A stretch of DNA of 64,000 nucleotides, from NCBI RefSeq assembly GCF_036013745.1, contig NZ_CP107880.1, positions 3,906,001-3,970,000 of the forward strand, given 5' to 3'. The notes under the pieces are model-generated. The model did no database searches and was not told where the DNA came from. It saw nothing but the letters and a program-made list of their open reading frames with translations. Position 1 is the stretch's first letter. Every line of letters starts with the position of its first letter. A program made the position numbers and the translations under genes. Below are positions 1 through 64,000 of the stretch, piece by piece. The stretch is from Streptomyces sp. NBC_00483 (lineage in GTDB: Bacteria; Actinomycetota; Actinomycetes; Streptomycetales; Streptomycetaceae).

Positions 1-323
1 AAGGACGCGGAGAGGTGGAAGATCGGCTGCCCGTGCTGGACGGCGACGACGCGGCGCGTGGTGAAGGAGCGGCCGTCGCGGATCCGGTCGACGGTGTAGA
101 CGATGGGCGCGCCCGGGTCCCCCGCGACGAGGAAGTACGCGTGCAGGGAGTGGGCGTGCCGGTCGGCCGGGACGGTGCGGCCGGCCGCGACCAGCGCCTG
201 GGCCGCCACCTGCCCGCCGAAGACGCGCGGGACGACGGAGGACCGGGACTGGCCGCGGAAGATGTCCTCCTCGATCTGCTCGAGGTCGAGCAGATCGAGG
301 AGGGATTCGAGTGCCTTGTGCAT
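1..323 (-). CDS. tesB: Acyl-CoA thioesterase II (TesB family), partial
   Basis: Only the first 107 codons are present; the gene reads leftward off the window edge. Translation from the ATG at 321-323 starts MHKALESLLDLLDLEQIEED and continues into a stretch matching the N-terminal hot-dog domain of TesB-type thioesterases (FRGQSRSSVVPRVFGGQVAAQ, then HSLHAYFLVAGDP). These enzymes hydrolyse acyl-CoAs to free acid and CoA in the cytoplasm. It lies 35 bp downstream of an acyl-CoA dehydrogenase on the same strand, so it is probably co-transcribed and may relieve acyl-CoA build-up during fatty or branched-chain acid catabolism. The catalytic C-terminal half is not visible, so activity cannot be judged. 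Confidence 0.85.
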   Translation of the reverse strand, partial: MHKALESLLDLLDLEQIEEDIFRGQSRSSVVPRVFGGQVAAQALVAAGRTVPADRHAHSLHAYFLVAGDPGAPIVYTVDRIRDGRSFTTRRVVAVQHGQPIFHLSAS

Positions 324-358
324 GGAGTCAGTTGTACCGAGCAGAGATTCCTGCCGGG

Positions 359-1516
359 TTACAGCCCCATGTTCTTCGCGATGATCGACTTCATGATCTC
401 GCTGGTGCCGCCGTAGATGCGGTTCACGCGGTTGTCCGCGTACAGGCGGGCGATCGGGTACTCGTTCATGAACCCGTAGCCGCCGTGCAGCTGGAGGCAG
501 CGGTCGATGACGCGGTGCGCGACCTCGGTGCAGAACAGCTTCGCGGAGGCGGCCTCTGCGGCGCTCAGCTCACCGGCGTCGAGGGCCTCGAGCGCGCGGT
601 CGGCGACGGCCTCGGCCGCGTCCACCTCGGCCTGGCAGGCGGCCAGTTCGAACTTGGTGTTCTGGAACGACGCGACGGTCTTGCCGAAGACGGTGCGGTC
701 CTGGACGTACGCCTTGGCGAACTGCACCGCGGCCTTGGCCTGCGCGTACGCGCCGTAGGCGATGCCCCAGCGCTCGGACGGCAGGTTCTTGCCGAGGTAG
801 TAGAAGCCCTTGTTCTCCTCGCCGAGGAGGTCCTCGACGGGGACCTTCACGTCGACGAACGCCAGCTCGGCGGTGTCGGACGTCTTCAGGCCGAGCTTGT
901 CGAGCTTGCGGCCGATCGAGTAGCCCTCGGACTTGGTGTCGACGGCGAACAGCGAGATGCCGTGGCGGCGGTCCTCGGCGGTCGGCGCGGCGGTGCGGGC
1001 GCAGACGATGACGCGGTCGGCGTGCACGCCGCCGGTGATGAACGTCTTGGAGCCGTTGAGCACGTAGTGCGTGCCGTCGTCGGAGAGCTTGGCCGTGGTC
1101 TTCATGCCGGCCAGGTCGGAGCCGGTGCCCGGCTCGGTCATGGCGAGGGCCCACATCTCCTCGCCGGTGACGAACTTCTCCAGGTAGCGCTTCTTCTGCT
1201 CGTCGGTGGCGAGCAGCTTGATGTACGGCAGGGCGAGCAGCACGTGCACACCGGAGCCGCCGAAGGAGACGCCCGCGCGGGCGGTCTCCTCGTACTGGAT
1301 GGCCTCGAACTTGTGGGTGTCCAGGCCGGCGCCGCCGAACTCCTCCGGCACGTTGATGCCGAAGAGGCCCAGGTCGGCCATCTTCGAGTAGAGCTCGCGC
1401 GGCACGATGCCCTGCTGGAACCACTCGTCGTAGTGGGGGACGACCTCGGCCTCGATGAAGGCGCGCAGGGTCTCCCGGAACGCCTCGTGGTCCTCATCAA
1501 AAACGGTACGGCGCAC
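359..1516 (-). CDS. Acyl-CoA dehydrogenase
   Basis: A 385-residue FAD-dependent acyl-CoA dehydrogenase of normal length. I chose the GTG at 1514-1516 because a GGGAG site lies 8 nt upstream; the open frame extends 14 codons further without a better start. Family signatures visible are MTEPGTGSDLAGMKTTA (FAD/substrate loop, about residues 126-142), NGSKTFITGG, and LHGGYGFMNEYPIARLYAD near the C-terminus. The position that is Glu in medium-chain enzymes is Gly here (IYGGTSE, about residue 369). A Glu sits instead in LPSERW (about residue 248), as in isovaleryl/long-chain enzymes, so the base is probably there. It sits between a TetR gene and a thioesterase. Substrate is not deducible; a branched or medium-chain acyl-CoA is likely. 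Confidence 0.92.
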   Translation of the reverse strand: MRRTVFDEDHEAFRETLRAFIEAEVVPHYDEWFQQGIVPRELYSKMADLGLFGINVPEEFGGAGLDTHKFEAIQYEETARAGVSFGGSGVHVLLALPYIKLLATDEQKKRYLEKFVTGEEMWALAMTEPGTGSDLAGMKTTAKLSDDGTHYVLNGSKTFITGGVHADRVIVCARTAAPTAEDRRHGISLFAVDTKSEGYSIGRKLDKLGLKTSDTAELAFVDVKVPVEDLLGEENKGFYYLGKNLPSERWGIAYGAYAQAKAAVQFAKAYVQDRTVFGKTVASFQNTKFELAACQAEVDAAEAVADRALEALDAGELSAAEAASAKLFCTEVAHRVIDRCLQLHGGYGFMNEYPIARLYADNRVNRIYGGTSEIMKSIIAKNMGL

Positions 1517-1560
1517 GGAGAACTCTCCCTCTACGACGAGTGTGCGGACAACGACCAAAC

Positions 1561-1576
1561 GACTAAGCGCTTGCTC
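1561..1576. promoter_or_regulatory. Possible TetR-type operator upstream of the acyl-CoA dehydrogenase
   Basis: The sequence GACTAAGCGCTTGCTC is a partial palindrome with core AAGCGCTT and matching outer bases. It lies 45-60 bp upstream of the dehydrogenase GTG, in the 129-bp gap after the TetR gene. It differs from the paired operator at 2261-2305, so this gene may respond to a different regulator. The assignment rests only on symmetry and position. Confidence 0.3.
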
Positions 1577-1645
1577 AGAGGTAGGTTACCCACGAGTCGC
1601 AAGGAGCGTCCAGAGATACAGGTCACTCTGCGGCAGCCACCGACC

Positions 1646-2239
1646 TCACTCTGCGGCAGCCGCCGCGAACGCGCCACGCGCCAGTTTGTGCAGCATCCCC
1701 GCGGTCGCCGTCCGGCCGGGCAGCGAGCCGGGACGGCTCAGGTGCGGGGTCGAGTTCAGCAGCCCGAAGACCGCGTGCACGGCCACGCGCGCGTGCGCCT
1801 CGACCAGCTCGGGATAGACCTTCCGCACCGCCTCCACCCACAGCTCCACGTACTGACGCTGCAGCTGCCGCACCAGCTTGCGGTCGCTGTCGCGCAGCCG
1901 GTCGAGCTCCCGGTCGTGCAGCGTGATCAGGTCGCGGTCGTCGAGCGCGAAGTCGATGTGCCCCTCGATGAGCGAGTCGAGCAGCGCCTCGGGCCCGTGC
2001 TCCGCCTCGGCGACCCGCCGCTTGCCGCCGGTCAGCAGCTGCCCGCTGATCCCGACGAGCAGCTCGGCGAGCATCGCGTCCTTGCCGGCGAAGTGTCGGT
2101 ACAGGCCGGGGCCGCTGATGCCGACCGCCGCCCCTATCTCGTCCACGCCCACGCCGTGGAAACCGCGCTCGGCGAAGAGCCGCGCGGCCTCCCTGAGGAT
2201 CTGCTCGCGGCGGGTGGGGGCGTCGGTTCTCGTGGCCAT
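1646..2239 (-). CDS. TetR-family regulator of the acyl-CoA/leucine catabolic genes
   Basis: A 197-residue TetR-type repressor starting MATRTDAPTRREQILREAAR. The helix-turn-helix is residues about 12-58 (REAARLFAERGFHGVGVDEI, then ISGPGLYRHFAGKDAML). The C-terminal ligand domain is about residues 70-180 and ends in an Ala-rich tail. It starts 107 bp from the divergent methylcrotonyl-CoA carboxylase operon, and the gap contains two facing copies of a 16-bp site. By analogy with other TetR repressors of branched-chain acyl-CoA catabolism, it probably represses both directions until an acyl-CoA intermediate releases it. The ligand is not known from the sequence. Confidence 0.88.
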   Translation of the reverse strand: MATRTDAPTRREQILREAARLFAERGFHGVGVDEIGAAVGISGPGLYRHFAGKDAMLAELLVGISGQLLTGGKRRVAEAEHGPEALLDSLIEGHIDFALDDRDLITLHDRELDRLRDSDRKLVRQLQRQYVELWVEAVRKVYPELVEAHARVAVHAVFGLLNSTPHLSRPGSLPGRTATAGMLHKLARGAFAAAAAE

Positions 2240-2260
2240 GAAGCAATTCTAGACAGGGAC

Positions 2261-2305
2261 GTTAGCGAGCGTTAACCTGACGGGAGTGGGTTAACGCTCA
2301 TTAAC
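2261..2305. promoter_or_regulatory. Paired inverted operator for the TetR regulator
   Basis: GTTAGCGAGCGTTAAC (2261-2276) faces GTTAACGCTCATTAAC (2290-2305). Read on opposite strands these are two copies of GTTARYGAGCGTTAAC, 13 bp apart, and each is itself a near palindrome. They lie between the divergent starts of the TetR gene and the carboxylase beta subunit, ideal for control of both. Similar GTTAAC-type boxes are typical operators of TetR regulators of acyl-CoA catabolism in actinomycetes. Confidence 0.75.
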
Positions 2306-2345
2306 TTCCGCACCATTCCTCATACGAGCAAGGGAGCTCGAGGCG

Positions 2346-3968
2346 ATGCAGGAGGCACCGGAGCTGATCGGCGCGGCGGAGCCCGCGTCGGAGGCCTGGC
2401 CGGCCAATGAGGCGGCGCACCGGGCGCTCGGCGAGGAGCTGCGCGCCAAGCTCGCCGCGGCCCGGCTCGGCGGCGGCGAGAAGGCGCGGGCGCGGCACAC
2501 CGCGCGCGGCAAGCTGCTGCCGCGCGACCGGGTGGACGCGCTCCTTGACCCCGGCTCCCCGTTCCTGGAGCTGGCGCCGCTCGCGGCGGACGGGATGTAC
2601 GAGGGGCAGGCCCCGGCCGCGGGTGTGATCGCCGGGATCGGCCGGGTCAGCGGCCGCGAGTGCGTGATCATCGCCAATGACGCGACGGTCAAGGGCGGCA
2701 CGTACTACCCGATGACGGTGAAGAAGCACCTGCGCGCGCAGGAGGTGGCCCTGGAGAACCGGCTGCCGTGCGTCTACCTGGTGGACTCCGGCGGCGCGTT
2801 CCTGCCGATGCAGGACGACGTGTTCCCGGACCGCGAGCACTTCGGGCGGATCTTCTACAACCAGGCGCGGATGTCGGGCGCGGGCATCCCGCAGATCGCG
2901 GCGGTCCTCGGTTCGTGCACGGCGGGCGGGGCGTACGTCCCGGCGATGAGCGACGAGGCCGTGATCGTCCGGAACCAGGGCACGATCTTCCTGGGCGGCC
3001 CGCCGCTGGTGAAGGCGGCGACGGGCGAGGTGGTGACGGCCGAGGAGCTGGGCGGCGGGGAGGTCCACTCGCGGGTGTCGGGCGTGACGGACCACTTGGC
3101 GGAGGACGACGCGCACGCGCTGCGGATCGTCCGCACGATCGTCTCCACGCTGCCGGAGCGCGGCCCGCTGCCGTGGGCGGTAAAGACGGCGATCGAGCCG
3201 AAGGTGGACCCGGCGGGGCTCTACGGAGCGGTGCCGGTCGACTCCCGCACTCCGTATGACGTACGCGAGGTCATCGCGCGCGTCGTGGACGGCTCGCGGT
3301 TCGCCGAGTTCAAGGCCGAGTACGGGCAGACGCTGGTCACCGGGTTCGCGCACATCCACGGCCACCCGGTCGGCATCGTCGCCAACAACGGCATCCTGTT
3401 CTCCGAATCCGCCCAGAAGGGCGCCCACTTCATCGAGCTGTGCGACCAGCGCGGCATCCCGCTCCTCTTCCTCCAGAACATCTCGGGCTTCATGGTCGGC
3501 CGTGACTACGAGGCGGGCGGTATCGCCAAGCACGGCGCCAAGATGGTCACGGCGGTGGCCTGCACGCGCGTGCCGAAGCTGACCGTGGTGATCGGCGGCT
3601 CGTACGGCGCGGGCAACTACTCGATGTGCGGCCGGGCCTACAGCCCTCGCTTCCTGTGGATGTGGCCCGGCGCGAAGATCTCCGTGATGGGCGGCGAGCA
3701 GGCCGCTTCGGTCCTCGCGACCGTCAAGCGCGACCAGTTGGAGTCGCGCGGCGAAGAGTGGGCGGCCGAGGACGAGGACGCGTTCAAGGCGCCGATCCGC
3801 GCCCAGTACGAGTCGCAGGGGAATGCCTACTACGCGACGGCCCGGCTCTGGGACGACGGCGTGATCGACCCGATGGAGACCCGCCAGGTCCTCGGCCTGG
3901 CCCTGACCGCGTGTGCCAACGCGCCGCTGCCGGAGAAGTCCGCCGGCTTCGGTGTCTTCCGGATGTGA
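2346..3968 (+). CDS. liuB: Methylcrotonyl-CoA carboxylase, beta (carboxyltransferase) subunit
   Basis: A 540-residue acyl-CoA carboxyltransferase with both halves of the crotonase-like fold. Residues about 95-300 include [21 protein letters not shown], and residues about 300-530 include FGGQ-class motifs such as [26 protein letters not shown]. The FLQN-I-GFMVG segment and length are typical of methylcrotonyl-CoA (and geranyl-CoA) rather than propionyl-CoA carboxylases. It transfers CO2 from biotin to 3-methylcrotonyl-CoA in leucine breakdown. It is first in an operon with the biotin-carrying alpha subunit (15 bp downstream), HMG-CoA lyase and an acyl-CoA dehydrogenase, which settles the pathway. 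It is probably controlled by the facing TetR operator. Confidence 0.93.
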
Positions 3969-3983
3969 GGGGCGGAGCGAGAC

Positions 3984-5969
3984 GTGTTCGAGACGGTACT
4001 TGTGGCCAACCGCGGCGAGATCGCGGTGCGCGTCATCCGTACGCTGCGGGCGCTCGGCATCCGCTCGGTGGCGGTGTTCAGCGACGCCGACGCGGACGCG
4101 CGCCATGTGCGCGAGGCGGACGAGGCGGTACGCATCGGGCCGCCGGCGGCCACCGAGAGCTATCTGGTGGCGGAGCGGATCATCGAGGCCGCGGCGGCGA
4201 CCGGCGCGCAGGCGGTGCACCCGGGCTACGGATTCCTCGCGGAGAACGCGGCGTTCGCGCGGGCCTGTGAGGAGGCCGGCCTGACCTTCATCGGCCCGCC
4301 CGCCGAGGCGATCGCCCTGATGGGCGACAAGATCCGCGCCAAGGAGACGGTGAGCGCGGCCGGGGTCCCGGTGGTGCCCGGCGGCCGCGACCCGGAACTG
4401 GCAGAGGCGGCAAGGAAATTGGGCGCGCCAGTCCTCCTGAAGCCGAGCGCGGGCGGCGGCGGCAAGGGCATGCGCCTGGTCCGCGATCTGACCACCCTGG
4501 AGGAGGAGATCGCATCCGCCCGACGCGAGGCACGGGCCTCCTTCGGGGACGACACGCTCCTCGTGGAGCGCTGGATCGACCGCCCACGGCACATCGAGAT
4601 CCAGGTCCTGGCGGACGGCCACGGGAACGTGGTGCACCTCGGCGAGCGCGAGTGCTCCCTCCAGCGCCGCCACCAGAAGATCGTCGAGGAGGCACCGTCC
4701 GTGCTCCTCGACGAGGCCACGCGCGCGGCGATGGGCGCCGCGGCCGTGGAGGCGGCGCGCTCCTGCGGCTACCGGGGCGCGGGCACGGTGGAGTTCATCG
4801 TGCCGGGCGAGGACCCGGCGGCGTACTGCTTCATGGAGATGAACACGCGCCTCCAGGTCGAGCACCCGGTGACCGAGCTGACTGTGTCCATCGGTCCGGC
4901 TGCCGCCGGGGAGGGCGTCGACCTCGTGGAGTGGCAGCTGCGGGTGGCGGCGGGCGAGCAACTGCCGTTCGCACAGGACGACATCACGCTCACCGGGCAC
5001 GCGGTGGAGGCCCGCCTGTGCGCCGAGGACCCGTCCCGCGGCTTCCTCCCCTCCGGCGGCACGGTTCTGGCGCTGCACGAACCCGAGGGTGAAGGCGTAC
5101 GGGTCGACTCCGGACTCACCGAGGGCACCGAGGTCTCCAGCCTCTACGACCCGATGCTCGCGAAGATCATCGCGTACGGCCCCGACCGGGACACGGCGCT
5201 GCGCAGACTGCGGGCCGCGCTCGCGCGCACGGTGACGCTCGGCGTACCGACGAACGCCGGGTATCTGCGCCGCCTGCTCGCCCATCCGGACGTCGTGGCG
5301 GGCGAGTTGGACACGGGTCTGGTGGAGCGTGCGACGGACGAGCTGGTTGACGCGGAGGTCCCGGCGGGGATCTACGCGGCGGCGGGCGCACTGCGCCAGG
5401 AGCGTCTTGCCCCGGCCACGACCGAGGGCTGGACGGACCCGTTCGACCGGCCCACCGGCTGGCGGCTCGGCGGCGAACCGGCGTGGACCGTGCACCCCTT
5501 GAGGGTCTCGGGCCACGACCCGGTCGAGGTCCGGGTGCGCGGCGCCGAGGTCCTGGTCGACGGCGTCCCGACCACCCCCGCCCGCCTCACCGCGACCGCG
5601 GGCGACTGGCTGGCGCGCGACGGCGACGCCTGGCACGTGCGGGACCACGACCCGGTGACGGCGAACCTGACGGGGGCGGGCGCCGGCGGCGCGGGCTCCC
5701 TGACGGCGCCGATGCCCGGCACGGTGACCGTGGTGAAGGTGACGACGGGCGAGCAGGTAGCAGCGGGACAGAGCCTGTTGGTGGTGGAGGCGATGAAGAT
5801 GGAACACGTGATCACGTCCCCGCACGCGGGCACGGTGACGGAGCTGGACGTGTCGCCCGGGACGACGGTGGCGATGGACCAGGTGCTGGCCGTCGTCGCC
5901 CCGGCGGACGCGGACACCGATACCGGCCCCGCCGTCGGCTCCAACTCCGGCGGGGAGGCCACGCGATGA
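3984..5969 (+). CDS. liuD: Methylcrotonyl-CoA carboxylase, alpha (biotin carboxylase/BCCP) subunit
   Basis: A 661-residue protein from a GTG start ([21 protein letters not shown]). Domains in order are the biotin carboxylase N-terminal domain (1-110), ATP-grasp (115-320, with [14 protein letters not shown] and [14 protein letters not shown]), the biotin carboxylase C-terminal domain (about 335-440), a linker, and a biotinyl domain at the C-terminus with EAMKMEH. The biotinylated lysine is Lys605. It carboxylates its own biotin with bicarbonate and ATP and feeds the beta subunit encoded just upstream. The stop overlaps the ATG of the HMG-CoA lyase gene (ATGA), indicating translational coupling. 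Confidence 0.94.
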
Positions 5970-6958
5970 CCCCCACACCCGCGACACCCGCGCTCCCCAT
6001 GGTCGTCCCCACCCAGGGTCTCCCGGCCCGCGTCCGGATCCACGAGGTGGGGGCGCGCGACGGGCTGCAGAACGAGAAGCGGGCCGTGCCCACCGAGGTG
6101 AAGGCGGAGTTCGTCCACCGCCTGGCCCGGTCCGGCCTCACGACCATCGAGGCCACGAGCTTCGTGCACCCCAAGTGGGTCCCCCAACTCGCGGACGCGG
6201 AAGACCTGTTCCCGCGGCTCCAAGACCTCGGACCCGGCGTCCACCTCCCCGTCCTCGTGCCGAACGCGCGCGGTCTGGACCGGGCCCTGGCCCTCGGCGC
6301 GCACCGGGTTGCCGTGTTCGCCAGCGCCACCGAGTCCTTCGCCAAGGCGAACCTGAACCGCACCGTTGCGGAGTCCCTCGCCGTGTTCGAGCCGGTCGTG
6401 GCGGCGGCCAAGGAGCACGGGGCGCACGTCCGCGGCTACCTCTCCATGTGCTTCGGCGACCCGTGGGAGGGCCCGGTCCCGGTCCACCAGGTCGTCTCCG
6501 TCGCCAGGGCCCTGAGGGACATGGGCTGCGACGAACTGAGCCTCGGCGACACGATCGGCGTGGCCACACCCGGACACGTACAGACGCTCCTGTCGGAGCT
6601 GAACGAGGAGGGCGTGCCGACGAACACGATCGGCGTGCACTTCCACGACACGTACGGCCAGGCGCTCTCCAACACCCTGGCGGCGTTGCAGCACGGCGTG
6701 ACGACGGTGGACGCCTCCGCGGGCGGCCTCGGCGGCTGCCCGTACGCGAAGAGCGCCACCGGCAATCTCGCCACCGAGGACCTCGTCTGGATGCTGCGCG
6801 GTCTCGGCATCGAGACCGGGGTCGACCTCGGCCGTCTCACCGACACCAGCAGGTGGATGGCCGGGCACCTGGGCCGACCCAGCCCGTCCCGCACCGTTCG
6901 CGCCCTCGCACCCGAGGCCGACGCCGACGCCAATGCCGATGCCGACCAGGAGCAGTGA
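5966..6958 (+). CDS. hmgL: Hydroxymethylglutaryl-CoA lyase
   Basis: A 330-residue TIM-barrel lyase of the HMGL family that splits HMG-CoA to acetoacetate and acetyl-CoA, the last leucine-degradation step. The start at 5966 overlaps the preceding stop. Conserved features include [12 protein letters not shown] (catalytic Arg-Asp, residues about 27-38), [29 protein letters not shown] (metal-binding His-x-His) and [15 protein letters not shown] (active-site Cys loop). A low-complexity Ala/Asp tail ([14 protein letters not shown]) ends the protein. The open frame extends far upstream inside the previous gene, but the coupled ATG is the credible start. Confidence 0.94.
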
Positions 6959-6965
6959 GGCAGTC

Positions 6966-8126
6966 ATGGATCACCACCTCTCCCCCGAGCACGAGGAACT
7001 CCGCCGCACGGTCGAGGAGTTCGCGCACGAGGTCGTCGCCCCGAAGATCGGCGACCTCTACGAGCGGCACGAGTTCCCCTACGAGATCGTCCGCGAGATG
7101 GGCCGCATGGGGCTCTTCGGCCTCCCCTTCCCGGAGGAGTACGGCGGCATGGGCGGCGACTATCTGGCGCTCGGCATCGCGCTTGAGGAGCTGGCGCGCG
7201 TCGACTCCTCGGTGGCGATCACGCTGGAGGCCGGGGTCTCGCTCGGTGCGATGCCGATCCACCTCTTCGGCACGGAGGAGCAGAAGCAGGAGTGGCTGCC
7301 GAAGCTGTGCAGTGGCGAAGTCCTGGGCGCGTTCGGGCTCACCGAACCCGAGGCGGGCTCGGACGCGGGCGGCACCCGCACCACGGCCGTACGGGACGGG
7401 GAGACCGGCGACTGGATCATCAACGGCACGAAGTGCTTCATCACCAACTCCGGTACGGACATCACGGGCCTGGTGACGGTGACGGCGGTGACGGACCGCA
7501 CAGCGGACGGCCGCCCGGTGATCTCCTCGATCATCGTGCCGTCCGGGACGCCCGGCTTCACGGCCGCGGCGCCGTACTCGAAGGTGGGGTGGAACGCGTC
7601 GGACACGCGTGAGCTGCACTTCGACGACGTACGGGTGCCGGCGGCGAATCTGCTGGGCACGGAGGGCCGCGGCTTCGCGCAGTTCCTGCGGATCCTCGAC
7701 GAGGGGCGCGTGGCGATCTCCGCGCTGGCCACGGGTCTTGCGCAGGGGTGCGTCGACGAGTCGGTGAAGTACGCGAAGGAGCGCCGCGCCTTCGGGCACC
7801 ACATCGGCAGCTACCAGGCGATCCAGTTCAAGATCGCCGACATGGAGATGAAGGCGCACACCGCGCGGCTTGCGTGGCGGGACGCGGCGTCGCGGCTTGT
7901 CTGCGGGGAGCCGTTCAAGAAGGAGGCGGCGCTGGCGAAGCTGTACTCGTCGACGGTCGCGGTGGACAACGCGCGGGAGGCGACGCAGATCCACGGCGGG
8001 TACGGGTTCATGAACGAGTACCCGGTCGCCCGGATGTGGCGCGACTCCAAGATCCTGGAGATCGGCGAGGGCACGAGCGAGGTCCAGCGCATGCTGATTG
8101 CGCGGGAGCTCGGGCTGACCAAATAG
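6966..8126 (+). CDS. acdH: Acyl-CoA dehydrogenase, isovaleryl-CoA type
   Basis: A 386-residue acyl-CoA dehydrogenase. The ATG at 6966 follows an AGTGAGG ribosome site and lies 7 bp after hmgL. Signatures include FGLTEPEAGSDAGGTRTTA, NGTKCFITNSG, IHGGYGFMNEYPVARMWRDSKI and the C-terminal GEGTSEVQRMLIA. Unlike the other dehydrogenase in this window it has Glu at the medium-chain catalytic position (GEGTSE) as well as a Glu in LRILDEGRVAIS, so the catalytic base is ambiguous from sequence alone. As last gene of the leucine operon it probably oxidises isovaleryl-CoA (and perhaps other branched acyl-CoAs) to supply methylcrotonyl-CoA. Confidence 0.92.
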   Translation: MDHHLSPEHEELRRTVEEFAHEVVAPKIGDLYERHEFPYEIVREMGRMGLFGLPFPEEYGGMGGDYLALGIALEELARVDSSVAITLEAGVSLGAMPIHLFGTEEQKQEWLPKLCSGEVLGAFGLTEPEAGSDAGGTRTTAVRDGETGDWIINGTKCFITNSGTDITGLVTVTAVTDRTADGRPVISSIIVPSGTPGFTAAAPYSKVGWNASDTRELHFDDVRVPAANLLGTEGRGFAQFLRILDEGRVAISALATGLAQGCVDESVKYAKERRAFGHHIGSYQAIQFKIADMEMKAHTARLAWRDAASRLVCGEPFKKEAALAKLYSSTVAVDNAREATQIHGGYGFMNEYPVARMWRDSKILEIGEGTSEVQRMLIARELGLTK

Positions 8127-8252
8127 AGCCCCTGCGGCGATTGAGCAGCGGGGTATGGGGCAGAGCCCCAATCTTTCGAACGGCATCCGGGCCTGGGCCG
8201 CGGGGCTCCGCCCCGGACCCCGCGCCTCAATCGCCGGCGGGGCTTGATTTGC
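8127..8252. repeat. GC-rich intergenic repeat, copy 1
   Basis: This stretch follows the acdH stop directly. It holds the hallmark blocks GCGGCGATTGAGCAGCGGGG, GGGGCAGAGCCCC, GGGGCTCCGCCCCGGACCCC and GCGCCTCAATCGCCGGCGGG. The same blocks recur at eight other intergenic places in the window. GGGGCTCCGCCCC can fold as a strong hairpin, so it may act as a terminator or RNA end protector. No coding potential. Confidence 0.8.
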
Positions 8253-8304
8253 CCCAACGGCGTCAGGCTCGGGGTGGCCCCCACCCCCTGGACAACCGGG
8301 GAAC

Positions 8305-8323
8305 TTAGGTTAACCTACCCTGA
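8305..8323. promoter_or_regulatory. Iron box upstream of desE
   Basis: TTAGGTTAACCTACCCTGA matches 15 of 19 positions of the DmdR/IdeR iron box consensus, perfectly in the left half. It lies 50 bp upstream of the desE start and overlaps the expected promoter. With iron bound, the DmdR regulator would block desE-desF transcription. Confidence 0.8.
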
Positions 8324-8374
8324 GTTTCAGTACCCGCCCGGTCGCCGCCTCGGCACGTCCGAAAGTTGCCCGTC

Positions 8375-9421
8375 ATGCCCAACGCCCGACTGTCCCGCCC
8401 CACCCGCCGCGGCATCCTCGCCGCGACCGGCGCCATCGGCCTCGGAGCCGCACTCGCCGCCTGCGGCGACGGCGGCTCCAAAGACGGCGGTTCGAGCTCG
8501 GCCGGCTCCGCCAAGAAGTCCGGCCCCTGGTCGTACAAGGACGACCGCGGCAAGACCGTGAAGCTGGACAAGGTCCCGACGAACATCGTCGCCTTCACCG
8601 GCATGGGCGCCGCCCTCTACGACTACGGCATCCAGGTCAAGGGCGTCTTCGGCCCGACCACGACGAAGGGCGGCAAGCCCGACGTCCAGGCCGGCGACAT
8701 GCCTGTCGGCAAGGTCACGGTCATCGGCAACGAGTGGGGCCAGTTCAACATCGAGAAGTACGCGGGGCTCGCCCCCGAGGTGCTGATCACCACGATGTTC
8801 GACGGCGCGGGCACCCTCTGGTACGTCCCCGAGGAGTCCGCCAAGAAGATCGCCAAGCTCGCCCCGAGCGTCGGCATCTCCGTCTACGACCGCCAGCTCA
8901 CGACGCCGCTGGAGCACGTCTACAAGCTGGCCGAGTCGCTCGGCGCCGACCTGAAGGCCGACAAGGTCGTCAAGGCCAAGAAGCGCTTCGAGGACGCCGC
9001 CGCCCGGCTGCGCAAGGCGGCGAAGGCCAACCCCGACATCAAGGTGCTGGCGGGCAGCGCGAGCCCCGACATCTTCTACGTCTCGGGCACGAACCTCTCC
9101 ATCGACCTGGAGTACTTCAAGGCGCTCGGCGTGAACTTCGTGGAGCCCTCGGAGGCCGCGAAGAAGGCGTCCGGCGGCTGGTTCGAGAACCTGAGCTGGG
9201 AGAACGTCAACAAGCACAAGGCCGACATCATCATGATGGACGACCGCGCCCAGGCGATTCAGCCCGCCGACATCGACGAGCCGACCTGGAAGAAGCTGCC
9301 GGCGGTCAAGGCGGGCCAGGTCATCTCCCGCTCCCCCGAGCCGATCCTGTCCTACGACAAGTGCGCCCCGCTCCTGGAAGACCTCGCGAAGGCCATCGAG
9401 ACGGCGAAGAAGGTGTCCTGA
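8375..9421 (+). CDS. desE: Ferric desferrioxamine-binding lipoprotein
   Basis: A 348-residue ABC-transporter substrate-binding lipoprotein. The N-terminus carries a twin-arginine-like TRRGILAATG segment and lipobox LAAC (Cys about residue 30), followed by a Gly/Ser/Lys linker, so it is exported and lipid-anchored. The remainder is a class III periplasmic-binding fold typical of ferrisiderophore receptors (WSYKDDRGKTVKLDKVPTNI). An in-frame TTG at 8366 is possible, but the ATG at 8375 is preferred. It is preceded by an iron box and followed 4 bp later by a siderophore-interacting reductase, then desABCD. This is the usual desferrioxamine uptake arrangement. Confidence 0.93.
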   Translation: MPNARLSRPTRRGILAATGAIGLGAALAACGDGGSKDGGSSSAGSAKKSGPWSYKDDRGKTVKLDKVPTNIVAFTGMGAALYDYGIQVKGVFGPTTTKGGKPDVQAGDMPVGKVTVIGNEWGQFNIEKYAGLAPEVLITTMFDGAGTLWYVPEESAKKIAKLAPSVGISVYDRQLTTPLEHVYKLAESLGADLKADKVVKAKKRFEDAAARLRKAAKANPDIKVLAGSASPDIFYVSGTNLSIDLEYFKALGVNFVEPSEAAKKASGGWFENLSWENVNKHKADIIMMDDRAQAIQPADIDEPTWKKLPAVKAGQVISRSPEPILSYDKCAPLLEDLAKAIETAKKVS

Positions 9422-9425
9422 TCCC

Positions 9426-10283
9426 ATGACGGCGACGACCGAAGCCCCTGCTGTAGCCCCTTTCCGATTCTTCGATCTGCAAGTGGTCCGCACCCGGCGG
9501 CTCGGTCCGTCGCTGCTCAGGGTCACTTTCACGGGTCCCGACCTCGCCGACTTCCACGGCGGCGGCCGGGACCAGTCCCTCTCCCTCTTCCTGCCGCGGC
9601 CCGGCCAGGACGCCCCCGTGATGCCGCCGGTCAACGCCGGCGAGGACGGCCGCGCCTGGCACGCGGCGTACCGGGCGATCCCGGACGGCGAGCGCGCGAT
9701 CATGCGCTCGTACACGCTGAGCGGCCAGCGCCGCTTCCCCGCGGAGGAAGTCGACATCGACTTCGTGCTGCACGACGACGACCCGTCGACCTCGGGCCCC
9801 GCCTGCCGCTGGGCCCGCGCCGCGGCCCCCGGCGACCGCGCCGTCGTGCTCGGCCCGGCGATCGCGGACAACGCCGCCGTGCGCTGCCAGCCCCAGGACG
9901 ACTTCGACCACATCCTGATGTGGGGCGACGAGACGGCGCTTCCCGCGGCGCTCGGCGTGCTGGCCTGGCTGCCCGAACACGTCTCGGCGCACGTGTACTT
10001 GGAGGTTCCGCACCGCGAGGACATCCAGCCGATCATCACGCTCGCGGACGTCACCGTCACCTGGCTCGTCCGCGACGAGGGTGCGCCCTCGGTGGTGGAC
10101 ACCGTGCGCGCGACCCAACTCCCCGACGCCGTAAGCCCGTACGCGTGGCTGTCCGGCGAGTCCGGGACCATGAAGGAGCTGCGCCGGCACCTGGTGCGTG
10201 AGCGCGGCTACGACAAGCGTGCGGTGACCTTTGTCGGGTACTGGCGGCGCGGCATGAGCGAGGACGCCCTGCGCGCTGCGTGA
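9426..10283 (+). CDS. desF: Siderophore-interacting protein (ferrisiderophore reductase)
   Basis: A 285-residue member of the SIP/ViuB flavoprotein family. The FAD-binding domain is residues about 15-130, with the flavin-binding RSYTLSG. The C-terminal domain runs about 140-270 and ends with VTFVGYWRRGMSEDALR, the family signature. It probably reduces Fe(III) from imported desferrioxamine with a flavin cofactor in the cytoplasm. It starts 4 bp after the desE stop and must be co-transcribed with it under the iron box at 8305. Confidence 0.92.
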   Translation: MTATTEAPAVAPFRFFDLQVVRTRRLGPSLLRVTFTGPDLADFHGGGRDQSLSLFLPRPGQDAPVMPPVNAGEDGRAWHAAYRAIPDGERAIMRSYTLSGQRRFPAEEVDIDFVLHDDDPSTSGPACRWARAAAPGDRAVVLGPAIADNAAVRCQPQDDFDHILMWGDETALPAALGVLAWLPEHVSAHVYLEVPHREDIQPIITLADVTVTWLVRDEGAPSVVDTVRATQLPDAVSPYAWLSGESGTMKELRRHLVRERGYDKRAVTFVGYWRRGMSEDALRAA

Positions 10284-10373
10284 CACCTCGGGGCCCCACC
10301 CCTGACAACAGCGCACATTCCAGCCACACCAGCCATTCCAGCCACATGACAGGGGCGGGGTCGCGAGCCAAAG

Positions 10374-10392
10374 TTAGGTTAGGCTAACCTAA
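10374..10392. promoter_or_regulatory. Iron box upstream of desA
   Basis: TTAGGTTAGGCTAACCTAA is a perfect 19-bp palindromic iron box, 75 bp upstream of the desA ATG. It is the operator through which DmdR1/IdeR-type repressors shut off desferrioxamine biosynthesis under iron sufficiency. It probably overlaps the -10 region. Confidence 0.95.
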
Positions 10393-10466
10393 TCGAAGGG
10401 TTCGCGATCCCGCCCTTTTTCCTGCCCCACCCGGGAACCACCCCACCCCACCCGGAGGAACCGTTC

Positions 10467-11909
10467 ATGCGCTCGCACCTGCTCAATGACACCACCGCGG
10501 AGCTATACCGCAACTCCGTGACCGAAGGAGTCGAGCGGGTGGCGGCCAAACTCGCCACCACCACAAGGCCGTTCACCGGCGTCACCCCGGACGCCCTCTC
10601 CCCCACCGTCGACGCCGTCGACCTGGACGAGCCGCTCCAGGACACCATCGCCGCCCTGGACGAGCTGGAGGACGTCTACCTCCGCGACGCCGTCTACTTC
10701 CACCACCCCCGCTACCTCGCCCACCTCAACTGCCCGGTCGTCATCCCGGCAGTGCTCGGCGAGGCGATCCTCTCCGCGGTCAACTCCTCGCTCGACACCT
10801 GGGACCAGTCCGCGGGCGGCACGCTCATCGAGCGCAAGCTCATCGACTGGACCACCGGGCGGATCGGCCTCGGCCCCGCGGCCGACGGCGTGTTCACCTC
10901 CGGCGGCTCGCAGTCCAACCTCCAGGCGCTGCTGCTCGCCCGGGAGGAGGCCAAGTCGCAGGACCTGTCCAAACTCCGCGTCTTCGCCTCCGAGGTCAGC
11001 CACTTCAGCGTCAAGAAGTCCGCGACGCTGCTCGGCCTCGACCCGCAGTCCGTCGTCTCGATCCCGGTCGACCGCGAGAAGCGCCTGCAGACCGTGGCCC
11101 TCGCCGCCGAGCTGCAGCGCTGCCGCGAGGAGGGCCTCGTCCCCATGGCCGTCGTCGCGACCGCGGGGACGACCGACTTCGGCTCCATCGACCCGCTGCC
11201 GGAGATCGCCGAGCTGTGCGCCCAGTACGACACGTGGATGCACGTCGACGCCGCGTACGGCTGCGGGCTGCTCGTGTCGAACAAGAACCGCGACCGGCTC
11301 ACCGGCATCGAGCGCGCCGACTCGGTCACCGTCGACTACCACAAGTCGTTCTTCCAGCCCGTGAGTTCGAGCGCGATCCTGGTCCGCGACGGAGCCACCC
11401 TGCGGCACGCCACGTACCACGCGGAGTACCTCAACCCGCGCCGCACGGTCGCCGAGCGGATCCCCAACCAGGTCGACAAGTCCCTCCAGACCACCCGCCG
11501 CTTCGACGCGCTCAAGCTGTGGCTGACGCTGCGCGTCATGGGCGCCAAGGGCATCGGTGGCCTCTTCGACGAGGTGTGCGACCTGGCGTACGAGGGCTGG
11601 CAGCTGCTCGCGTCCGACCCGCGCTTCGACGTGGTCGTGGAGCCGAGCCTGTCCACGCTCGTCTACCGCTACATCCCGGCCGATGTCGCCGACCCCGCCG
11701 AGATCGACCGCGCCAACCTCTACGCCCGCAAGGCCCTGTTCGCCTCCGGCGACGCCGTCGTCGCGGGCACCAAGGTGGGCGACCGCCAGTACTTGAAGTT
11801 CACCCTGCTCAACCCCGAGACGACCCTCGACGACATCTCGGTCGTCCTCGACCTCATCGCCGGCCACGCCGAGCAGTACCTGGGAGACACCCTTGACCGC
11901 GCATCCTGA
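10467..11909 (+). CDS. desA: Lysine decarboxylase of desferrioxamine biosynthesis
   Basis: A 480-residue PLP-dependent group II decarboxylase. It makes cadaverine from lysine, the first step of desferrioxamine synthesis. A GGAGGAA ribosome site lies 9 nt before the ATG. The internal PLP lysine is Lys293 in [14 protein letters not shown]. Upstream, [10 protein letters not shown] carries the cofactor Asp and [17 protein letters not shown] binds phosphate. It is first in the desABCD operon; its last 17 bases overlap desB. Confidence 0.95.
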
Positions 11910-13167
11910 CACGTACGACTTCATCGGGATCGGCCTCGGCCCCTTCAACCTGGGTCTGGCCGCGCTCACGGAGCCGATCGACGAGCTGACCGGACTGTTC
12001 ATCGAGTCCAAGCCGGACTTCGAGTGGCACTCGGGGATGTTCCTCGACGGCGCCCACCTCCAGACCCCGTTCATGTCGGACCTGGTGACGCTCGCCGACC
12101 CCACGTCCGAGTACTCCTTCCTCAACTACCTGAAGGAATCGGGGCGGTTGTACTCGTTCTACATCCGCGAGAACTTCTATCCGCTGCGCGTCGAGTACAA
12201 CAACTACTGCCGCTGGGCCGCCGCCAAGCTGTCCTCGATCCGGTTCTCGACGAGCGTCACCGAGGTGCGCTACGACGACGCGGCCGAGGTCTACGTCGTG
12301 GACACCGACAAGGGCGAGACGTTCCGCGCCCGCCACCTGGTCCTGGGCACCGGCACCCCGCCGTACGTCCCCGAGGCCTGCCAGGGTCTCGGCGGCGACG
12401 GGGTCGTCCACAACTCCCGCTACCTCCAGCACAAGCAGCAGCTCCAGCAGAAGAAGTCGATCACCCTGGTCGGCAGCGGGCAGTCCGCGGCCGAGATCTA
12501 CCAGGACCTGCTCAGCGAGATCGACTCGCACGACTACCGGCTCAACTGGGTCACCAGGTCGCCGCGGTTCTTCCCGCTCGAGTACACCAAGCTGACGCTG
12601 GAGATGACGTCCCCGGACTACATCGACTACTTCCACAAGCTGCCGGAGGAGACCCGCTACTCGCTGGAGCAGCGGCAGAAGGGCCTGTTCAAGGGCATCG
12701 ACGGCGAGCTGATCGACGCCATCTTCGACCTGCTGTACCAGAAGGGCCTCGACGGTCCCGTGCCGACGCGCCTGCTCACCAACTCGGCGCTGCGCACGGC
12801 GAGTTACGAGGACGGCACGTACACCCTCGGCCTGCACCAGGAGGAGCAGGACAAGGAGTTCGAGCTCGAGACCGAGGGCCTGATCCTCGCCACCGGCTAC
12901 AAGTACACGACGCCCGCCTTCCTGGAGCCGGTCCGCGACCGCATCCGCTGGGACGGCCAGGGCCGCTACGACGTCGCCCGCAACTACGCGATCGACACCA
13001 CCGGGCGTGGCATCTTCGTGCAGAACGCGTCCGTGCACACGCACTCGATCACCAGCCCCGACCTGGGGATGGGCGCGTACCGCAACAGTTACATCATCGG
13101 CGAGCTGCTCGGATCCGAGTACTACCCCGTCGAGAAGACCATCGCGTTCCAGGAGTTCGCAGCATGA
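11893..13167 (+). CDS. desB: Cadaverine N-hydroxylase
   Basis: A 424-residue flavin-dependent N-monooxygenase of the lysine/ornithine hydroxylase family. It starts with TTG at 11893, inside the desA 3' end, 5 nt after a GGGAGA site. The FAD-binding motif is [14 protein letters not shown] (about residues 11-24). The NADPH motif is [12 protein letters not shown] (about 193-204), and the C-terminal ATGYKY-type motif is [13 protein letters not shown]. It converts cadaverine to N-hydroxycadaverine. Coupled to desC by an ATGA overlap. Confidence 0.94.
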
Positions 13168-13733
13168 GCACCACAAGCACCACGAACAGCGCCGTAGGGA
13201 AACTGTCCCTCCGTCCCGTCGACCCGCAGGCCGACGCCGACCTCCTGCACCGCTGGGTCACCGACCCCAAAGCCGCCTTCTGGCTGATGCAGGACGCCAA
13301 GCTCCAGGACGTCGAGCGCGAGTACATGTCCATCGCGGCGCACGAGCACCACGACGCCTTCCTCGGCCTGCACGACGGCGAGCCCGCGTTCCTGATGGAG
13401 CGCTACGACCCGCGGTACGTCGAGCTCGTCGGCCTGTACGAGCCCGAGCCCGGCGACATCGGCATGCACTTCCTCACCGCCCCGTCCGACGTCCGCGTCC
13501 CCGGCTTCACGCGCGCCGTGATCACCACGGTGATGGAGCACCTCTTCGCCGACGCGTCGGTGAAGCGCGTCGTCGTCGAGCCCGACGTGGGCAACAAGGC
13601 GGTGCACGCCCTGAACGAGGCCGTCGGCTTCGTTCCCGAGCGTGAGATCGACAAGCCGGAGAAGAAGGCGCTGCTGAGCTTCTGCACGCGCGAGCAGTTC
13701 GAAGCGGCCACGGGAAGGACCACCGGAGCATGA
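13164..13733 (+). CDS. desC: N-hydroxycadaverine acyltransferase
   Basis: A 189-residue GNAT-type acyltransferase of the siderophore (IucB-like) group. It acylates N-hydroxycadaverine with succinyl-CoA (or acetyl-CoA for desferrioxamine B) to build the hydroxamate unit. It has the short start [20 protein letters not shown], an acyl-CoA region [21 protein letters not shown] and the end motif [18 protein letters not shown]. The start overlaps the desB stop and the end overlaps desD, both by four bases. The open frame extends upstream through desB, which is only a shadow. Confidence 0.92.
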
Positions 13734-15511
13734 GCATCGCCGACGCCGCCACCCACCTCTCCCCCGAGCGCTGGGCCGAGGCCAACCGCCTCCTCATCCG
13801 CAAGGCACTCGCGGAATTCAGCCACGAGCGGCTGCTCAAGCCCGAGATATCGGGGGCCGCCGCCGCCGACCGGTACTTCGTCCTCAGCGACGACGGCCTG
13901 ACCCGCTACGAGTTCACCGCGCGCCGGCTGCGCCTCGACCACTGGCAGGTGTCCGCCGACTCGATCACCCGCCACCGCGACGGCGCCGAACTCCCGCTGA
14001 ACGCCCTGCAGTTCTTCATCGAGCTGAAGGACAGCCTGGGCCTGAGCGACTCGACCCTCCCGGTCTACCTGGAGGAGATCTCCTCCACGCTCTCCGGCAC
14101 CTGCTTCAAACTGACGAAGCCGTACCTGTCCTCCGCCGAACTCGCCGCCACCGGCGACTTCCAGGCGATCGAGACGGGCATGACCGAGGGCCACCCCTGC
14201 TTCGTCGCCAACAACGGCCGGCTCGGCTTCGGCGTCCACGAGTACCTCTCGTACGCCCCCGAGACGGCGAGCCCCGTCCGGCTGATCTGGCTGGCGGCGA
14301 GCCGCGAGCGCGCGGCCTTCACGGCTGGCATGGGCCTCGACTACGAGTCCTTCCTGCGCGCCGAGTTGGGCGACGAGACGATCGCCCGCTTCGACACGGT
14401 CCTGCGCGACCAGGGCCTCGACCCGGCCGACTACCTCCTCATCCCCGCCCACCCGTGGCAGTGGTGGAACAAGCTCTCCGTCACGTTCGCCGCCGAGATC
14501 GCGCAGCGGAACCTGGTGTGCCTGGGCGAGGGCGACGACGAGTACCTGGCGCAGCAGTCGATCCGCACGTTCTTCAACAAGAGCGCCCCCGAGAAGCACT
14601 ACGTGAAGACGGCCCTCTCGGTCATCAACATGGGCTTCATGCGCGGCCTTTCGGCGGCGTACATGGAGGCGACGCCGGCGATCAACGACTGGCTGGCGCA
14701 CCTCATCGAGAACGACGAGGTACTCAAGGACACCGGCCTGACGATCATCCGCGAGCGCGCGGCCGTCGGCTACCGGCACCTGGAGTACGAGGCCGCCACC
14801 GACCGCTACTCGCCGTACCGCAAGATGCTGGCGGCGCTGTGGCGCGAGTCCCCGGTGAACTCGCTCGCGGACGGCGAGCGCCTGGCGACCATGGCGTCCC
14901 TCCTCCACGTGGACCGCGAGGGCAAGTCCTTCGCGGGCGCCCTGATCGAGCGCTCGGGCCTCACGCCGCGCGAGTGGCTCAAGCCCTACCTGAAGTCGTA
15001 CCTGACGCCGCTCCTGCACAGCTTCTACGCCTACGACCTGGTGTACATGCCGCACGGCGAGAACGTCATCCTGGTCCTGGACGAGCAGGGCGTCGTCAAG
15101 CGGTCGATCTTCAAGGACATCGCCGAGGAGATCGCGGTGATGGACCCGGACGCGGTCCTGCCGCCCGCCGTGGAGCGCATCAAGGCCGAGGTCCCCGACG
15201 ACATGAAGCTCCTGTCGATCTTCACGGACGTCTTCGACTGCTTCTTCCGCTTCCTCGCGGCGAACCTCGTCGAGGACGGCGTCGTGGACGAGGAGACGTT
15301 CTGGTCGGCGGTCGCGGACTGCGTGCGCGACTACCAGGCGGCGATGCCCCAACTCGCCGAGAAGTTCGAGCAGTTCGACATGTTCGCGCCCAACTTCTCG
15401 CTCTCCGCCCTGAACCGTCTCCAGCTGCGCAACAACGAGCAGATGGTCGACCTGGCGGACCCGTCGGGCGCCCTGCAGTTGGTGGGTGACCTGGACAACC
15501 CGATCGCGTAA
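13730..15511 (+). CDS. desD: Desferrioxamine synthetase (NIS family)
   Basis: A 593-residue NRPS-independent siderophore synthetase (IucA/IucC family). It adenylates the succinyl carboxylate and joins N-hydroxy-N-succinylcadaverine units into desferrioxamine oligomers and macrocycles. Visible family segments are EGHPCFVANNGRLGFGVHEY (ATP site), LIPAHPWQWWNKL, STTFVNKS-like RTFFNKSAPEKHYVKTALS, and FYAYDLVYMPHGENVILVL (the HGEN region). It ends the des operon, 15 bp before a strong terminator hairpin. Confidence 0.95.
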   Translation: MSIADAATHLSPERWAEANRLLIRKALAEFSHERLLKPEISGAAAADRYFVLSDDGLTRYEFTARRLRLDHWQVSADSITRHRDGAELPLNALQFFIELKDSLGLSDSTLPVYLEEISSTLSGTCFKLTKPYLSSAELAATGDFQAIETGMTEGHPCFVANNGRLGFGVHEYLSYAPETASPVRLIWLAASRERAAFTAGMGLDYESFLRAELGDETIARFDTVLRDQGLDPADYLLIPAHPWQWWNKLSVTFAAEIAQRNLVCLGEGDDEYLAQQSIRTFFNKSAPEKHYVKTALSVINMGFMRGLSAAYMEATPAINDWLAHLIENDEVLKDTGLTIIRERAAVGYRHLEYEAATDRYSPYRKMLAALWRESPVNSLADGERLATMASLLHVDREGKSFAGALIERSGLTPREWLKPYLKSYLTPLLHSFYAYDLVYMPHGENVILVLDEQGVVKRSIFKDIAEEIAVMDPDAVLPPAVERIKAEVPDDMKLLSIFTDVFDCFFRFLAANLVEDGVVDEETFWSAVADCVRDYQAAMPQLAEKFEQFDMFAPNFSLSALNRLQLRNNEQMVDLADPSGALQLVGDLDNPIA

Positions 15512-15526
15512 GCGATCCCACGGACC

Positions 15527-15560
15527 AGGGGCTCGGGAGACGGTCCTCCCGAGCCCCTTT
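15527..15560 (+). terminator. Rho-independent terminator of the des operon
   Basis: A perfect 13-bp stem (AGGGGCTCGGGAG at 15527-15539 with CTCCCGAGCCCCT at 15546-15558) and 6-nt loop, followed by TTTCCC. It lies 16 bp after the desD stop. Confidence 0.9.
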
Positions 15561-15579
15561 CCCGTACGAGAATGTCGGC

Positions 15580-16476
15580 ATGGCGGAAATCATCCAGCGC
15601 GACGGCACTTGGACGTATCTCGGGGACACGCTGCGGCTCGTGCCGGGGCGCGACAAGGCCGTGAGCCCGCTCCGCAAGGCTCTGGGCGAAGTGACCGTGC
15701 CGCTGACGGCGCTCGCGGGCGCCTCCTTCGAGCAGGGCAAGAAGTCCGGACGCCTCCGTCTGCGCCTGCGCGACGGCGCGGACCCCCTCCTCCAGGCGAC
15801 CGGCGGCAAGCTGACCGAGGGCATGGACCCGTACCAGCTCACCGTCGAGTCGGACCGCTACGGCGTCGCCGAGTACTTCGTCGACGAGGTCCGCAACGCG
15901 CTGCTCCTGGACGAGGTCCCCACGTCGGCCTGCGACACATACCTCCTGCCGGGTCCCGCCGTGCCACTGTCCGTCTCCGCCGGGGACGGCACGGCGAGCT
16001 TCGACGGGGAGCGTGTGCGCCTGGAGTGGAACTGGAAGACGGAGGAGGCCAAGTCCTCCGCGGGCACGCGGGTGCTCGCGCTCGGCGACATCGCGGCGGT
16101 CGAGTGGCAGCCGGCGGTGGGCCTGGAGAACGGCTGCCTCCGCTTCACGGTCCGCTCCTCCCCCACAAAGGCGCCACCGAAGTACGACCCCAACTCCATC
16201 GAACTGTGGGGCTTCAAGAAGGACCCTCTGATGGCCCTCGTAGCGGCAGCGGTCCAGGCCCGCCTCCCCCACCCGGGCCCTGCGGGCGAACCAGCCACGC
16301 CCCCTGCCCTGGAACAGGCCCCACCCGCGGCCCCCGCGGAGGACGAACACGACGCCCTCCTGCGCCGCCTCCGCGAACTGGGCGACCTCCACAACTCCGG
16401 AATACTGACGGATGATGAGTTCGCACTGGCGAAGGCGGCAGTCCTGAAACGCCTTTCAGGGCCGTCCGGCGATTAG
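15580..16476 (+). CDS. DUF4429/SHOCT domain protein
   Basis: A 298-residue protein with two tandem DUF4429-like segments (about 1-110 and 125-215; each has WNW/WTYLGDTLRL-type starts). The last 35 residues (DALLRRLRELGDLHNSGILT and following) are a SHOCT helix-turn-helix, often found at the ends of membrane-associated or oligomeric proteins. Between them is a Pro/Ala-rich linker. No signal peptide or membrane segment is visible. GAGAAT lies 6 nt before the ATG and could be a -10 box of a leaderless transcript. Function unknown. Its stop overlaps the convergent phosphoesterase stop by three bases. Confidence 0.8.
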   Translation: MAEIIQRDGTWTYLGDTLRLVPGRDKAVSPLRKALGEVTVPLTALAGASFEQGKKSGRLRLRLRDGADPLLQATGGKLTEGMDPYQLTVESDRYGVAEYFVDEVRNALLLDEVPTSACDTYLLPGPAVPLSVSAGDGTASFDGERVRLEWNWKTEEAKSSAGTRVLALGDIAAVEWQPAVGLENGCLRFTVRSSPTKAPPKYDPNSIELWGFKKDPLMALVAAAVQARLPHPGPAGEPATPPALEQAPPAAPAEDEHDALLRRLRELGDLHNSGILTDDEFALAKAAVLKRLSGPSGD

Positions 16477-18065
16477 TGCCGCACCTTGCGCGCCACCACG
16501 AACCGGTCGACCTCCGCCCCCGTCTCGGCGAGCCCCCGCACGGTCAGCTTCGCGGTACGCCCCACCGGCGCGGGCTCCACATCCACCCGCAGGAACGAAT
16601 AGTTGGTGTACCGCACCCGCGACCAGTCGACGGTCACCGCCTTCTTGCCGCCCCCGTCCTGCGTCACATACGAGGCGAACGGGTCGACCTTCTTCTCGTG
16701 CCCCTCGTACGTGTCCTCGACCGGGAACTCGTAGAGCCCCTTCCCCGCCGCCCCCGCCGTCACATACACAACCCCGTCCGTCTCCGGGTACGCCGTGCCC
16801 CCGATCGGCAGCTCCTTGGTGACCTTGTCGCCCTTCAGCACATCCGTACGCTCGTAGACGTGGTTGTGCCCGTTGATCACAAGGTCGACGGTGTACTTCT
16901 CGAACAGCGGCACCCACTCCTTGCGCACACCCCCCTCCGAGGCATGCGCGGTGGCGGTGCAGTACGCGCAGTGGTGGAAGAACACGACGACGAAGTCGAT
17001 CCCGGACCCGGCGGCCCGGAACTTCTTCAACTGCCGCTCGAACCAAGCCGTTTGAGTCCCACCGGAAATCCCCAGATTCGCCGGAATCTCGTACGAGACA
17101 TCATTCGCGTCGAGCGAGATCACGGCCGTGTTCCCGTGCACGAAGGAGTACACGCCCGGCAGCTCCTTCGGGTCGGGCCCATTGCCCGGCGGCGCGAACC
17201 GGGCCTCCTGGCTCCCGTACCCGTTCGGCGAGTACCACGCCTCCATGTCGTGATTGCCGTACGACACCATCCACGGCACGGACTTGGCGACCGTCTCGGT
17301 CTGCGCGAGGAACTGGTCCCAGGTGCGCGCGTCGAACGTGTCCGTCGTCTTGCCCTGCCCGGAGGGATCCGCGTACGCGATGTCGCCCGCGTGCAGGTGG
17401 AAGGCCGGCCCCTGCGCGAGGATCAGGCTGTCGTTGGCGAGCGCGTGGTAGCTGACGCCCTGGTCGCCGAAGGCGGTGAACGTGAAGCGCTCCGCACGGG
17501 CGGGCGCGGTCGTGAACGTACCGATCGTCCCCGCGAACCTCGGCGACGCCGGGTCGAAGCCCCGGTGCCCGACCCCGTAGTAGTACGTCTTGCCGGGCTT
17601 GAGGCGGGTCAGCCTGGCGTGCACGTAGTACTGGGTGTGGTCGGCGCTCGTCCCGACGCCCGCCGGAGTGTAGAGCGCCTTCAGCTCCGCCGGAATCTTC
17701 CGCGACAGCTCACCGGCACCGGCCCCGACCCGGATGAACGGGTCCTTCACCGCGACCGGCACCTGCCACGACACGGTCATCTCGGTGCGCGCGTCGTCGC
17801 CGTAAGAGAGGTGCCGGCCGAAGGGCGCGACGAGCGCGCCGTCGACGGCCTCGGCGGCCGGTGCGGACGCGGTGGTGGCCGTCGCCGTCCTCTGCGAGGC
17901 GCTCGCGGCCCCCGGCACGAAGACACCGCCCGCCACCGCGCCCAGGGTGACGGCCCCGCCGCGGATCATCGTGCGCCGCGAGAACCGGCTGCGCAGATAC
18001 TCGTGCTGCTCGGCGAGGGGCCGGTCGGCGAGCTCGGCGGGTACGCCCATACGTGGAATGTCCAT
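16473..18065 (-). CDS. Tat-exported purple acid phosphatase-like metallophosphoesterase
   Basis: A 530-residue secreted phosphoesterase. The N-terminus has a twin-arginine signal (SRRTMIRGGAVTLGAVAGG, about residues 29-48). Next is a fibronectin-like purple acid phosphatase N-terminal domain (about 75-190) ending in KPGKTYYYGVGH. The dinuclear metal domain has DQG, GDIAYAD, YGNHDMEA (GNHD), FFHHCAYC and INGHNHVYERT, giving most of the expected Asp, Asn and His ligands. It likely hydrolyses phosphomonoesters outside the cell. An alternative ATG at 18048-18050 would shorten it by five residues. The open frame runs further upstream but without a plausible start. Confidence 0.9.
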   Translation of the reverse strand: MDIPRMGVPAELADRPLAEQHEYLRSRFSRRTMIRGGAVTLGAVAGGVFVPGAASASQRTATATTASAPAAEAVDGALVAPFGRHLSYGDDARTEMTVSWQVPVAVKDPFIRVGAGAGELSRKIPAELKALYTPAGVGTSADHTQYYVHARLTRLKPGKTYYYGVGHRGFDPASPRFAGTIGTFTTAPARAERFTFTAFGDQGVSYHALANDSLILAQGPAFHLHAGDIAYADPSGQGKTTDTFDARTWDQFLAQTETVAKSVPWMVSYGNHDMEAWYSPNGYGSQEARFAPPGNGPDPKELPGVYSFVHGNTAVISLDANDVSYEIPANLGISGGTQTAWFERQLKKFRAAGSGIDFVVVFFHHCAYCTATAHASEGGVRKEWVPLFEKYTVDLVINGHNHVYERTDVLKGDKVTKELPIGGTAYPETDGVVYVTAGAAGKGLYEFPVEDTYEGHEKKVDPFASYVTQDGGGKKAVTVDWSRVRYTNYSFLRVDVEPAPVGRTAKLTVRGLAETGAEVDRFVVARKVRH

Positions 18066-18123
18066 GCCCGGAAAGATGCTTGAGGCATCTATCCGCCAGG
18101 GGTACGCAGGGTGAACGCGGTCA

Positions 18124-18180
18124 TAAATAGCCCCGCCGGCGATTGAGGCGCGGGGCCCGGGGCAGAGCCCCGCGACCGCA
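18124..18180. repeat. GC-rich intergenic repeat, copy 2
   Basis: Contains GCCCCGCCGGCGATTGAGGC and GGGCCCGGGGCAGAGCCCCG, the same blocks as copy 1, here upstream of the phosphoesterase gene. Confidence 0.75.
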
Positions 18181-18204
18181 ACCACGGCCACCCGAGCGAA
18201 ACAT

Positions 18205-18222
18205 CTGCCCGATATCGGGCAG
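18205..18222. promoter_or_regulatory. Perfect 18-bp palindrome of unknown function
   Basis: CTGCCCGATATCGGGCAG is exactly self-complementary. It lies 41 bp upstream of the small gene preceding glmS and about 140 bp upstream of the divergent phosphoesterase. The size and position suit a dimeric repressor operator. It does not match the iron, CebR or DasR-type boxes I know. Confidence 0.45.
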
Positions 18223-18263
18223 GATTCTTGCGAAACCCACCCGGAACCCCGAGGATCGGCTGC

Positions 18264-18521
18264 GTGCACGAGGAACTCGTCGATCACCTGACGCGCAGCA
18301 GCGCCCTGAGCCGGGGCGAAGCGCTGCGGGTGATCCAGGACGTGCTCGCCTACTTCGACGAGTCGACGGAGGACTACGTCCGCCGCCGGCACCGCGAACT
18401 CCAGGGTCAGGGCCTGGTGAACGCGGAGATCTTCGAACAGATCACGGCGGACCTGCGGTACCGGGCGGTGGCGCCGCCGGAGCTCTCGCTCCGGCAATTG
18501 CGCCGCATCGTCTACGGCTGA
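18264..18521 (+). CDS. Small conserved protein upstream of glmS
   Basis: An 85-residue protein starting at a GTG with GAGGA 8 nt upstream (HEELVDHLTRSSALSRGEAL). It is predicted mostly helical and charged, with no signal peptide, membrane segment or cysteine pair. The end PPELSLRQLRRIVYG is reminiscent of small Streptomyces hypothetical proteins. It ends 36 bp before glmS and is probably co-transcribed. Function unknown. Confidence 0.75.
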   Translation: MHEELVDHLTRSSALSRGEALRVIQDVLAYFDESTEDYVRRRHRELQGQGLVNAEIFEQITADLRYRAVAPPELSLRQLRRIVYG

Positions 18522-18557
18522 CCGCGGACCCACTACCCGAGGGGATCAACACCACAC

Positions 18558-20375
18558 ATGTGCGGAATCGTCGGTTACATCGGCAAGCGTGACGTCGCGC
18601 CGCTCCTTCTCGAAGGACTGCAGCGCCTGGAGTACCGGGGTTACGACTCCGCGGGCGTCGTCATCACCAGCCCCAAGGCCACCGGCCTGAAGATGGTCAA
18701 GGCCAAGGGCCGCGTGCGCGACCTGGAGGCGAAGGTCCCGGCCCGCTTCAAGGGCACCACCGGCATCGCCCACACCCGCTGGGCCACGCACGGCGCCCCG
18801 TCCGACGAGAACGCGCACCCGCACATGTCGTCCGACGACAAGGTCGCGGTCGTCCACAACGGCATCATCGACAACGCCTCCGAGCTGCGCGCGAAGCTGA
18901 CCGCCGAGGGCATCGAGTTCCGCTCCGAGACGGACACCGAGGTCCTCACCCACCTCATCGCCCGCTCCCAGCAGACCGACCTCGAGGACAAGGTCCGCGA
19001 GGCGCTGCACCTGGTCGAGGGCACGTACGGCATCGCGGTCGTGCACGCCGACTTCCCGGACCGCATCGTCGTGGCCCGCAACGGCTCGCCGGTCGTCCTC
19101 GGCATCGGCGACAAGGAGATGTTCGTCGCCTCGGACATCGCCGCGCTGATCACCCACACCCGCCAGATCGTCACGCTCGACGACGGCGAGATGGCCACGC
19201 TCAAGGCCGACGACTTCCGCACGTACACGACGGCCGGCACCCTCACCGCCAACGAGCCGACCACCGTGGACCTCGAGGCCGCCTCCTTCGACATGGGCGA
19301 CCACGACACGTACATGCACAAGGAGATCTCCGAGCAGGCCGACGCCGTGGACCGCGTGCTGCGCGGCCGCATCGACGACCGGTTCTCCACGGTGCACCTC
19401 GGCGGCCTCAACCTGGACGCCCGCGAGGCCCGCACGGTCCGCCGCGTGAAGATCCTCGGCTGCGGCACCTCGTACCACGCGGGTCTGATCGGCGCCCAGA
19501 TGATCGAGGAGCTGGCCCGCATCCCCGCGGACGCCGAGCCGGCCTCCGAGTTCCGCTACCGCAACCCGGTCGTGGACCCCGACACCCTCTACATCGCGGT
19601 CTCCCAGTCCGGCGAGACGTACGACGTCCTCGCGGCGGTCCAGGAGCTGAAGCGCAAGGGCGCCCGCGTCTTCGGCGTCGTGAACGTCGTCGGCTCGGCC
19701 ATCGCCCGTGAGTCGGACGCGGGCGTCTACGTCCACGCGGGCCCCGAGGTCTGCGTCGTCTCGACCAAGTGCTTCACGAACACGACGGTCGCCTTCGCCC
19801 TCCTGGCCCTGCACCTGGGCCGCATCCGCGACCTCTCGGTCGCCGACGGCAAGCGCATCATCGAGGGCCTGCGCAAGCTCCCGGCCCAGATCACCGCGAT
19901 CCTCGACCAGGAAGCGGAGATCAAGAAGATCGCCGAGGAGTACGCGGACGCCCGCTCGATGATGTTCATCGGCCGCGTGAGGGGCTACCCGGTGGCCCGC
20001 GAGGCGTCCCTGAAGCTCAAGGAGGTCTCGTACATCCACGCCGAGGCCTACCCGGCCTCCGAGCTGAAGCACGGCCCGCTGGCGCTGATCGAGCCGGCGC
20101 TGCCGACGGTGGCGATCGTCCCGGACGACGACCTGCTCGAAAAGAACCGCGCCGCGATGGAGGAGATCAAGGCCCGCTCCGGCCGCATCCTGGCGGTCGC
20201 CCACCAGGAGCAGGAGAAGGCCGACCGCACGATCGTCGTCCCGAAGAACGAGGACGAGCTGGACCCCATCCTCATGGGCATCCCGCTCCAACTCCTCGCC
20301 TACCACACGGCCTTGGCCCTCGGCCGCGACATCGACAAGCCCCGCAACCTGGCGAAGTCGGTCACGGTCGAATAG
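18558..20375 (+). CDS. glmS: Glutamine-fructose-6-phosphate aminotransferase (isomerizing)
   Basis: A 605-residue enzyme that makes glucosamine-6-phosphate from fructose-6-phosphate and glutamine for cell-wall and chitin-related sugar metabolism. The N-terminal nucleophile cysteine follows the initiator Met (MCGIVGYIGKRD). The glutaminase domain spans about 1-220 (HTRWATHGAPSDENAHPH, HNGIIDN). Two SIS sugar-isomerase domains follow, with GCGTSYHAGLIG and SQSGETYDVL. The C-terminus NLAKSVTVE matches the family end that carries the sugar-channel lysine. A GAGGGG site precedes the ATG. It is followed by a strong terminator. Confidence 0.96.
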   Translation: MCGIVGYIGKRDVAPLLLEGLQRLEYRGYDSAGVVITSPKATGLKMVKAKGRVRDLEAKVPARFKGTTGIAHTRWATHGAPSDENAHPHMSSDDKVAVVHNGIIDNASELRAKLTAEGIEFRSETDTEVLTHLIARSQQTDLEDKVREALHLVEGTYGIAVVHADFPDRIVVARNGSPVVLGIGDKEMFVASDIAALITHTRQIVTLDDGEMATLKADDFRTYTTAGTLTANEPTTVDLEAASFDMGDHDTYMHKEISEQADAVDRVLRGRIDDRFSTVHLGGLNLDAREARTVRRVKILGCGTSYHAGLIGAQMIEELARIPADAEPASEFRYRNPVVDPDTLYIAVSQSGETYDVLAAVQELKRKGARVFGVVNVVGSAIARESDAGVYVHAGPEVCVVSTKCFTNTTVAFALLALHLGRIRDLSVADGKRIIEGLRKLPAQITAILDQEAEIKKIAEEYADARSMMFIGRVRGYPVAREASLKLKEVSYIHAEAYPASELKHGPLALIEPALPTVAIVPDDDLLEKNRAAMEEIKARSGRILAVAHQEQEKADRTIVVPKNEDELDPILMGIPLQLLAYHTALALGRDIDKPRNLAKSVTVE

Positions 20376-20390
20376 GCCCTCGCGCCACAC

Positions 20391-20434
20391 AAACGGGTCC
20401 CGTACGCGCCACCAAGCGCACGGGACCCGTTTTC
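20391..20434 (+). terminator. glmS terminator
   Basis: Stem AAACGGGTCCCGT (20391-20403) pairs with ACGGGACCCGTTT (20420-20432), 16-nt loop, followed by TTT. It is 15 bp after the glmS stop. Confidence 0.85.
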
Positions 20435-20633
20435 GTGAGGGCCGGAGCCGCCCATTGCCCCGACCCTTGGCCGTCGACCGGCGGCCGTCACCCGCCGGCC
20501 TCCGGCCCGCCCACGTTCTTCCAGCGACCCGTATTTACCCTTCACAAGGGCACAAAGCACCTCTACGCGGGAGTAGATTTATCCAACGGCGCAAATTCAA
20601 CTACCGGGCCAACTCCCGCTTCCCCACAGGGAC

Positions 20634-21158
20634 TTAAGGGATCACAATGACCGGCCGCTGCGCGCGCCGCGCAAGCCGCCCGGCGACCGAGCCGAAGATC
20701 CGCCCGACGAGCCCGTGGGTCGAGCCCACGACGATCGCGTCGGCCGAGTACTCGTGCCCGACCTCCTCCAGCTCGTGGCAGATGTCGCCACCGCGCTCGA
20801 CGAGGATCCAGGGCACCTCGGACAGATACTCCGCACAGGCGAGCTCGAGCCCGAGGACCTCCGTCCGGTGGTCCGGCACGTCCACGAACACCGGCGGCTC
20901 ACAGCCCGCCCACACCGTGGTGGGCAGCCGGTTGGCCACATGGACGATGACCAGCCCCGAGCCCGAACGGTGGGCCATGCCGATCGCGTACGCGAGTGCC
21001 CGCTCGCTCGATGTGGAGCCGTCGAAGCCGACGACGACCCCGTGCTTGAACGCGGGATCACAGGCTTGACGTGTCTCTTCCGCCGCTCGGGGCGTCGCCG
21101 TGGGATCGGCGACCTGCCGCTTGCGGTCCGCGGGTTCAGGGATTTCGTGACCGGCCAT
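20634..21158 (-). CDS. Universal stress protein (single UspA domain)
   Basis: A 174-residue protein with one Usp domain after a 35-residue N-terminal extension rich in charged residues. The domain starts GVVVGFDGSTSSERALAYAI. It ends ADAIVVGSTHGLVGRIFGSV, the G-x2-G-x9-G-S ATP-binding loop, then RRAQRPVIVIP. It therefore probably binds ATP. The ATG at 21156-21158 is the most likely start; the frame runs farther upstream without a convincing ribosome site. It is convergent with glmS and stands alone. Confidence 0.85.
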   Translation of the reverse strand: MAGHEIPEPADRKRQVADPTATPRAAEETRQACDPAFKHGVVVGFDGSTSSERALAYAIGMAHRSGSGLVIVHVANRLPTTVWAGCEPPVFVDVPDHRTEVLGLELACAEYLSEVPWILVERGGDICHELEEVGHEYSADAIVVGSTHGLVGRIFGSVAGRLARRAQRPVIVIP

Positions 21159-21504
21159 GAGTGTCTCGGCGTGTACCTCGTGGGCCTCTAATGAGGGGAC
21201 GACAACTGATCGGCGGAGCCGTGTCCGGGAATCATCTTCCCAACCCCATACCCCCAAGGGTACGGCGACACTCCTCCTCTGCCCAGACTCTGCTCTCCGG
21301 GCCCAGAGCCGCACCTTCGTTCACCGATGGCCCCGCTCCGCCGCGTTCAGGGGAGCATGCACGAGGGTCGGCCGTATGGCAATGGTTGCTGCCCCGTACA
21401 GGCGGATTGCGCGCCCAACTGGGCGTCTGTCATCCCACGACGAAGTGACCCGGGCCGGTCGGCGGCGTTGAACTCGCGTACCGAAAGACACAGGGGAGCG
21501 CTCA
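21159..21504. other. Intergenic region between the stress-protein gene and a small membrane-protein gene
   Basis: A 346-bp divergent gap with no credible gene. It contains TACCCCCAAGGGTA (5-bp arms, near 21248-21261) and must hold the promoters of both flanking genes. I could not assign -10/-35 boxes with confidence. Confidence 0.5.
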
Positions 21505-21831
21505 GTGCCCGGACCGACCATCGCCCAGCGAACCAGCGCCGCGGCCCATCCCGACGCACCCCTGCCCGCGCGCTGGGCCGCGTTCAGCTGCGTCCTGGTG
21601 CCGCCGCTCGTACTCGTCTGGTACGGCTCCTCCGGCGCGGGCGCCGCCGGCGCCGCCCTGGGGCTCGCGGCGATCACCACGGCGTGCCGGTTACTCCTTC
21701 GACAGTCGGAGCGCGGGGCTGCACAGTTGCACAGTGAACAATGCCGGGCGCATCGTGGTCGGCACGGCGGGAGCGGGTCGGACGCGCGGGACGGCGAGCG
21801 CCGGACCGAGCGGGATACGCCCGTTGGCTGA
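21505..21831 (+). CDS. Small membrane protein
   Basis: A 108-residue protein from a GTG with GGGGAG 7-12 nt upstream. Two hydrophobic stretches at about residues 24-42 (WAAFSCVLVPPLVLVWYGSS) and 45-63 (GAAGAALGLAAITTACRLLL) suggest two membrane helices in a hairpin. A polar, Arg/Asp-rich cytoplasmic tail follows. It lies upstream of adpA, separated by 399 bp. No family recognised; the tail composition is unusual and the start or end could be mis-set. Confidence 0.6.
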   Translation: MPGPTIAQRTSAAAHPDAPLPARWAAFSCVLVPPLVLVWYGSSGAGAAGAALGLAAITTACRLLLRQSERGAAQLHSEQCRAHRGRHGGSGSDARDGERRTERDTPVG

Positions 21832-22230
21832 CCGGTTTCAACGCGGCGCTCCGATAATTTTCAGCCAACTTGGGCCAGCGGGCCACCCCTTGCGTTTCGC
21901 CTCCTCCAACCCCCGTTCCACCAGGGCAGAAACAGCGATAAAAAGCGCTTCCACCCTACGGGGACCGGCCACGGAGTTGAGGCCCACTTCCCAGCAACGC
22001 CCTTGAGTGCAACGCTTCGTGATCGAATGCTTCACGCCAAGTTGCCTTGTCGACAATCTGTCAGGTTCTTAACTGGTCACGACGGCACCATGGGACGCAG
22101 TAGATTCGATCTTGACTGTCTGATCTGAAGGCGGCGGGGGACTTCGTGCATCACCGAGGGGAAACGTGCAGGAGCGAACGACCCGTCAAAATATTGAGGG
22201 AGCCGGGATCACCGAGGGGGGCTTAGCAGC
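21832..22230 (+). promoter_or_regulatory. Long leader/promoter region of adpA
   Basis: A 399-bp region without a gene, with patches of lower GC than neighbours (for example around 21850-21870 and 21935-21950). Streptomyces adpA genes typically have a long regulatory region bound by AdpA itself and other developmental regulators. I see no perfect consensus site. GAGGGGGG at 22214-22221 is a strong ribosome site 9 nt before the ATG. Confidence 0.6.
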
Positions 22231-23439
22231 ATGAGCCACGACGCCACCACCGCGCCGGAGGCGGCGGCTCGCAAGCTGTCGGGGCGCCGTCGACGAGAGA
22301 TCGTCGCGGTGCTGCTGTTCAGCGGCGGACCCATCTTCGAGAGTTCCATTCCACTCTCCGTGTTCGGCATCGACCGACAGGACGCGGGAGTTCCGCGCTA
22401 TCGATTGCTCGTGTGCTCCGGCGAAGAGGGACCCCTGAGGACCACGGGGGGACTCGAACTCACCGCGCCGCACGGACTCGAGGCGATATCGCGAGCGGGC
22501 ACGGTGGTCGTGCCCGCCTGGCGGTCCATCACTTCTCCGCCACCGGAGGAGGCGTTGGACGCCTTGCGTCGCGCCCACGAAGAGGGCGCGCGCATCGTCG
22601 GCCTGTGCACGGGAGCCTTCGTGCTCGCCGCGGCAGGCCTGCTGGACGGCCGTCCGGCGACCACGCATTGGATGTACGCGCCGACGCTCGCCAAGCGCTA
22701 TCCGTCGGTCCATGTGGACCCGCGCGAGCTCTTCGTGGACGACGGCGACGTACTGACGAGCGCCGGCACCGCGGCCGGTATAGATCTGTGTCTGCACATC
22801 GTGCGCACGGACCACGGCAACGAGGCGGCCGGAGCGCTCGCCCGCCGTCTGGTGGTCCCACCGCGCCGCAGCGGCGGCCAGGAGCGCTACCTCGACAGGT
22901 CTTTACCCGAGGAGATCGGCGCGGACCCGCTGGCCGAGGTCGTCGCCTGGGCCCTGGAGCACCTCCACGAGCAGTTCGACGTGGAGACGCTCGCCGCCCG
23001 CGCCTATATGAGCCGCCGCACCTTCGACCGCCGCTTCCGGTCACTGACGGGGTCCGCCCCGCTCCAGTGGCTGATCACGCAGCGGGTGCTGCAGGCCCAG
23101 CGGCTCCTGGAGACGTCCGACTACTCGGTCGACGAGGTGGCGGGCCGCTGCGGCTTCCGCTCCCCCGTCGCGCTGCGCGGGCACTTCCGGCGCCAGCTGG
23201 GCTCGTCCCCGGCCGCGTACCGGGCTGCCTACCGGGCGCGCAGGCCACAGCCGAGCGAGAGTCACGGGAAGCCGGAGAAGCCCGACAGGACGGTCGAGCT
23301 CGCGGGTGTGCCGGGCGCCGAGGGGACTCCGGTCCCCGCGCAGTCCCGGCGCACGGCAGCCGCGAGCGCACTCGGCCCGCACGCGGCTTCGATGCCGATG
23401 GGCCACTCGGGTCTGCCCGGCCCGCGCACGGCTTCGTAG
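22231..23439 (+). CDS. adpA: AdpA, AraC-family master regulator of development
   Basis: A 402-residue transcription factor. Residues about 15-210 form a DJ-1/PfpI-like dimerisation domain ([20 protein letters not shown], then [20 protein letters not shown]). Residues about 240-335 are the AraC-type double helix-turn-helix ([20 protein letters not shown], then [20 protein letters not shown]). The C-terminus is a Pro/Ser-rich tail. Leu225, in the linker between the domains, is encoded by TTA (22903-22905), the rare codon read by the bldA tRNA. AdpA activates morphological differentiation and antibiotic pathways. The next gene is ornA, the usual Streptomyces order. Confidence 0.96.
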
Positions 23440-23481
23440 GCCCGCAGGACAGCACCGAGCACAGGAGCTGATGCCCGTCGT

Positions 23482-23511
23482 CTGCCAGTGGGAAGGTCGG
23501 ACCCGTAGGGT
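23482..23511 (+). promoter_or_regulatory. Leaderless promoter of ornA
   Basis: CTGCCA (23482-23487) and TAGGGT (23506-23511) are 18 bp apart and resemble -35 and -10 boxes. The ATG follows the -10 box by only 7 nt and no Shine-Dalgarno is visible, so transcription probably begins at or next to the start codon. Confidence 0.6.
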
Positions 23512-23518
23512 TGGGCGC

Positions 23519-24121
23519 ATGAACGATCGCATGGTGTGGATCGACTGCGAGATGACCGGACTCTCGCTGGCGAACGACGCGCTCATCGAGGTGGCCGCAC
23601 TGGTCACCGACTCGGAGCTGAACGTACTCGGCGACGGTGTGGACATCGTGATCCGCCCGCCGGACGAGGCCCTGGAGACGATGCCCGAGGTGGTGCGCAA
23701 CATGCACACCGCCTCGGGTCTCCTCGACGAGCTGGCGGGCGGCACGACGCTCGCGGACGCCGAGGAACAGGTCCTGGCGTACGTGCGTGAGCACGTCAAG
23801 GACGCGGGCAAGGCCCCGCTCTGCGGGAACTCGGTCGGTACCGACCGAGGATTCCTGCTGCGTGACATGCCGACGCTGGAGGACTACCTCCACTACCGGA
23901 TCGTCGATGTGTCCTCGGTCAAGGAGCTCGCCAGGCGCTGGTACCCGAGGGCGTACTTCAACAGTCCGGACAAGAACGGCAACCACCGGGCGCTCGCCGA
24001 CATCCGCGAGTCCATCGCCGAGCTGCGCTACTACCGCGAGGCGGTCTTCGTCCCGCAGCCCGGGCCGGACTCGGACACCGCGAAGTCGATCGCGGCGAAG
24101 TACGTCCTGCCTGCGGAATAA
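23519..24121 (+). CDS. ornA: Oligoribonuclease
   Basis: A 200-residue DEDDh-type 3'-5' exoribonuclease that degrades 2-5 nt RNA fragments (and pGpG) to mononucleotides; essential for normal Streptomyces development. Start [20 protein letters not shown] carries the first Asp and Glu. The third acidic site is in [17 protein letters not shown], and [14 protein letters not shown] holds the final His/Asp. The ATG at 23519 lies only 7 nt from a -10 box, indicating a leaderless mRNA. Directly after adpA. Confidence 0.95.
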
Positions 24122-24137
24122 TCCCTCGTAAGCCCCT

Positions 24138-24206
24138 GTGTACGGGGTCCGGACCCACCCGGGAAAAGGTGTGCGCGAGCACCCCTTCGGACCCTGTACA
24201 CTTTTT
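24138..24206 (+). terminator. Nested hairpin terminator after ornA
   Basis: GTGTACGGGGTCC (24138-24150) pairs with GGACCCTGTACAC (24189-24201; one G-U pair). The 38-nt loop contains a smaller hairpin GGTGTGC-GCGAGCACC, and TTTTT follows. This is a bipartite terminator with an unusually large inner loop. Confidence 0.75.
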
Positions 24207-24242
24207 CTCGGCCGGTCGGAAGAAAGACAAACGACCGGACAT

Positions 24243-24316
24243 GGTGGGTGTAGCTCAGTTGGTAGAGCACCTGGTTGTGGTCCAGGTGGCCGCGGGTTCA
24301 AGTCCCGTCACTCACC
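24243..24316 (+). tRNA. tRNA-His (anticodon GTG)
   Basis: A full cloverleaf: acceptor GTGGGTG pairs with CACTCAC, the anticodon arm reads CCTGG-TTGTGGT-CCAGG (anticodon GTG), and the T arm is GCGGG-TTCAAGT-CCCGT. G at 24243 is the expected extra 5' G (G-1) opposite the discriminator C. CCA is not encoded. A terminator hairpin follows 13 bp later. Confidence 0.95.
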
Positions 24317-24328
24317 CTGAAGGATCCG

Positions 24329-24360
24329 AAGGCCCCGGTTCGAGAGAACCGGGGCCTTCG
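24329..24360 (+). terminator. Terminator after tRNA-His
   Basis: AAGGCCCCGGTTC (24329-24341) pairs perfectly with GAACCGGGGCCTT (24346-24358) around a GAGA loop. Confidence 0.85.
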
Positions 24361-24395
24361 GCGTTCCCGGGGGATGCTGACCCCCGGGGCCACAT

Positions 24396-25451
24396 CTACG
24401 ACGAGGCGCGGACCACCAGCTCCGTCGGAAGCACCAGGTGCCGCTGCGTGCCCCGGCGGACGGACGAGCGCTTCCCCTCCGCGGCCAGGGCGATCTCGTC
24501 GAGCAGCAGCCCCGTCATCGCCCGGCCCATGTCCAGGGTGGGCTGGCGCACGCTGGTGAGGCCCGGCTCCATGTGGCGGGCGATCACCGAGTCGTCGAAG
24601 CCGACCAGGGAGACGTCGTCGGGGATGCGGCGGCCCGCCTCGCGCAGCACCTGGCGGGCGCCCGAGGCCATCAGGTCGGAGCAGGCGAAGACCGCGTCGA
24701 GGCCGGTGCCGCACTCCAGGAGCTCCTCCATGCAGCGGCGGCCGCCCTCCTCCGTGAAGTCTCCGTAGGTCACCAGCTTCTCGTCGTAGCCGATGCCGCT
24801 CGCGGCCAGCTCGTCCACGTAGCCGCCGAAGCGGCGCTGGGCCCCGTACACATCGAGCGGGCCCGCGATGATCGCGACGGAGCGGCGGCCCCGGGAGACC
24901 AGGTGCTCGACGGCGGAGCGGGCGCCCGCGTAGTTGTCGGTGTCGACCGAGGGCAGCGGCTCGTCCGCGGAGCGGGGGCCGCTGATCACGGTCGGGATGT
25001 CCATCTGGATGAGGCGGTCCGCGAGCGGGTCGTCGGAGTGCACCGAGACCAGGAGGACGCCGTCGACGCGGTGGGCGGCGAGGTAGGTGGCCAGCCGGTC
25101 CTGTTCGCGCTCGCCGCGGGCGAAGGTGAGCAGGAGCTGGAGGTTGGTCTCGGCGAGGGCGAGGCCGACGCCGCCGACCATGCCGGAGAAGTACGGCTCG
25201 GAGAAGAACCGGGACTCGGCCTCCGGGACCACCACGGCTATGGAGTCCGAGCGGTTGGCCGCGAGGGCACGGGCCGCCGTGTTCGGTACATAGCCGAGCT
25301 CGGCGACCGCCTCCTCGACCGCGGCGCGGGTGCGGTCGCTGACCCGCGGCGACCCGTTGATGACACGGGAGACCGTGCCCCGGCCGACGCCCGCTCGGGC
25401 CGCGACCTCCTCGAGGGTCGGGCGCCTGCCGTGCGTGCCGTGAGCCACCAT
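24396..25451 (-). CDS. cebR: LacI-family repressor CebR
   Basis: A 351-residue LacI-type regulator. The helix-turn-helix starts at about residue 10 (RRPTLEEVAARAGVGRGTVS) and the hinge is VPNTAARALAANRSDSIAVV. The periplasmic-binding-type ligand domain spans about 65-345 (ACSDLMASGARQVLREAGRR, IPDDVSLVGFDDS). GGGAGGT lies 9 nt before the ATG at 25449-25451. It diverges from cebE across a perfect TGGGAGCGCTCCCA box and a second box sits at bglC, so it is the CebR-type repressor of cello-oligosaccharide use, released by cellobiose. Confidence 0.92.
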   Translation of the reverse strand: MVAHGTHGRRPTLEEVAARAGVGRGTVSRVINGSPRVSDRTRAAVEEAVAELGYVPNTAARALAANRSDSIAVVVPEAESRFFSEPYFSGMVGGVGLALAETNLQLLLTFARGEREQDRLATYLAAHRVDGVLLVSVHSDDPLADRLIQMDIPTVISGPRSADEPLPSVDTDNYAGARSAVEHLVSRGRRSVAIIAGPLDVYGAQRRFGGYVDELAASGIGYDEKLVTYGDFTEEGGRRCMEELLECGTGLDAVFACSDLMASGARQVLREAGRRIPDDVSLVGFDDSVIARHMEPGLTSVRQPTLDMGRAMTGLLLDEIALAAEGKRSSVRRGTQRHLVLPTELVVRASS

Positions 25452-25569
25452 GACTCGTACCTCCCCAGATCTTGAGCGGAATCTAACAGCCCGATAACCG
25501 CACGAACTTGTCGCCGCCGAGTGTCTTGACACCCCGGGTTCGAGCGACGACCCTTCAACTCATCACGGA

Positions 25570-25583
25570 TGGGAGCGCTCCCA
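25570..25583. promoter_or_regulatory. CebR operator upstream of cebE
   Basis: TGGGAGCGCTCCCA is a perfect 14-bp palindrome identical to the CebR consensus. It is 119 bp from the divergent cebR start and 146 bp from cebE, so it can regulate both. Confidence 0.92.
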
Positions 25584-25728
25584 CCCTACTGGACGCATAC
25601 AGAAGCCGCACGTTCCCCGCCCGAGCCGCAAGTGAACAACCGGGCCCAGTACAACAGTTGGCAGTGGCAGTTGGCCGGGGGGTCTGCACGTCTCAGCATC
25701 AAGAGCACTTGAGCACTTGGAGGACGCA

Positions 25729-27051
25729 ATGCGCACTGCCCGTACGTCCCGACGCGCGATGACCTTCGCGGTCGTCGCCGCCTTGGCCACAGGCCTGCTT
25801 GCCGGTTGTGCGAGCGATGACGGCGACGACTCCGGGGGCGCCGGAGGCTCCGGTGACAAGGAGGGCGCGACCACACTGACGGTCGGCACCTTCGGCACCT
25901 TCGGTTACAAGCAGGCCGGGCTCTACGACGAGTACATGAAGCTGCACAAGAACATCACCATCAAGGAAAACGTCACCACCCGGACCGACGTCTACTGGCC
26001 CAAGACCCTCACCCGTCTGCAGGCCGGATCCGGCACCGACGACATCCAGGCCATCGAGATCGGCAACATCACCGAGGCCGTGCAGACGCAGGCGAACAAG
26101 TTCGTCGACCTCGGCAAGGAGGTCGACAAGTCGCAGTGGCTGGACTGGAAGAACAAGCAGGCCACCACCAAGGACGGCAAGCTGATCGGGCTCGGCACCG
26201 ACGTCGGTCCGATGGCGATCTGCTACCGCAAGGACCTCTTCAAGAAGGCCGGCCTGCCCACCGACCGCACCAAGCTCGCCGAGATGTGGAAGGGCGACTG
26301 GGCGAAGTACGTCGACGTCGGCAAGGACTACATGAAGAAGGCGCCGAGCGGCACCAAGTTCGTGGACTCCGCCTCGTCGGTCTACAACGCGGCGCTGGGC
26401 GGCGCGAAGGACCGCTACTACGACAAGAGCGGCAACGTCATCTGGGACAAGTCCGAGGGTGTCAAGAAGTCGTGGGACGCCTCGATGGAGGTGGCGACCT
26501 CCAACATGTCGGCGAAGCTGAAGCAGTTCGACAAGCCGTGGGACCAGGGCTTCGCCAACGCCAAGTTCGCCACCGTCGCCTGCCCGGCGTGGATGGTCGG
26601 CTACATCCAGGAGAAGTCCGGTGACGCCGGCGAGGGCAAGTGGGACATCGCGGCCGCGCCGACCGCGGCCAACTGGGGCGGCTCCTTCATCGGTGTGCCG
26701 ACGGCGAGCAAGCACCAGAAGGAGGCCATCGCCCTCGCGAAGTGGCTGACCGCCCCCGCGCAGCAGGCGAAGGTCTTCGCCAAGCAGGCCAGCTTCCCGT
26801 CGACCCCGTCGGCGTACTCGACCCTGAAGCCGAAGGCCGAGACCCTGGCGTACTTCTCGGACGCGCCGCTGACGCAGATCTTCTCCGACTCGGCGAAGAC
26901 CATCCCGGTGCAGATCTTCGGCATCAAGGACCAGCCGATCAACACGGCGATCACCGACACGGGCATCCTCCAGGTCGAGCAGAAGGGCAAGTCGCCCGAG
27001 CAGGGCTGGGACGCTGCCACCAGCGAGGTCAAGGACGTGCTCGGCCAGTGA
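25729..27051 (+). CDS. cebE: Cellobiose/cello-oligosaccharide-binding lipoprotein
   Basis: A 440-residue extracellular solute-binding protein. GGAGG lies 6-10 nt before the ATG. The signal peptide ends in the lipobox LAGC (Cys about residue 27), followed by an Asp/Gly/Ser-rich linker. The family-1 binding fold runs from TLTVGTFGTFGYKQAGLYDE to the end. It binds cellobiose or cellotriose and hands them to CebFG. The usual MsiK ATPase is not in this window. It overlaps cebF by four bases (GTGA). Confidence 0.93.
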   Translation: MRTARTSRRAMTFAVVAALATGLLAGCASDDGDDSGGAGGSGDKEGATTLTVGTFGTFGYKQAGLYDEYMKLHKNITIKENVTTRTDVYWPKTLTRLQAGSGTDDIQAIEIGNITEAVQTQANKFVDLGKEVDKSQWLDWKNKQATTKDGKLIGLGTDVGPMAICYRKDLFKKAGLPTDRTKLAEMWKGDWAKYVDVGKDYMKKAPSGTKFVDSASSVYNAALGGAKDRYYDKSGNVIWDKSEGVKKSWDASMEVATSNMSAKLKQFDKPWDQGFANAKFATVACPAWMVGYIQEKSGDAGEGKWDIAAAPTAANWGGSFIGVPTASKHQKEAIALAKWLTAPAQQAKVFAKQASFPSTPSAYSTLKPKAETLAYFSDAPLTQIFSDSAKTIPVQIFGIKDQPINTAITDTGILQVEQKGKSPEQGWDAATSEVKDVLGQ

Positions 27052-28079
27052 CCAGCTCCAACGAGGCTCTCGCGCAGACCGCGTCGAGCGCCGACGCCGC
27101 GTCCGACTCCACCGAGGAGTCGGGCGCGGCCCGGGGCGCTCAGGGTCGCGGTACGCCGCCGTCGGACACGTCCTGGCGCAGCCGGCTGTACCGCTGGGAC
27201 ATGAAGGCGTCGCCGTACGCGTTCATCGCCCCCTTCTTCATCATCTTCGGTGCCTTCTCGCTTGTGCCGCTGCTCTACACCGCTTGGTACTCGCTGCACA
27301 ACGTGCAGCTGTCGTCCCTCGACAGCCAGACCTGGGCGGGCCTGAAGAACTACACGAACCTGTTCGACTCGGAATTCTTCTGGAACGCCCTGGGGAACAC
27401 GTTCACCATCGGCGTGATCTCCACCGTGCCGCAGTTGATCGTGGCGATCTGGCTCGCCCACATGCTCAACTACCGGCTGCGCGGCTCCATCGTGTGGCGC
27501 GTCGTCATGCTCACCCCGTACGCCACTTCGGTGGCGGCGGCGACGCTCGTGTTCGTCCTGCTGTTCTCGCCGGACAACGGAATGATCAACTGGGCGCTCG
27601 ACCTGGTCGGCATCGACCCGGTCAACTGGCGTGAGTCCGACTGGGGTTCACAACTCGCGGTCTCCTCCATCGTGATCTGGCGGTGGACCGGGTACAACGC
27701 GCTGATCTACCTCGCCGCGATGCAGGCCATCCCGGCCGACCTGTACGAGTCGGCGGCGCTGGACGGCGCGAACCGCTGGCAGCAGTTCCGGCACGTGACC
27801 GTTCCGATGCTGCGGCCGACGATCCTGTTCACCGTCGTCGTCTCCACCATCGGCGCGACCCAACTGTTCGGTGAGCCGCTGCTGTTCGGCGGGGTCAGCG
27901 GCACCAAGGGTGGGTCCCAGCACCAGTACCAGACGCTCGGCCTGTACATGTACGACCAGGGCTGGATCAACGGCAACCTCGGCAAGGCGGCCGCCATCGC
28001 CTGGTCGATGTTCCTGATCCTTTTGGTCATCGCCGCGATCAACCTGTTGATCACCCGACGGCTGAGGAAGGCCCAATGA
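27048..28079 (+). CDS. cebF: Cellobiose ABC transporter permease CebF
   Basis: A 343-residue MalF-type permease starting at the GTG overlapping the cebE stop. An N-terminal tail of about 50 residues rich in Ser, Ala and Glu precedes six predicted membrane spans. The EAA loop is near residues 235-255 (ESAALDGANRWQQFRHVTVP). It ends with ATGA overlap into cebG. It forms the membrane channel with CebG. Confidence 0.93.
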   Translation: MTSSNEALAQTASSADAASDSTEESGAARGAQGRGTPPSDTSWRSRLYRWDMKASPYAFIAPFFIIFGAFSLVPLLYTAWYSLHNVQLSSLDSQTWAGLKNYTNLFDSEFFWNALGNTFTIGVISTVPQLIVAIWLAHMLNYRLRGSIVWRVVMLTPYATSVAAATLVFVLLFSPDNGMINWALDLVGIDPVNWRESDWGSQLAVSSIVIWRWTGYNALIYLAAMQAIPADLYESAALDGANRWQQFRHVTVPMLRPTILFTVVVSTIGATQLFGEPLLFGGVSGTKGGSQHQYQTLGLYMYDQGWINGNLGKAAAIAWSMFLILLVIAAINLLITRRLRKAQ

Positions 28080-28981
28080 CCACCATCAGTGATGTGACGC
28101 CCGGCCGGCTGGCCAAGGAGGGCGCCGGGCCGCCGACCCGCCGACGGATCATGGGCGCGGGCAAGCAGCTGCACGCGGGGCCCATCACCTATGTCTCCCT
28201 GGCCCTGTTCGGCGTGATCTCCCTGGCGCCGCTGCTGTGGACGGTGATCGCGGCGTCCCGTACGAACGCCCGGCTCGCCCAGACGCCGCCGCCGTTCTGG
28301 TTCGGCGGCAATCTGTTCAAGAACCTGGACACCGCCTGGAACCAGGCCGGCATGGGTTCCGCGATGTTCAACACGATCCTCGTGGCGAGCTGCATCACCG
28401 TCGGCACCGTGCTGTTCTCCACGCTCGCGGGATTCGCCTTCGCCAAGCTGAAGTTCCGCTTCTCCTCGACGCTGCTGTTGATGACCATCGGCACGATGAT
28501 GATTCCGCCGCAACTGGCCGTCGTACCGCTGTACTTGTGGATGTCCGACCTGGGCTGGGCCAACCAGCTGCAGACCGTCATCCTGCCGACGCTCGTGTCC
28601 GCCTTCGGCACGTTCTTCATGCGGCAGTACCTGGTGCAGGCGCTGCCGACCGAGCTCATCGAGGCGGCGCGGGTCGACGGGGCGAGCAGTCTGCGGGTGG
28701 TCTGGCATGTGGTGTTCCCCGCGGCGCGGCCCGCGATGGCCGTGCTCGGGCTGCTGACGTTCGTCATGGCCTGGAACGACTTCCTGTGGCCGATCATCGC
28801 GCTCAACCAGGAGAACCCCACGGTGCAGGTCGCGCTGAACGCGCTCGGGACCGGGTACATCCCCGATGACTCGGTGATCATGGCGGGGGCGTTGTTGGGG
28901 ACGTTGCCGTTGCTTGTCGCGTTTCTGCTGTTCGGGAAGCAGATTGTGGGCGGGATCATGCAGGGGGCGGTTAAGGGGTGA
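28076..28981 (+). CDS. cebG: Cellobiose ABC transporter permease CebG
   Basis: A 301-residue MalG-type permease with six predicted membrane spans and an EAA loop (IEAARVDGASSLRVVWHVVF). Start overlaps the cebF stop. A copy of the intergenic repeat follows, then the second CebR box and bglC. Confidence 0.93.
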   Translation: MTTISDVTPGRLAKEGAGPPTRRRIMGAGKQLHAGPITYVSLALFGVISLAPLLWTVIAASRTNARLAQTPPPFWFGGNLFKNLDTAWNQAGMGSAMFNTILVASCITVGTVLFSTLAGFAFAKLKFRFSSTLLLMTIGTMMIPPQLAVVPLYLWMSDLGWANQLQTVILPTLVSAFGTFFMRQYLVQALPTELIEAARVDGASSLRVVWHVVFPAARPAMAVLGLLTFVMAWNDFLWPIIALNQENPTVQVALNALGTGYIPDDSVIMAGALLGTLPLLVAFLLFGKQIVGGIMQGAVKG

Positions 28982-29033
28982 TCACGGGGTGGGCGGGGTG
29001 TTCTCGTTGCGCCCCGCCGCTCCTACGCCTCGG

Positions 29034-29105
29034 GGCTCCGCCCCGGACCCCGCGCCTCAAACGCCGGCGGGGCTGGATCTGCTCAATCGCCGCAGGGGCT
29101 TGATG
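29034..29105. repeat. GC-rich intergenic repeat, copy 3
   Basis: GGGGCTCCGCCCCGGACCCC followed by GCGCCTCAAACGCCGGCGGG and AATCGCCGCAGGGGCTTGAT. It lies between cebG and the bglC operator and is near-identical to other copies. Confidence 0.8.
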
Positions 29106-29145
29106 TGCGCGGCTCGAAGTGCCCGCCCCGTCTGATCACTATCTA

Positions 29146-29159
29146 TGGGAGCGCTCCTA
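29146..29159. promoter_or_regulatory. CebR operator overlapping the bglC start codon
   Basis: TGGGAGCGCTCCTA matches 13 of 14 CebR positions. Its last base is the A of the bglC ATG (29159-29161). Its GGGAG half (29147-29151) is also the natural Shine-Dalgarno site, 7 nt from the start. Confidence 0.85.
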
Positions 29160-30610
29160 TGACCACCACTGACAACACCAGCACCGCCCTCACCGGCGAA
29201 CCCGTCGCGACCCGGTTTCCGGCCGGGTTTCTTTGGGGGGCGGCCACTGCCTCGTATCAGATCGAGGGGGCCGTGCGGGAGGACGGGCGGACGCCGTCGA
29301 TCTGGGACACGTTCAGTCATACGCCGGGGAAGGTGCTGAACGGCGACACGGGGGACGTCGCCGTGGACCACTACCACCGGTGGCGCGACGACGTGCGGCT
29401 CATGGCCGACCTGGGGCTGACCTCCTACCGCTTCTCCGTGGCGTGGCCGCGGGTGCAGCCCACCGGGCGCGGGCCCGCCGTGCAGCGCGGGCTCGACTTC
29501 TACCGTGGGCTCGTGGACGAGCTGCTCGCCAATGAGATCAAGCCCGTGGTGACGCTCTATCACTGGGACCTGCCACAGGAGTTGGAGAACGCGGGCGGCT
29601 GGCCCGAGCGGGACACCGCCTACCGGTTCGCGGAGTACGCGGGGCTCGTCGGCGAGGCGCTCGGCGACCGCGTCGAGAGCTGGGTGACGCTCAACGAGCC
29701 CTGGTGCAGCGCCTTCTTGGGCTACAGCTCCGGGGTGCACGCCCCCGGGCGGACGGACCCGGCGGCCGCCCTGCGCGCGGCGCACCACCTCAACCTCGGT
29801 CACGGGCTTGCCACTTCGGCCCTGCGCGGCGTGCTGCCGGCCCGCGCCAAGGTCGGCATCAGCCTGAACCCGAGCGTGGTCAGGGCGCTCACCGAGAGCC
29901 CCGAGGACCAGAACGCCCGACGCCGGATCGACGCGCTCGCGAACCGGGTCTTCACCGGGCCGCTGCTCAAGGGCGCCTATCCGCGCGACCTCCTCACCGA
30001 CACCGCGGCCATCACGGACTGGTCGTTCGTGCGGGACGGGGACACCGCGGCGATCCACCAGCCGCTCGACTTCATCGGCCTGAACTACTACACGCCGGCC
30101 GTCGTCTCGGCCGCCCGCCCCGAACAGGCGGGCCCCCGCCTCGACGGACACGGCGCCAGCGAGCACACCCCGTGGCCGGGCGCCGACGACGTCGCCTTCC
30201 ACCACGCGCCCGGCGAACTCACCGCCATGAACTGGCCCGTGGACCCGACCGGCCTCACCGACCTGCTCCTCGACCACACCGCTCTCGCGCCGGGCATCCC
30301 GCTCTATGTGACCGAGAACGGGGCGGCGTACGACGATGTGGTCGACGCCGACGGCCGCGTGCACGACCCGGACCGCATCCGCTATCTGCGCTCCCACCTC
30401 GCCGCCGTCCACGACGCCATCGAGCAGGGCGCCGACGTCCGCGGCTACTTCCTCTGGTCGCTGCTCGACAACTTCGAGTGGTCCTACGGATACGGCAAGC
30501 GGTTCGGCGCCGTGTACGTCGACTACGAGACGCAGGAGCGCATCCCGAAGTCCAGCGCCACCTGGTACTCCCAGGTCGCGCGCAGCGGGGGGCTGCCCGC
30601 CGAATCGTGA
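29159..30610 (+). CDS. bglC: Beta-glucosidase, GH1
   Basis: A 483-residue GH1 family enzyme without signal peptide, so it is intracellular and cleaves imported cellobiose and cellotriose to glucose. Acid/base Glu180 lies in TLNEPW and nucleophile Glu386 in YVTENGAAY. Other conserved segments are [27 protein letters not shown] and [16 protein letters not shown]. The chosen ATG fits the ribosome site and GH1 length; the frame extends 18 codons upstream but covers the CebR box. Confidence 0.94.
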
Positions 30611-30625
30611 CCCCCGGCGGGCAGT

Positions 30626-30672
30626 GGGCCGGTGCGCGTCGCGTGGCAGCGGCGGGCACCGGCCCTTAGCTT
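30626..30672 (+). terminator. Terminator after bglC
   Basis: GGGCCGGTGC (30626-30635) and GCACCGGCCC (30656-30665) form a 10-bp stem with a 20-nt loop, followed by a short T-containing tail. It separates the ceb operon from the AspT genes. Confidence 0.6.
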
Positions 30673-30717
30673 TCCCGTATGCCCGATATCAACCAATACG
30701 AGCGGTCCTGAAGCGCC

Positions 30718-32394
30718 ATGGGTGTTCTCAAGGACCATCCGGAACTCGTCCTGTTCGTGAGCCTCGCGCTCGGCTACCTCGTGGGGAAGCTGCGCGTGGG
30801 GCCGCTGACGTTGGGCGGCATCTGCGGGACGCTGATCGTCTCGCTGCTGCTCGGGGCCTGGACCAAGGCCCATGTCTCCGACGACGTGAAGACCGTGTTC
30901 TTCGCGCTGTTCATCTTCGCGCTCGGCTACATGGCCGGGCCGCAGTTCTTCCGCAACCTCAACAAGAAGAGCCTGCGCTTCTTCGTGCTGTGCGGCATCG
31001 AGCTGGTCTGTGTCATCGGCATCGCGCTCGGCCTGGCGAGCTGGTTCGACCTGGACGTCGGCACGGCCTCCGGCATCCTGGCCGGCGCCGCCACCGAGTC
31101 CGCGGTCGTCGGCACGGCCACCGAGTCCATCGGCAAGCTCAGCAACCTCACGGCCGCTCAGATCACCGAGTACCAGGGCAACGTCGCCACCGCGTACACG
31201 GTCTGCTACCTCTTCGGCCTGATCACGATCGTGCTCTACACGAGCCAGATCATGCCGATGATGATGCGCATCAACCTGCGCGACGCCGCCCGTGAGCTGT
31301 GGGAGCGCACGCGCAGCAAGGGCAGCCTGGAGGCGGACGAGCGCCCCGCCCTGCCGGGCATGGTGGGCCGCACGTACCTGGTGACGACGGCCGACGGACG
31401 TACGGTCGGGGACCTTCAGTCCTCGCTCGGCGAGCGCGTCACCGTCGAGTCGGTCAAGCGCGGCAGCAAGGTCCTCGACGTCGCGCCCGGCCTGGAGCTC
31501 ACCCTCTCCGACCTGGTGCTCCTGGTCGGCCGCCGGGCGAACGTGATCGACGCGGGCCGGGTCATCGGCCCGGAGACGCCGGGCGTGCCGGGGCTCGACT
31601 CGCCGCTCGCCTCCCGCGAGGTCTCGGTCACCGACAAGGCGCTGGACGGGAAGTCCGTCGACGAGCTGCAGAAGGCGTACCCCGAGTTCTACAAGGACGG
31701 CGTCTACGTCACCGACATCACCCGCGGCGACCAGGACATGCCCGCCAACGGGGACACGGTGCTGCACCGCGGCGACGTGGTGACCCTGGTGGGCGCCCGC
31801 TCGGGCCTGAACAAGCTGGTCGCCAGGATCGGCTCGGTCGTCAAGAACGACGCCACCGACTTCATCTACCTGGGGCTCGGCATCGCGGCCGGTTCACTGC
31901 TCGGGCAGGTCGTGGTGAAGTTCGGCGACATCCCGATGTCGCTCGGCACCGGCGGCGGCTGTCTGATCTCGGGGCTGCTGTTCGGCTGGTTCCGCTCGCG
32001 CTCGCAGACCTTCGGCGCGTTCCCGCCGCAGGCCGCCTCGACGATCAAGGACATGGGGCTCGCGGTCTTCATCGCCTGCACGGGCCTCGTCTCCGGGCCG
32101 CAGGCCTGGCCGCTGATCAAGGAGTACGGGGCGCTGCTGCCGTTCGCCGGGATCGCGATGGTGCTGATCCCCGCGACGATCTCACTGTTCGTCGGCCGCA
32201 AGCTCCTCAAGATCGAGAAACCGCTCCTGATCGGAGCCATCGCGGGACAGCAGTGCTCGACCCCCGCGATCACCGCCGTCACCCAGGTGGCGCAGTCGTC
32301 CGTGCCGATGCTCGGCTACACGATCACGTACGCCCTCTCCAACTTCCTGCTCCCGCTGACGGGCCCCGTGCTCGTCGGCATCCTCGGCAACTGA
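30718..32394 (+). CDS. AspT-type aspartate:alanine antiporter, first copy
   Basis: A 558-residue member of the aspartate:alanine exchanger (AAE, YidE/AspT) family. Predicted membrane helices fill about 10-190 and 385-555. The cytoplasmic middle (about 215-370) has two TrkA-C-like regulatory domains (LVTTADGRTVGDLQSSLG, KALDGKSVDELQKAYPEF). Repeat signatures GAATESAVVGTATESIG and GGGCLISGLLFGWFRSRS are visible. The family exchanges aspartate in for alanine out. Next come a second paralogue (16 bp) and aspartate 4-decarboxylase, so the substrate pair is strongly suggested. Confidence 0.88.
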   Translation: MGVLKDHPELVLFVSLALGYLVGKLRVGPLTLGGICGTLIVSLLLGAWTKAHVSDDVKTVFFALFIFALGYMAGPQFFRNLNKKSLRFFVLCGIELVCVIGIALGLASWFDLDVGTASGILAGAATESAVVGTATESIGKLSNLTAAQITEYQGNVATAYTVCYLFGLITIVLYTSQIMPMMMRINLRDAARELWERTRSKGSLEADERPALPGMVGRTYLVTTADGRTVGDLQSSLGERVTVESVKRGSKVLDVAPGLELTLSDLVLLVGRRANVIDAGRVIGPETPGVPGLDSPLASREVSVTDKALDGKSVDELQKAYPEFYKDGVYVTDITRGDQDMPANGDTVLHRGDVVTLVGARSGLNKLVARIGSVVKNDATDFIYLGLGIAAGSLLGQVVVKFGDIPMSLGTGGGCLISGLLFGWFRSRSQTFGAFPPQAASTIKDMGLAVFIACTGLVSGPQAWPLIKEYGALLPFAGIAMVLIPATISLFVGRKLLKIEKPLLIGAIAGQQCSTPAITAVTQVAQSSVPMLGYTITYALSNFLLPLTGPVLVGILGN

Positions 32395-32410
32395 GAGGGC
32401 GGTTCACGAC

Positions 32411-34114
32411 GTGATCGACTTCCTCAACCGGAACATCTTCCAGCCCTATCCGGAACTCCTGATCTTCCTCACGGTCGCCTTCGGCTTCCTGTTCGGGAAG
32501 ATCCGCTACAAGGCCATCGCGCTCGGCGCCGTCACCGGCTGCCTCATCGCGGGCCTGATCCTCGGCGCCTGGACCGAGGTCGAGATCAACGGCACGGTGA
32601 AGAGCCTGTTCTTCGTCATGTTCCTGTTCGCCCTCGGCTACAAGGTCGGCCCGCAGTTCTTCCGCGGCCTCAAGACGGACGGCCTGCCGCAGGTCCTCAA
32701 CGCCGTCGTGGTCTGCGTGTCCGGCCTGCTGATCTGCTGGGTCTTCGCGGCGATGCTCGGCTACGGCCCCGGGCTCTCGGCCGGACTGCTCGGCGGCGCG
32801 CTCACCCAGTCCGCGGTCATCGGTGTCGCGCAGGACGCCATCGGCACGCTGCCGGGCCTGTCCTCCGGGGCGGCCAAGAACGAGGAGAACCTCGTCGCGA
32901 TCGGCTACGCGGTGACGTATCCGCTCGGCACCATCCTGTGCGCGATCCTGCTCGCCACGATCCTGCCGAAGCTCTACAAGAAGGACCTAGCCGCCGAATC
33001 GGCCCAGCTCGCCAAGGAGTTGGACGCGCCCGAGAGCGACCCGGACCTGGCCGAGGGCTACTACGAGGTGGTGCTGCGCGCCTACACCATCGAGCGCCCC
33101 GACATCGTCGGCCGCACCATCGACGACTTCGAGAACCAGCAGAAGGAGCTCGGCCACCGCATCTACATCACGCGGGTGCGCCGCGACGGGCAGATCCTCG
33201 ACCACACCCAGCGGACCGCGCTGCGCGAGGGCGACGTCGTCGCGCTCAGCGCGCTGCGCGGCTCGCTCGTCGACTACGACGCCCGCACCCACATCGGCAT
33301 GGAGACCGACGATGTGGAGCTGCTCGGCTACGAGACGGAGTCGCTGCACGTGGTGGCGTCCGAGAAGGCCCAACTGGGCAGGACCGTCGCGGAGTTGAGG
33401 CGCGAGCCGTTCATGGTCGGCGTCTACGTCGACAAGATCTACCGCTCGGGCGCCGAGTTCCCCTACCGCCTCTCCACGAAGATCGAGCGCGGTGACACGC
33501 TGATCCTCACCGGGCCCAAGCGCCTCGTGGACCCGGCGGGCGCGGCCATCGGCAAGCCGGTCCCCACCTCGTTCGCCACCGACATGATCTGGGTCGGCAT
33601 CGGCATCTTCCTCGGCGGCTGCATCGGCATCCCGGCGCTCACCGTCTCGGGCGTCCCGATCTCGCTCTCCACCTCCGGTGGCGCGCTCATCATGGGCCTG
33701 ATCTTCGGCTACATCCGCGGCAAGTACCCGACGTACGGCAATGTGCCGCCCGGCGCCCAGTGGTTCATGGACACGCTCGGCCTGTGCATGTTCGTCGCGA
33801 TCGTCGGCATCAACGCGGGGCCGAGCTTCACCTCGGGTCTGTCCGAGGCCGGTTGGGGACTGCTGCTCTTCGGCGCGGTCGCCACCGTCGTCCCCCTCCT
33901 GATCGGCTTCCTCTTCGGCCACTACGTGCAGAAGATCCGCTTCCCGATCCTGATGGGCGTCCTCGCCGGCGGCCAGACCACCACCGCGGCGATCGGCGCG
34001 ATCAACGAGTCCTCCCGCTCCCAGGTGCCGACGCTCGGCTACACGATCCCGTACGCGGTCGGCAACGTGCTCCTGACCATCTGGGGCGCCGTGATCGTCC
34101 TGCTCCAACACTGA
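32411..34114 (+). CDS. AspT-type aspartate:alanine antiporter, second copy
   Basis: A 567-residue AAE-family transporter from a GTG, clearly related to but diverged from the preceding gene (FLFGKIRYKAIALGAVTGCL; GGALTQSAVIGVAQDAIG replaces the GAATESAV repeat). Same layout: helices about 10-190, two TrkA-C-like domains about 220-375, helices about 395-565. The end GYTIPYAVGNVLLTIWGA matches the family. It lies 28 bp before aspD. Two adjacent paralogues could form a hetero-oligomer or serve different exchange directions. Confidence 0.88.
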   Translation: MIDFLNRNIFQPYPELLIFLTVAFGFLFGKIRYKAIALGAVTGCLIAGLILGAWTEVEINGTVKSLFFVMFLFALGYKVGPQFFRGLKTDGLPQVLNAVVVCVSGLLICWVFAAMLGYGPGLSAGLLGGALTQSAVIGVAQDAIGTLPGLSSGAAKNEENLVAIGYAVTYPLGTILCAILLATILPKLYKKDLAAESAQLAKELDAPESDPDLAEGYYEVVLRAYTIERPDIVGRTIDDFENQQKELGHRIYITRVRRDGQILDHTQRTALREGDVVALSALRGSLVDYDARTHIGMETDDVELLGYETESLHVVASEKAQLGRTVAELRREPFMVGVYVDKIYRSGAEFPYRLSTKIERGDTLILTGPKRLVDPAGAAIGKPVPTSFATDMIWVGIGIFLGGCIGIPALTVSGVPISLSTSGGALIMGLIFGYIRGKYPTYGNVPPGAQWFMDTLGLCMFVAIVGINAGPSFTSGLSEAGWGLLLFGAVATVVPLLIGFLFGHYVQKIRFPILMGVLAGGQTTTAAIGAINESSRSQVPTLGYTIPYAVGNVLLTIWGAVIVLLQH

Positions 34115-34142
34115 GCCCCCGCACCGCACTTAAGGACCCCTC

Positions 34143-35795
34143 ATGACCAAGACGACGTTCACGCGCGAAGAGATCCAGCAGTACGCCCAGCTCTCCCCCT
34201 TCGAGCTGAAGAACATCTTCATCGACCTCGCCGAGCAGGCGCAGGCCGACAAGCCCGGCCAGAAGGAGAAGTCGAGCCGCCAGATGCTCAACGCGGGCCG
34301 CGGCAACCCGAACTGGATCGCCACGGGTCCCCGCGAGGCGTACTACGCGCTCGGCTACTTCGCCCTCGAGGAGTCGCGGCGCGTGTGGACCGCCGACAAC
34401 CTCGGCGGGATGCCGGAGAAGCACGGCGCGTACGAGCGCTTCGACGCGTTCGTACGCCGCCACCCCGACCTGCCGGGCATCGAACTGCTCGCCCAGTGCG
34501 TCCAGCACGGCATCCAGCGCTTCGGGTTCGACAAGGACGAGTGGGTGCACGAGCTGACGGACGGCATCACGGGCGACAACTACCCGGTGCCCGACCGCAT
34601 GTTGACCCATGGCGAGCAGGTGGTGCGCGGCTACCTCGCGGACGAGATGTTCGACAAGAAGGCGCCCGCGGACAACAACTTGTCGCTGTTCGCCACCGAG
34701 GGCGGCACGGCGGCCATGTGCTACATCTTCGACTCCCTCATGAAGAACGGGCTGTTGAAGAAGGGCGACAAGATCGCGCTGATGGTCCCGGTCTTCACTC
34801 CGTACATCGAGATCGCCGAGCTCGACACCTACGAGTTCGACGTCACGTACATCTCGGCCAGCAAGTTCGCGGAGACGGGCGTGCGCGAGTGGCGGTACCC
34901 GGAGGAGGAGGTCGCCAAGCTGGAGGACCCGGAGATCAAGCTGGTCTGCCTGGTCAACCCCTCCAACCCGCCCTCCCTGGCGCTGAGCACCCGGGTCGCG
35001 AACCAGATCAAGGAGATCGTCGCGGCGAAGAACCCGAACCTGCTGCTCGTCACCGACGACGTGTACGGCACGTTCGTCGAGGGCTTCCGCTCGATCGCCG
35101 CCGACCTGCCGCGCAACACCCTGCTCGTCTACTCGTACTCGAAGCACTACGGGTGCACGGGCTGGCGGCTCGGCGTGATCGGGCTGCACGACGACAACAT
35201 CATCGACGAGCGGATCGCCCAGCTCCCCCAGGAGGAGAAGGACCGCCTCAACAAGCGGTACGGCTCGCTCACCCTGGAGCCGGAGAAGATCAGGTTCATC
35301 GACCGGCTCGTCGCGGACTCCCGGCAGGTGGCGCTCAACCACACGGCGGGCCTGTCACTGCCGCAACAGGTGATGATGACGCTCTTCTCCCTGTTCGACA
35401 TGCTGGAGGAGGGCCAGGCGTACAAGGAGAAGATCCGCTCCATCGTCCACCAGCGCCTCGACCTGCTCCTCGAAGGCGCCCAGATGAAGATCCACGAGGA
35501 TCCCCACCGGGCCGCCTACTACATCGAGCTGGACCTCCTCGCCGAGGCCGAACGCGTCCACGGCAAGGAATTCGCGGACTACCTGGAGAAGAACTACGAG
35601 CCGGTCGACGCCCTGTTCCGGCTCGCCCAGCAGACGGGCGTGGTGCTCCTCAACGGCGGCGGCTTCGAGGGCCCCACGTGGTCCGTCCGCGTCTCGCTGG
35701 CCAACCTCGACAACCTCGACTACCTGAAGATCGGCCACCACCTGCGTGGCATCTTCAACGACTACGCGGAGGAGTGGCGGACCGCGAAGGCGTGA
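34143..35795 (+). CDS. aspD: Aspartate 4-decarboxylase (bifunctional aspartate aminotransferase)
   Basis: A 550-residue PLP enzyme of the AspD family, which releases CO2 from aspartate to give alanine. The length (530-550) separates it from the shorter plain aminotransferases. The PLP lysine is Lys334 in SYSKHYGCTGWRLG. FVEGFRSIAADLPRNTLLVY and NPSNPPSLALSTRVANQIKE are also typical. It is preceded 28 bp by two AspT-like antiporters. Together they would import aspartate, decarboxylate it with uptake of a proton, and export alanine, generating proton-motive force and raising internal pH. Confidence 0.92.
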   Translation: MTKTTFTREEIQQYAQLSPFELKNIFIDLAEQAQADKPGQKEKSSRQMLNAGRGNPNWIATGPREAYYALGYFALEESRRVWTADNLGGMPEKHGAYERFDAFVRRHPDLPGIELLAQCVQHGIQRFGFDKDEWVHELTDGITGDNYPVPDRMLTHGEQVVRGYLADEMFDKKAPADNNLSLFATEGGTAAMCYIFDSLMKNGLLKKGDKIALMVPVFTPYIEIAELDTYEFDVTYISASKFAETGVREWRYPEEEVAKLEDPEIKLVCLVNPSNPPSLALSTRVANQIKEIVAAKNPNLLLVTDDVYGTFVEGFRSIAADLPRNTLLVYSYSKHYGCTGWRLGVIGLHDDNIIDERIAQLPQEEKDRLNKRYGSLTLEPEKIRFIDRLVADSRQVALNHTAGLSLPQQVMMTLFSLFDMLEEGQAYKEKIRSIVHQRLDLLLEGAQMKIHEDPHRAAYYIELDLLAEAERVHGKEFADYLEKNYEPVDALFRLAQQTGVVLLNGGGFEGPTWSVRVSLANLDNLDYLKIGHHLRGIFNDYAEEWRTAKA

Positions 35796-35804
35796 CCCCA
35801 GGGG

Positions 35805-36833
35805 TCAGTTGAACGAGGCGAACGCCTTCTGGAAGGCGTTCGCCTCCTGCTCCACCGAGCTGCACGTCGGCTGCGCCGAGTCGGAGGCCCCGCCCTCGCA
35901 CGCCTTGTCGCGGGTCGCCGACCACATCGACAGGCCGCCGAGGCCCTTCTCCTTCGCGAAGGAGACGAGCTGGGTGGCGTCCTCGACCTTGAAGACCTCG
36001 GACGAGACGTCGTTGACACCGATCATCGGGGTGATCGCGACGGCCTTCCAGGCATCCGCGTCCGACAGGCCGAGCGCCGACTTCACCTGCGCCTGCGTGG
36101 CGGTCGCCGCCTGCTCGGCGTAGTCGCCCATGTCGCCGCTGTACGACGCCCCGTAGTCCATCGCCATGATGTTGACGAGGTCGGGCGAGGCGCCGTTGTC
36201 CTTGGCGTTCTTGAGGAAGTTCACGCCGTCCTGGGTGAGGCCCTCGGGCATCACCGGCAGCGTCACCGACACGTTCAGGTCGGGGTTGTTCTTCTGCAGC
36301 GTCGCGATCGCCTCGGCGCGCTCGGTGTTGGCGGCCGTGTCGGGCAGCGCGCCGCCCTCGATGTCGAAGTCGACCTTGGTGAGGTCGAACTGGTCGATGA
36401 CCTTCTGGTACGCCGCCGCGAGGTCGCCCGCCGAGGAGCAGGCCTGCGCCAGCTCGGTGCCGGACGCGCCACCGAAGGAGACCCGTACGTCACCGCCCGC
36501 CGACCTCAAGTCACCTATCTGCGAAGCGACTTCGTCACTGCCGAGGTCGGTGACGCCGCCCCACTTCGGGGCGCAGTCGCCGCCGGAGGTGATGAAGGCG
36601 AGGTTGAACTCCTTGACGCCGGTGGCCTTGGAGGAGTCGACCAGATCGAACTTCGGCTGCAACGAGGTGTCGACGTACGGAGCGAAAGTGGCGCCCGCGT
36701 CCGCGTCCGTCACTTCGGCGGACGCGCCTGAGGCGAAGAGGAACGCGCCGCCACCCACGAGAGCGGCGGCCACGACACCGCCCACCGCCTTCTTCCTGCC
36801 GCTGATCCTGCGCCGGTGCATGCTGCTGCTCAT
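35805..36833 (-). CDS. Secreted chitinase-like GH18 protein
   Basis: A 342-residue protein with an N-terminal signal peptide (about 15-39, ending ASGASA). The GH18 fold includes the DFDIE active-site segment (Asp155, Asp157, Glu159), SFGGASGTELAQACSSAG and MAMDYGASYSGDMGDYAEQA; no separate chitin-binding domain is visible. The first Asp of the DxxDxDxE motif is Thr here. It probably cleaves chitin or related beta-1,4-GlcNAc polymers outside the cell. The ATG at 36831-36833 is used. It lies downstream of and on the same strand as a sensor kinase. Confidence 0.88.
   Translation of the reverse strand: MSSSMHRRRISGRKKAVGGVVAAALVGGGAFLFASGASAEVTDADAGATFAPYVDTSLQPKFDLVDSSKATGVKEFNLAFITSGGDCAPKWGGVTDLGSDEVASQIGDLRSAGGDVRVSFGGASGTELAQACSSAGDLAAAYQKVIDQFDLTKVDFDIEGGALPDTAANTERAEAIATLQKNNPDLNVSVTLPVMPEGLTQDGVNFLKNAKDNGASPDLVNIMAMDYGASYSGDMGDYAEQAATATQAQVKSALGLSDADAWKAVAITPMIGVNDVSSEVFKVEDATQLVSFAKEKGLGGLSMWSATRDKACEGGASDSAQPTCSSVEQEANAFQKAFASFN
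35815..35846. terminator. Perfect 15-bp hairpin inside the end of the chitinase gene
   Basis: GAGGCGAACGCCTTC (35815-35829) is followed by TG and its exact reverse complement (35832-35846). It encodes the last residues of the chitinase and lies 20-51 bp past the aspD stop. The aspD and chitinase stops are only 9 bp apart and convergent, so this may serve both as terminator. Loop length of 2 means some end pairs will open. Confidence 0.55.
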
Positions 36834-36962
36834 CGCGTGCCTGCCTTAGGTATGCGTGGGGGGTGGGTGCGCCCACGAGTAGGTGGGGCCCGGCAGACGC
36901 TAGCGACCCGCAACCCGGCAATTCGGGCAACAGGGAAGGGCGTTGAGGATCTTAGGGTTGAC

Positions 36963-38360
36963 TTAAGTAAGGGATCGGGACCGGTTAAAGGTCGATACCA
37001 ATCCTTTGCGTTCCCGGCCGCGCCGCCCGTGCCCGCGGCGCCCCTGGACGGGCCGGTACCCCTCCAGCTGCAGCCAGATCCGCACCTCGGTGCCACCGAG
37101 CACGGACGAGCCGATGCGCACGTCGCCGCCGGTGGACTCGGCGACCCGGCGCGCGATGTCCAGACCGAGCCCGGTCGAGCCGACCTCGACGCCCTCCGTG
37201 CCGCGGGCCAGCGCGGCCTCCGGGTCGGCGATGCCGGGGCCCGCGTCGGAGACGAGCACGATCACGGCGCCATCGGCCCGGTGCACATCGACCGCGAACG
37301 CCGTGCCCTCGGGGGTGTGCCGGAACACGTTGCCGAGCAGCGCGTCGAGCGCGGCCGCCAACTCCCCGCGGGCGACCGGCAGTCGCACGGGCCGGTCGAC
37401 GCCGGCGACCCGCACCTTGCGCCCCTCGTCCTCGGCGAGCGCCGACCAGAAGTCCATCCGCTCGCGGATCACCTCGGCGGCGTCGCAGCCCGCGCCGGGC
37501 CCGGCCGCGGCGGTCTGGGGCTTGGCTTCCCTGGCCGTACGGATGATGGTGTCGACCTCGTGCTCCAGCTGCTCCACGGCGGCCCGGGTCTGCTCGGCGG
37601 CGGGCCCGTCCCCGAGAGAAGCGGCATTGAGCCGCAACACGGTCAACGGAGTCCGCAGCCGATGCGACAGATCGGCAGCCAACTCCCTCTCATTGGCCAG
37701 CAGTTGAACAACTTGATCAGCCATCGAATTGAACGCCACGGCGGCGAGCCGCAGCTCGGTCGGACCGTCCTCGGGCACCCGCGCCCCGAGCTTCCCGTCC
37801 CCCAGATCGTGCGCCGCGCCCACGAGCCGCTGCGCCGGCTGCACCATCCGCCCGCCGAGCCGGTCCGCGACCGCCACGGACCCGATGATCAACGCGATGC
37901 CGACACCACCGAGCACGACCCACGCGGTCGTCACGCCGTTGGTGACCTCGGCCTCGGGCACGTACACCTCGACGACGGCGATCTTGCCCGTGCTCACCGC
38001 GATGGGCTGCAACCACACCGAGCCGCCCGGCACGTCCACGACGGTGGCCTGCCGGATGTCGAGCCGGTCCCGGCCGACCCGCTGCTCACCGAGCCGGATC
38101 GCCTCGTTCCCGCCGCCGGCCGGGACGTACACCGACATCCGGTCCTCGCCGCCGGTCTGCGCGGTGGCGAGGGCGCGGTCGAGCTGGTCGCGGTCGGTGG
38201 TGATGGAGAGGGTGGGGCCGATGGCGGCGGCGGTCCGCTCGGCGTTGGAGAAGGCCCGGTCCCGCGCCATCTCCTTGATGACCAGGCCGAGCGGTACGGC
38301 GAAGGCGACCACCACCATTGTCGTGACGGCGAGGCACACCTTCACCAGCGCCCACCTCAT
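36963..38360 (-). CDS. Sensor histidine kinase
   Basis: A 465-residue kinase with two predicted membrane helices (about 6-27 and 146-166), an extracytoplasmic sensor of about 115 residues, HAMP (about 168-220) and HisKA/HATPase domains. The phosphorylated His is His233 in LSHRLRTPLTV. The N box is DALLGNVFRHTPEG and the G boxes are DAGPGIADP and STGLGLDIA. ATG at 38358-38360 overlaps the response-regulator stop by four bases (ATGA). The C-terminal tail is basic (RRGHGRRGRERKG). It is the partner of the regulator upstream and of unknown signal. Confidence 0.9.
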   Translation of the reverse strand: MRWALVKVCLAVTTMVVVAFAVPLGLVIKEMARDRAFSNAERTAAAIGPTLSITTDRDQLDRALATAQTGGEDRMSVYVPAGGGNEAIRLGEQRVGRDRLDIRQATVVDVPGGSVWLQPIAVSTGKIAVVEVYVPEAEVTNGVTTAWVVLGGVGIALIIGSVAVADRLGGRMVQPAQRLVGAAHDLGDGKLGARVPEDGPTELRLAAVAFNSMADQVVQLLANERELAADLSHRLRTPLTVLRLNAASLGDGPAAEQTRAAVEQLEHEVDTIIRTAREAKPQTAAAGPGAGCDAAEVIRERMDFWSALAEDEGRKVRVAGVDRPVRLPVARGELAAALDALLGNVFRHTPEGTAFAVDVHRADGAVIVLVSDAGPGIADPEAALARGTEGVEVGSTGLGLDIARRVAESTGGDVRIGSSVLGGTEVRIWLQLEGYRPVQGRRGHGRRGRERKGLVSTFNRSRSLT

Positions 38361-39046
38361 GCCGGCGGCTCCAGCTTCACACCGACGCCGCGCAGGGTGT
38401 GCAGATACCGCGGCCGCGCGGCAGTCTCCCCCAACTTCCTCCGCAACCACGACAAATGAACATCAATGGTCTGGTCGTCCCCGTACGACTGCTGCCACAC
38501 CTCGGCGAGCAGCTCCTTGCGCGCGACGACCACGCCGGGGCGTCCGGCGAGGAAGGTCAGCAGGTCGAACTCGCGCCGCGTCAGATCCAGCGGCGCACCA
38601 TCGAGCTCGGCCTGCCGCCGCAACGGATCGATGGCGAGCCCACCGACCCGGATCACCCGCGAGGGCGGCTCGGCGCCCGTGGTCCCCCGCGAGCGGCGCA
38701 GCACGGCGGCCATCCGGGCGGACAGGTGCTCGGGCGAGAACGGCTTGGTCAGATAGTCGTCGGCGCCGTCGTTCAGCAGCCGCACGATCTCGGCCTCGTC
38801 GTCCCGCGCAGTGGCGATGATCACGGGTACGTCGGTGATCCCGCGCAGCATCTTGAGCGCCTCGGCCCCGTCGAGATCGGGCAGACCAAGATCCAGAATC
38901 ACCACGTCGAACCGGAAATGAGCGACCTCGCGCAGCGCCTCCAACGCGGTGCCGACGCTGCGCACGGTGTGCGCGGCGTCGGTCAGGTGCCGGATGAGGG
39001 CTGAGCGTACGAACTGGTCGTCCTCGACCACGAGCACACTTGCCAT
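38357..39046 (-). CDS. OmpR-family response regulator
   Basis: A 229-residue regulator. The receiver domain (1-115) has acidic Asp9/Asp10, phosphoacceptor Asp52 (VVILDLGLPDLDG), Thr79 (IATARDD) and Lys101 (LTKPFSPEHL). The winged helix (about 130-225) ends RRKLGETAARPRYLHTLRGV. It is translated just before its kinase. Divergent promoter region with 39147 gene. Adjacent to a chitinase gene, it may control it. Confidence 0.92.
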   Translation of the reverse strand: MASVLVVEDDQFVRSALIRHLTDAAHTVRSVGTALEALREVAHFRFDVVILDLGLPDLDGAEALKMLRGITDVPVIIATARDDEAEIVRLLNDGADDYLTKPFSPEHLSARMAAVLRRSRGTTGAEPPSRVIRVGGLAIDPLRRQAELDGAPLDLTRREFDLLTFLAGRPGVVVARKELLAEVWQQSYGDDQTIDVHLSWLRRKLGETAARPRYLHTLRGVGVKLEPPA

Positions 39047-39146
39047 GGGACGGCACCGTACGCCATCCGGTGGTTTTCGGCCCTCTGCCGGGTGACTGCG
39101 GTGCTCGCGGGACAGCCGGGGCGGGTGTGGTGCAGTATGGCCCGCG

Positions 39147-39725
39147 ATGCACGAGAGCCCGCCCCCGCCTTCCCCGAGCCAGGACCACCCCGGCCGTCGA
39201 CGGCTCACCCACGGCGTCGCGTGGCTGCTCGCCACCGGGGCCGCGGTGACGCTGTCGTGGTGGGGCGTCCACACGGTGATGTCGGGCACGGTGTACGACC
39301 CGCCGCAGGCGCTGCCCGTCGCGGCCACGCAGGACGAGCCGGACGCGAAGCCGCCGGTGTCCTCCTCGACCCACCGGCCGGAACCGTCGACGTCGACGCG
39401 CAAGCCGTCGGCGTCACCGAGCCGTACGTCACCGTCCCCGTCGAGGTCGGCGTCCTCCCCCTCGCCCACCCCTCGTACGACGTCCCCCGCGCCGCCGTCC
39501 TCCGGCTCGGTCAAGAGCTACGCGACGACCGGCGGCCGCGCGGTCTTCGACCTCCAGAAGACCTCGGCCACCCTCGTCTCCGCGACACCCGCCGCGGGCT
39601 GGTCGGTCGAGGTGTGGAAACAGGCGACGTGGATCCGCGTCGAATTCACCTCGGGTGAGAAAAAGGTCTCAGTCTTCTGCACGTGGCACGACCACGAGCC
39701 GACGGTGGAGATCGCGAAGTACTGA
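39147..39725 (+). CDS. Membrane-anchored Ser/Pro/Thr-rich extracellular protein
   Basis: A 192-residue protein. Residues about 20-47 (THGVAWLLATGAAVTLSWWG) form one membrane anchor or signal anchor. Next comes a 70-residue Ser/Pro/Thr/Arg-rich stalk (about 60-120). A compact C-terminal domain of about 70 residues (SYATTGGRAVFDLQKTSATL to the end) carries a single Cys (VFCTWHDHE). It is divergent from the two-component system. No named family recognised; probably a surface-exposed or secreted protein. Confidence 0.7.
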   Translation: MHESPPPPSPSQDHPGRRRLTHGVAWLLATGAAVTLSWWGVHTVMSGTVYDPPQALPVAATQDEPDAKPPVSSSTHRPEPSTSTRKPSASPSRTSPSPSRSASSPSPTPRTTSPAPPSSGSVKSYATTGGRAVFDLQKTSATLVSATPAAGWSVEVWKQATWIRVEFTSGEKKVSVFCTWHDHEPTVEIAKY

Positions 39726-39728
39726 CCG

Positions 39729-39905
39729 CTTTCAGCCCCGCTCTTGGACGAGAGCCCGCGGGGCCAGGGGCTTTCAAGCCCCGCTCTGGGACGAGACTCG
39801 CGGGGTCCGGGGCAGAGCCCCGATCTTTCAAGCCCAGCGGCGGGTGGGCAAATCCAGCCCCGCCGGCGTTTGAGGCGCGGGGCCCGGGGCAAAGCCCCGC
39901 GACGT
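39729..39905. repeat. GC-rich intergenic repeat, copy 4 (inverted relative to copy 5)
   Basis: A compound of several family blocks: TTTCAGCCCCGCTCTTGGAC, GGGACGAGACTCGCGGGGTC, GGGGCAGAGCCCCGATCTTT and GCCCCGCCGGCGTTTGAGGC. The part 39772-39900 is the near-exact reverse complement of 43001-43127. Confidence 0.8.
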
Positions 39906-39914
39906 GGGCCACGA

Positions 39915-40787
39915 CTAGCGGAACACCGACGGCGGCGGAGCCGGAGACGCCTTCGCCGACGCATCGGTGACCGCCCCCACCCCACCCGTGAAGTCCACAA
40001 GCTCCTTGCCATGCACAACCCGCCCCGGGTGAGGGTCCCCCGCCGCCCGCCGCGTCAACTCCGCCACCCCCAACACCCCCGCGGACGCGACCAGCACCGC
40101 GTTCCCGAACCGCTTCCCCCGCAACACCGCCGGATCGGCGACGAGCGCAAGCTCGGGAAAGACAGCCGCGGCAGTGGCGATCTGCCCCCGCAGATACGCG
40201 AGCGGCGGCCCGTCCGCGATATTCGCGACATACGTCCCCGCCGGCCGCAACACCCGCCGCACCTCCGCCAGGAACTCCGTACTGGTGAGATGCGCGGGCG
40301 TCCGGGCCCCACTGAACACATCGGCCACGAGCACGTCCGCCCAGTCGTCGGGCAACTTGGCCAGCGCCTCACGCGCGTCGGCGGTCCGCACCCGGATCCG
40401 CTGCCCCGGGTCCAACGGCAGCGTGCCGCGCACGAGTTGGATCAGCGCCCCGTCGCGCTCCACGACCTGCTGCGTGGAGCGGGGCCGGGTGGCGGCGACG
40501 TAGCGGGCCAGGGTGAACGCCCCGCCGCCGAGGTGCACGGCCTGCACGGGGCGGCCCCGCTCGGCGGCCAGATCGATGACGTGCCCGATACGGCGCTGGT
40601 ACTCGAAGGTGAGGTGGCCCGGGTCGTCGAGATCCACGTGCGACTGCGGCGCACCGTCCACGAGCAGCGTCCAGCCGGCCGGACGGTCCCGGTCGGGCAC
40701 CAGCTCGGCGAGCCCACCGTCGACCTTCTCGACCACGGCTTCCCGCCCCGCGCGCCCCTGCCCCTGCTTCCCTCGCGACCTTCCCAT
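39915..40787 (-). CDS. Spermidine synthase-like methyltransferase-fold protein
   Basis: A 290-residue protein with the SAM-binding fold: motif I VHLGGGAFTLARYVAA, VVERDGALIQLV (acidic end of strand 2) and VLVADVFSGARTPAHLTS (the catalytic-Asp region of polyamine synthases). The N-terminal 25 residues are basic. It resembles actinobacterial fused or orphan spermidine-synthase-like proteins whose true donor is unclear. No polyamine pathway gene lies nearby. Confidence 0.8.
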   Translation of the reverse strand: MGRSRGKQGQGRAGREAVVEKVDGGLAELVPDRDRPAGWTLLVDGAPQSHVDLDDPGHLTFEYQRRIGHVIDLAAERGRPVQAVHLGGGAFTLARYVAATRPRSTQQVVERDGALIQLVRGTLPLDPGQRIRVRTADAREALAKLPDDWADVLVADVFSGARTPAHLTSTEFLAEVRRVLRPAGTYVANIADGPPLAYLRGQIATAAAVFPELALVADPAVLRGKRFGNAVLVASAGVLGVAELTRRAAGDPHPGRVVHGKELVDFTGGVGAVTDASAKASPAPPPSVFR

Positions 40788-40866
40788 TCGGCCATTATCG
40801 ACGGCCGCGCCCGGAACGGCTCAGCGGTGGTTGCCCACCGGGGCCCCGGCCCCCGCACGCACGGAC

Positions 40867-41331
40867 TCAGCGGTGGTTGTCCGCCGCCTCGATCATGCGC
40901 GCCGCCTCGTCGAGCGCGGCCCGCAGCACCGCGGGGTCGGTGACCAGGTCCGTGAGCCCCTCCACGGGGTCCGGCGGGAGCAGCCAGCCCGTGCCCTCGA
41001 CCGGTGGGTCGGGCCGGGCACCGAGCGCGAGGCCGCGGCCCTGCGTGTGCGTGCAGTCGCTGCCGGGCACGTCCCAGCCGTCGGCGGTGCCGGGCGGGAC
41101 GAGGAAGCCGAGGGTGTCGCCGCCCCCGTCGTGCAGTACGGGACCAACCGTTTCCGTACAGCCGCGGCGCAGGATGTCGACCGCCTCCAGGCCCTGCCGG
41201 GCCGGCACGGTGACCAGGTCGCAGTCGCCCGGCGGCGATGCGCTGCTCTCCTCGCTCGGTCGATGCCGCACCGTCGTGGGAGTCGTTGGGGTCGTGGGAA
41301 GTGACAGCATGGGCTTGGTCGCGTCCAACAC
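40867..41331 (-). CDS. Small primase-polymerase (prim-pol)-like protein
   Basis: A 154-residue protein from the GTG at 41329-41331, with GGAGG 7-8 nt upstream; longer in-frame extensions have no ribosome site. The pattern GPVLHDGGGDTLGFLVPPGT, followed by RGLALGARPDPPVEGTGWLL and a helical end, recalls the C-terminal half of Streptomyces bifunctional DNA primase/polymerase N-terminal-domain proteins. It is too short for a full domain. It diverges from an NsdA-like HTH/TPR gene, an arrangement seen repeatedly in the genus. Function unknown. Confidence 0.6.
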   Translation of the reverse strand: MLDATKPMLSLPTTPTTPTTVRHRPSEESSASPPGDCDLVTVPARQGLEAVDILRRGCTETVGPVLHDGGGDTLGFLVPPGTADGWDVPGSDCTHTQGRGLALGARPDPPVEGTGWLLPPDPVEGLTDLVTDPAVLRAALDEAARMIEAADNHR

Positions 41332-41605
41332 GTCGGTCCCTCCTCGCTCGTGGGGTTCCGCCGCAAGGTTCAACGCGTACGCGCCGTCAACAGCTACGGC
41401 GGCACGCCGCCGCAAAGGATGGCAGTTCATGGCGGATCGTGGGTGAGATATCCGGTTTGTAGCCAAACCCAGCGTGTCGGGGTCGTGACAGCCGGTACCT
41501 TCGAGCCTCGCCGGAACATGGAAGTTGCGGCAGCCCTCCCCTCGGGGCCCCGGGCGCTCCCAACTTCCCTGCCGTCCGGCACGGTTCGCACGGGAGGACC
41601 CGCTC

Positions 41606-42982
41606 ATGACGTCGTCGCCGATTGCCTCGGACATCTCGACGCCGCAGTCTCCACGACCGAACCTCGCCTTCCGGGAGCTGCGCGGCCAGCGCTCGCCGGG
41701 CGAGTTCGCGGCCGCGGTGCGGCGCGCGGCCCGGGAGATCGGTGAGCGGGTCAGCTGCGACGCGCGCTACATCGGACGCGTGGAGGCCGGCGAGATCCGC
41801 TGCCCCAACTACGCGTACGAGCGGGTGTTCCTGCACATGTTCCCGGGCCGGACCCTCGCGGACCTGGGGTTCGCGCCCCGCTCTGCGGTACGTGGCCGGG
41901 GTGCGCGCCCCGCCGCTGCCACCGCCGACGCGCAGTACACGTGCCACGCAGAAAACAAGGAGAGCGACGTGCGACGTCGCGCATTCATGACCGGCATGAC
42001 CGGTTCGACAGCCACCGTGGCCGTTGCCGCCCTGGCGCCCTTCGGCGTCCCCACGCTTCCCGCGGACCTCGACCGGCATCCGGCACGGGCCGGGATCAAC
42101 GCCGTCGAGGAGGCGATCCGGCGAATCCGGCTGCTCGACGACCGGCACGGCGCCGACGGCCTGTACCGGCGGGCCTCGACCCCGCTGCGGACCGCATTCG
42201 AGCTGCTCGACGCGGGCCCGGGCCAGCGCGAGGTCACCGAGCGACTGCAGGCCGGGGCGGGTGAACTGGCCATTTCCGTAGGCTGGTTGGCCCATGACTC
42301 GGGCCGCTTCGACGACGCGCGCTCGCACTACGCGGAGGCGCTCGCGACGGCGCGGATGGCGGGCGACGAGGCGTTGGAGGCGCACGCGTTCTGCAACACG
42401 GCGTTCCTGGCGCGCGACGCGGGGCGCCCCCGCGAGGCGGTACGCGCCGCCCAGGCCGCGACCCGCGTGGCGTCCCGCCTCGGCTCGCCCCGGCTGCTGT
42501 CCCTCCTCGCGCTACGAGAGGCAGGCGGCTGGGCGGGGTTGGGCGACCAGCCCTCCTGCGAACGCTCGCTCGCCCGCGCGCAGGCGCTGTTCGCGCGGGG
42601 GGCGTCGGACGCGGATCCGGAGTGGATGTCGTTCTACGGCGAGGCCGAGTTGGAGGGCCTGGAGGCGCAGTGCTGGTCGGCGCTGGGCGGCTGGGACCGG
42701 GCGTCCCTGCACGCGCGGCGCGCGGTGGCCCTCCAGGATCCGCACTTCACCCGCAACATGGCGTTGTACACAGCCGAGTTGGCCGACGACCTGGCGCGCG
42801 CTGGTCACCCCGACGAATCGGCTGCAGAGGGTCTGCGCGCCCTCAACCTTCTCCAAGACGTCCGCTCTTCCCGCATCGAGGGCATGCTGGCCACGACGGC
42901 CCGCGTCCTCCTCCCCCACCGCCGCGCATCGGGCGTCTCCGCGTTCCTGGACACCCACGCGATGTCGCGCCGCTCGGCCTAG
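41606..42982 (+). CDS. HTH/TPR regulator, NsdA-like
   Basis: A 458-residue protein. GGGAGGA precedes the ATG. Residues about 22-90 are a helix-turn-helix region (FRELRGQRSPGEFAAAVRRA, VSCDARYIGRVEAGEIRCPN). Residues 123-148 contain a twin-arginine-like RRRAFMTG followed by a hydrophobic run (STATVAVAALAPFGVPTL). The remainder (about 160-450) is Ala-rich helical repeats of the TPR type. This is the architecture of NsdA/NsdB-type negative regulators of sporulation and antibiotic production. The particular gene may be a paralogue rather than NsdA itself. Confidence 0.75.
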   Translation: MTSSPIASDISTPQSPRPNLAFRELRGQRSPGEFAAAVRRAAREIGERVSCDARYIGRVEAGEIRCPNYAYERVFLHMFPGRTLADLGFAPRSAVRGRGARPAAATADAQYTCHAENKESDVRRRAFMTGMTGSTATVAVAALAPFGVPTLPADLDRHPARAGINAVEEAIRRIRLLDDRHGADGLYRRASTPLRTAFELLDAGPGQREVTERLQAGAGELAISVGWLAHDSGRFDDARSHYAEALATARMAGDEALEAHAFCNTAFLARDAGRPREAVRAAQAATRVASRLGSPRLLSLLALREAGGWAGLGDQPSCERSLARAQALFARGASDADPEWMSFYGEAELEGLEAQCWSALGGWDRASLHARRAVALQDPHFTRNMALYTAELADDLARAGHPDESAAEGLRALNLLQDVRSSRIEGMLATTARVLLPHRRASGVSAFLDTHAMSRRSA

Positions 42983-42999
42983 TCACCCGCCCCTACGCC

Positions 43000-43180
43000 A
43001 CGGGGCTCCGCCCCGGACCCCGCGCCTCAAGCGCCGGCGGGGCTAGATTTGCCCAACCCGCCGCTGGGCTTCAAAGATCGGGGCTCCGCCCCGGACCCCG
43101 CGAGTCTCGTCCCAGAGCGGGGCTTGATTTGCCCACCCACCGCGGCACTTGAATTGACCACCCGCCGCAGGGGCTTGAAG
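43000..43180. repeat. GC-rich intergenic repeat, copy 5 (inverted partner of copy 4)
   Basis: GGGGCTCCGCCCCGGACCCC, GCGCCTCAAGCGCCGGCGGG, CCGCCGCTGGGCTTCAAAGA, then a second GGGGCTCCGCCCC with CGAGTCTCGTCCCAGAGCGG. 43001-43127 is about 90 percent identical to the reverse complement of 39772-39900. Confidence 0.8.
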
Positions 43181-43261
43181 TGACCCGCCCACCCGCAAGC
43201 GATCCCCCGGCTCCCGCCCATCTCCCACAGGGGCGTCGGCCCGACGGGGTGCCGCACCACG

Positions 43262-43432
43262 CCTTGGGCGACCCGGCGACGACCACGGCTCCCCACCCGT
43301 TGCGGTCGACGCCGTCCCCACCTTGGGCGAACCCCGCCAGCCGCAGCTCCCCGCCCGTTGCGATCGACCGCCGCCCCCGCCTTGAGCAACGCCAACCCCG
43401 GCTCCCCACCCGTGACGGCCGACGCCGCCCCG
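43262..43432. repeat. Degenerate tandem repeat, three units of 53-59 bp
   Basis: CCTTGGGCG-type boundaries begin at 43262, 43321, 43380 and 43433. Each unit contains GGCTCCCCACCCGTTGCGGT-like sequence followed by CGACGCCGTCCCC. The units have diverged. No open frame on either strand looks like a real protein here. Confidence 0.7.
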
Positions 43433-43526
43433 CCTTGGGCAATCTGCCGCCTGGGGCGGCAGGGTGGGCAAGGCGGCACCCCGGTGCCGCGCACCCCTTA
43501 CGACGGGCCCCGCCCCGGCACAGCAA

Positions 43527-43740
43527 CCCGGACCCGGGACGGGCCGAAGCCCCCGGAGGGGGCGGGCGGGCGGGCGATAACCGGGCACCGGCGCAGCCGG
43601 ACAAGGACCGGTACCGCGGACCAGTGCCCACAGGCACCGACCCCGGCAGAGCAGCACCCGGACCCCGGACGGGCCGAAGCCCCCGGAGGGGGCGGGCGGG
43701 AGGGAGATGACCGGGCACCGGCACAGCCGGAAAGACACCG
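43527..43740. repeat. 130-bp direct duplication
   Basis: GGGCCGAAGCCCCCGGAGGG starts at 43541 and again at 43671, exactly 130 bp apart. Flanking sequence (CCCGGACCC before, CCGGGCACCGGC-CAGCCGGA after) is repeated too. Confidence 0.75.
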
Positions 43741-43936
43741 ATGCCGCACGCCGAACGCAAAGGCACACACCCCGGCACAGCCGGAAAGGCACCGGTGCCG
43801 CGCGCCGAGCGCAGGGGCACCCACCCCGGCACAGCCGGACAAGGACCGGTACCGCACGCCGAACGCAAAGGCGCCCGCCCCGACGCAGCCGGACAAGGAC
43901 CGGTGCCGCGCGCCGAGCGCAAGGGCGCCGACCCCG
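43721..43936. repeat. Four tandem 54-bp repeats
   Basis: Units at 43721-43774, 43775-43828, 43829-43882 and 43883-43936 begin GCACAGCCGG (or ACGCAGCCGG) and contain ACCGGTGCCGCGCGCCGAGC variants. The period is 18 codons, so all frames stay open and produce misleading ORFs on both strands. The array abuts the 3' end of the histidine phosphatase gene. Confidence 0.85.
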
Positions 43937-43943
43937 GCACCGC

Positions 43944-44543
43944 TCAGCCCACCGCCAGGTGCCCCGTTTCGTTCCAGGACTCCAGCGCCGGCTCCCCGTA
44001 CGCCCACCCGAGCACCGACAGCGACGTCGGGTTCAGCCGGATCCGCGCCGCGAAGTCCAGCGGGAATCCGAGCCAACGCGCCCCGATCGACCGCAGGATG
44101 TGACCGTGGGCGAAGACGAGAACGTCCCGGTCGGCCGAGCGCGCCCACTCCACGACCTCGTCGGCCCGCGCCGTCACCTCGGCGAGCGACTCCCCCTCCG
44201 GCACCCCGTCCCGCCAGATGAACCAGCCGGGCCTGCGCTCCTGGATCTGCGCCGGCGTCAGCCCCTCGTACGCCCCGTAGTCCCACTCCATGAGCGCGTC
44301 CCACACAGTCGCCCGCTCCCCGAACCCGGCAAGCTCGCACGTCTCGCTCGCCCGCACCAGCGGGGACGTCCGCACCTCCACCCCGTCGAGCCCGTCGTAC
44401 GGCGCACGCCCGAGCCGCTCCCCGAGCAGTTTCGCGCCACGCCTGCCCTCTTCCAGGAGTGGAATGTCCGTCCTCCCGGTGTGCCGTCCGGACAGCGACC
44501 ATTCGGTCTGTCCGTGCCGGGCCAACAGGATGCGCGGTGCCAT
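43944..44543 (-). CDS. Histidine phosphatase (phosphoglycerate mutase-like)
   Basis: A 199-residue branch-1 histidine phosphatase. The phosphohistidine motif is ARHGQTEWS (His10), the second Arg is in [16 protein letters not shown], the acid/base Glu is in [20 protein letters not shown], and the second His is in [15 protein letters not shown]. Good ribosome site AGAGG 7 nt before the ATG. Substrate not deducible; many relatives act on small phosphate esters or remove phosphate in cofactor pathways. Confidence 0.9.
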
Positions 44544-44785
44544 GAGGAGGCCTCTTTCGAAACTACAAGCAACTACAAGGGTTCAAGGGTGAACATAGGA
44601 CGAGCGGGAAGGCTCGCCCCGTCCATCATCGCGCAACCCACAGGGAGGTCGCCCGGCGGGCAACCCGTGGCGCGATCGCTGCGTCTAGGAGGGTCGGGGG
44701 TCGCCCACACAGAGCCCCATATACACCGTAAGAGTGAGGCCGTGGCCAGAGGCCGGCGCACGAGCGAAGAGGGGGAGCGGCCCGC

Positions 44786-45715
44786 ATGTCGCAGACCGAC
44801 GAGGCACCGCGCACGGAAGCGATACCCGGCGCCGGGCTCCGCTGGTGGACGGAACTGCCGCTGATCCTCCTGGTGTACGGCGCGTACTCGGCGGGCCGAC
44901 TGCTCGCCCGTGGCGATGTGGGACAGGCCGTCGACCACGGTCTCGCGATCCTCCGGGCCGAGCAGGCCGTCCGCCTCAACCTCGAGCACCCGCTGAACCG
45001 TCTCTTCACCCGCGAACCGTGGCTCGGCGTCCCCGCGGACTTCTGGTACGCCTCGCTCCACTATCTGGTCACGCCGATCGTCCTCGTCTGGCTGTTCCGC
45101 CGCCGCTCCGAGATCTACCGCACGGCCCGCACGTGGCTGATGACCTCGACGATGATCGGCCTCATCGGCTTCGTCCTGCTGCCGACCAGCCCGCCCCGGC
45201 TGCTCGCCGCGAACCACGGCTTCATCGACACGATGGCCCACTACAGCTCGTACGGCTGGTGGGGCGGCGCGGCCAGCGCTCCCAAGGGCATGGGCGGCCT
45301 GACCAACCAGTACGCGGCGATGCCGAGCCTGCACGTCGGCTGGGCGCTGTGGTGCGGCGTCCTGCTGTGGCGGCACGCCCGCTCCCCGTACGTGAAGGCG
45401 ATGGGTGTCGCGTACCCGCTGCTCACCACGGTCATCGTGATGGGCACGGCCAACCACTACTTCTTCGACGCGCTCGCCGGGGTCGCGGCGATGGCCCTCG
45501 GCCTGCTCCTGACGAAGCCGGTGCGGCTCGTCGCGGCACGCCTGAAGGACCGGGCGGGCCTCGTGCTCGCGGGGGCGCAGGCCTCCCCTTCCGCCACGCA
45601 CGCCCCGATTGTCAGTGGAGAATGCCAGACTTCCCAGGGTGAGCGAATTCCCCGACAGCGCAAGGCAGCCGCGTCGCAGGACAGCGACGACGGGGCTGCG
45701 GCACCGGCTCGCTGA
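44786..45715 (+). CDS. PAP2/AUR1-type membrane phosphatase
   Basis: A 309-residue integral membrane protein with about six predicted helices. The PAP2 signatures are SPPRLLAANHG, QYAAMPSLHVGWALWCGVLL (His) and MGTANHYFFDALAGVAAMAL (His and Asp), which form the catalytic triad on the outer face. This resembles the inositol phosphorylceramide synthase-like (AUR1) branch found in actinomycetes, acting on lipid phosphate head groups. The last 77 bp overlap the start region of the next gene. Confidence 0.87.
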   Translation: MSQTDEAPRTEAIPGAGLRWWTELPLILLVYGAYSAGRLLARGDVGQAVDHGLAILRAEQAVRLNLEHPLNRLFTREPWLGVPADFWYASLHYLVTPIVLVWLFRRRSEIYRTARTWLMTSTMIGLIGFVLLPTSPPRLLAANHGFIDTMAHYSSYGWWGGAASAPKGMGGLTNQYAAMPSLHVGWALWCGVLLWRHARSPYVKAMGVAYPLLTTVIVMGTANHYFFDALAGVAAMALGLLLTKPVRLVAARLKDRAGLVLAGAQASPSATHAPIVSGECQTSQGERIPRQRKAAASQDSDDGAAAPAR

Positions 45716-46796
45716 ACTGCGCGGCCCCGACCATCCGCCGCGTCCGCTGGACGCCCGGGCCCTGGCCGCGCTCGCGGCGAACCCGGGCTGCCGAAGGCGG
45801 GCGCTCCTGGACGGCGCGGGGGTCGACAAGGCGCGCGTAGCGGATGCGTTGGGCTCACCGTCCTCGTTCGGCCAGTCCCAGTTCGCCCTGGCCCGCGGCA
45901 ATGTGTTCGAGGCGCGGGTGAAGTCGGACGGCGGCGCGGAGCTGCTCAAGCTGGTCCACGCGCGCGTGGACGGCACCGCGCCCGAGCCGACGCCCGATGT
46001 CGTACGGGCCCCCGACCTGTCGGCGATCGGCCCCGAGGGCCGCACGGCGCGCACCGCGCTCGCCCTCCGGGAGGCCGTCGAGTCGCCGGGGACCTGGACG
46101 TTCCTGGACCACCCGATGTTGGCGCTCGACGTGGCGGGCAGCCCGGCGTTCCTGGAGCCGGACGCGGTGGTGGTGCATCCGGACGGCAGCTGGACGGTCG
46201 TCGAGATCAAGTCGTTCCCGATGATCGACGGTGCGGCGGACGCGTCGAAGGTGGGCGCGGCGGCCCGCCAGTCGGCGGTGTACGTGCTGGCCCTGGAGGA
46301 GGTCGCGGCGCGGATGCCGGACGCGGAGGTGCGGGTCAGGGACCGGATCGTCCTCGTCTGCCCCAAGGACTTCTCGAACCTGCCGGCCGCGTCGGCCGTC
46401 GACGTGCGCAAGCAACGGTCGGTGACGCGCCGCCAGTTGGCGCGCCTGACCCGCGTGGAGGACATCGCGGCGGAGCTCCCGCCCGGCACCGTCTTCGACC
46501 CGGAGCTGCCCACGGACGAGCTGACGGCGGCGGTCGAGTCGGTTCCCGCGACGTACGCGCCGGAGTGCCTGGCCGCGTGCGAGCTGGCGTTCCACTGTCG
46601 CGACCACGCGCGCGGGGAGGGCGCGGTGACCGCGCTCGGCCGCCCCTTGCGCGCCGAACTCGGCTCGCTGACCACGGTCGACGAGGTACTCGCCGCCGCC
46701 CACGGCGAGGCGGGCGACCCGACGGACCCGACGGTGGCGGCGCTGCGCCGCGCGGCGACGCTGCGGGCCGAGGCACTCGGAGGTGCGCACCGGTGA
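45639..46796 (+). CDS. RecB/Cas4-type PD-(D/E)XK nuclease with predicted Fe-S cluster
   Basis: A 385-residue protein from the GTG at 45639; TTG 45609 and GTG 45615 are alternative starts. A CAGACT -10-like box suggests a leaderless start here. The nuclease core is EPDAVVV (Asp175) then VVEIKSF (Glu189, Lys191). Four cysteines flank it: Cys51 (NPGCRRRALLDG), then Cys310-x3-Cys314-x5-Cys320 (PECLAACELAFHCRDHA). This matches the 4Fe-4S layout of Cas4, AddB and Dna2 (one N-terminal, three C-terminal Cys). It is the first of three translationally coupled genes, ahead of an unknown protein and an SF1 helicase. It probably cuts or resects DNA. Confidence 0.82.
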   Translation: MSEFPDSARQPRRRTATTGLRHRLAELRGPDHPPRPLDARALAALAANPGCRRRALLDGAGVDKARVADALGSPSSFGQSQFALARGNVFEARVKSDGGAELLKLVHARVDGTAPEPTPDVVRAPDLSAIGPEGRTARTALALREAVESPGTWTFLDHPMLALDVAGSPAFLEPDAVVVHPDGSWTVVEIKSFPMIDGAADASKVGAAARQSAVYVLALEEVAARMPDAEVRVRDRIVLVCPKDFSNLPAASAVDVRKQRSVTRRQLARLTRVEDIAAELPPGTVFDPELPTDELTAAVESVPATYAPECLAACELAFHCRDHARGEGAVTALGRPLRAELGSLTTVDEVLAAAHGEAGDPTDPTVAALRRAATLRAEALGGAHR

Positions 46797-48391
46797 GCCT
46801 GATCAACCACCTGGCCCGGCTTGAAGCCACCCACTCCGGGCGCGCGCAGCGTACGGCCACGGTCCGGCACCGCCACCTGTCCCAGCGCCCCCTGGTGGTC
46901 GTGCCGCTCACGACGGCCGGTGAGACCGGCGCTCCGCTCGGCGCGCTCGTCGGCACCGAGCGCACGTCACCGCGTCTCCTGGTCGTCCCGCAGCCCCGCG
47001 ACCGCGACCTCCGCTTCGCGTTCCTGACGCAACTGGCCGATGAGGTCCTGCCGTACATCGACACGTACGCCACCGATGTCGAGGCCGCAGAGCGCAGCGA
47101 GGTCGACCCGGAGACCGGCAAGAAGGTCAAGGTCGAGGTCGAACTGTGCGCGGACGCCCCGCAGATGATCGTGCCGGGCCGCGCGGGCATCGAGTTCCTC
47201 CGCCTCCTCGGCCGCTCCATGCGCTTTCGCCGCACCGCGGAGCAGGACCCGGAGACTCCCTACCCCGCGCCGCCGCACGTCCCGCTCCTCGGCCGCTGGC
47301 TCACGCACTTCGGGGAGCGGTCGCGGGTCCCCGGCTCCGCCCTGCTCCTCGCGATGACGGACCTGCTGTCGCGGCACTGGGCGACGGGCCAGTCGAGCCT
47401 GGAGGACCAGCACTTGGGCGCGCTGCTCGCCTGGATCGAGGCACCGGAAGGCACCTCGGGCGCGGCGGCCGCGCTCGGCGCCGAGCTGGACCGCGACAGG
47501 CACGGGCAGCTGCTCTGCCCGCCTGCGGGCCCCGCCACGGACCCCGCGTTCGACAACAAGCTGCTCGCGCCCGCGATCGAGCGCTACGACAAGGCCCGTA
47601 CGCGCCACGCGGCCGCCGAGGACGCCGTCGAGGCGGAGGGCCGCCTCGCCGAACTGACCGCGGCCGAGCGGGAGATCAACGCCCTGGTCGAGTCCCGTAC
47701 CCGGCCCACCTGGGACGCGGTGTGGCGCGGCCTCGACCAGCTGTGCACGCTGCCCGAGGGCGCGTACGCGGCGGAGCGCTGGACCCGCGACCGCTGGTCG
47801 TTCACCGGGCACCGCGACCGGGTCCTCGCGGGCGAGCCCCCGCAGCCGCGCCGCGACGACGCGGTGACGGCGGCGAACAAGCTGGCCACGCGCGAGCGCG
47901 AGCAGGCCCGCCTGGACGCGCAGGAGGCGCTGGACGACCCGCTGGTGATGGCGGGCCGCCGCCTCTCGGGCGAGGCGTTCGCCGGTGAGGTGACCGAGGT
48001 GGTGGCGGCGTACAACGAGAAGAAGCGGCCCCGCCCGCTCGTCACGCTCCGCACGCAGGACGGACCGCGCCTCGGCGTGGGCGTGAAGGTGTACCGCACC
48101 CTCGAAGGCAAGCCGCAGACGGCCGAGTTCGTGGGTTACGAGGACGAGGGCGCCGAGGGCGCGGACGCCCCCGTCGTGCTGCGGATCCTGGACAAGATGG
48201 GGCGCGGCAAGGAGCCGGCCGAGGGCTCGCTGCCGGAGAAGGGCGAGCGGATCTGCTGGACGCTGTTCGAGCACGAGCAGCGCGGCGGCCCCAAGCTGCC
48301 GGAGCCGGAGGAGACACCGTGGACGCACGGCGGCCCGCCGGGGACGGGCGCGGAGTCGCCCGACACCGTGACTTCGGAGGACGTGCTGTGA
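46793..48391 (+). CDS. Unknown 532-residue protein between nuclease and helicase
   Basis: Starts at the GTG overlapping the nuclease stop (GTGA) and is itself followed by the same kind of overlap into the helicase. No motif I recognise. Residues 1-100 look beta-rich (TATVRHRHLSQRPLVVVPLT). A long, charged, mainly helical part covers about 245-420 (ERYDKARTRHAAAEDAVEAE; EREQARLDAQEALDDPLVMA). The final 120 residues are beta-rich (DGPRLGVGVKVYRTLEGKPQ, ILDKMGRGKEPAEG), which could be a beta-barrel. No enzyme active site or membrane segment is visible. It is probably a structural or DNA-binding partner of the flanking nuclease and helicase. Confidence 0.8.
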   Translation: MSLINHLARLEATHSGRAQRTATVRHRHLSQRPLVVVPLTTAGETGAPLGALVGTERTSPRLLVVPQPRDRDLRFAFLTQLADEVLPYIDTYATDVEAAERSEVDPETGKKVKVEVELCADAPQMIVPGRAGIEFLRLLGRSMRFRRTAEQDPETPYPAPPHVPLLGRWLTHFGERSRVPGSALLLAMTDLLSRHWATGQSSLEDQHLGALLAWIEAPEGTSGAAAALGAELDRDRHGQLLCPPAGPATDPAFDNKLLAPAIERYDKARTRHAAAEDAVEAEGRLAELTAAEREINALVESRTRPTWDAVWRGLDQLCTLPEGAYAAERWTRDRWSFTGHRDRVLAGEPPQPRRDDAVTAANKLATREREQARLDAQEALDDPLVMAGRRLSGEAFAGEVTEVVAAYNEKKRPRPLVTLRTQDGPRLGVGVKVYRTLEGKPQTAEFVGYEDEGAEGADAPVVLRILDKMGRGKEPAEGSLPEKGERICWTLFEHEQRGGPKLPEPEETPWTHGGPPGTGAESPDTVTSEDVL

Positions 48392-49755
48392 CCACGACGA
48401 CCACGCCCACAACCACGACCACCGCCCTCAGCCCGTCAGAGGCGGCCGGGCAGGCGACCGCCGCCATCCTCCGCGACACCCTGCACGGCACGGCGCGCGG
48501 CATCGTCGTCGACTCGCCTCCCGGCGCCGGAAAGTCCACCCTCGTGGTGCGCGCCGCGCTCGAACTCGCGGACGCGGGCCGCCCGTTGATGATCGTTGCG
48601 CAGACGAACGCGCAGGTGGACGACCTCGTCCTCCGCCTCCACACGAAGAACCCGGAGCTCGCCGTCGGCCGACTGCACAGCAGCGACCCGGACGCGTACG
48701 AGAAGGCGCTCGACGACCTGCCGAACGTCCGCCTGTCGACGAAGGTCGGCGACCTGTCCCCGCTGCCGATCGTCGTCTCGACGGCCGCGAAGTGGGCGCA
48801 CGTCAAGGACGTCGAGCCGTGGCCGCACGCGATCGTCGACGAGGCGTACCAGATGCGCTCCGACGCGCTGCTCGCCGTGGCGGGGCTGTTCGAGCGGGCG
48901 CTGTTCGTGGGCGACCCGGGGCAGTTGGACCCGTTCGCGATCGTCGGCTCGGAGCAGTGGGCGGGCCTGTCCTACGACCCGTCGGCCTCGGCGGTGTCGA
49001 CGCTGCTCGCCCACAACCCGGAGCTGCCGCAACACCGCCTCCCGGTCTCCTGGCGCCTGCCTGCCTCGGCGGCGCCCCTGGTCTCCGACGCCTTCTACCC
49101 GTACACGCCGTTCCGCAGCGGCACGGACGAGGGCGACCGGGAGCTGGGCTTCAAGGTGGCGTCGGACGGTTCGGGCCCGGACCTGGTCATCGACGAGGCG
49201 GCGGCCTCCGGCTGGGGCCTGCTCGAACTCCCCGCCGCGCACACGCCACGTACGGACCCGGAGGCGGTACGGGCCGTGGCCCTGGTCGTACGACGACTGC
49301 TCGACCGGGAGGGCGTCACGCGCTCCGAGTCCGGCGAGGGCGCGCTTACGGCGGACCGGATCTGCGTCGGCACCGCGCACCGCGACCAGGCGGCGGCGGT
49401 ACGGGCGGCGCTGGAGGACCTCGACGTCAAGGACGTCACCGTCGACACGGCGAACCGCCTTCAAGGCCGCGAGTTCGACGTCACCGTCGTCCTGCACCCA
49501 CTGTCCGGACGCCCCGACGCGACGGCGTTCCACTTGGAGACGGGCCGGCTCTGCGTCCTCGCGTCACGGCATCGGCACGCGTGCGTGGTGGTGTGCAGGG
49601 CCGGGGTCGCGGACCTCCTGGACGAACACCCGTCGGCGGACCCGGTGCAACTCGGGGTGACGGTGAAATTCCCGGACGGCTGGGAGGCGAACCACTCGGT
49701 CCTGGCCCGCTTGGCGGAACACCGAGTCGGCTGGTCAGGCCCCTCCGGCGATTGA
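48388..49755 (+). CDS. SF1 (Upf1/Dna2-like) helicase or ATPase
   Basis: A 455-residue superfamily 1 NTPase from the GTG overlapping the upstream stop (GTGA). Walker A is SPPGAGKST (Lys49), Walker B VDEAYQM (Asp151-Glu152), motif III FVGDPGQLDPF (about 174-184), a Q/motif IV-like SWRLPASAAPL, motif V TVDTANRLQGREFDVTVVLH and motif VI-like LASRHRHACVVV (Arg394). This is the compact AAA_11/AAA_12-type core without extra domains. The poly-Thr start (MTTTTTPTTTTT) is unusual. It likely translocates on DNA or RNA and works with the two preceding gene products. Confidence 0.88.
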   Translation: MTTTTTPTTTTTALSPSEAAGQATAAILRDTLHGTARGIVVDSPPGAGKSTLVVRAALELADAGRPLMIVAQTNAQVDDLVLRLHTKNPELAVGRLHSSDPDAYEKALDDLPNVRLSTKVGDLSPLPIVVSTAAKWAHVKDVEPWPHAIVDEAYQMRSDALLAVAGLFERALFVGDPGQLDPFAIVGSEQWAGLSYDPSASAVSTLLAHNPELPQHRLPVSWRLPASAAPLVSDAFYPYTPFRSGTDEGDRELGFKVASDGSGPDLVIDEAAASGWGLLELPAAHTPRTDPEAVRAVALVVRRLLDREGVTRSESGEGALTADRICVGTAHRDQAAAVRAALEDLDVKDVTVDTANRLQGREFDVTVVLHPLSGRPDATAFHLETGRLCVLASRHRHACVVVCRAGVADLLDEHPSADPVQLGVTVKFPDGWEANHSVLARLAEHRVGWSGPSGD

Positions 49756-49830
49756 GCAGCTTCGAGACCACAATCAAGCCCCTGCGGCGATTGAGCAGCG
49801 GGGTCCGGGGCAGAGCCCCGATCTTTTGCC
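49752..49830. repeat. GC-rich intergenic repeat, copy 6
   Basis: CGGCGATTGAGCAGC appears twice (near 49747 and 49786), followed by GGGGTCCGGGGCAGAGCCCC and GATCTTTTGCCCC, as in the other copies. It directly follows the helicase stop. Confidence 0.8.
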
Positions 49831-49953
49831 CCGGACCAGCCCCACCCCTCCACCCGCCCCCGGCGGAGCCCCCCGCCCTCTTGCGGGCCGAAGGACAATG
49901 GAAGGTGGCCCGACACCGAACCGCGGGCCACCCCGGCAACAGGAGGCCGCACG

Positions 49954-50304
49954 ATGGCGGAGCCCGACCGTACTCACCAGCCCCGGCTGCGACCCGCCCC
50001 GCTGATCTTCGAACCCGCGGAGGCGTCCGCCGACCCGGAGCACTTCTTCGACCTGGAGTCCATCGAGGACCCCCGCGACCTGCTCACGCGCGCCACGGAG
50101 CTGACGCACGCGTTCCGCTCCGCGGCGGACCGGTCCATGGAGTTCCAGGCCGTCGCCGCGGCGCAGCTCGCGGACCCGCGCCGCTTCGACCGGCTCACCA
50201 CGGCGGACATCGCGGAGCGCGCGGACTGGACCGAGGACTATGCGAAGAAGATGGTCGAGTTCGGCCGCGATCTGCTGCGCGGGAGCCAGGAACAGACGAC
50301 GTGA
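49954..50304 (+). CDS. Small conserved protein of unknown function
   Basis: A 116-residue protein with a proline-rich start and helical end. The segment RRFDRLTTADIAERADWTED resembles a helix-turn-helix-like stretch but is not a clear DNA-binding domain. No signal peptide or membrane span. The start ATG is preceded by AGGAGG 12 nt upstream. Function unknown. Confidence 0.7.
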   Translation: MAEPDRTHQPRLRPAPLIFEPAEASADPEHFFDLESIEDPRDLLTRATELTHAFRSAADRSMEFQAVAAAQLADPRRFDRLTTADIAERADWTEDYAKKMVEFGRDLLRGSQEQTT

Positions 50305-50345
50305 CGAGGGCCGCGTCGGGGCCGCGCAGCGAGCCAGAAAGATCA

Positions 50346-50361
50346 TTTGGCATATGCCAGG
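50346..50361. promoter_or_regulatory. Palindromic motif TTTGGCATATGCCAGG, copy A
   Basis: Contains the perfect palindrome TGGCATATGCCA (50348-50359). Identical over 16 bases to 62757-62772, upstream of the IclR regulator. It lies 90 bp before the prim-pol-like gene at 50451. Candidate shared operator. Confidence 0.5.
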
Positions 50362-50411
50362 TGGGCAAGATACTCCACCCCGCCCACCCCTGTCCCGATT
50401 TTCCGCAACCC

Positions 50412-50440
50412 TTGGCAATCGCCCCCTCACCCCCTGTAGA
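50412..50440 (+). promoter_or_regulatory. Promoter for the prim-pol-like gene at 50451
   Basis: TTGGCA (50412-50417) and TGTAGA (50435-50440) are separated by 17 bp. The ATG follows the -10 box by 10 nt; GAGG is too close to the ATG to be a ribosome site. A leaderless or nearly leaderless message is therefore likely. Confidence 0.5.
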
Positions 50441-50450
50441 TGTATGAGGC

Positions 50451-51092
50451 ATGAGCACCGCGACGCCTCCGTACTCCCCCCACGCCCCGTCGGCTACGGC
50501 CCCTGGCGCGCGTGACCACTTCGACATCTGCGACGTCACCCCCGAGGGAGCCGCCTGGCTCGCCTCCGCCGGGGCGTACCCCCGATCCACGCTCGCCCAC
50601 TGGGAGGCGCGACCCACGGCCCCCGTCGTCCTCCCCTGCGGATCCGCCTTCGACGTGGTGAACGTGCCCGCGATCTTCGGCCGGCGGATGTTAGACCGTC
50701 TCTGGTCCGAGGGGCCCGGCTCCGGGCCCGTCGCCACGCACCGGGGCCGCATGCTCCTGTTCACCGCGCCGGGCACGGCCCAGCGCCTGCCGTCCCTGCT
50801 CCACTGGGAGGAGTGGGGCCACGCGGTGCCGCCGCTGCTGTACCACGGCGCCGGCGACGCGGTCACGGGCCCGGCCCCCACGACCCGCGCCGCGCTCCGG
50901 CCCGACCAGCGCCAGGAGTCCCGCTGGGTCGTCGCCCCCGACACCCGTCACCCCTGGCTGCCGGGACCCGAGGTCATGCGCTGGGCATGCGTCCGGGCGG
51001 CCCGCGCGAGTGCGCAGGCCGCGGTACGGATTTCGATTTTTCCTGCCCCCGATCCTGGTGCTAATGTCTACGACGTCAACCGGCGCCATTAG
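50451..51092 (+). CDS. Prim-pol-like protein overlapping a tRNA gene
   Basis: A 213-residue protein resembling the N-terminal domain of Streptomyces bifunctional DNA primase/polymerase proteins (VVLPCGSAFDVVNVPAIFGR; GPVATHRGRMLLFTAPGTAQ). The usual second acidic residue of the FD..D pattern is Asn, so activity is doubtful. It shares the C-terminal half pattern with the gene at 40867. The stop TAG (51090-51092) lies inside the acceptor/D-arm start of tRNA-Lys, and the last residues are encoded by the tRNA promoter. Function unknown. Confidence 0.7.
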   Translation: MSTATPPYSPHAPSATAPGARDHFDICDVTPEGAAWLASAGAYPRSTLAHWEARPTAPVVLPCGSAFDVVNVPAIFGRRMLDRLWSEGPGSGPVATHRGRMLLFTAPGTAQRLPSLLHWEEWGHAVPPLLYHGAGDAVTGPAPTTRAALRPDQRQESRWVVAPDTRHPWLPGPEVMRWACVRAARASAQAAVRISIFPAPDPGANVYDVNRRH

Positions 51093-51156
51093 CTCAGTTG
51101 GTTAGAGCAGCGGACTCTTAATCCGCGTGTCCGGGGTTCGAGTCCCTGATGGCGCA
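51083..51156 (+). tRNA. tRNA-Lys (anticodon CTT), copy A
   Basis: Cloverleaf with acceptor GCGCCAT/ATGGCGC, anticodon arm GCGGA-CTCTTAA-TCCGC (anticodon CTT) and TTCGAGT T-loop; discriminator A. CCA not encoded. It is sequence-identical to the gene at 63798-63871 on the other strand. Confidence 0.96.
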
Positions 51157-51165
51157 CCTAAAGAC

Positions 51166-51195
51166 AAGGCCTCTCGCGAACCGCGAGGGGCCTTT
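51166..51195 (+). terminator. Terminator after tRNA-Lys copy A
   Basis: AAGGCCTCTCGCG (51166-51178) pairs with CGCGAGGGGCCTT with a 3-4 nt loop and a following T. Confidence 0.8.
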
Positions 51196-51232
51196 GTCGT
51201 GCGCCTCGAGGGCGGGACACCCAAGCCGGGTA

Positions 51233-51343
51233 GGCAATTCAAGCCCCGCACTTGAACGAGAGCCAGCGGGGTCCGGGGCAGAGCCCCGAGGCCGCAACGC
51301 CGGTGCGCGTGGGGTCCGGGGCAGAGCCCCGAGGCCGCAACCA
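51233..51343. repeat. GC-rich intergenic repeat, copy 7
   Basis: AATTCAAGCCCCGCACTTGA followed by two head-to-tail copies of GGGGTCCGGGGCAGAGCCCC-GAGGCCGCAA (51269 and 51312). It separates tRNA-Lys from the protease gene. Confidence 0.75.
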
Positions 51344-51359
51344 CGGTGCCGGTGTGGGA

Positions 51360-52622
51360 TCAACCCGCCGTCGTCACCTTCACCGTCCACGCCCCCGACG
51401 CCGTCCGGTTCTCCGCCTCGACGCGGATGTTGTCGTCGCCCGGCACCGTGAAAGTTTCGCCGACGCCCACCGGGGCGTCGGCCAACGGCGGGTAGACGGA
51501 TTCGCCGTAGCAGGCCTCCGTGCGGGGGTGGGCGTCGAGGACCTCCATGGGGCCGCCCCCGGACGCGGAGTCGCTGCGTACGCGGTAGACGAGAACACCC
51601 CGGCTACAGGTCGCCGCATCATTGCCGGAGCCACCTCGCGCCTCCAGGGCAATGGCACTGTCGACGCCCGTGCGGATGACGGCGAGCTTGGTGCCACCTC
51701 CCGTACCGAACGGAGAACCCGCCCCCCGCGGCCCCGTACTCAGCGGCTCCAGGGTCAACCGGGTCTCACCACTGCGCTTCACACACGTCACCTGCCGCTG
51801 ATCCAGCCACCCCAGCTTCCACTTGTGCCAGCCGAACAGGTCCGGCGAGAGGCCGAACTGGCTGCCCATGACGTCCCAGTCACCGACATACGTGTCCCAG
51901 TCGCCCTTGCCGTCGGTGGGCCGGTGGTAGAGGTCGGGCAGGTCGAAGACGTGACCGGTCTCGTGCGCGAGCACATTGCGGTCCGGCGGGTGCCGCTCGA
52001 AGACCGTGACGATGCGGCGGATGTCCGTGCCGTCCGCGCGCATCGGCTGGTCGAAGTTCACGACCTTCGTCGCGTCGGAATCGACGCCGGGCGCGTCCGG
52101 GTCGGCGACGAAGTACACGACGTCGTACTTGCTGAAGTCCGTGTACGGATCCGCCGCCTTCAGGGCGTCCTGCAGATACGCGCTGCGGTGCGCGGCGTCC
52201 CAGTCGCGCTGTATGGCGTACGCGGTCGAGGGGTGCGGCATCTGGACCCACTGCCGCTGCGGATGCGGGACCAGGGAGAACTTCCCGTACGAGGCCCGGT
52301 CGAAGAAGCGGCTGGTGGACGGGAAGTAGTCGGAGGCCAGCTCGTCGGGCGTGGTCAGGGGCAGCGAGTCGGGAAACGAGAGGAAGACCATCACGGCGTT
52401 CAGGGTCTTCTTGGGCTTCGGGTACGCCGGATTCCAGGTGTCCAGACCCTCGGAGTGGTGGGCCGCGGTGCGCTCCAGGGCGCAGGGCCCCGCGAACGGA
52501 ACGGCCGCGGCCGGCCCCGCGACCAGCCCCATGGCGGCCACGGCCGCAAAGGCGGTGAGCCCCGCCGCGAGTGCGCGCGGGCCTGGCTTGTCCACTCCCG
52601 CGAGTGGCTGCGGACGCGGCAA
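51360..52622 (-). CDS. Secreted M6-family (immune inhibitor A-like) metalloprotease
   Basis: About 420 residues. The start is uncertain: a TTG at 52620-52622 has GGAGG 5 nt upstream; a GTG at 52650-52652 would add 10 residues. The N-terminus has an export signal (ALAAGLTAFAAVAAMGLVAG...AAA). The zinc motif is NVLAHETGHVFDLPDLYH, with a nearby VGDWDVMG Met-turn. A beta-rich C-terminal part (GETFTVPGDDNIRVEAENRT) follows. It likely degrades extracellular proteins. It stands alone on the minus strand between tRNA-Lys and the cyclic-di-GMP gene. Confidence 0.9.
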   Translation of the reverse strand: MPRPQPLAGVDKPGPRALAAGLTAFAAVAAMGLVAGPAAAVPFAGPCALERTAAHHSEGLDTWNPAYPKPKKTLNAVMVFLSFPDSLPLTTPDELASDYFPSTSRFFDRASYGKFSLVPHPQRQWVQMPHPSTAYAIQRDWDAAHRSAYLQDALKAADPYTDFSKYDVVYFVADPDAPGVDSDATKVVNFDQPMRADGTDIRRIVTVFERHPPDRNVLAHETGHVFDLPDLYHRPTDGKGDWDTYVGDWDVMGSQFGLSPDLFGWHKWKLGWLDQRQVTCVKRSGETRLTLEPLSTGPRGAGSPFGTGGGTKLAVIRTGVDSAIALEARGGSGNDAATCSRGVLVYRVRSDSASGGGPMEVLDAHPRTEACYGESVYPPLADAPVGVGETFTVPGDDNIRVEAENRTASGAWTVKVTTAG

Positions 52623-52954
52623 GTCGACCTCCGGGACGGGAAAGCGGGACACCCAACCCAGAGTGTTGGTATTTGATGTGATTTGCCCTGTTTATCTGGC
52701 CCGGACGAGTGACCGACGACACTCCGGTCGATCACGGAACGTCACAGCCGATCGGCCACGATCGGGCCACGACAGGAGGTCGGTCTCCGGCGAGCAGAAA
52801 CGATCTACCGGGGAGATGTTCGGCGGCCCGGAACCCATGTGCACCGCGATCCAGGCTGGATAGGCCGTCCGACCTGCCTCTATGATCGGCACACTTTCCT
52901 GCCGGGACCCCGCAGCAGACCACGCAACCATCCGACGCACCACGGGAGCGAGCG
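52623..52954. other. Promoter region between the protease and the GGDEF-EAL gene
   Basis: A 332-bp divergent gap. TATGAT (52881-52886) could be the -10 box for the GGDEF-EAL gene about 70 bp downstream, but no good -35 box is at the right distance. Around 52655-52700 the GC is low for this genome, which suits the protease promoter. No gene-like frame. Confidence 0.4.
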
Positions 52955-54817
52955 GTGAGCGCACAGCCCGAAGGGCCCACGACCGCGCGCCGGGTGGCTC
53001 CGCCCGGCCTACGCAACGATCCCCTCGCGGGGATCCCGGGGCTCACGGAGACCTCGAAGATCACGGAGGGTGATGGCGTGGGGTCGGCTTCACGGCCTCC
53101 GTCCGCCCAGGCCCTCTACCGGCCGGCATTCGCGACGTCGCCGCTGGCCATGGCGGTCGTCGATCGCGAGGGCGTGATCGTCGGCGCCAACGACGCCGCA
53201 TGCGCCCTGCTGTGCGGGGAGGACACCGGGCAGCTCGCCGGCCGTACCGTCGACGAACTGCTCGACCTGCACTCGGACCCCCGCACCGCGGACGCCTACC
53301 AGGAGATTCTGCGCGGGCGGCAGGCCCGGCTCAGCCGCACCCGCCGCCTCAAGCACCCCTCGGGCCACTCGCTGTGGCTGCGCGTCACGGTGTCACCGCT
53401 CCCGGACGCGGAGGCCGTGCTGCTCTCGCTCAGCGACATCACCGCGCACCGCGGCCTCCAGGACCGGCTGCACCACCTGGAGCTGCACGATCCGCTGACC
53501 CGGCTGCCCAATCGCGCGCTGTTCTTCGAGCGCGTCTCCGCGGCCCTGGAGTCCGGGACGTACGAGAACACGGGCGCGACCGGACGCGTGGGGCTCTGCC
53601 TGCTGGACCTCGACGGGTTCAAGGCGGTCAACGACTCCCTCGGGCACCCGGTCGGCGACCGGTTGCTCGTCGCCGTCGCCGAGCGGCTCACGCACTGCGC
53701 GGACCGCGCGCAGAGCGCCACGGGCGCCCCGCTGGTGGCCCGGCTCGGCGGTGACGAGTTCGCGCTGCTCGTCGAGGACTCCACCGGTACGGAGGAGGTG
53801 GCGGAGCTCGCCCGGGCGGTCCTTGACGCGCTGCGGGAGCCCTTCGACCTCGCCGGTGAGCGGGTGTCGGTCTCCGCCTCGATCGGTGTGGTCGAGCGGC
53901 AGATCACCGGCACCAGCACGACGGCCCTGATGCAGGCGGCCGACACCACGCTGTACTGGGCGAAGGCGGACGGCAAGGCCCGCTGGACCTTCTTCGACCC
54001 GGAGCGCAACGCCCACCGGATGACCCGTCAGGCCCTGTCGTCCAGCCTGCGGCCCGCGGTCGACCGGGGTGAATTCGCCCTGGAATACCAGCCGTTGGTG
54101 GAGATGGCGGACGGTGAGCTGCGCGGGGTCGAGGCGCTGGTGCGCTGGCGGCACCCGCAGTTCGGCCTGCTGTCGCCGAATCGGTTCATCCCACTGGCCG
54201 AAGAGGACGGCTCCATCGTGGAGTTGGGGCGATGGGTGCTGCGGACGGCCTGCGCGCAGGCGCGGCGCTGGCAGGTGGAGCACCCCGAGGCGCCGCCGGT
54301 GTTCATGAGCGTCAATGTGGCGGTGCGTCAGATGTGGGACTCGGACCTCGTGGCGGACGTCGCGCAGATCCTCGCCGAGACCGGACTCCCGCCGGAACTC
54401 CTCCAGTTGGAGCTGATCGAGTCCGCCGTGATGGGCTCGACGGGACGGCCGTTGCAGGCGCTCCGGGCGCTGAGCGACATGGGTGTGCGCATCGCCATCG
54501 ACGACTTCGGCACCGGGTACTCCAACCTCGCGTACCTCAGCCGGCTGCCCGTGTCGGTACTCAAGCTCGACGGGGCGTTCGTGCGGGGATTCGAGGGGGA
54601 CGGGTCCACGCCCGCGGAGCCGGCGGACGCGATGATCGTCGAGGCGCTCGTGCAGCTGGCGCACCGGCTCGGGCTCACGGTGACCGCCGAGTGCGTGGAG
54701 ACGGCGGAGCAGGCGGAGCGGCTGCGCCGGCTCGGGTGCGACACCGGGCAGGGGTGGCTCTACTCGCGGCCGGTGGCAGCGGATCGTATCTCTGGGCTCC
54801 TTGCCGAGCGCAAATGA
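52955..54817 (+). CDS. cdgA: PAS-GGDEF-EAL cyclic-di-GMP enzyme (CdgA-like)
   Basis: A 620-residue cytosolic protein from a GTG. A PAS domain (about 50-170) precedes GGDEF (about 180-350) with intact GGDEF at 265-269 (ARLGGDEFALL). No inhibitory RxxD site precedes the motif. The EAL domain (about 365-615) has intact Glu393-Ala-Leu, SVNVAVRQ, LELIES, DDFGTGYSN, LKLDGAFV and AECVET. Both cyclase and phosphodiesterase activity seem possible. Its position and architecture match CdgA, a c-di-GMP gene controlled by BldD in S. coelicolor (recalled). Soluble: no transmembrane segment seen. Confidence 0.88.
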   Translation: MSAQPEGPTTARRVAPPGLRNDPLAGIPGLTETSKITEGDGVGSASRPPSAQALYRPAFATSPLAMAVVDREGVIVGANDAACALLCGEDTGQLAGRTVDELLDLHSDPRTADAYQEILRGRQARLSRTRRLKHPSGHSLWLRVTVSPLPDAEAVLLSLSDITAHRGLQDRLHHLELHDPLTRLPNRALFFERVSAALESGTYENTGATGRVGLCLLDLDGFKAVNDSLGHPVGDRLLVAVAERLTHCADRAQSATGAPLVARLGGDEFALLVEDSTGTEEVAELARAVLDALREPFDLAGERVSVSASIGVVERQITGTSTTALMQAADTTLYWAKADGKARWTFFDPERNAHRMTRQALSSSLRPAVDRGEFALEYQPLVEMADGELRGVEALVRWRHPQFGLLSPNRFIPLAEEDGSIVELGRWVLRTACAQARRWQVEHPEAPPVFMSVNVAVRQMWDSDLVADVAQILAETGLPPELLQLELIESAVMGSTGRPLQALRALSDMGVRIAIDDFGTGYSNLAYLSRLPVSVLKLDGAFVRGFEGDGSTPAEPADAMIVEALVQLAHRLGLTVTAECVETAEQAERLRRLGCDTGQGWLYSRPVAADRISGLLAERK

Positions 54818-54864
54818 AGCGCAAGTGATCCGCCGCCGTCAGGCGGCCCCGGGTTCTCGGGCTC

Positions 54865-55944
54865 TCAGGCGCGCGGCAACTCGTAGGCGTCCGCGATGAG
54901 TTCGTAGGAACGCAGGCGTACGTCGCCACCGTGGGCGTTGGCCGTGAGCATCAACTCGTCGGCGCCCGTGCGCTTTTGCAGCTCGTCGAGGCCGGAGCGG
55001 ACCTCGTCGGGGGTGCCGTGGATGACGTTGGAGTTCCAGGACTGGACGAAGTCCCGCTCCATCTCGTTGAACTGGTACGCCTCCGCCTCCTCGGGCGTCG
55101 GCACGAGGCCGGGGCGGCCGGTGCGGAGCCGGACCATGTTGAGGGCGGCGGCGAGCACCTGGCGGCGGGCCTCCGTGCCGTCGTCGTCCGTCGCGAGCGC
55201 CGATACGCCGATGAGGGCGTAGGGCTCGGAGAGGGTCTCGGACGGGCGGAAGTTCTCGCGGTACAGGTCGAGCGCCGGGAGGGTGTTCTGCGCCGAGAAG
55301 TGGTGCGCGAAGGCGAACGGGAGGCCGAGCGTCGCGGCCAGGCGGGCGCTGAAGCCGGAGGAGCCGAGGAGCCAGACCGGCGGGCGGTTCGGGTCCTGTA
55401 CGCCGCCGGGGGACGTGGCCTGGACCGGGCCCGGGACGGCGTGGATGCGGGAGTACGGGTGGCCGTCGGGGAAGTCGTCGTCGAGGAAGCGGGTGAGCTC
55501 GACGAGCTGCTGCGGGAAGTCGTCGGCGCCTTCGTTGAGGCGGTCCGAGCGGCGCAGGGCGGCGGCGGTCGCGCCGTCCGTGCCGGGGGCGCGGCCGAGG
55601 CCGAGGTCAACGCGGCCCGGGGCCATGGCCTCCAGCGTGCCGAACTGCTCCGCGATCACGAGCGGGGCGTGGTTCGGGAGCATGACGCCGCCGGAGCCGA
55701 GGCGGATGCGGTCCGTGTGGGCGGCCAGGTGGGCCAGGATCACGGCGGGGCTGCTGGAGGCTACGCCGGGCATGGAGTGGTGCTCGGCGACCCAGTACCG
55801 GTGGTACCCACGGTTCTCCGCGAGCCGGGCGATGTCGACGCTGGTACGGAGGGCCTGGGTGGCCGTGCGACCCGCTCCCACGGTGACCAGGTCCAGGACG
55901 GAGAGGGGGGTCGGGGCAGTGCCCTGGGCTGCGCCGCGGATCAC
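54865..55944 (-). CDS. LLM-class flavin-dependent oxidoreductase (luciferase-like)
   Basis: A 359-residue TIM-barrel monooxygenase-like protein of the alkanal monooxygenase/FMN-type group. AGGAGGACCC precedes the GTG at 55942-55944. Typical segments are [40 protein letters not shown] and [14 protein letters not shown]. The substrate cannot be predicted; these enzymes use F420 or FMN to oxidise aldehydes or other small molecules. It stands alone. Confidence 0.88.
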
Positions 55945-56048
55945 GGGTCCTCCTGCGTACGTACGGGGTATATGGCTTGACCCCGGCGTAACGGAGGCCT
56001 ACTCCGCTTTATTCCCGGCACCGTGGCCGGACCCCGCTTAACTGTCGC

Positions 56049-56168
56049 GCCGCACCGGGGCGCCGCCTTGCCCACCCTGCCGCCCAAGGCGGCAGATTGC
56101 CCAAGGCGGCAACGGCACCATCAAGCCCCGCCGGCGTTTGAGACGCGGGGTCCGGGGCGGAGCCCCGT
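56049..56168. repeat. Two dispersed repeats downstream of the EutA-like pair
   Basis: 56049-56112 is the near-exact reverse complement of 43431-43495 (GCCGCCCAAGGCGGCAGATT region). 56123-56168 is copy 8 of the GC-rich family (GCCCCGCCGGCGTTTGAGAC and GGGTCCGGGGCGGAGCCCCG). Both lie just past the stop of the 56191 gene on the minus strand. Confidence 0.8.
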
Positions 56169-56190
56169 GGCGTGGGCCGGGCGGGCCGCC

Positions 56191-56922
56191 TCACACCTGC
56201 ACCACCGGCTCCTTCGTGAAGAGCGCGCCCAGGGCCGGCGCGTTGACCCGCCGGTCCACCAGTCGCAGCGCCTCCCAGACGGAGACCTGGTTCGCCGTGA
56301 GGACCGGCTTGCCGAGCTCGGACTCCAGGTCACGGACGTACGCCGCCGTGTGCAACGCCGTGTCGGGCAAAAGCACCGCATCCGCGTCGGGGTGGTCGCC
56401 GGCCCGGGCCATGGCGAGGATCTCGTCCCACCCCCACGTCCCCACCTCGGCCGCCGTGATGATCCCGCTCCCCCGGACGGCCAGGACCTCCGCTCCGGCA
56501 GCCTTGAGGAACGTAGCGAAGTGGTCCGCGACGTCCTCCGGATAGGTCGCGGCGACCGCCACCCGCCGCGCCCGCACCTCCCGCAACGCGTGCGCGAAGG
56601 CGAAGGACGTACTGGAAGCGGGCAGCCCCGCCGCCCTCGCGAGCCCGCGCACCTGCTCGTGCGCGCCGTCCCAGCCGAAGACGAAGCTCCCGGACGTGCA
56701 CGCCCAGACCACCGCCTCCGCGCCGGAGAGCCGCAGTTCCTCGACCCCCGCGGCGAGGCGGTCCGGCGCGCCCATCTTCAGCAGCGCGTCGACACGGTGC
56801 GCGTCCTCTCCGATGTCGGTGTGGACGACAGGCAGCCGCACATCGCTGTCGATCAGCATCTCGATGCGCGGGTAGTCGTCCTCCGCGGAGTGTCCGGGGT
56901 AGAGAAATCCCAGCGAGGTCAT
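56191..56922 (-). CDS. Asp/Glu racemase-fold protein (maleate isomerase/EutA-like), one catalytic Cys missing
   Basis: A 243-residue protein of the maleate cis-trans isomerase/EutA group. The first catalytic region WACTSGSF has Cys75. The second Cys, expected in a CTN-like motif, is Asp187 here (VLLPDTALHTA). This gene begins 3 bp after its sister's stop (57750-56926), so they are co-transcribed and may form a heterodimer. It probably acts on a small dicarboxylic or amino acid-derived molecule, with altered chemistry. EutA of ectoine utilisation is the closest contextual relative because an Ehu-like transporter lies nearby. Confidence 0.82.
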   Translation of the reverse strand: MTSLGFLYPGHSAEDDYPRIEMLIDSDVRLPVVHTDIGEDAHRVDALLKMGAPDRLAAGVEELRLSGAEAVVWACTSGSFVFGWDGAHEQVRGLARAAGLPASSTSFAFAHALREVRARRVAVAATYPEDVADHFATFLKAAGAEVLAVRGSGIITAAEVGTWGWDEILAMARAGDHPDADAVLLPDTALHTAAYVRDLESELGKPVLTANQVSVWEALRLVDRRVNAPALGALFTKEPVVQV

Positions 56923-56925
56923 GCG

Positions 56926-57750
56926 CTATGCCCACCCTTCCTGTTCCTTCGACCGTTCCCTCGGCAGATCCTCCGGAGGCAGCGCCTCCGGCACGTCCGC
57001 CGGGGGCCACACCCGCGCCGCCGGATCCAGCAGCGCCTGGTACGGCCCCACCGCACGTGTACCCAGCCGGGCGAGGGCTGCCCACATCGTGACTTGATTG
57101 GCCGAGATCACCGGAATCCGCAACTCCGCCTCCAGCTGCGGGATGACGTCGTACGTCGGCAGGTTGGTGCAGCTGATGAAGAGCGCGTCGGCCCCGGAGC
57201 TCCCCGCTTCCCTGGCCATCGCCGCCACGTCCCGGTAGGGCACCTTCCAGATGTGCCGGGTCAGACCGAGGTAGGCCCGGCCCGTGACCGTGATGCCGGC
57301 CTCCGACAGATACTCCTCGAGCGATTCGGTGACCGATCGCGTATAGGGCGTCACGAGGGCGATGCGTCGCGCGCCCAGTTCGGACAGGGCCTGGAGCAGG
57401 GCCCCCGATGTGGTCACGGCGGGCAGCTCCCCGGCCCGCCGCATCGCCGTGCACATCGCCCGCTCCCCCGCGAGACCGCCGACGAAGCTGCCGGAGGCGC
57501 AGGCGTACGCGAGGACTTCCGGCCCGGTGGCACCGAGCGCACGGACCGCTTCACCGAGCGTCTCGTGCTCGCTGACCAGGCGCGCCAGGTCGAGGCCGAC
57601 CTCGACGGGCACGTAGGGAGTACGGGTGAGGTGGAGGGATACATGGTCGGGTACCCAACGCCACAGCTCGCGGTCGAGAGCGAAGTCGAACGGGGCGACG
57701 ACGCCCACGCCGCGCTGCGGTTTCGGTCCCCCCAGGAATGAGACGTCCAT
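56926..57750 (-). CDS. Asp/Glu racemase-fold protein (maleate isomerase/EutA-like), both Cys present
   Basis: A 274-residue relative of the downstream gene with both catalytic cysteines: Cys84 (YACASGSF) and Cys194 (FISCTNLPTYD). The C-terminal 30 residues are Pro-rich (PPADVPEALPPEDLPRERSK), not found in the sister. It could interconvert maleate/fumarate-like or amino acid-like substrates. First gene of a two-gene operon, divergent from the amidase. Confidence 0.85.
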   Translation of the reverse strand: MDVSFLGGPKPQRGVGVVAPFDFALDRELWRWVPDHVSLHLTRTPYVPVEVGLDLARLVSEHETLGEAVRALGATGPEVLAYACASGSFVGGLAGERAMCTAMRRAGELPAVTTSGALLQALSELGARRIALVTPYTRSVTESLEEYLSEAGITVTGRAYLGLTRHIWKVPYRDVAAMAREAGSSGADALFISCTNLPTYDVIPQLEAELRIPVISANQVTMWAALARLGTRAVGPYQALLDPAARVWPPADVPEALPPEDLPRERSKEQEGWA

Positions 57751-58091
57751 GAGCAGGCCCCATGTTCAGCTGACTGATTCAATGCCGGGGTGGTGCTTGA
57801 GCCGGCGAACCGCCGGGACGTCGGGACAGCGACACAGCGCGAAACAAGGTGCAGGAACCCTAGTGGTGTCCTCTGTTGTCGACGGTAGGTTCCGGTGCCT
57901 GCGGGGTCAATCCGCGCATGTCGGAAGGTGCCTTCGAACTTTCCGTTGTTCGTGAAATTGGTGGCTGTTCCCGACTTCTCGCGCCCAGGAAAGCGGATCT
58001 TCATTGCCGGACGGTTTCCCCGCGATGTCCGTGCCTGACGAGGTGATCCTGGGTAGGTCCCCGGCAACGTATCGCTGGTGCTGGAGGGCGG
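57751..58091. promoter_or_regulatory. Divergent promoter region of the EutA-like pair and the amidase
   Basis: A 341-bp gap with no gene-like frame. It includes GAAGGTGCCTTC (57924-57935), a 5-bp-arm inverted repeat. The 16-bp palindrome found upstream of the IclR gene is not present here. Confidence 0.45.
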
Positions 58092-59498
58092 ATGACGAGC
58101 GTGCTCATCGGACTGACCGCGCAGGACCTCATCGAGGGATATCGCAAGGGAGAGTTCAGCCCGGTCGACGCGACCCGCGCCGTGCTCGCCAGGATCGAGG
58201 AGACCGACCCTGCGCTGAACGCGTTCGTGCGTGTCGACGCGGAAGGTGCCCTCGCCCGGGCAGAGGCGAGCGCGCGACGGTGGCGCGAGGGCGAACCGAT
58301 GGGCCTGCTCGACGGGGTACCGGTGTCGGTGAAGGACATCCTGCTGCAGCGGGGCGCGCCCACGCTGCGCGGCTCGAAGACCGTGTCGGAGCAGGGCAGT
58401 TGGGACGAGGACTCGCCGTCGGTGGCCCGGCTGCGCGAGCAGGGCGCGGTCCTCGTCGGCAAGACGACGACGCCCGAGTTCGGCTGGAAGGGCGTGACCG
58501 ATTCGCCGCTGTCGGGCGCGACCCGCAATCCGTACGACACCTCGCGTACGGCGGGTGGTTCGAGCGGCGGGAGCGCGGCGGCGGTCGCGGTGGGCGCGGG
58601 GCCGCTGTCGCTCGGCACGGACGGCGGGGGTTCGGTGCGCATACCCGCCGCCTTCTGCGGGATCTTCGGCCTCAAGCCGACGTACGGGCGGGTGCCGCTG
58701 TACCCGTCGTCGGCGTTCGGGACGCTGGCGCACGTGGGGCCGCTGGCCCGTACGGCGGCCGACGCGGCGCTCATGATGGATGTGATCTCGGGCCCCGACC
58801 CGCGGGACTGGTCGGCCTCGGGACCGCCGTCCGGCGGCTTCCGGGACGCGCTGCACGGCGGGGTGCGCGGGCTGCGCGTCGCGTACTCGCCGACGCTCGG
58901 CGGACAGGTGGCGGTGCGGCCCGACGTCGCCGCGGCGGTGCGCGCGGCGGTGACGCGGCTCGCCGAACTCGGCGCGTACGTCGAGGAGGTGGATCCGGAC
59001 TTCACCGATCCGGTGGAGACGTTCCACACGCTGTGGTTCAGCGGCGCGGCGCGAGTGGTGCAGCATCTCCCGGCGTCCAAGCGGCAGTTGCTCGACCCGG
59101 GGCTGCGGGAGATATGCACCCGGGGCGCGCGGTACAGCGCGCTCGACTATCTGGCGGCGGTCGACGCACGGATGGCGCTCGGGCGGCGGATGGGCGCCTT
59201 CCACTCGACGTACGACCTGCTGGTGACGCCGACGGTGCCGATCACCGCCTTCGAGGCCGGAGTTGAGGTTCCGCGCGGCTCCGGCCTGCGGCGATGGACG
59301 GGCTGGACCCCGTTCACGTACCCCTTCAACCTGACCCAACAGCCCGCCGCTTCCGTGCCCGTGGGGCTCGACAAGGGCGGTCTACCGGTCGGCCTCCAGA
59401 TCGTGGCGGCGCGGCACAGGGACGATCTCGTACTCCGGACCGCGCACACGCTCTACGAGGCGGAAGTGGCGAGTCACTCCAGTCCCAACACGGCGTGA
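58092..59498 (+). CDS. Amidase-signature amide hydrolase
   Basis: A 468-residue amidase. The catalytic triad region is PVSVKDILL (Lys), TAGGSSGGSAAAVAVGAGPLSLGTDGGGSVRIPAAFCG (cis-Ser and nucleophile Ser), within the family's Gly/Ser-rich signature (about 150-180). The C-terminal end NLTQQPAASVPVGLDKGGLPVGLQIV is typical. It hydrolyses an amide to acid and ammonia in the cytoplasm. Its neighbours (EutA-like pair, Ehu-like ABC transporter, IclR) suggest that the amide is derived from an imported small molecule. Confidence 0.9.
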   Translation: MTSVLIGLTAQDLIEGYRKGEFSPVDATRAVLARIEETDPALNAFVRVDAEGALARAEASARRWREGEPMGLLDGVPVSVKDILLQRGAPTLRGSKTVSEQGSWDEDSPSVARLREQGAVLVGKTTTPEFGWKGVTDSPLSGATRNPYDTSRTAGGSSGGSAAAVAVGAGPLSLGTDGGGSVRIPAAFCGIFGLKPTYGRVPLYPSSAFGTLAHVGPLARTAADAALMMDVISGPDPRDWSASGPPSGGFRDALHGGVRGLRVAYSPTLGGQVAVRPDVAAAVRAAVTRLAELGAYVEEVDPDFTDPVETFHTLWFSGAARVVQHLPASKRQLLDPGLREICTRGARYSALDYLAAVDARMALGRRMGAFHSTYDLLVTPTVPITAFEAGVEVPRGSGLRRWTGWTPFTYPFNLTQQPAASVPVGLDKGGLPVGLQIVAARHRDDLVLRTAHTLYEAEVASHSSPNTA

Positions 59499-59607
59499 AT
59501 CGCGTGAAGTTAGGACATGGACGTATTGCTTATGAATTCAGATCTCGGCTTTATCAAGGGCCGAAAACGATAGGCATATCTCCCGGGGCTTCGGGTAATG
59601 GCGCGCC

Positions 59608-60540
59608 ATGGCTCCACCACTTGGTAACAATGAGGGATTCATCGCCAGACCAGTCCGCCGCCGCTCCCTGCTCTACGGTGCGGGGGCGGCGGCGCTGGGT
59701 GTGTTCGGTACCGCGGCCTGCAGCCGAGTGCCGGAGGAGGGGAAGGTCGAGGGCGGGGATCTGCTGGACCGGCTGCGCGACGCCGGAGAGGTCAAGATCG
59801 GCGTGGCGGGTGAGGTCCCGTTCGGATACATCGACGAGAACGGCGAGGTCACCGGAGAGGCGCCGGCGATCGCCAAGGTGATTTTCCCGCGCCTCGGGGT
59901 GCCCAAGGTGAAGGCGGTGCCGACGCAGTTCAGCGCGCTGATTCCCGGGCTGACCCAGGCGCAGCAGTTCGACGTGGTGTCGGCGGGCATGTACATCAAT
60001 CCGGTTCGCTGCGAACAGGTGCTGTTCTCCGATCCCGACTACCTGATGCCCGACTCGTTCATCGTGCGCAAGGGAAACCCGCACGGCATCAAGACGTACA
60101 AGGAAATTGCGGACAAGAAGCTGAAGTTCGCGACGGGCACGGCCTACGCGGAGATCGATACCGCCAAGGCCTTGGGCATCAAGGACATGCTGATCCTGCC
60201 CGACCAGGTCGCCGGGCTCGACGCCGTGCGCCAGGGCAGGGTCGATGCCTTCGCCGGCACGGCCGTCACGGTCCGCACGGTGATCAAGGGCAAGAGCGGG
60301 GTCGAGGCCGTCGAGCCCTTCCAGCCCTACGTGGACGGAAAGCCGGTCTACGGAGCGGGCGGATTCGCGTTCCGGAAGTCGGAGAAGAACCTGCGCGACG
60401 CGTTCAACAAAGAGCTGCACAAGCTCAAGGACAGCGGTGAACTCCTGCGCATCATGGCGCCCTTCGGTTTCACGAAGAAGGAGATGACCGACCTCACGGT
60501 CGAGAAACTCTGCCCCCCTGTCAAGGGAGCCGCCTCATGA
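59608..60540 (+). CDS. ehuB: Ehu-like ABC substrate-binding lipoprotein
   Basis: A 310-residue family-3 solute-binding protein. RRRSLLYGAGAAALGVFGTAAC gives a Tat-like leader with a lipobox Cys near residue 35. The binding domain carries GEVPFGYIDENGEVTGEAPA and AGMYINPVRCEQVLFSDPDY, typical of the EhuB branch. The start ATG has a weak ribosome site. It opens an operon of permeases and ATPase by ATGATG overlap. Probable ligand: ectoine-type or a related amino acid; not proven by sequence. Confidence 0.85.
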   Translation: MAPPLGNNEGFIARPVRRRSLLYGAGAAALGVFGTAACSRVPEEGKVEGGDLLDRLRDAGEVKIGVAGEVPFGYIDENGEVTGEAPAIAKVIFPRLGVPKVKAVPTQFSALIPGLTQAQQFDVVSAGMYINPVRCEQVLFSDPDYLMPDSFIVRKGNPHGIKTYKEIADKKLKFATGTAYAEIDTAKALGIKDMLILPDQVAGLDAVRQGRVDAFAGTAVTVRTVIKGKSGVEAVEPFQPYVDGKPVYGAGGFAFRKSEKNLRDAFNKELHKLKDSGELLRIMAPFGFTKKEMTDLTVEKLCPPVKGAAS

Positions 60541-61280
60541 TGTCCGCGAAGTTCTTCGAGAACTGGTTCCTGCCGGGCATCTGGATCACGCTCGAGGTCA
60601 CGGTCCTCAGCGCGATCATCGCCTTCGTCATCGCGTTCATCATCGGCGTCCTGCGCACGTCCAATGTGTGGTTCGTGCGCTTCTTGTCCGGGGCGTACTT
60701 CGAGATCTTCCGCAGCACGTCCTCGCTGGTCTTCATGTTCTGGATCGCGTACACCGTGCCGATGCTGTTCCACATCAACTTCGAGCCCATGTTCGCGGGC
60801 ATCCTGGCGCTCAGCATCACCTACGGCGCCTACGGTTCGGAGATCGTGCGCGGCGCACTCGCCGCGGTGCCGCCCGCCCAGCGCGAGGCAGGCATCGCCC
60901 TCAACTTCACGCGCACCCAGCGCCTGCGCCGCATCGAACTCCCGCAGGCCTGGCCGGAGATGATCCCGCCGTTCAACAACCTGCTGATCGAGCTGCTCAA
61001 GGGAACCTCGCTGGTCTCCCTCATCGCGGTGGCCGACATGACGTTCGCGGGCAACCTCAAGCGGCTCGTCTCCGGCGACAGCGCGCCGGTCTACACGCTG
61101 CTGCTCGTCCTGTACTTCGTGTTCGCCTTCATCTTCACCCGCCTCATGCGCCTGCTTGAGCGGCACGCCAAGAGCCGAGTCGGCCAGGCGCCCGAGAAGG
61201 GCGGCCTGCGCGTGCTCCTCGGCGGTATGCGCTCCAAGTCGACGATCGACGCCGTCACCGGTGCCGGAGGTGCCAAGTGA
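60537..61280 (+). CDS. ehuC: Ehu-like ABC permease EhuC
   Basis: A 247-residue amino-acid-type permease of the HisM family with about five membrane helices and an EAA loop (AALAAVPPAQREAGIALNFT). The start overlaps the stop of the binding protein. The C-terminal 30 residues are basic. Confidence 0.87.
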   Translation: MMSAKFFENWFLPGIWITLEVTVLSAIIAFVIAFIIGVLRTSNVWFVRFLSGAYFEIFRSTSSLVFMFWIAYTVPMLFHINFEPMFAGILALSITYGAYGSEIVRGALAAVPPAQREAGIALNFTRTQRLRRIELPQAWPEMIPPFNNLLIELLKGTSLVSLIAVADMTFAGNLKRLVSGDSAPVYTLLLVLYFVFAFIFTRLMRLLERHAKSRVGQAPEKGGLRVLLGGMRSKSTIDAVTGAGGAK

Positions 61281-61924
61281 ACTGGGACTGGTCCAACGTC
61301 GCGGACTTCATGCCGCAGTTCTGGGACGGCGTACTCGTCACGCTCCAGGCGCTCGTCGGTGGTGCGGTCATCGCCTTCGCCCTCGGCCTGGTGTGGGCGA
61401 TCGCCCAGCGCTCGAAGACGAAGTGGGTCAGCTGGCCGGTGACGGCGGTCACCGAATTCATCCGGAACACCCCGCTCCTGGTGCAGCTGTTCTTCCTCTT
61501 CTACGTCGTTCCCTCCTGGGGCATCTCGATGTCCCCGCTGGTCACCGGCATCGTCGGGCTCGGCCTGCACTACTCGACGTACACGTCCGAGGTCTACCGG
61601 GCCGGCATCGAGGGCGTGCCCGTCGGCCAGTGGGAGGCCGCCACGGCGCTCAGCCTGTCCAAGGGCCGCACCTGGCGCGCGGTGATCCTGCCGCAGGCCG
61701 TCCGCCGCGTGATTCCCGCGCTCGGCAACTACGTGATCGTCATGCTGAAGGAGTCGCCGCAGATCATGGCGATCGGCGCCCTTGACATGCTGGGCGAGGC
61801 CCAGGGCTTCAGCCAGACCACCTTCACCTACGAGGCCATCAGCATCGTCGGTGTCGCCTTCATCGTCATCGCCTACCCGGCTTCTCTTCTTCTGCGAGTC
61901 TTGGAGCGTCGTCTTGTCCGCTGA
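61277..61924 (+). CDS. ehuD: Ehu-like ABC permease EhuD
   Basis: A 215-residue HisM-type permease from a GTG overlapping ehuC (GTGA). About five membrane helices; EAA loop GIEGVPVGQWEAATALSLSK. It pairs with the preceding permease. Confidence 0.88.
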   Translation: MNWDWSNVADFMPQFWDGVLVTLQALVGGAVIAFALGLVWAIAQRSKTKWVSWPVTAVTEFIRNTPLLVQLFFLFYVVPSWGISMSPLVTGIVGLGLHYSTYTSEVYRAGIEGVPVGQWEAATALSLSKGRTWRAVILPQAVRRVIPALGNYVIVMLKESPQIMAIGALDMLGEAQGFSQTTFTYEAISIVGVAFIVIAYPASLLLRVLERRLVR

Positions 61925-62729
61925 CAGCAGCACTTCCCAGGAAATTCCCAATCCTGCCGTCGACGGCAGCGAGCTCATCCGCTTCGACAAGGTCACCAAG
62001 CGGTTCGGCAGCAACACCGTCCTGGACAACCTGGACTTCTCCGTCGACTCCGGCAAGCACGTCACGCTGATCGGCCCGTCCGGATCCGGCAAGACCACGA
62101 TCCTGCGTCTGCTGATGACGCTGATGAAGCCCGACGAGGGCACCATCAAGGTGGGCGGCGAGTTCCTCACGCACGAGCAGAAGGACGGCAAGCTCGTCTC
62201 GGCCGGCGAGAAGCACATCCGCGAGATCCGCAAGAACATCGGGATGGTCTTCCAGCAGTTCAACCTGTTCCCGAACATGAACGTGCTGCGCAACATCACC
62301 GAGGCACCGGTCAACGTGCTCGGCCTGTCCAAGGACGAGGCGGAGCAGCGGGCCAAGGAGCTGCTCGACATGGTCGGCCTCGGCGACCGCGTCGACGCGT
62401 ACCCCTCGCAGCTCTCCGGCGGCCAGCAGCAGCGTGTGGCGATCGCCCGCGCGCTTGCGATGCGCCCGCAGGTGCTGCTCCTGGACGAGGTCACGTCGGC
62501 GCTCGACCCGGAGCTGGTGGCCGGTGTCCTCGACGTGCTGCGGGACATCGCGCGCACCACGGACATCACCATGCTGTGCGTGACGCACGAGATGACCTTC
62601 GCCCGGGACATCTCGGACCAGGTCCTGATGTTCGACTCGGGTCGCATCATCGAGTCCGGTTCGCCGGAGAAGATTTTCAGCGAGCCGGAGCACGAGCGCA
62701 CCCAGGAGTTCCTCAGCGCCGTGCTGTGA
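61914..62729 (+). CDS. ehuA: Ehu-like ABC ATPase EhuA
   Basis: A 271-residue ATP-binding subunit. The TTG at 61914, with GGAG 7 nt upstream, overlaps ehuD by 11 bases. Walker A is IGPSGSGKTTILR, signature LSGGQQQRVAIARAL, Walker B LLLDEVTSALD and H-loop VTHEMTFARD. It energises the EhuBCD transporter. The open frame starts earlier, inside ehuD, but this is not credible. Confidence 0.88.
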   Translation: MSADSSTSQEIPNPAVDGSELIRFDKVTKRFGSNTVLDNLDFSVDSGKHVTLIGPSGSGKTTILRLLMTLMKPDEGTIKVGGEFLTHEQKDGKLVSAGEKHIREIRKNIGMVFQQFNLFPNMNVLRNITEAPVNVLGLSKDEAEQRAKELLDMVGLGDRVDAYPSQLSGGQQQRVAIARALAMRPQVLLLDEVTSALDPELVAGVLDVLRDIARTTDITMLCVTHEMTFARDISDQVLMFDSGRIIESGSPEKIFSEPEHERTQEFLSAVL

Positions 62730-62756
62730 CCAGCCACCTACCGAGTGGTGCATGAC

Positions 62757-62772
62757 TTTGGCATATGCCAGG
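62757..62772. promoter_or_regulatory. Palindromic motif TTTGGCATATGCCAGG, copy B
   Basis: The core TGGCATATGCCA (62759-62770) is a perfect palindrome. It lies 28 bp past the ehuA stop and 132 bp before the IclR-family gene; ACTTTGGCATATGCCAGGGT has complementary outer ends. Candidate IclR autoregulation site. A GGCATAT half-match lies before ehuB at about 59573-59579. Confidence 0.5.
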
Positions 62773-62903
62773 GTGGCGCGTTCCTGCTGAGAGGCACGGA
62801 ACGCGCCACCAATCTCTCCAACCACCGCCCCCAAAGGGGGTGTTGGCGGCTATCGTGGACGAAGCCCAGCTGTCCGGAACCGGTCCATGCAGGGGGAAGA
62901 ACC

Positions 62904-63674
62904 GTGGCGCTGAAGCACGAGCAAGGTGCGTCCCCGCACCAGCCGCACGAGGCGGTGCAGCACGCGTTGCGCGTGCTGGAGACCGTCGCACACCGAGGCG
63001 TGGGCGTGACCGACACGGAGCTGGCGCGGGTCACCGGACTGCCTGCCGACCAGCTGACGATCCTGCTGCGCATGCTGCGCAGGGAGGGTTACGTCCAGCA
63101 GGGCGCCGACGGGGCGTACACCACCGGCGAGACCCTGACCAGGCTCGGAGCCGCGGACGGCCAGGCGGCCGCGCTCACCGCGAAGCTCCAGCGGACCCTC
63201 GACCGGCTGCGCGACGACGTGGGCGCGGCGGTCTACATGAGCCGTTACGTCGACGGGGAGATCCGGATCACGCAGGTGGCGACGGGGCCCGAGACGCCCG
63301 CGGTCAACGAGTGGGTGGACTTCCGTGTCTCTGCGCACGCGAGCGCCATCGGCAAGAGCCTCCTCGGCCAGCTCGACATGAACGGGCGGCGGGATCATCT
63401 GTCCCGCCACAAGATGGCCCGGCTCACCTCGCGCACGATCACCAACGAGAAGGTGCTGCTGTCCCGCCTCGCCTCCCAGCCGGCGACGGTTCCGGTCCTC
63501 GACCTCCAGGAGTACGCCGTGGGCACGGTGTGCGCCGCGGTTCCCATCACGGCGGGCGCGTCCGTCGGATGCCTGGCGCTCTCGCTCCCGGTCGAGCACG
63601 CGCACCGTTTGCACGACGCGGCGGAACAGTTGAACAAGGAGGCCGCGCCGGTCCTCCTGTCCTTGGCGATCTGA
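62904..63674 (+). CDS. IclR-family transcriptional regulator
   Basis: A 256-residue regulator. AGGGGGAAG lies before the GTG at 62904. The N-terminal winged helix (about 14-75: GVTDTELARVTGLPADQLTI) is followed by the IclR effector domain (about 90-250: SRYVDGEIRITQVATG; SAHASAIGKSLLG; GTVCAAVPITAGASVGCLAL). It probably controls the upstream Ehu-like transporter, amidase and EutA-like genes in response to a small molecule. The palindrome at 62757 is a candidate site. Confidence 0.9.
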   Translation: MALKHEQGASPHQPHEAVQHALRVLETVAHRGVGVTDTELARVTGLPADQLTILLRMLRREGYVQQGADGAYTTGETLTRLGAADGQAAALTAKLQRTLDRLRDDVGAAVYMSRYVDGEIRITQVATGPETPAVNEWVDFRVSAHASAIGKSLLGQLDMNGRRDHLSRHKMARLTSRTITNEKVLLSRLASQPATVPVLDLQEYAVGTVCAAVPITAGASVGCLALSLPVEHAHRLHDAAEQLNKEAAPVLLSLAI

Positions 63675-63699
63675 TCCTCACCGGCACGGTGGTTACGGC

Positions 63700-63750
63700 C
63701 TCGGGGCTCCGCCCCGGACCCCGCCGGCTCTCGTCCGAGTGCGGGGCTTT
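63700..63750. repeat. GC-rich intergenic repeat, copy 9
   Basis: GGGGCTCCGCCCCGGACCCC, then CGGCTCTCGTCCGAGTGCGG. Follows the IclR gene and precedes the tRNA-Lys terminator. Confidence 0.75.
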
Positions 63751-63762
63751 AGACAACAACGA

Positions 63763-63792
63763 CGAAGGCCCCCGCCGTAGCGGGGGCCTTCG
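63763..63792 (-). terminator. Terminator of tRNA-Lys copy B
   Basis: CGAAGGCCCCCGC (63763-63775) pairs perfectly with GCGGGGGCCTTCG (63780-63792) around a CGTA loop. Usable from either strand, it follows the tRNA 3' end and may also end the IclR message. Confidence 0.85.
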
Positions 63793-63797
63793 GTTTG

Positions 63798-63871
63798 TGC
63801 GCCATCAGGGACTCGAACCCCGGACACGCGGATTAAGAGTCCGCTGCTCTAACCAACTGAGCTAATGGCGC
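63798..63871 (-). tRNA. tRNA-Lys (anticodon CTT), copy B
   Basis: The reverse complement is identical over 74 bases to the tRNA-Lys at 51083-51156, including the CTT anticodon and discriminator A. The promoter side shares CGTCAACCG immediately upstream. TAGTAT near 63888-63893 (minus strand) could be its -10 box. Confidence 0.96.
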
Positions 63872-63934
63872 CGGTTGACGAGGTAAATACTACCTGGCCC
63901 CAGGGGGTGCTTTTGACCACCGGAGGCGCAGGCG

Positions 63935-64000
63935 TCACGTGGGGGCGATCAGGGACTCGCGGCCGCGCTCCCGGTACTCCGTCGCCAGATCCGCGCCGTC
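63935..64000 (-). CDS. C-terminal end of an unidentified protein (partial)
   Basis: The minus-strand frame reads DGADLATEYRERGRESLIAP then Thr and stop (TGA at 63935-63937), open to the window edge. Third-position GC fits a real gene. Only 21 residues are visible, so the family cannot be named. Confidence 0.5.
   Translation of the reverse strand, partial: DGADLATEYRERGRESLIAPT

What the first reader, a model, noticed from the sequence alone, without database searches (positions are those of the whole stretch)
45639..49755. Three-gene operon that looks like a split Dna2: Cas4/RecB Fe-S nuclease, unknown partner, SF1 helicase
The three genes are joined by GTGA start/stop overlaps. The first has a PD-(D/E)XK core (Asp175, Glu189, Lys191) and a Cys pattern (Cys51 plus Cys310-x3-Cys314-x5-Cys320) like the 4Fe-4S cluster of Cas4, AddB and Dna2. 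The third is a compact SF1 helicase. Eukaryotic Dna2 fuses exactly this nuclease and this helicase type; here they are separate, with a 532-residue third protein in between. It could be a DNA end-resection, repair or defence complex not described under a name I know.
Basis: partly seen in the sequence, partly recalled or inferred. Interest (0 to 1): 0.85.

Follow-up and report, generated by a model that had tools for sequence, protein, structure and literature searches.

The report
Three-gene split of a DNA2-like helicase-nuclease
Streptomyces and scattered other bacteria carry three neighbouring, unnamed genes that together look like one DNA-cutting and DNA-unwinding machine of the DNA2 type, taken apart into three proteins, and some extra copies of the set sit beside known anti-virus systems, so it is probably an uncharacterised DNA-repair or DNA-defence complex.

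Summary
Genes A (45639-46796), B (46793-48391) and C (48388-49755) are real, overlapping genes; A and B each have over 3000 homologues, those listed with names almost all 'hypothetical' or equally uninformative. A's model folds as a Cas4/AddB/DNA2-type PD-(D/E)XK nuclease; its active site and four Fe-S cysteines are near-invariant in relatives down to 20-30% identity. C is a Upf1/DNA2-type SF1B helicase reduced to its two motor domains; DNA2 is its best-scoring solved relative. B is not simply an unknown partner: its model shows an RNase H-like (polymerase proofreading-type) domain apparently without catalytic acids, long helices, and a C-terminal beta-barrel like the 1B barrel that C lacks. 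Gene order equals the domain order of single-chain DNA2-like proteins (Bad; actinobacterial TM0106-helicase fusions). A-B-C stay together across classes and probably phyla (71 of 80 loci; 6 of the other 9 are cut by contig ends). The Streptomyces copy looks like a core chromosomal one; 7 of 8 divergent extra copies lie beside Wadjet, pPIWI-RE, SbcCD-like or restriction-type genes, and all 8 have a fourth gene. Best reading: a naturally split, three-subunit bacterial DNA2-like helicase-nuclease acting on DNA ends, flaps or foreign DNA. Activity, complex formation and role are untested.

The parts
45639..46796 (+). Gene A: Fe-S PD-(D/E)XK (Cas4/RecB-type) nuclease subunit, 385 aa
45789..45791 (+). 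codon of Cys51, predicted N-terminal Fe-S ligand of A
   Evidence: 76 of 76 letters are C
46161..46211 (+). nuclease core of A: Asp175, Glu189, Lys191 (Gln211/Tyr215 follow)
46566..46598 (+). predicted C-terminal Fe-S ligands of A: Cys310-x3-Cys314-x5-Cys320
   Evidence: 77 of 77 unmasked letters are C at each
46793..48391 (+). Gene B: scaffold subunit, 532 aa, no Pfam family above cut-off
46883..47758 (+). B residues 31-322 (some rows reach about 380): RNase H-like fold resembling the 3'-5' exonuclease domain of family-B DNA polymerases; no acid on its first strand
47945..48286 (+). B residues 385-498: beta-barrel like domain 1B of Upf1-like helicases
48388..49755 (+). Gene C: compact SF1B (Upf1/DNA2-type) helicase motor, 455 aa
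48517..48537 (+). Walker A of C (residues 44-50)
   Evidence: Lys49 in 77 of 78 loci; the other is masked or shifted there

Best explanation
A, B and C are the three subunits of one helicase-nuclease: a bacterial DNA2-like enzyme split into three polypeptides with the domain order kept. A is the Fe-S 'iron-staple' nuclease. B is the scaffold that replaces the middle of the single-chain enzymes: a catalytically dead RNase H-like domain, stalk-like helices and the 1B barrel. C supplies the two RecA-like motor domains. By analogy with Bad and DNA2, the complex would load on single-stranded DNA at an end, flap or gap, C (completed by B's barrel) would move 5' to 3', and the strand would be threaded into A's Fe-S-closed channel and cut. 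Streptomyces would use it as a chromosomal DNA-end or flap processor or as a resident barrier to foreign DNA; divergent copies with gene D were recruited to defence islands. Shown here: gene order, co-conservation, folds at model level, conserved catalytic and Cys residues, neighbourhoods. Inferred: the Fe-S cluster itself, complex formation, polarity, substrate, role.
Confidence: 0.7

Rival explanations
1. A resident DNA-repair enzyme: ABC resects or trims chromosomal ends, flaps or stalled forks in Streptomyces, and has nothing to do with defence; the defence-island copies are bystanders.
For: Core-like and vertically inherited: the own genome and all 10 other same-genus genomes that one search lists have it (106 genomes without a match are not listed there; of the first 98 handles, whose roster one search prints, 6 of 6 same-genus genomes have it); one 47-tip clade; the PAP2 neighbour in 43 and PrimPol in 35 of 68 loci, all labelled Streptomyces but one. 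A pattern scan of 2.9 million viral contigs for A and tblastn of B in phage records found no relative.
Against: Two separate accessory lineages sit beside defence systems. Only 7 of 81 genera drawn from the class have B, the weak hit in an eighth set aside, and Bad's authors argue that resection is already covered by AddAB/RecBCD-type enzymes.
Confidence: 0.4
2. An anti-mobile-element defence system: ABC, in many lineages with gene D, unwinds and degrades foreign DNA; Streptomyces fixed one copy.
For: On two plasmids D-A-B-C lies directly upstream of four genes annotated in the Wadjet pattern; four chromosomal copies are divergent from a pPIWI-RE island, with HmaA (PADLOC E 0) on the other side in one and a BPTD_3080 restriction enzyme in three. 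Distant loci have a Schlafen-group-3 helicase (L059, L061) or UvrD-PDDEXK fusions (L048, L058), a type that PMC5704561 links to defence (passages). Bad lies beside a methyltransferase in Geobacilli.
Against: PADLOC has no model for A or B. None of the ten frames scanned around the window copy is a defence gene by Pfam. Only 8 accessory loci were examined; four are one lineage, two plasmids are near-identical in A, and L071 has no defence gene among the frames scanned.
Confidence: 0.4
3. A and C do not form a complex; B is an unrelated scaffold and the operon only co-expresses a nuclease and a helicase.
For: No interaction data; sequence support for B's relation to single-chain proteins is weak.
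Against: Order and mostly overlapping junctions persist in very diverged loci and correspond to domain order in fused proteins.
Confidence: 0.1
4. C is a RecD2-like SF1B helicase that needs no barrel, and B's barrel is a coincidence.
For: PMC4716839 says the RecD2 branch lacks barrel and stalk, and C also lacks them; barrels are common folds.
Against: DNA2 4.2e-14 and SMUBP2 2.9e-11 score far above 3e1s, listed as RecD (RecD2 by recall), at 2.7e-4.
Confidence: 0.08

Closest known systems
Bad, bacterial DNA2-like helicase-nuclease of Geobacillus stearothermophilus (PMC7430649)
   Same: Fe-S RecB-type nuclease, then a conserved middle of unknown structure, then an SF1B helicase; sporadic distribution; role unknown; linked to a DNA modification gene.
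   Different: One polypeptide; ours is three. Its sequence was not on hand, so homology of its middle to B is untested.
TM0106-family RecB-like nuclease fused to an IGHMBP2-type helicase (TIGR03491 + TIGR00376), possibly the second class named in PMC7430649
   Same: Domain order Cas4-like nuclease - RNase H-like - stretch before the motor - SF1B helicase; C aligns at E 9.6e-28.
   Different: Single chain (1131-1447 codons in the 13 used); the two sequences printed keep a DxE motif in the RNase H-like part, B has none there; no match in the window's genome and the five other same-genus genomes listed.
Eukaryotic DNA2
   Same: Fe-S nuclease, barrel on a stalk, Upf1-like helicase 1A/2A.
   Different: Single chain with an OB domain and, by the Bad authors' statement, without the conserved middle domain of Bad.
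AddAB / RecBCD / AdnAB
   Same: Multi-subunit helicase-nucleases; AddB has the same Fe-S nuclease type.
   Different: Their motors are UvrD-type SF1A (recalled); C matches Upf1-like SF1B families.
Mokosh and PLuB defence helicases
   Same: C shares the SF1 helicase core (PADLOC MkoC 8.3e-8; NCBIfam PLuB_AAA 3.3e-15).
   Different: Far below the PLuB cut-off (54.6 against 999 bits); no A or B match in PADLOC.

Membership tests
Fe-S (iron-staple) PD-(D/E)XK nuclease: Cas4/AddB/DNA2 type | PD-(D/E)XK core fold with D, E, K and the downstream Q-x3-Y motif | tested here: met
Fe-S (iron-staple) PD-(D/E)XK nuclease: Cas4/AddB/DNA2 type | Four conserved Cys spanning the domain, one N-terminal and three C-terminal | tested here: met
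Fe-S (iron-staple) PD-(D/E)XK nuclease: Cas4/AddB/DNA2 type | A bound Fe-S cluster and nuclease activity | not testable with these tools
   needs purified protein
Upf1-like SF1B helicase | SF1 motor motifs with best similarity to the Upf1/IGHMBP2/DNA2 group | tested here: met
Upf1-like SF1B helicase | Beta-barrel (1B) and stalk attached to the motor | tested here: inconclusive
   not in C; a barrel after long helices is in B, but other barrel folds score within about 1 Z
DNA2/Bad single-chain helicase-nuclease | Nuclease and SF1B helicase in one polypeptide | tested here: not met
   three separate genes in each of the 71 complete loci and in L048, L049
DNA2/Bad single-chain helicase-nuclease | Order nuclease - middle - helicase | tested here: met
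   as gene order
DNA2/Bad single-chain helicase-nuclease | 5'-3' translocation and ssDNA cleavage | not testable with these tools
   needs biochemistry
TM0106 (TIGR03491) family | Score above the family cut-off | tested here: not met
   A and B: no NCBIfam row at E <= 1; no match in the own genome
AddAB/RecBCD/AdnAB | UvrD-type (SF1A) motor subunits | tested here: not met
   C matches AAA_11/AAA_12; UvrD_C_2 only at E 0.1, below cut-off
CRISPR Cas4 | Encoded with cas genes or a CRISPR array | not tested
   no CRISPR scan was run; no cas gene among the ten flanking frames scanned with Pfam
A defence system in PADLOC-DB 2.0.0 | Each subunit matches a model of the system | tested here: not met
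   A and B: no families at E <= 1

The most novel reading that the evidence does not exclude
A previously unnamed multi-subunit defence or genome-guarding system of Actinomycetota: a trimeric, split DNA2-like helicase-nuclease whose scaffold B grew out of an inactivated proofreading-type exonuclease joined to the helicase barrel, which gained a fourth subunit (D) and moved as a D-A-B-C cassette into defence islands and plasmids, in one lineage losing A's nuclease residues beside a pPIWI-RE island, as if the motor then served other nucleases there.
Probability: 0.35. Interest if true: 0.88.

Novelty: new variant of a known kind. Interest (0 to 1): 0.72.

Why it matters
It gives a likely structure and machine to thousands of unnamed Streptomyces genes, offers a fold hypothesis for the middle domain that the Bad authors called completely unknown, and provides a naturally split DNA2 in genetically tractable bacteria in which nuclease, scaffold and motor can be removed one by one. 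If the defence reading is right, it adds a core-genome member to the anti-phage arsenal.

Tried and rejected
Pfam, NCBIfam and PADLOC give no family for A, and for B only a chance-level Pfam row (Caa3_CtaG, E 0.14). C-like stretches in long frames of G378, G095 and G006 were taken as possible fusions; Pfam shows an MTES_1575-type nuclease at their end (below cut-off in G378's), the profiles of A and B found nothing in them, and hhalign of A and B with G378's found nothing, so they were dropped. The TM0106 protein next to C in L049, compared as a single sequence, showed no relation to A or B. A first alignment of fused proteins was polluted by wrong-frame open frames (7 of its 20 rows) and gave nothing for A or B; it was redone with 13 proteins, and only the second is used. 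Fourteen TM0106 loci were fetched; one, L183, showed no C-like helicase and was left out. In one search A was also compared with the nuclease piece alone (E 0.004, Prob 8); the answer for B against a longer middle piece was lost in the cut output. The G006 hit of B (E 4.8e-4, one stop inside) was dropped, so 21 rather than 22 of 148 genomes carry B. Fold search of B by Foldseek alone was negative: DNA2 5ean stood at rank 3 with E 0.031, too weak to count, and DNA2 is not among the 50 VIA rows shown for B. 'PLuB' together with 'phage' was not found in the paper library. A larger prevalence count in the genus (200 genomes) did not complete.
Full report
WHAT IS THERE. Three overlapping genes on the + strand: A 45639-46796 (385 aa), B 46793-48391 (532 aa), C 48388-49755 (455 aa), with GTGA at both junctions. 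The window is Streptomyces-like: the listed homologues of A and B that carry an organism name are Streptomyces, and it lies in a 10.24-Mb single-contig genome, G000. A has 3002 and B 3584 homologues at E <= 0.001 among the roughly 8000 candidates scored for each; of the 120 listed for each, those with a source's name are called hypothetical or uncharacterized, a few 'secreted' or 'membrane' protein.

SUBUNIT C. A compact helicase: AAA_11/AAA_12. DNA2 is the best solved relative by profile (4.2e-14), then SMUBP2 (2.9e-11) and others of the Upf1 group; 3e1s, listed as RecD (RecD2 by recall), is far weaker (2.7e-4). The motor residues checked are intact in 77 or 78 of 78 loci; the exception (L066) is masked or shifted at those columns. 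Walker A begins at residue 44, so there is no room for the barrel and stalk that PMC4716839 (passages) describes between the nuclease and helicase of Dna2.

SPLIT OF A SINGLE CHAIN. In 98 genomes of the class, TIGR03491 passes its cut-off in 22 genomes (23 matches, 19 of them in open frames over 1000 codons); it is absent from the window's genome and the five other same-genus genomes listed. Of 14 such loci fetched, 13 have a C-like helicase in the same frame, and the five scanned carry TM0106 in the first half and an IGHMBP2-type helicase at the end. Profile comparison with the 13 is co-linear: A to their N-terminus (E 6.7e-4, including the Q-x3-Y and Cys regions), B's end to the stretch before the helicase (E 0.0012), whole B between them (E 0.018), C to the end (E 9.6e-28) (single-comparison E-values; probabilities 27, 19, 3 and 99.8 per cent). 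Bad (abstract and two sections read) has the same three-part layout and a middle domain whose structure its authors call completely unknown.

CONSERVATION. B is in 21 of 148 genomes of the class (22 with a weak hit that I dropped): the own genome, 10 others of the genus and 10 genomes of six other genera. One search does not list 106 genomes without a match, so a same-genus miss cannot be excluded; among the first 98 handles, whose roster one search prints, all 6 same-genus genomes have it. A is in 14 of 296 genomes of the phylum, among them three outside the class, of which two are full loci (L048, L049) and one is a weak partial hit. In L048 and L049 A, B, C keep the order and overlap by 4 bases at 27-30, 20-24 and 33-35% identity. 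They include an Arthrobacter (complete A-B-C) and MAG contigs labelled Planctomycetales (L059, complete), Planctomycetota, Eisenbacteria and delta-proteobacterium (L063, L061, L064, cut by contig ends); short contigs may be misbinned. Complete A-B-C on one strand: 71 of 80; six others are cut by contig ends; three (two Micromonospora, one Actinoplanes) have A-B without C in the fetched stretch. In another genome with the same A-B arrangement, G095, C lies 36 kb away; the genomes of the three were not searched. With starts chosen by script, B-C overlap by 4 bases in 53 of 71 and A-B by 4 or 10 in 52 of 71. Distances correlate at 0.976-0.987, as shared descent alone would also give.

TWO WAYS OF LIFE. 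The window lies in a clade of 47 tips (Streptomyces, two Embleya and one contig labelled only 'Actinobacteria bacterium OV320'); 43 of 68 loci searched share the PAP2 neighbour and 35 the PrimPol neighbour, all labelled Streptomyces except that one contig. Divergent second copies form two other clades (support 0.998 and 1.0). One (L050 and two plasmid loci) has SbcC/SbcD-like genes upstream in L050 and L185, and in both plasmid loci four genes annotated in the Wadjet pattern directly downstream. In the other, L051, L088, L091 and L120 are divergent from a pPIWI-RE island, with HmaA (L051) or a BPTD_3080 restriction enzyme (the other three) on the other side; L071 instead has an oxidoreductase gene nearby. 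Those four have lost Glu189 and Lys191 of A but keep all Cys and the helicase motifs; L071 has Lys191 changed. A fourth gene D (no family) lies at most 90 bases upstream of A in 18 of the 80 loci (Nocardia, Actinomadura, Actinoplanes and Streptomyces second copies) and on both plasmids, but not in the window's genome. D has 1735 homologues; the 120 listed are mostly 'hypothetical', with a few odd names (response regulator, ANTAR, restriction endonuclease) and one with a Pfam number, PF27469. No relative was found in viral contigs (A, pattern scan) or phage records (B).

IN PRINT. Searches of an open-access library (most subscription papers are missing) listed the Bad paper and no description of this operon that I could see in titles and abstract starts. 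Papers seen: PMC7430649 (abstract, sections 14 and 22), PMC5704561, PMC3702460, PMC4716839, PMC12839542 and PMC10957082 (passages only).

VERDICT. The 'split DNA2' reading is well supported for A, C and the gene order, moderately for B; a functional complex and its role remain to be tested.

Noticed in passing
L103:5111-5953, L071:5002-5844, L088:4930-5805, L050:7082-7939, L185:9971-10816 and others: A fourth gene, D (about 190-290 aa, alignment A6), lies directly upstream of A in 18 of 80 loci and on two plasmids but is absent from the window's genome.
   Followed up: partly
L051, L088, L091, L120 gene A: Nuclease residues are lost (Glu189 to Leu, Lys191 to Arg) while all four Cys and the helicase motifs are kept; all four lie beside a pPIWI-RE island.
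   Followed up: partly
L185 and L186 (plasmids NZ_CP108489.1 and NZ_CP027023.1): D-A-B-C is followed at once by four genes annotated in the Wadjet pattern on both plasmids.
   Followed up: partly
L049:4059-5753 and L060:7187-8881: A TM0106-like (RNase_H_2) nuclease gene overlaps the end of C in these distant loci (Pfam for both; TIGR03491 for L049).
   Followed up: no
L059:9814-11979 and L061:3863-5992: Related Schlafen-group-3 helicases (51% identical) accompany the genes in a Planctomycetales-labelled and an Eisenbacteria-labelled contig.
   Followed up: no
G095:C1:3131940-3133235 against 3169171-3171719: C is kept but lies 36 kb away from A-B, a natural break of the operon.
   Followed up: no
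window 50451-51092: A small primase-polymerase-like (Prim-Pol, PF09250) gene lies downstream and is conserved in many Streptomyces loci.
   Followed up: no
window 45639-45715: A's predicted start overlaps the PAP2-family gene by 77 bases, so A's true start may differ.
   Followed up: no
record NZ_LT559118.1; P0259; L067: An 11.85-Mb Nonomuraea record is filed among plasmids, a D homologue named M. tuberculosis is 82% identical to an Actinomadura protein, and a 'Bifidobacterium breve' MAG contig carries the distant type; all look mislabelled.
   Followed up: no
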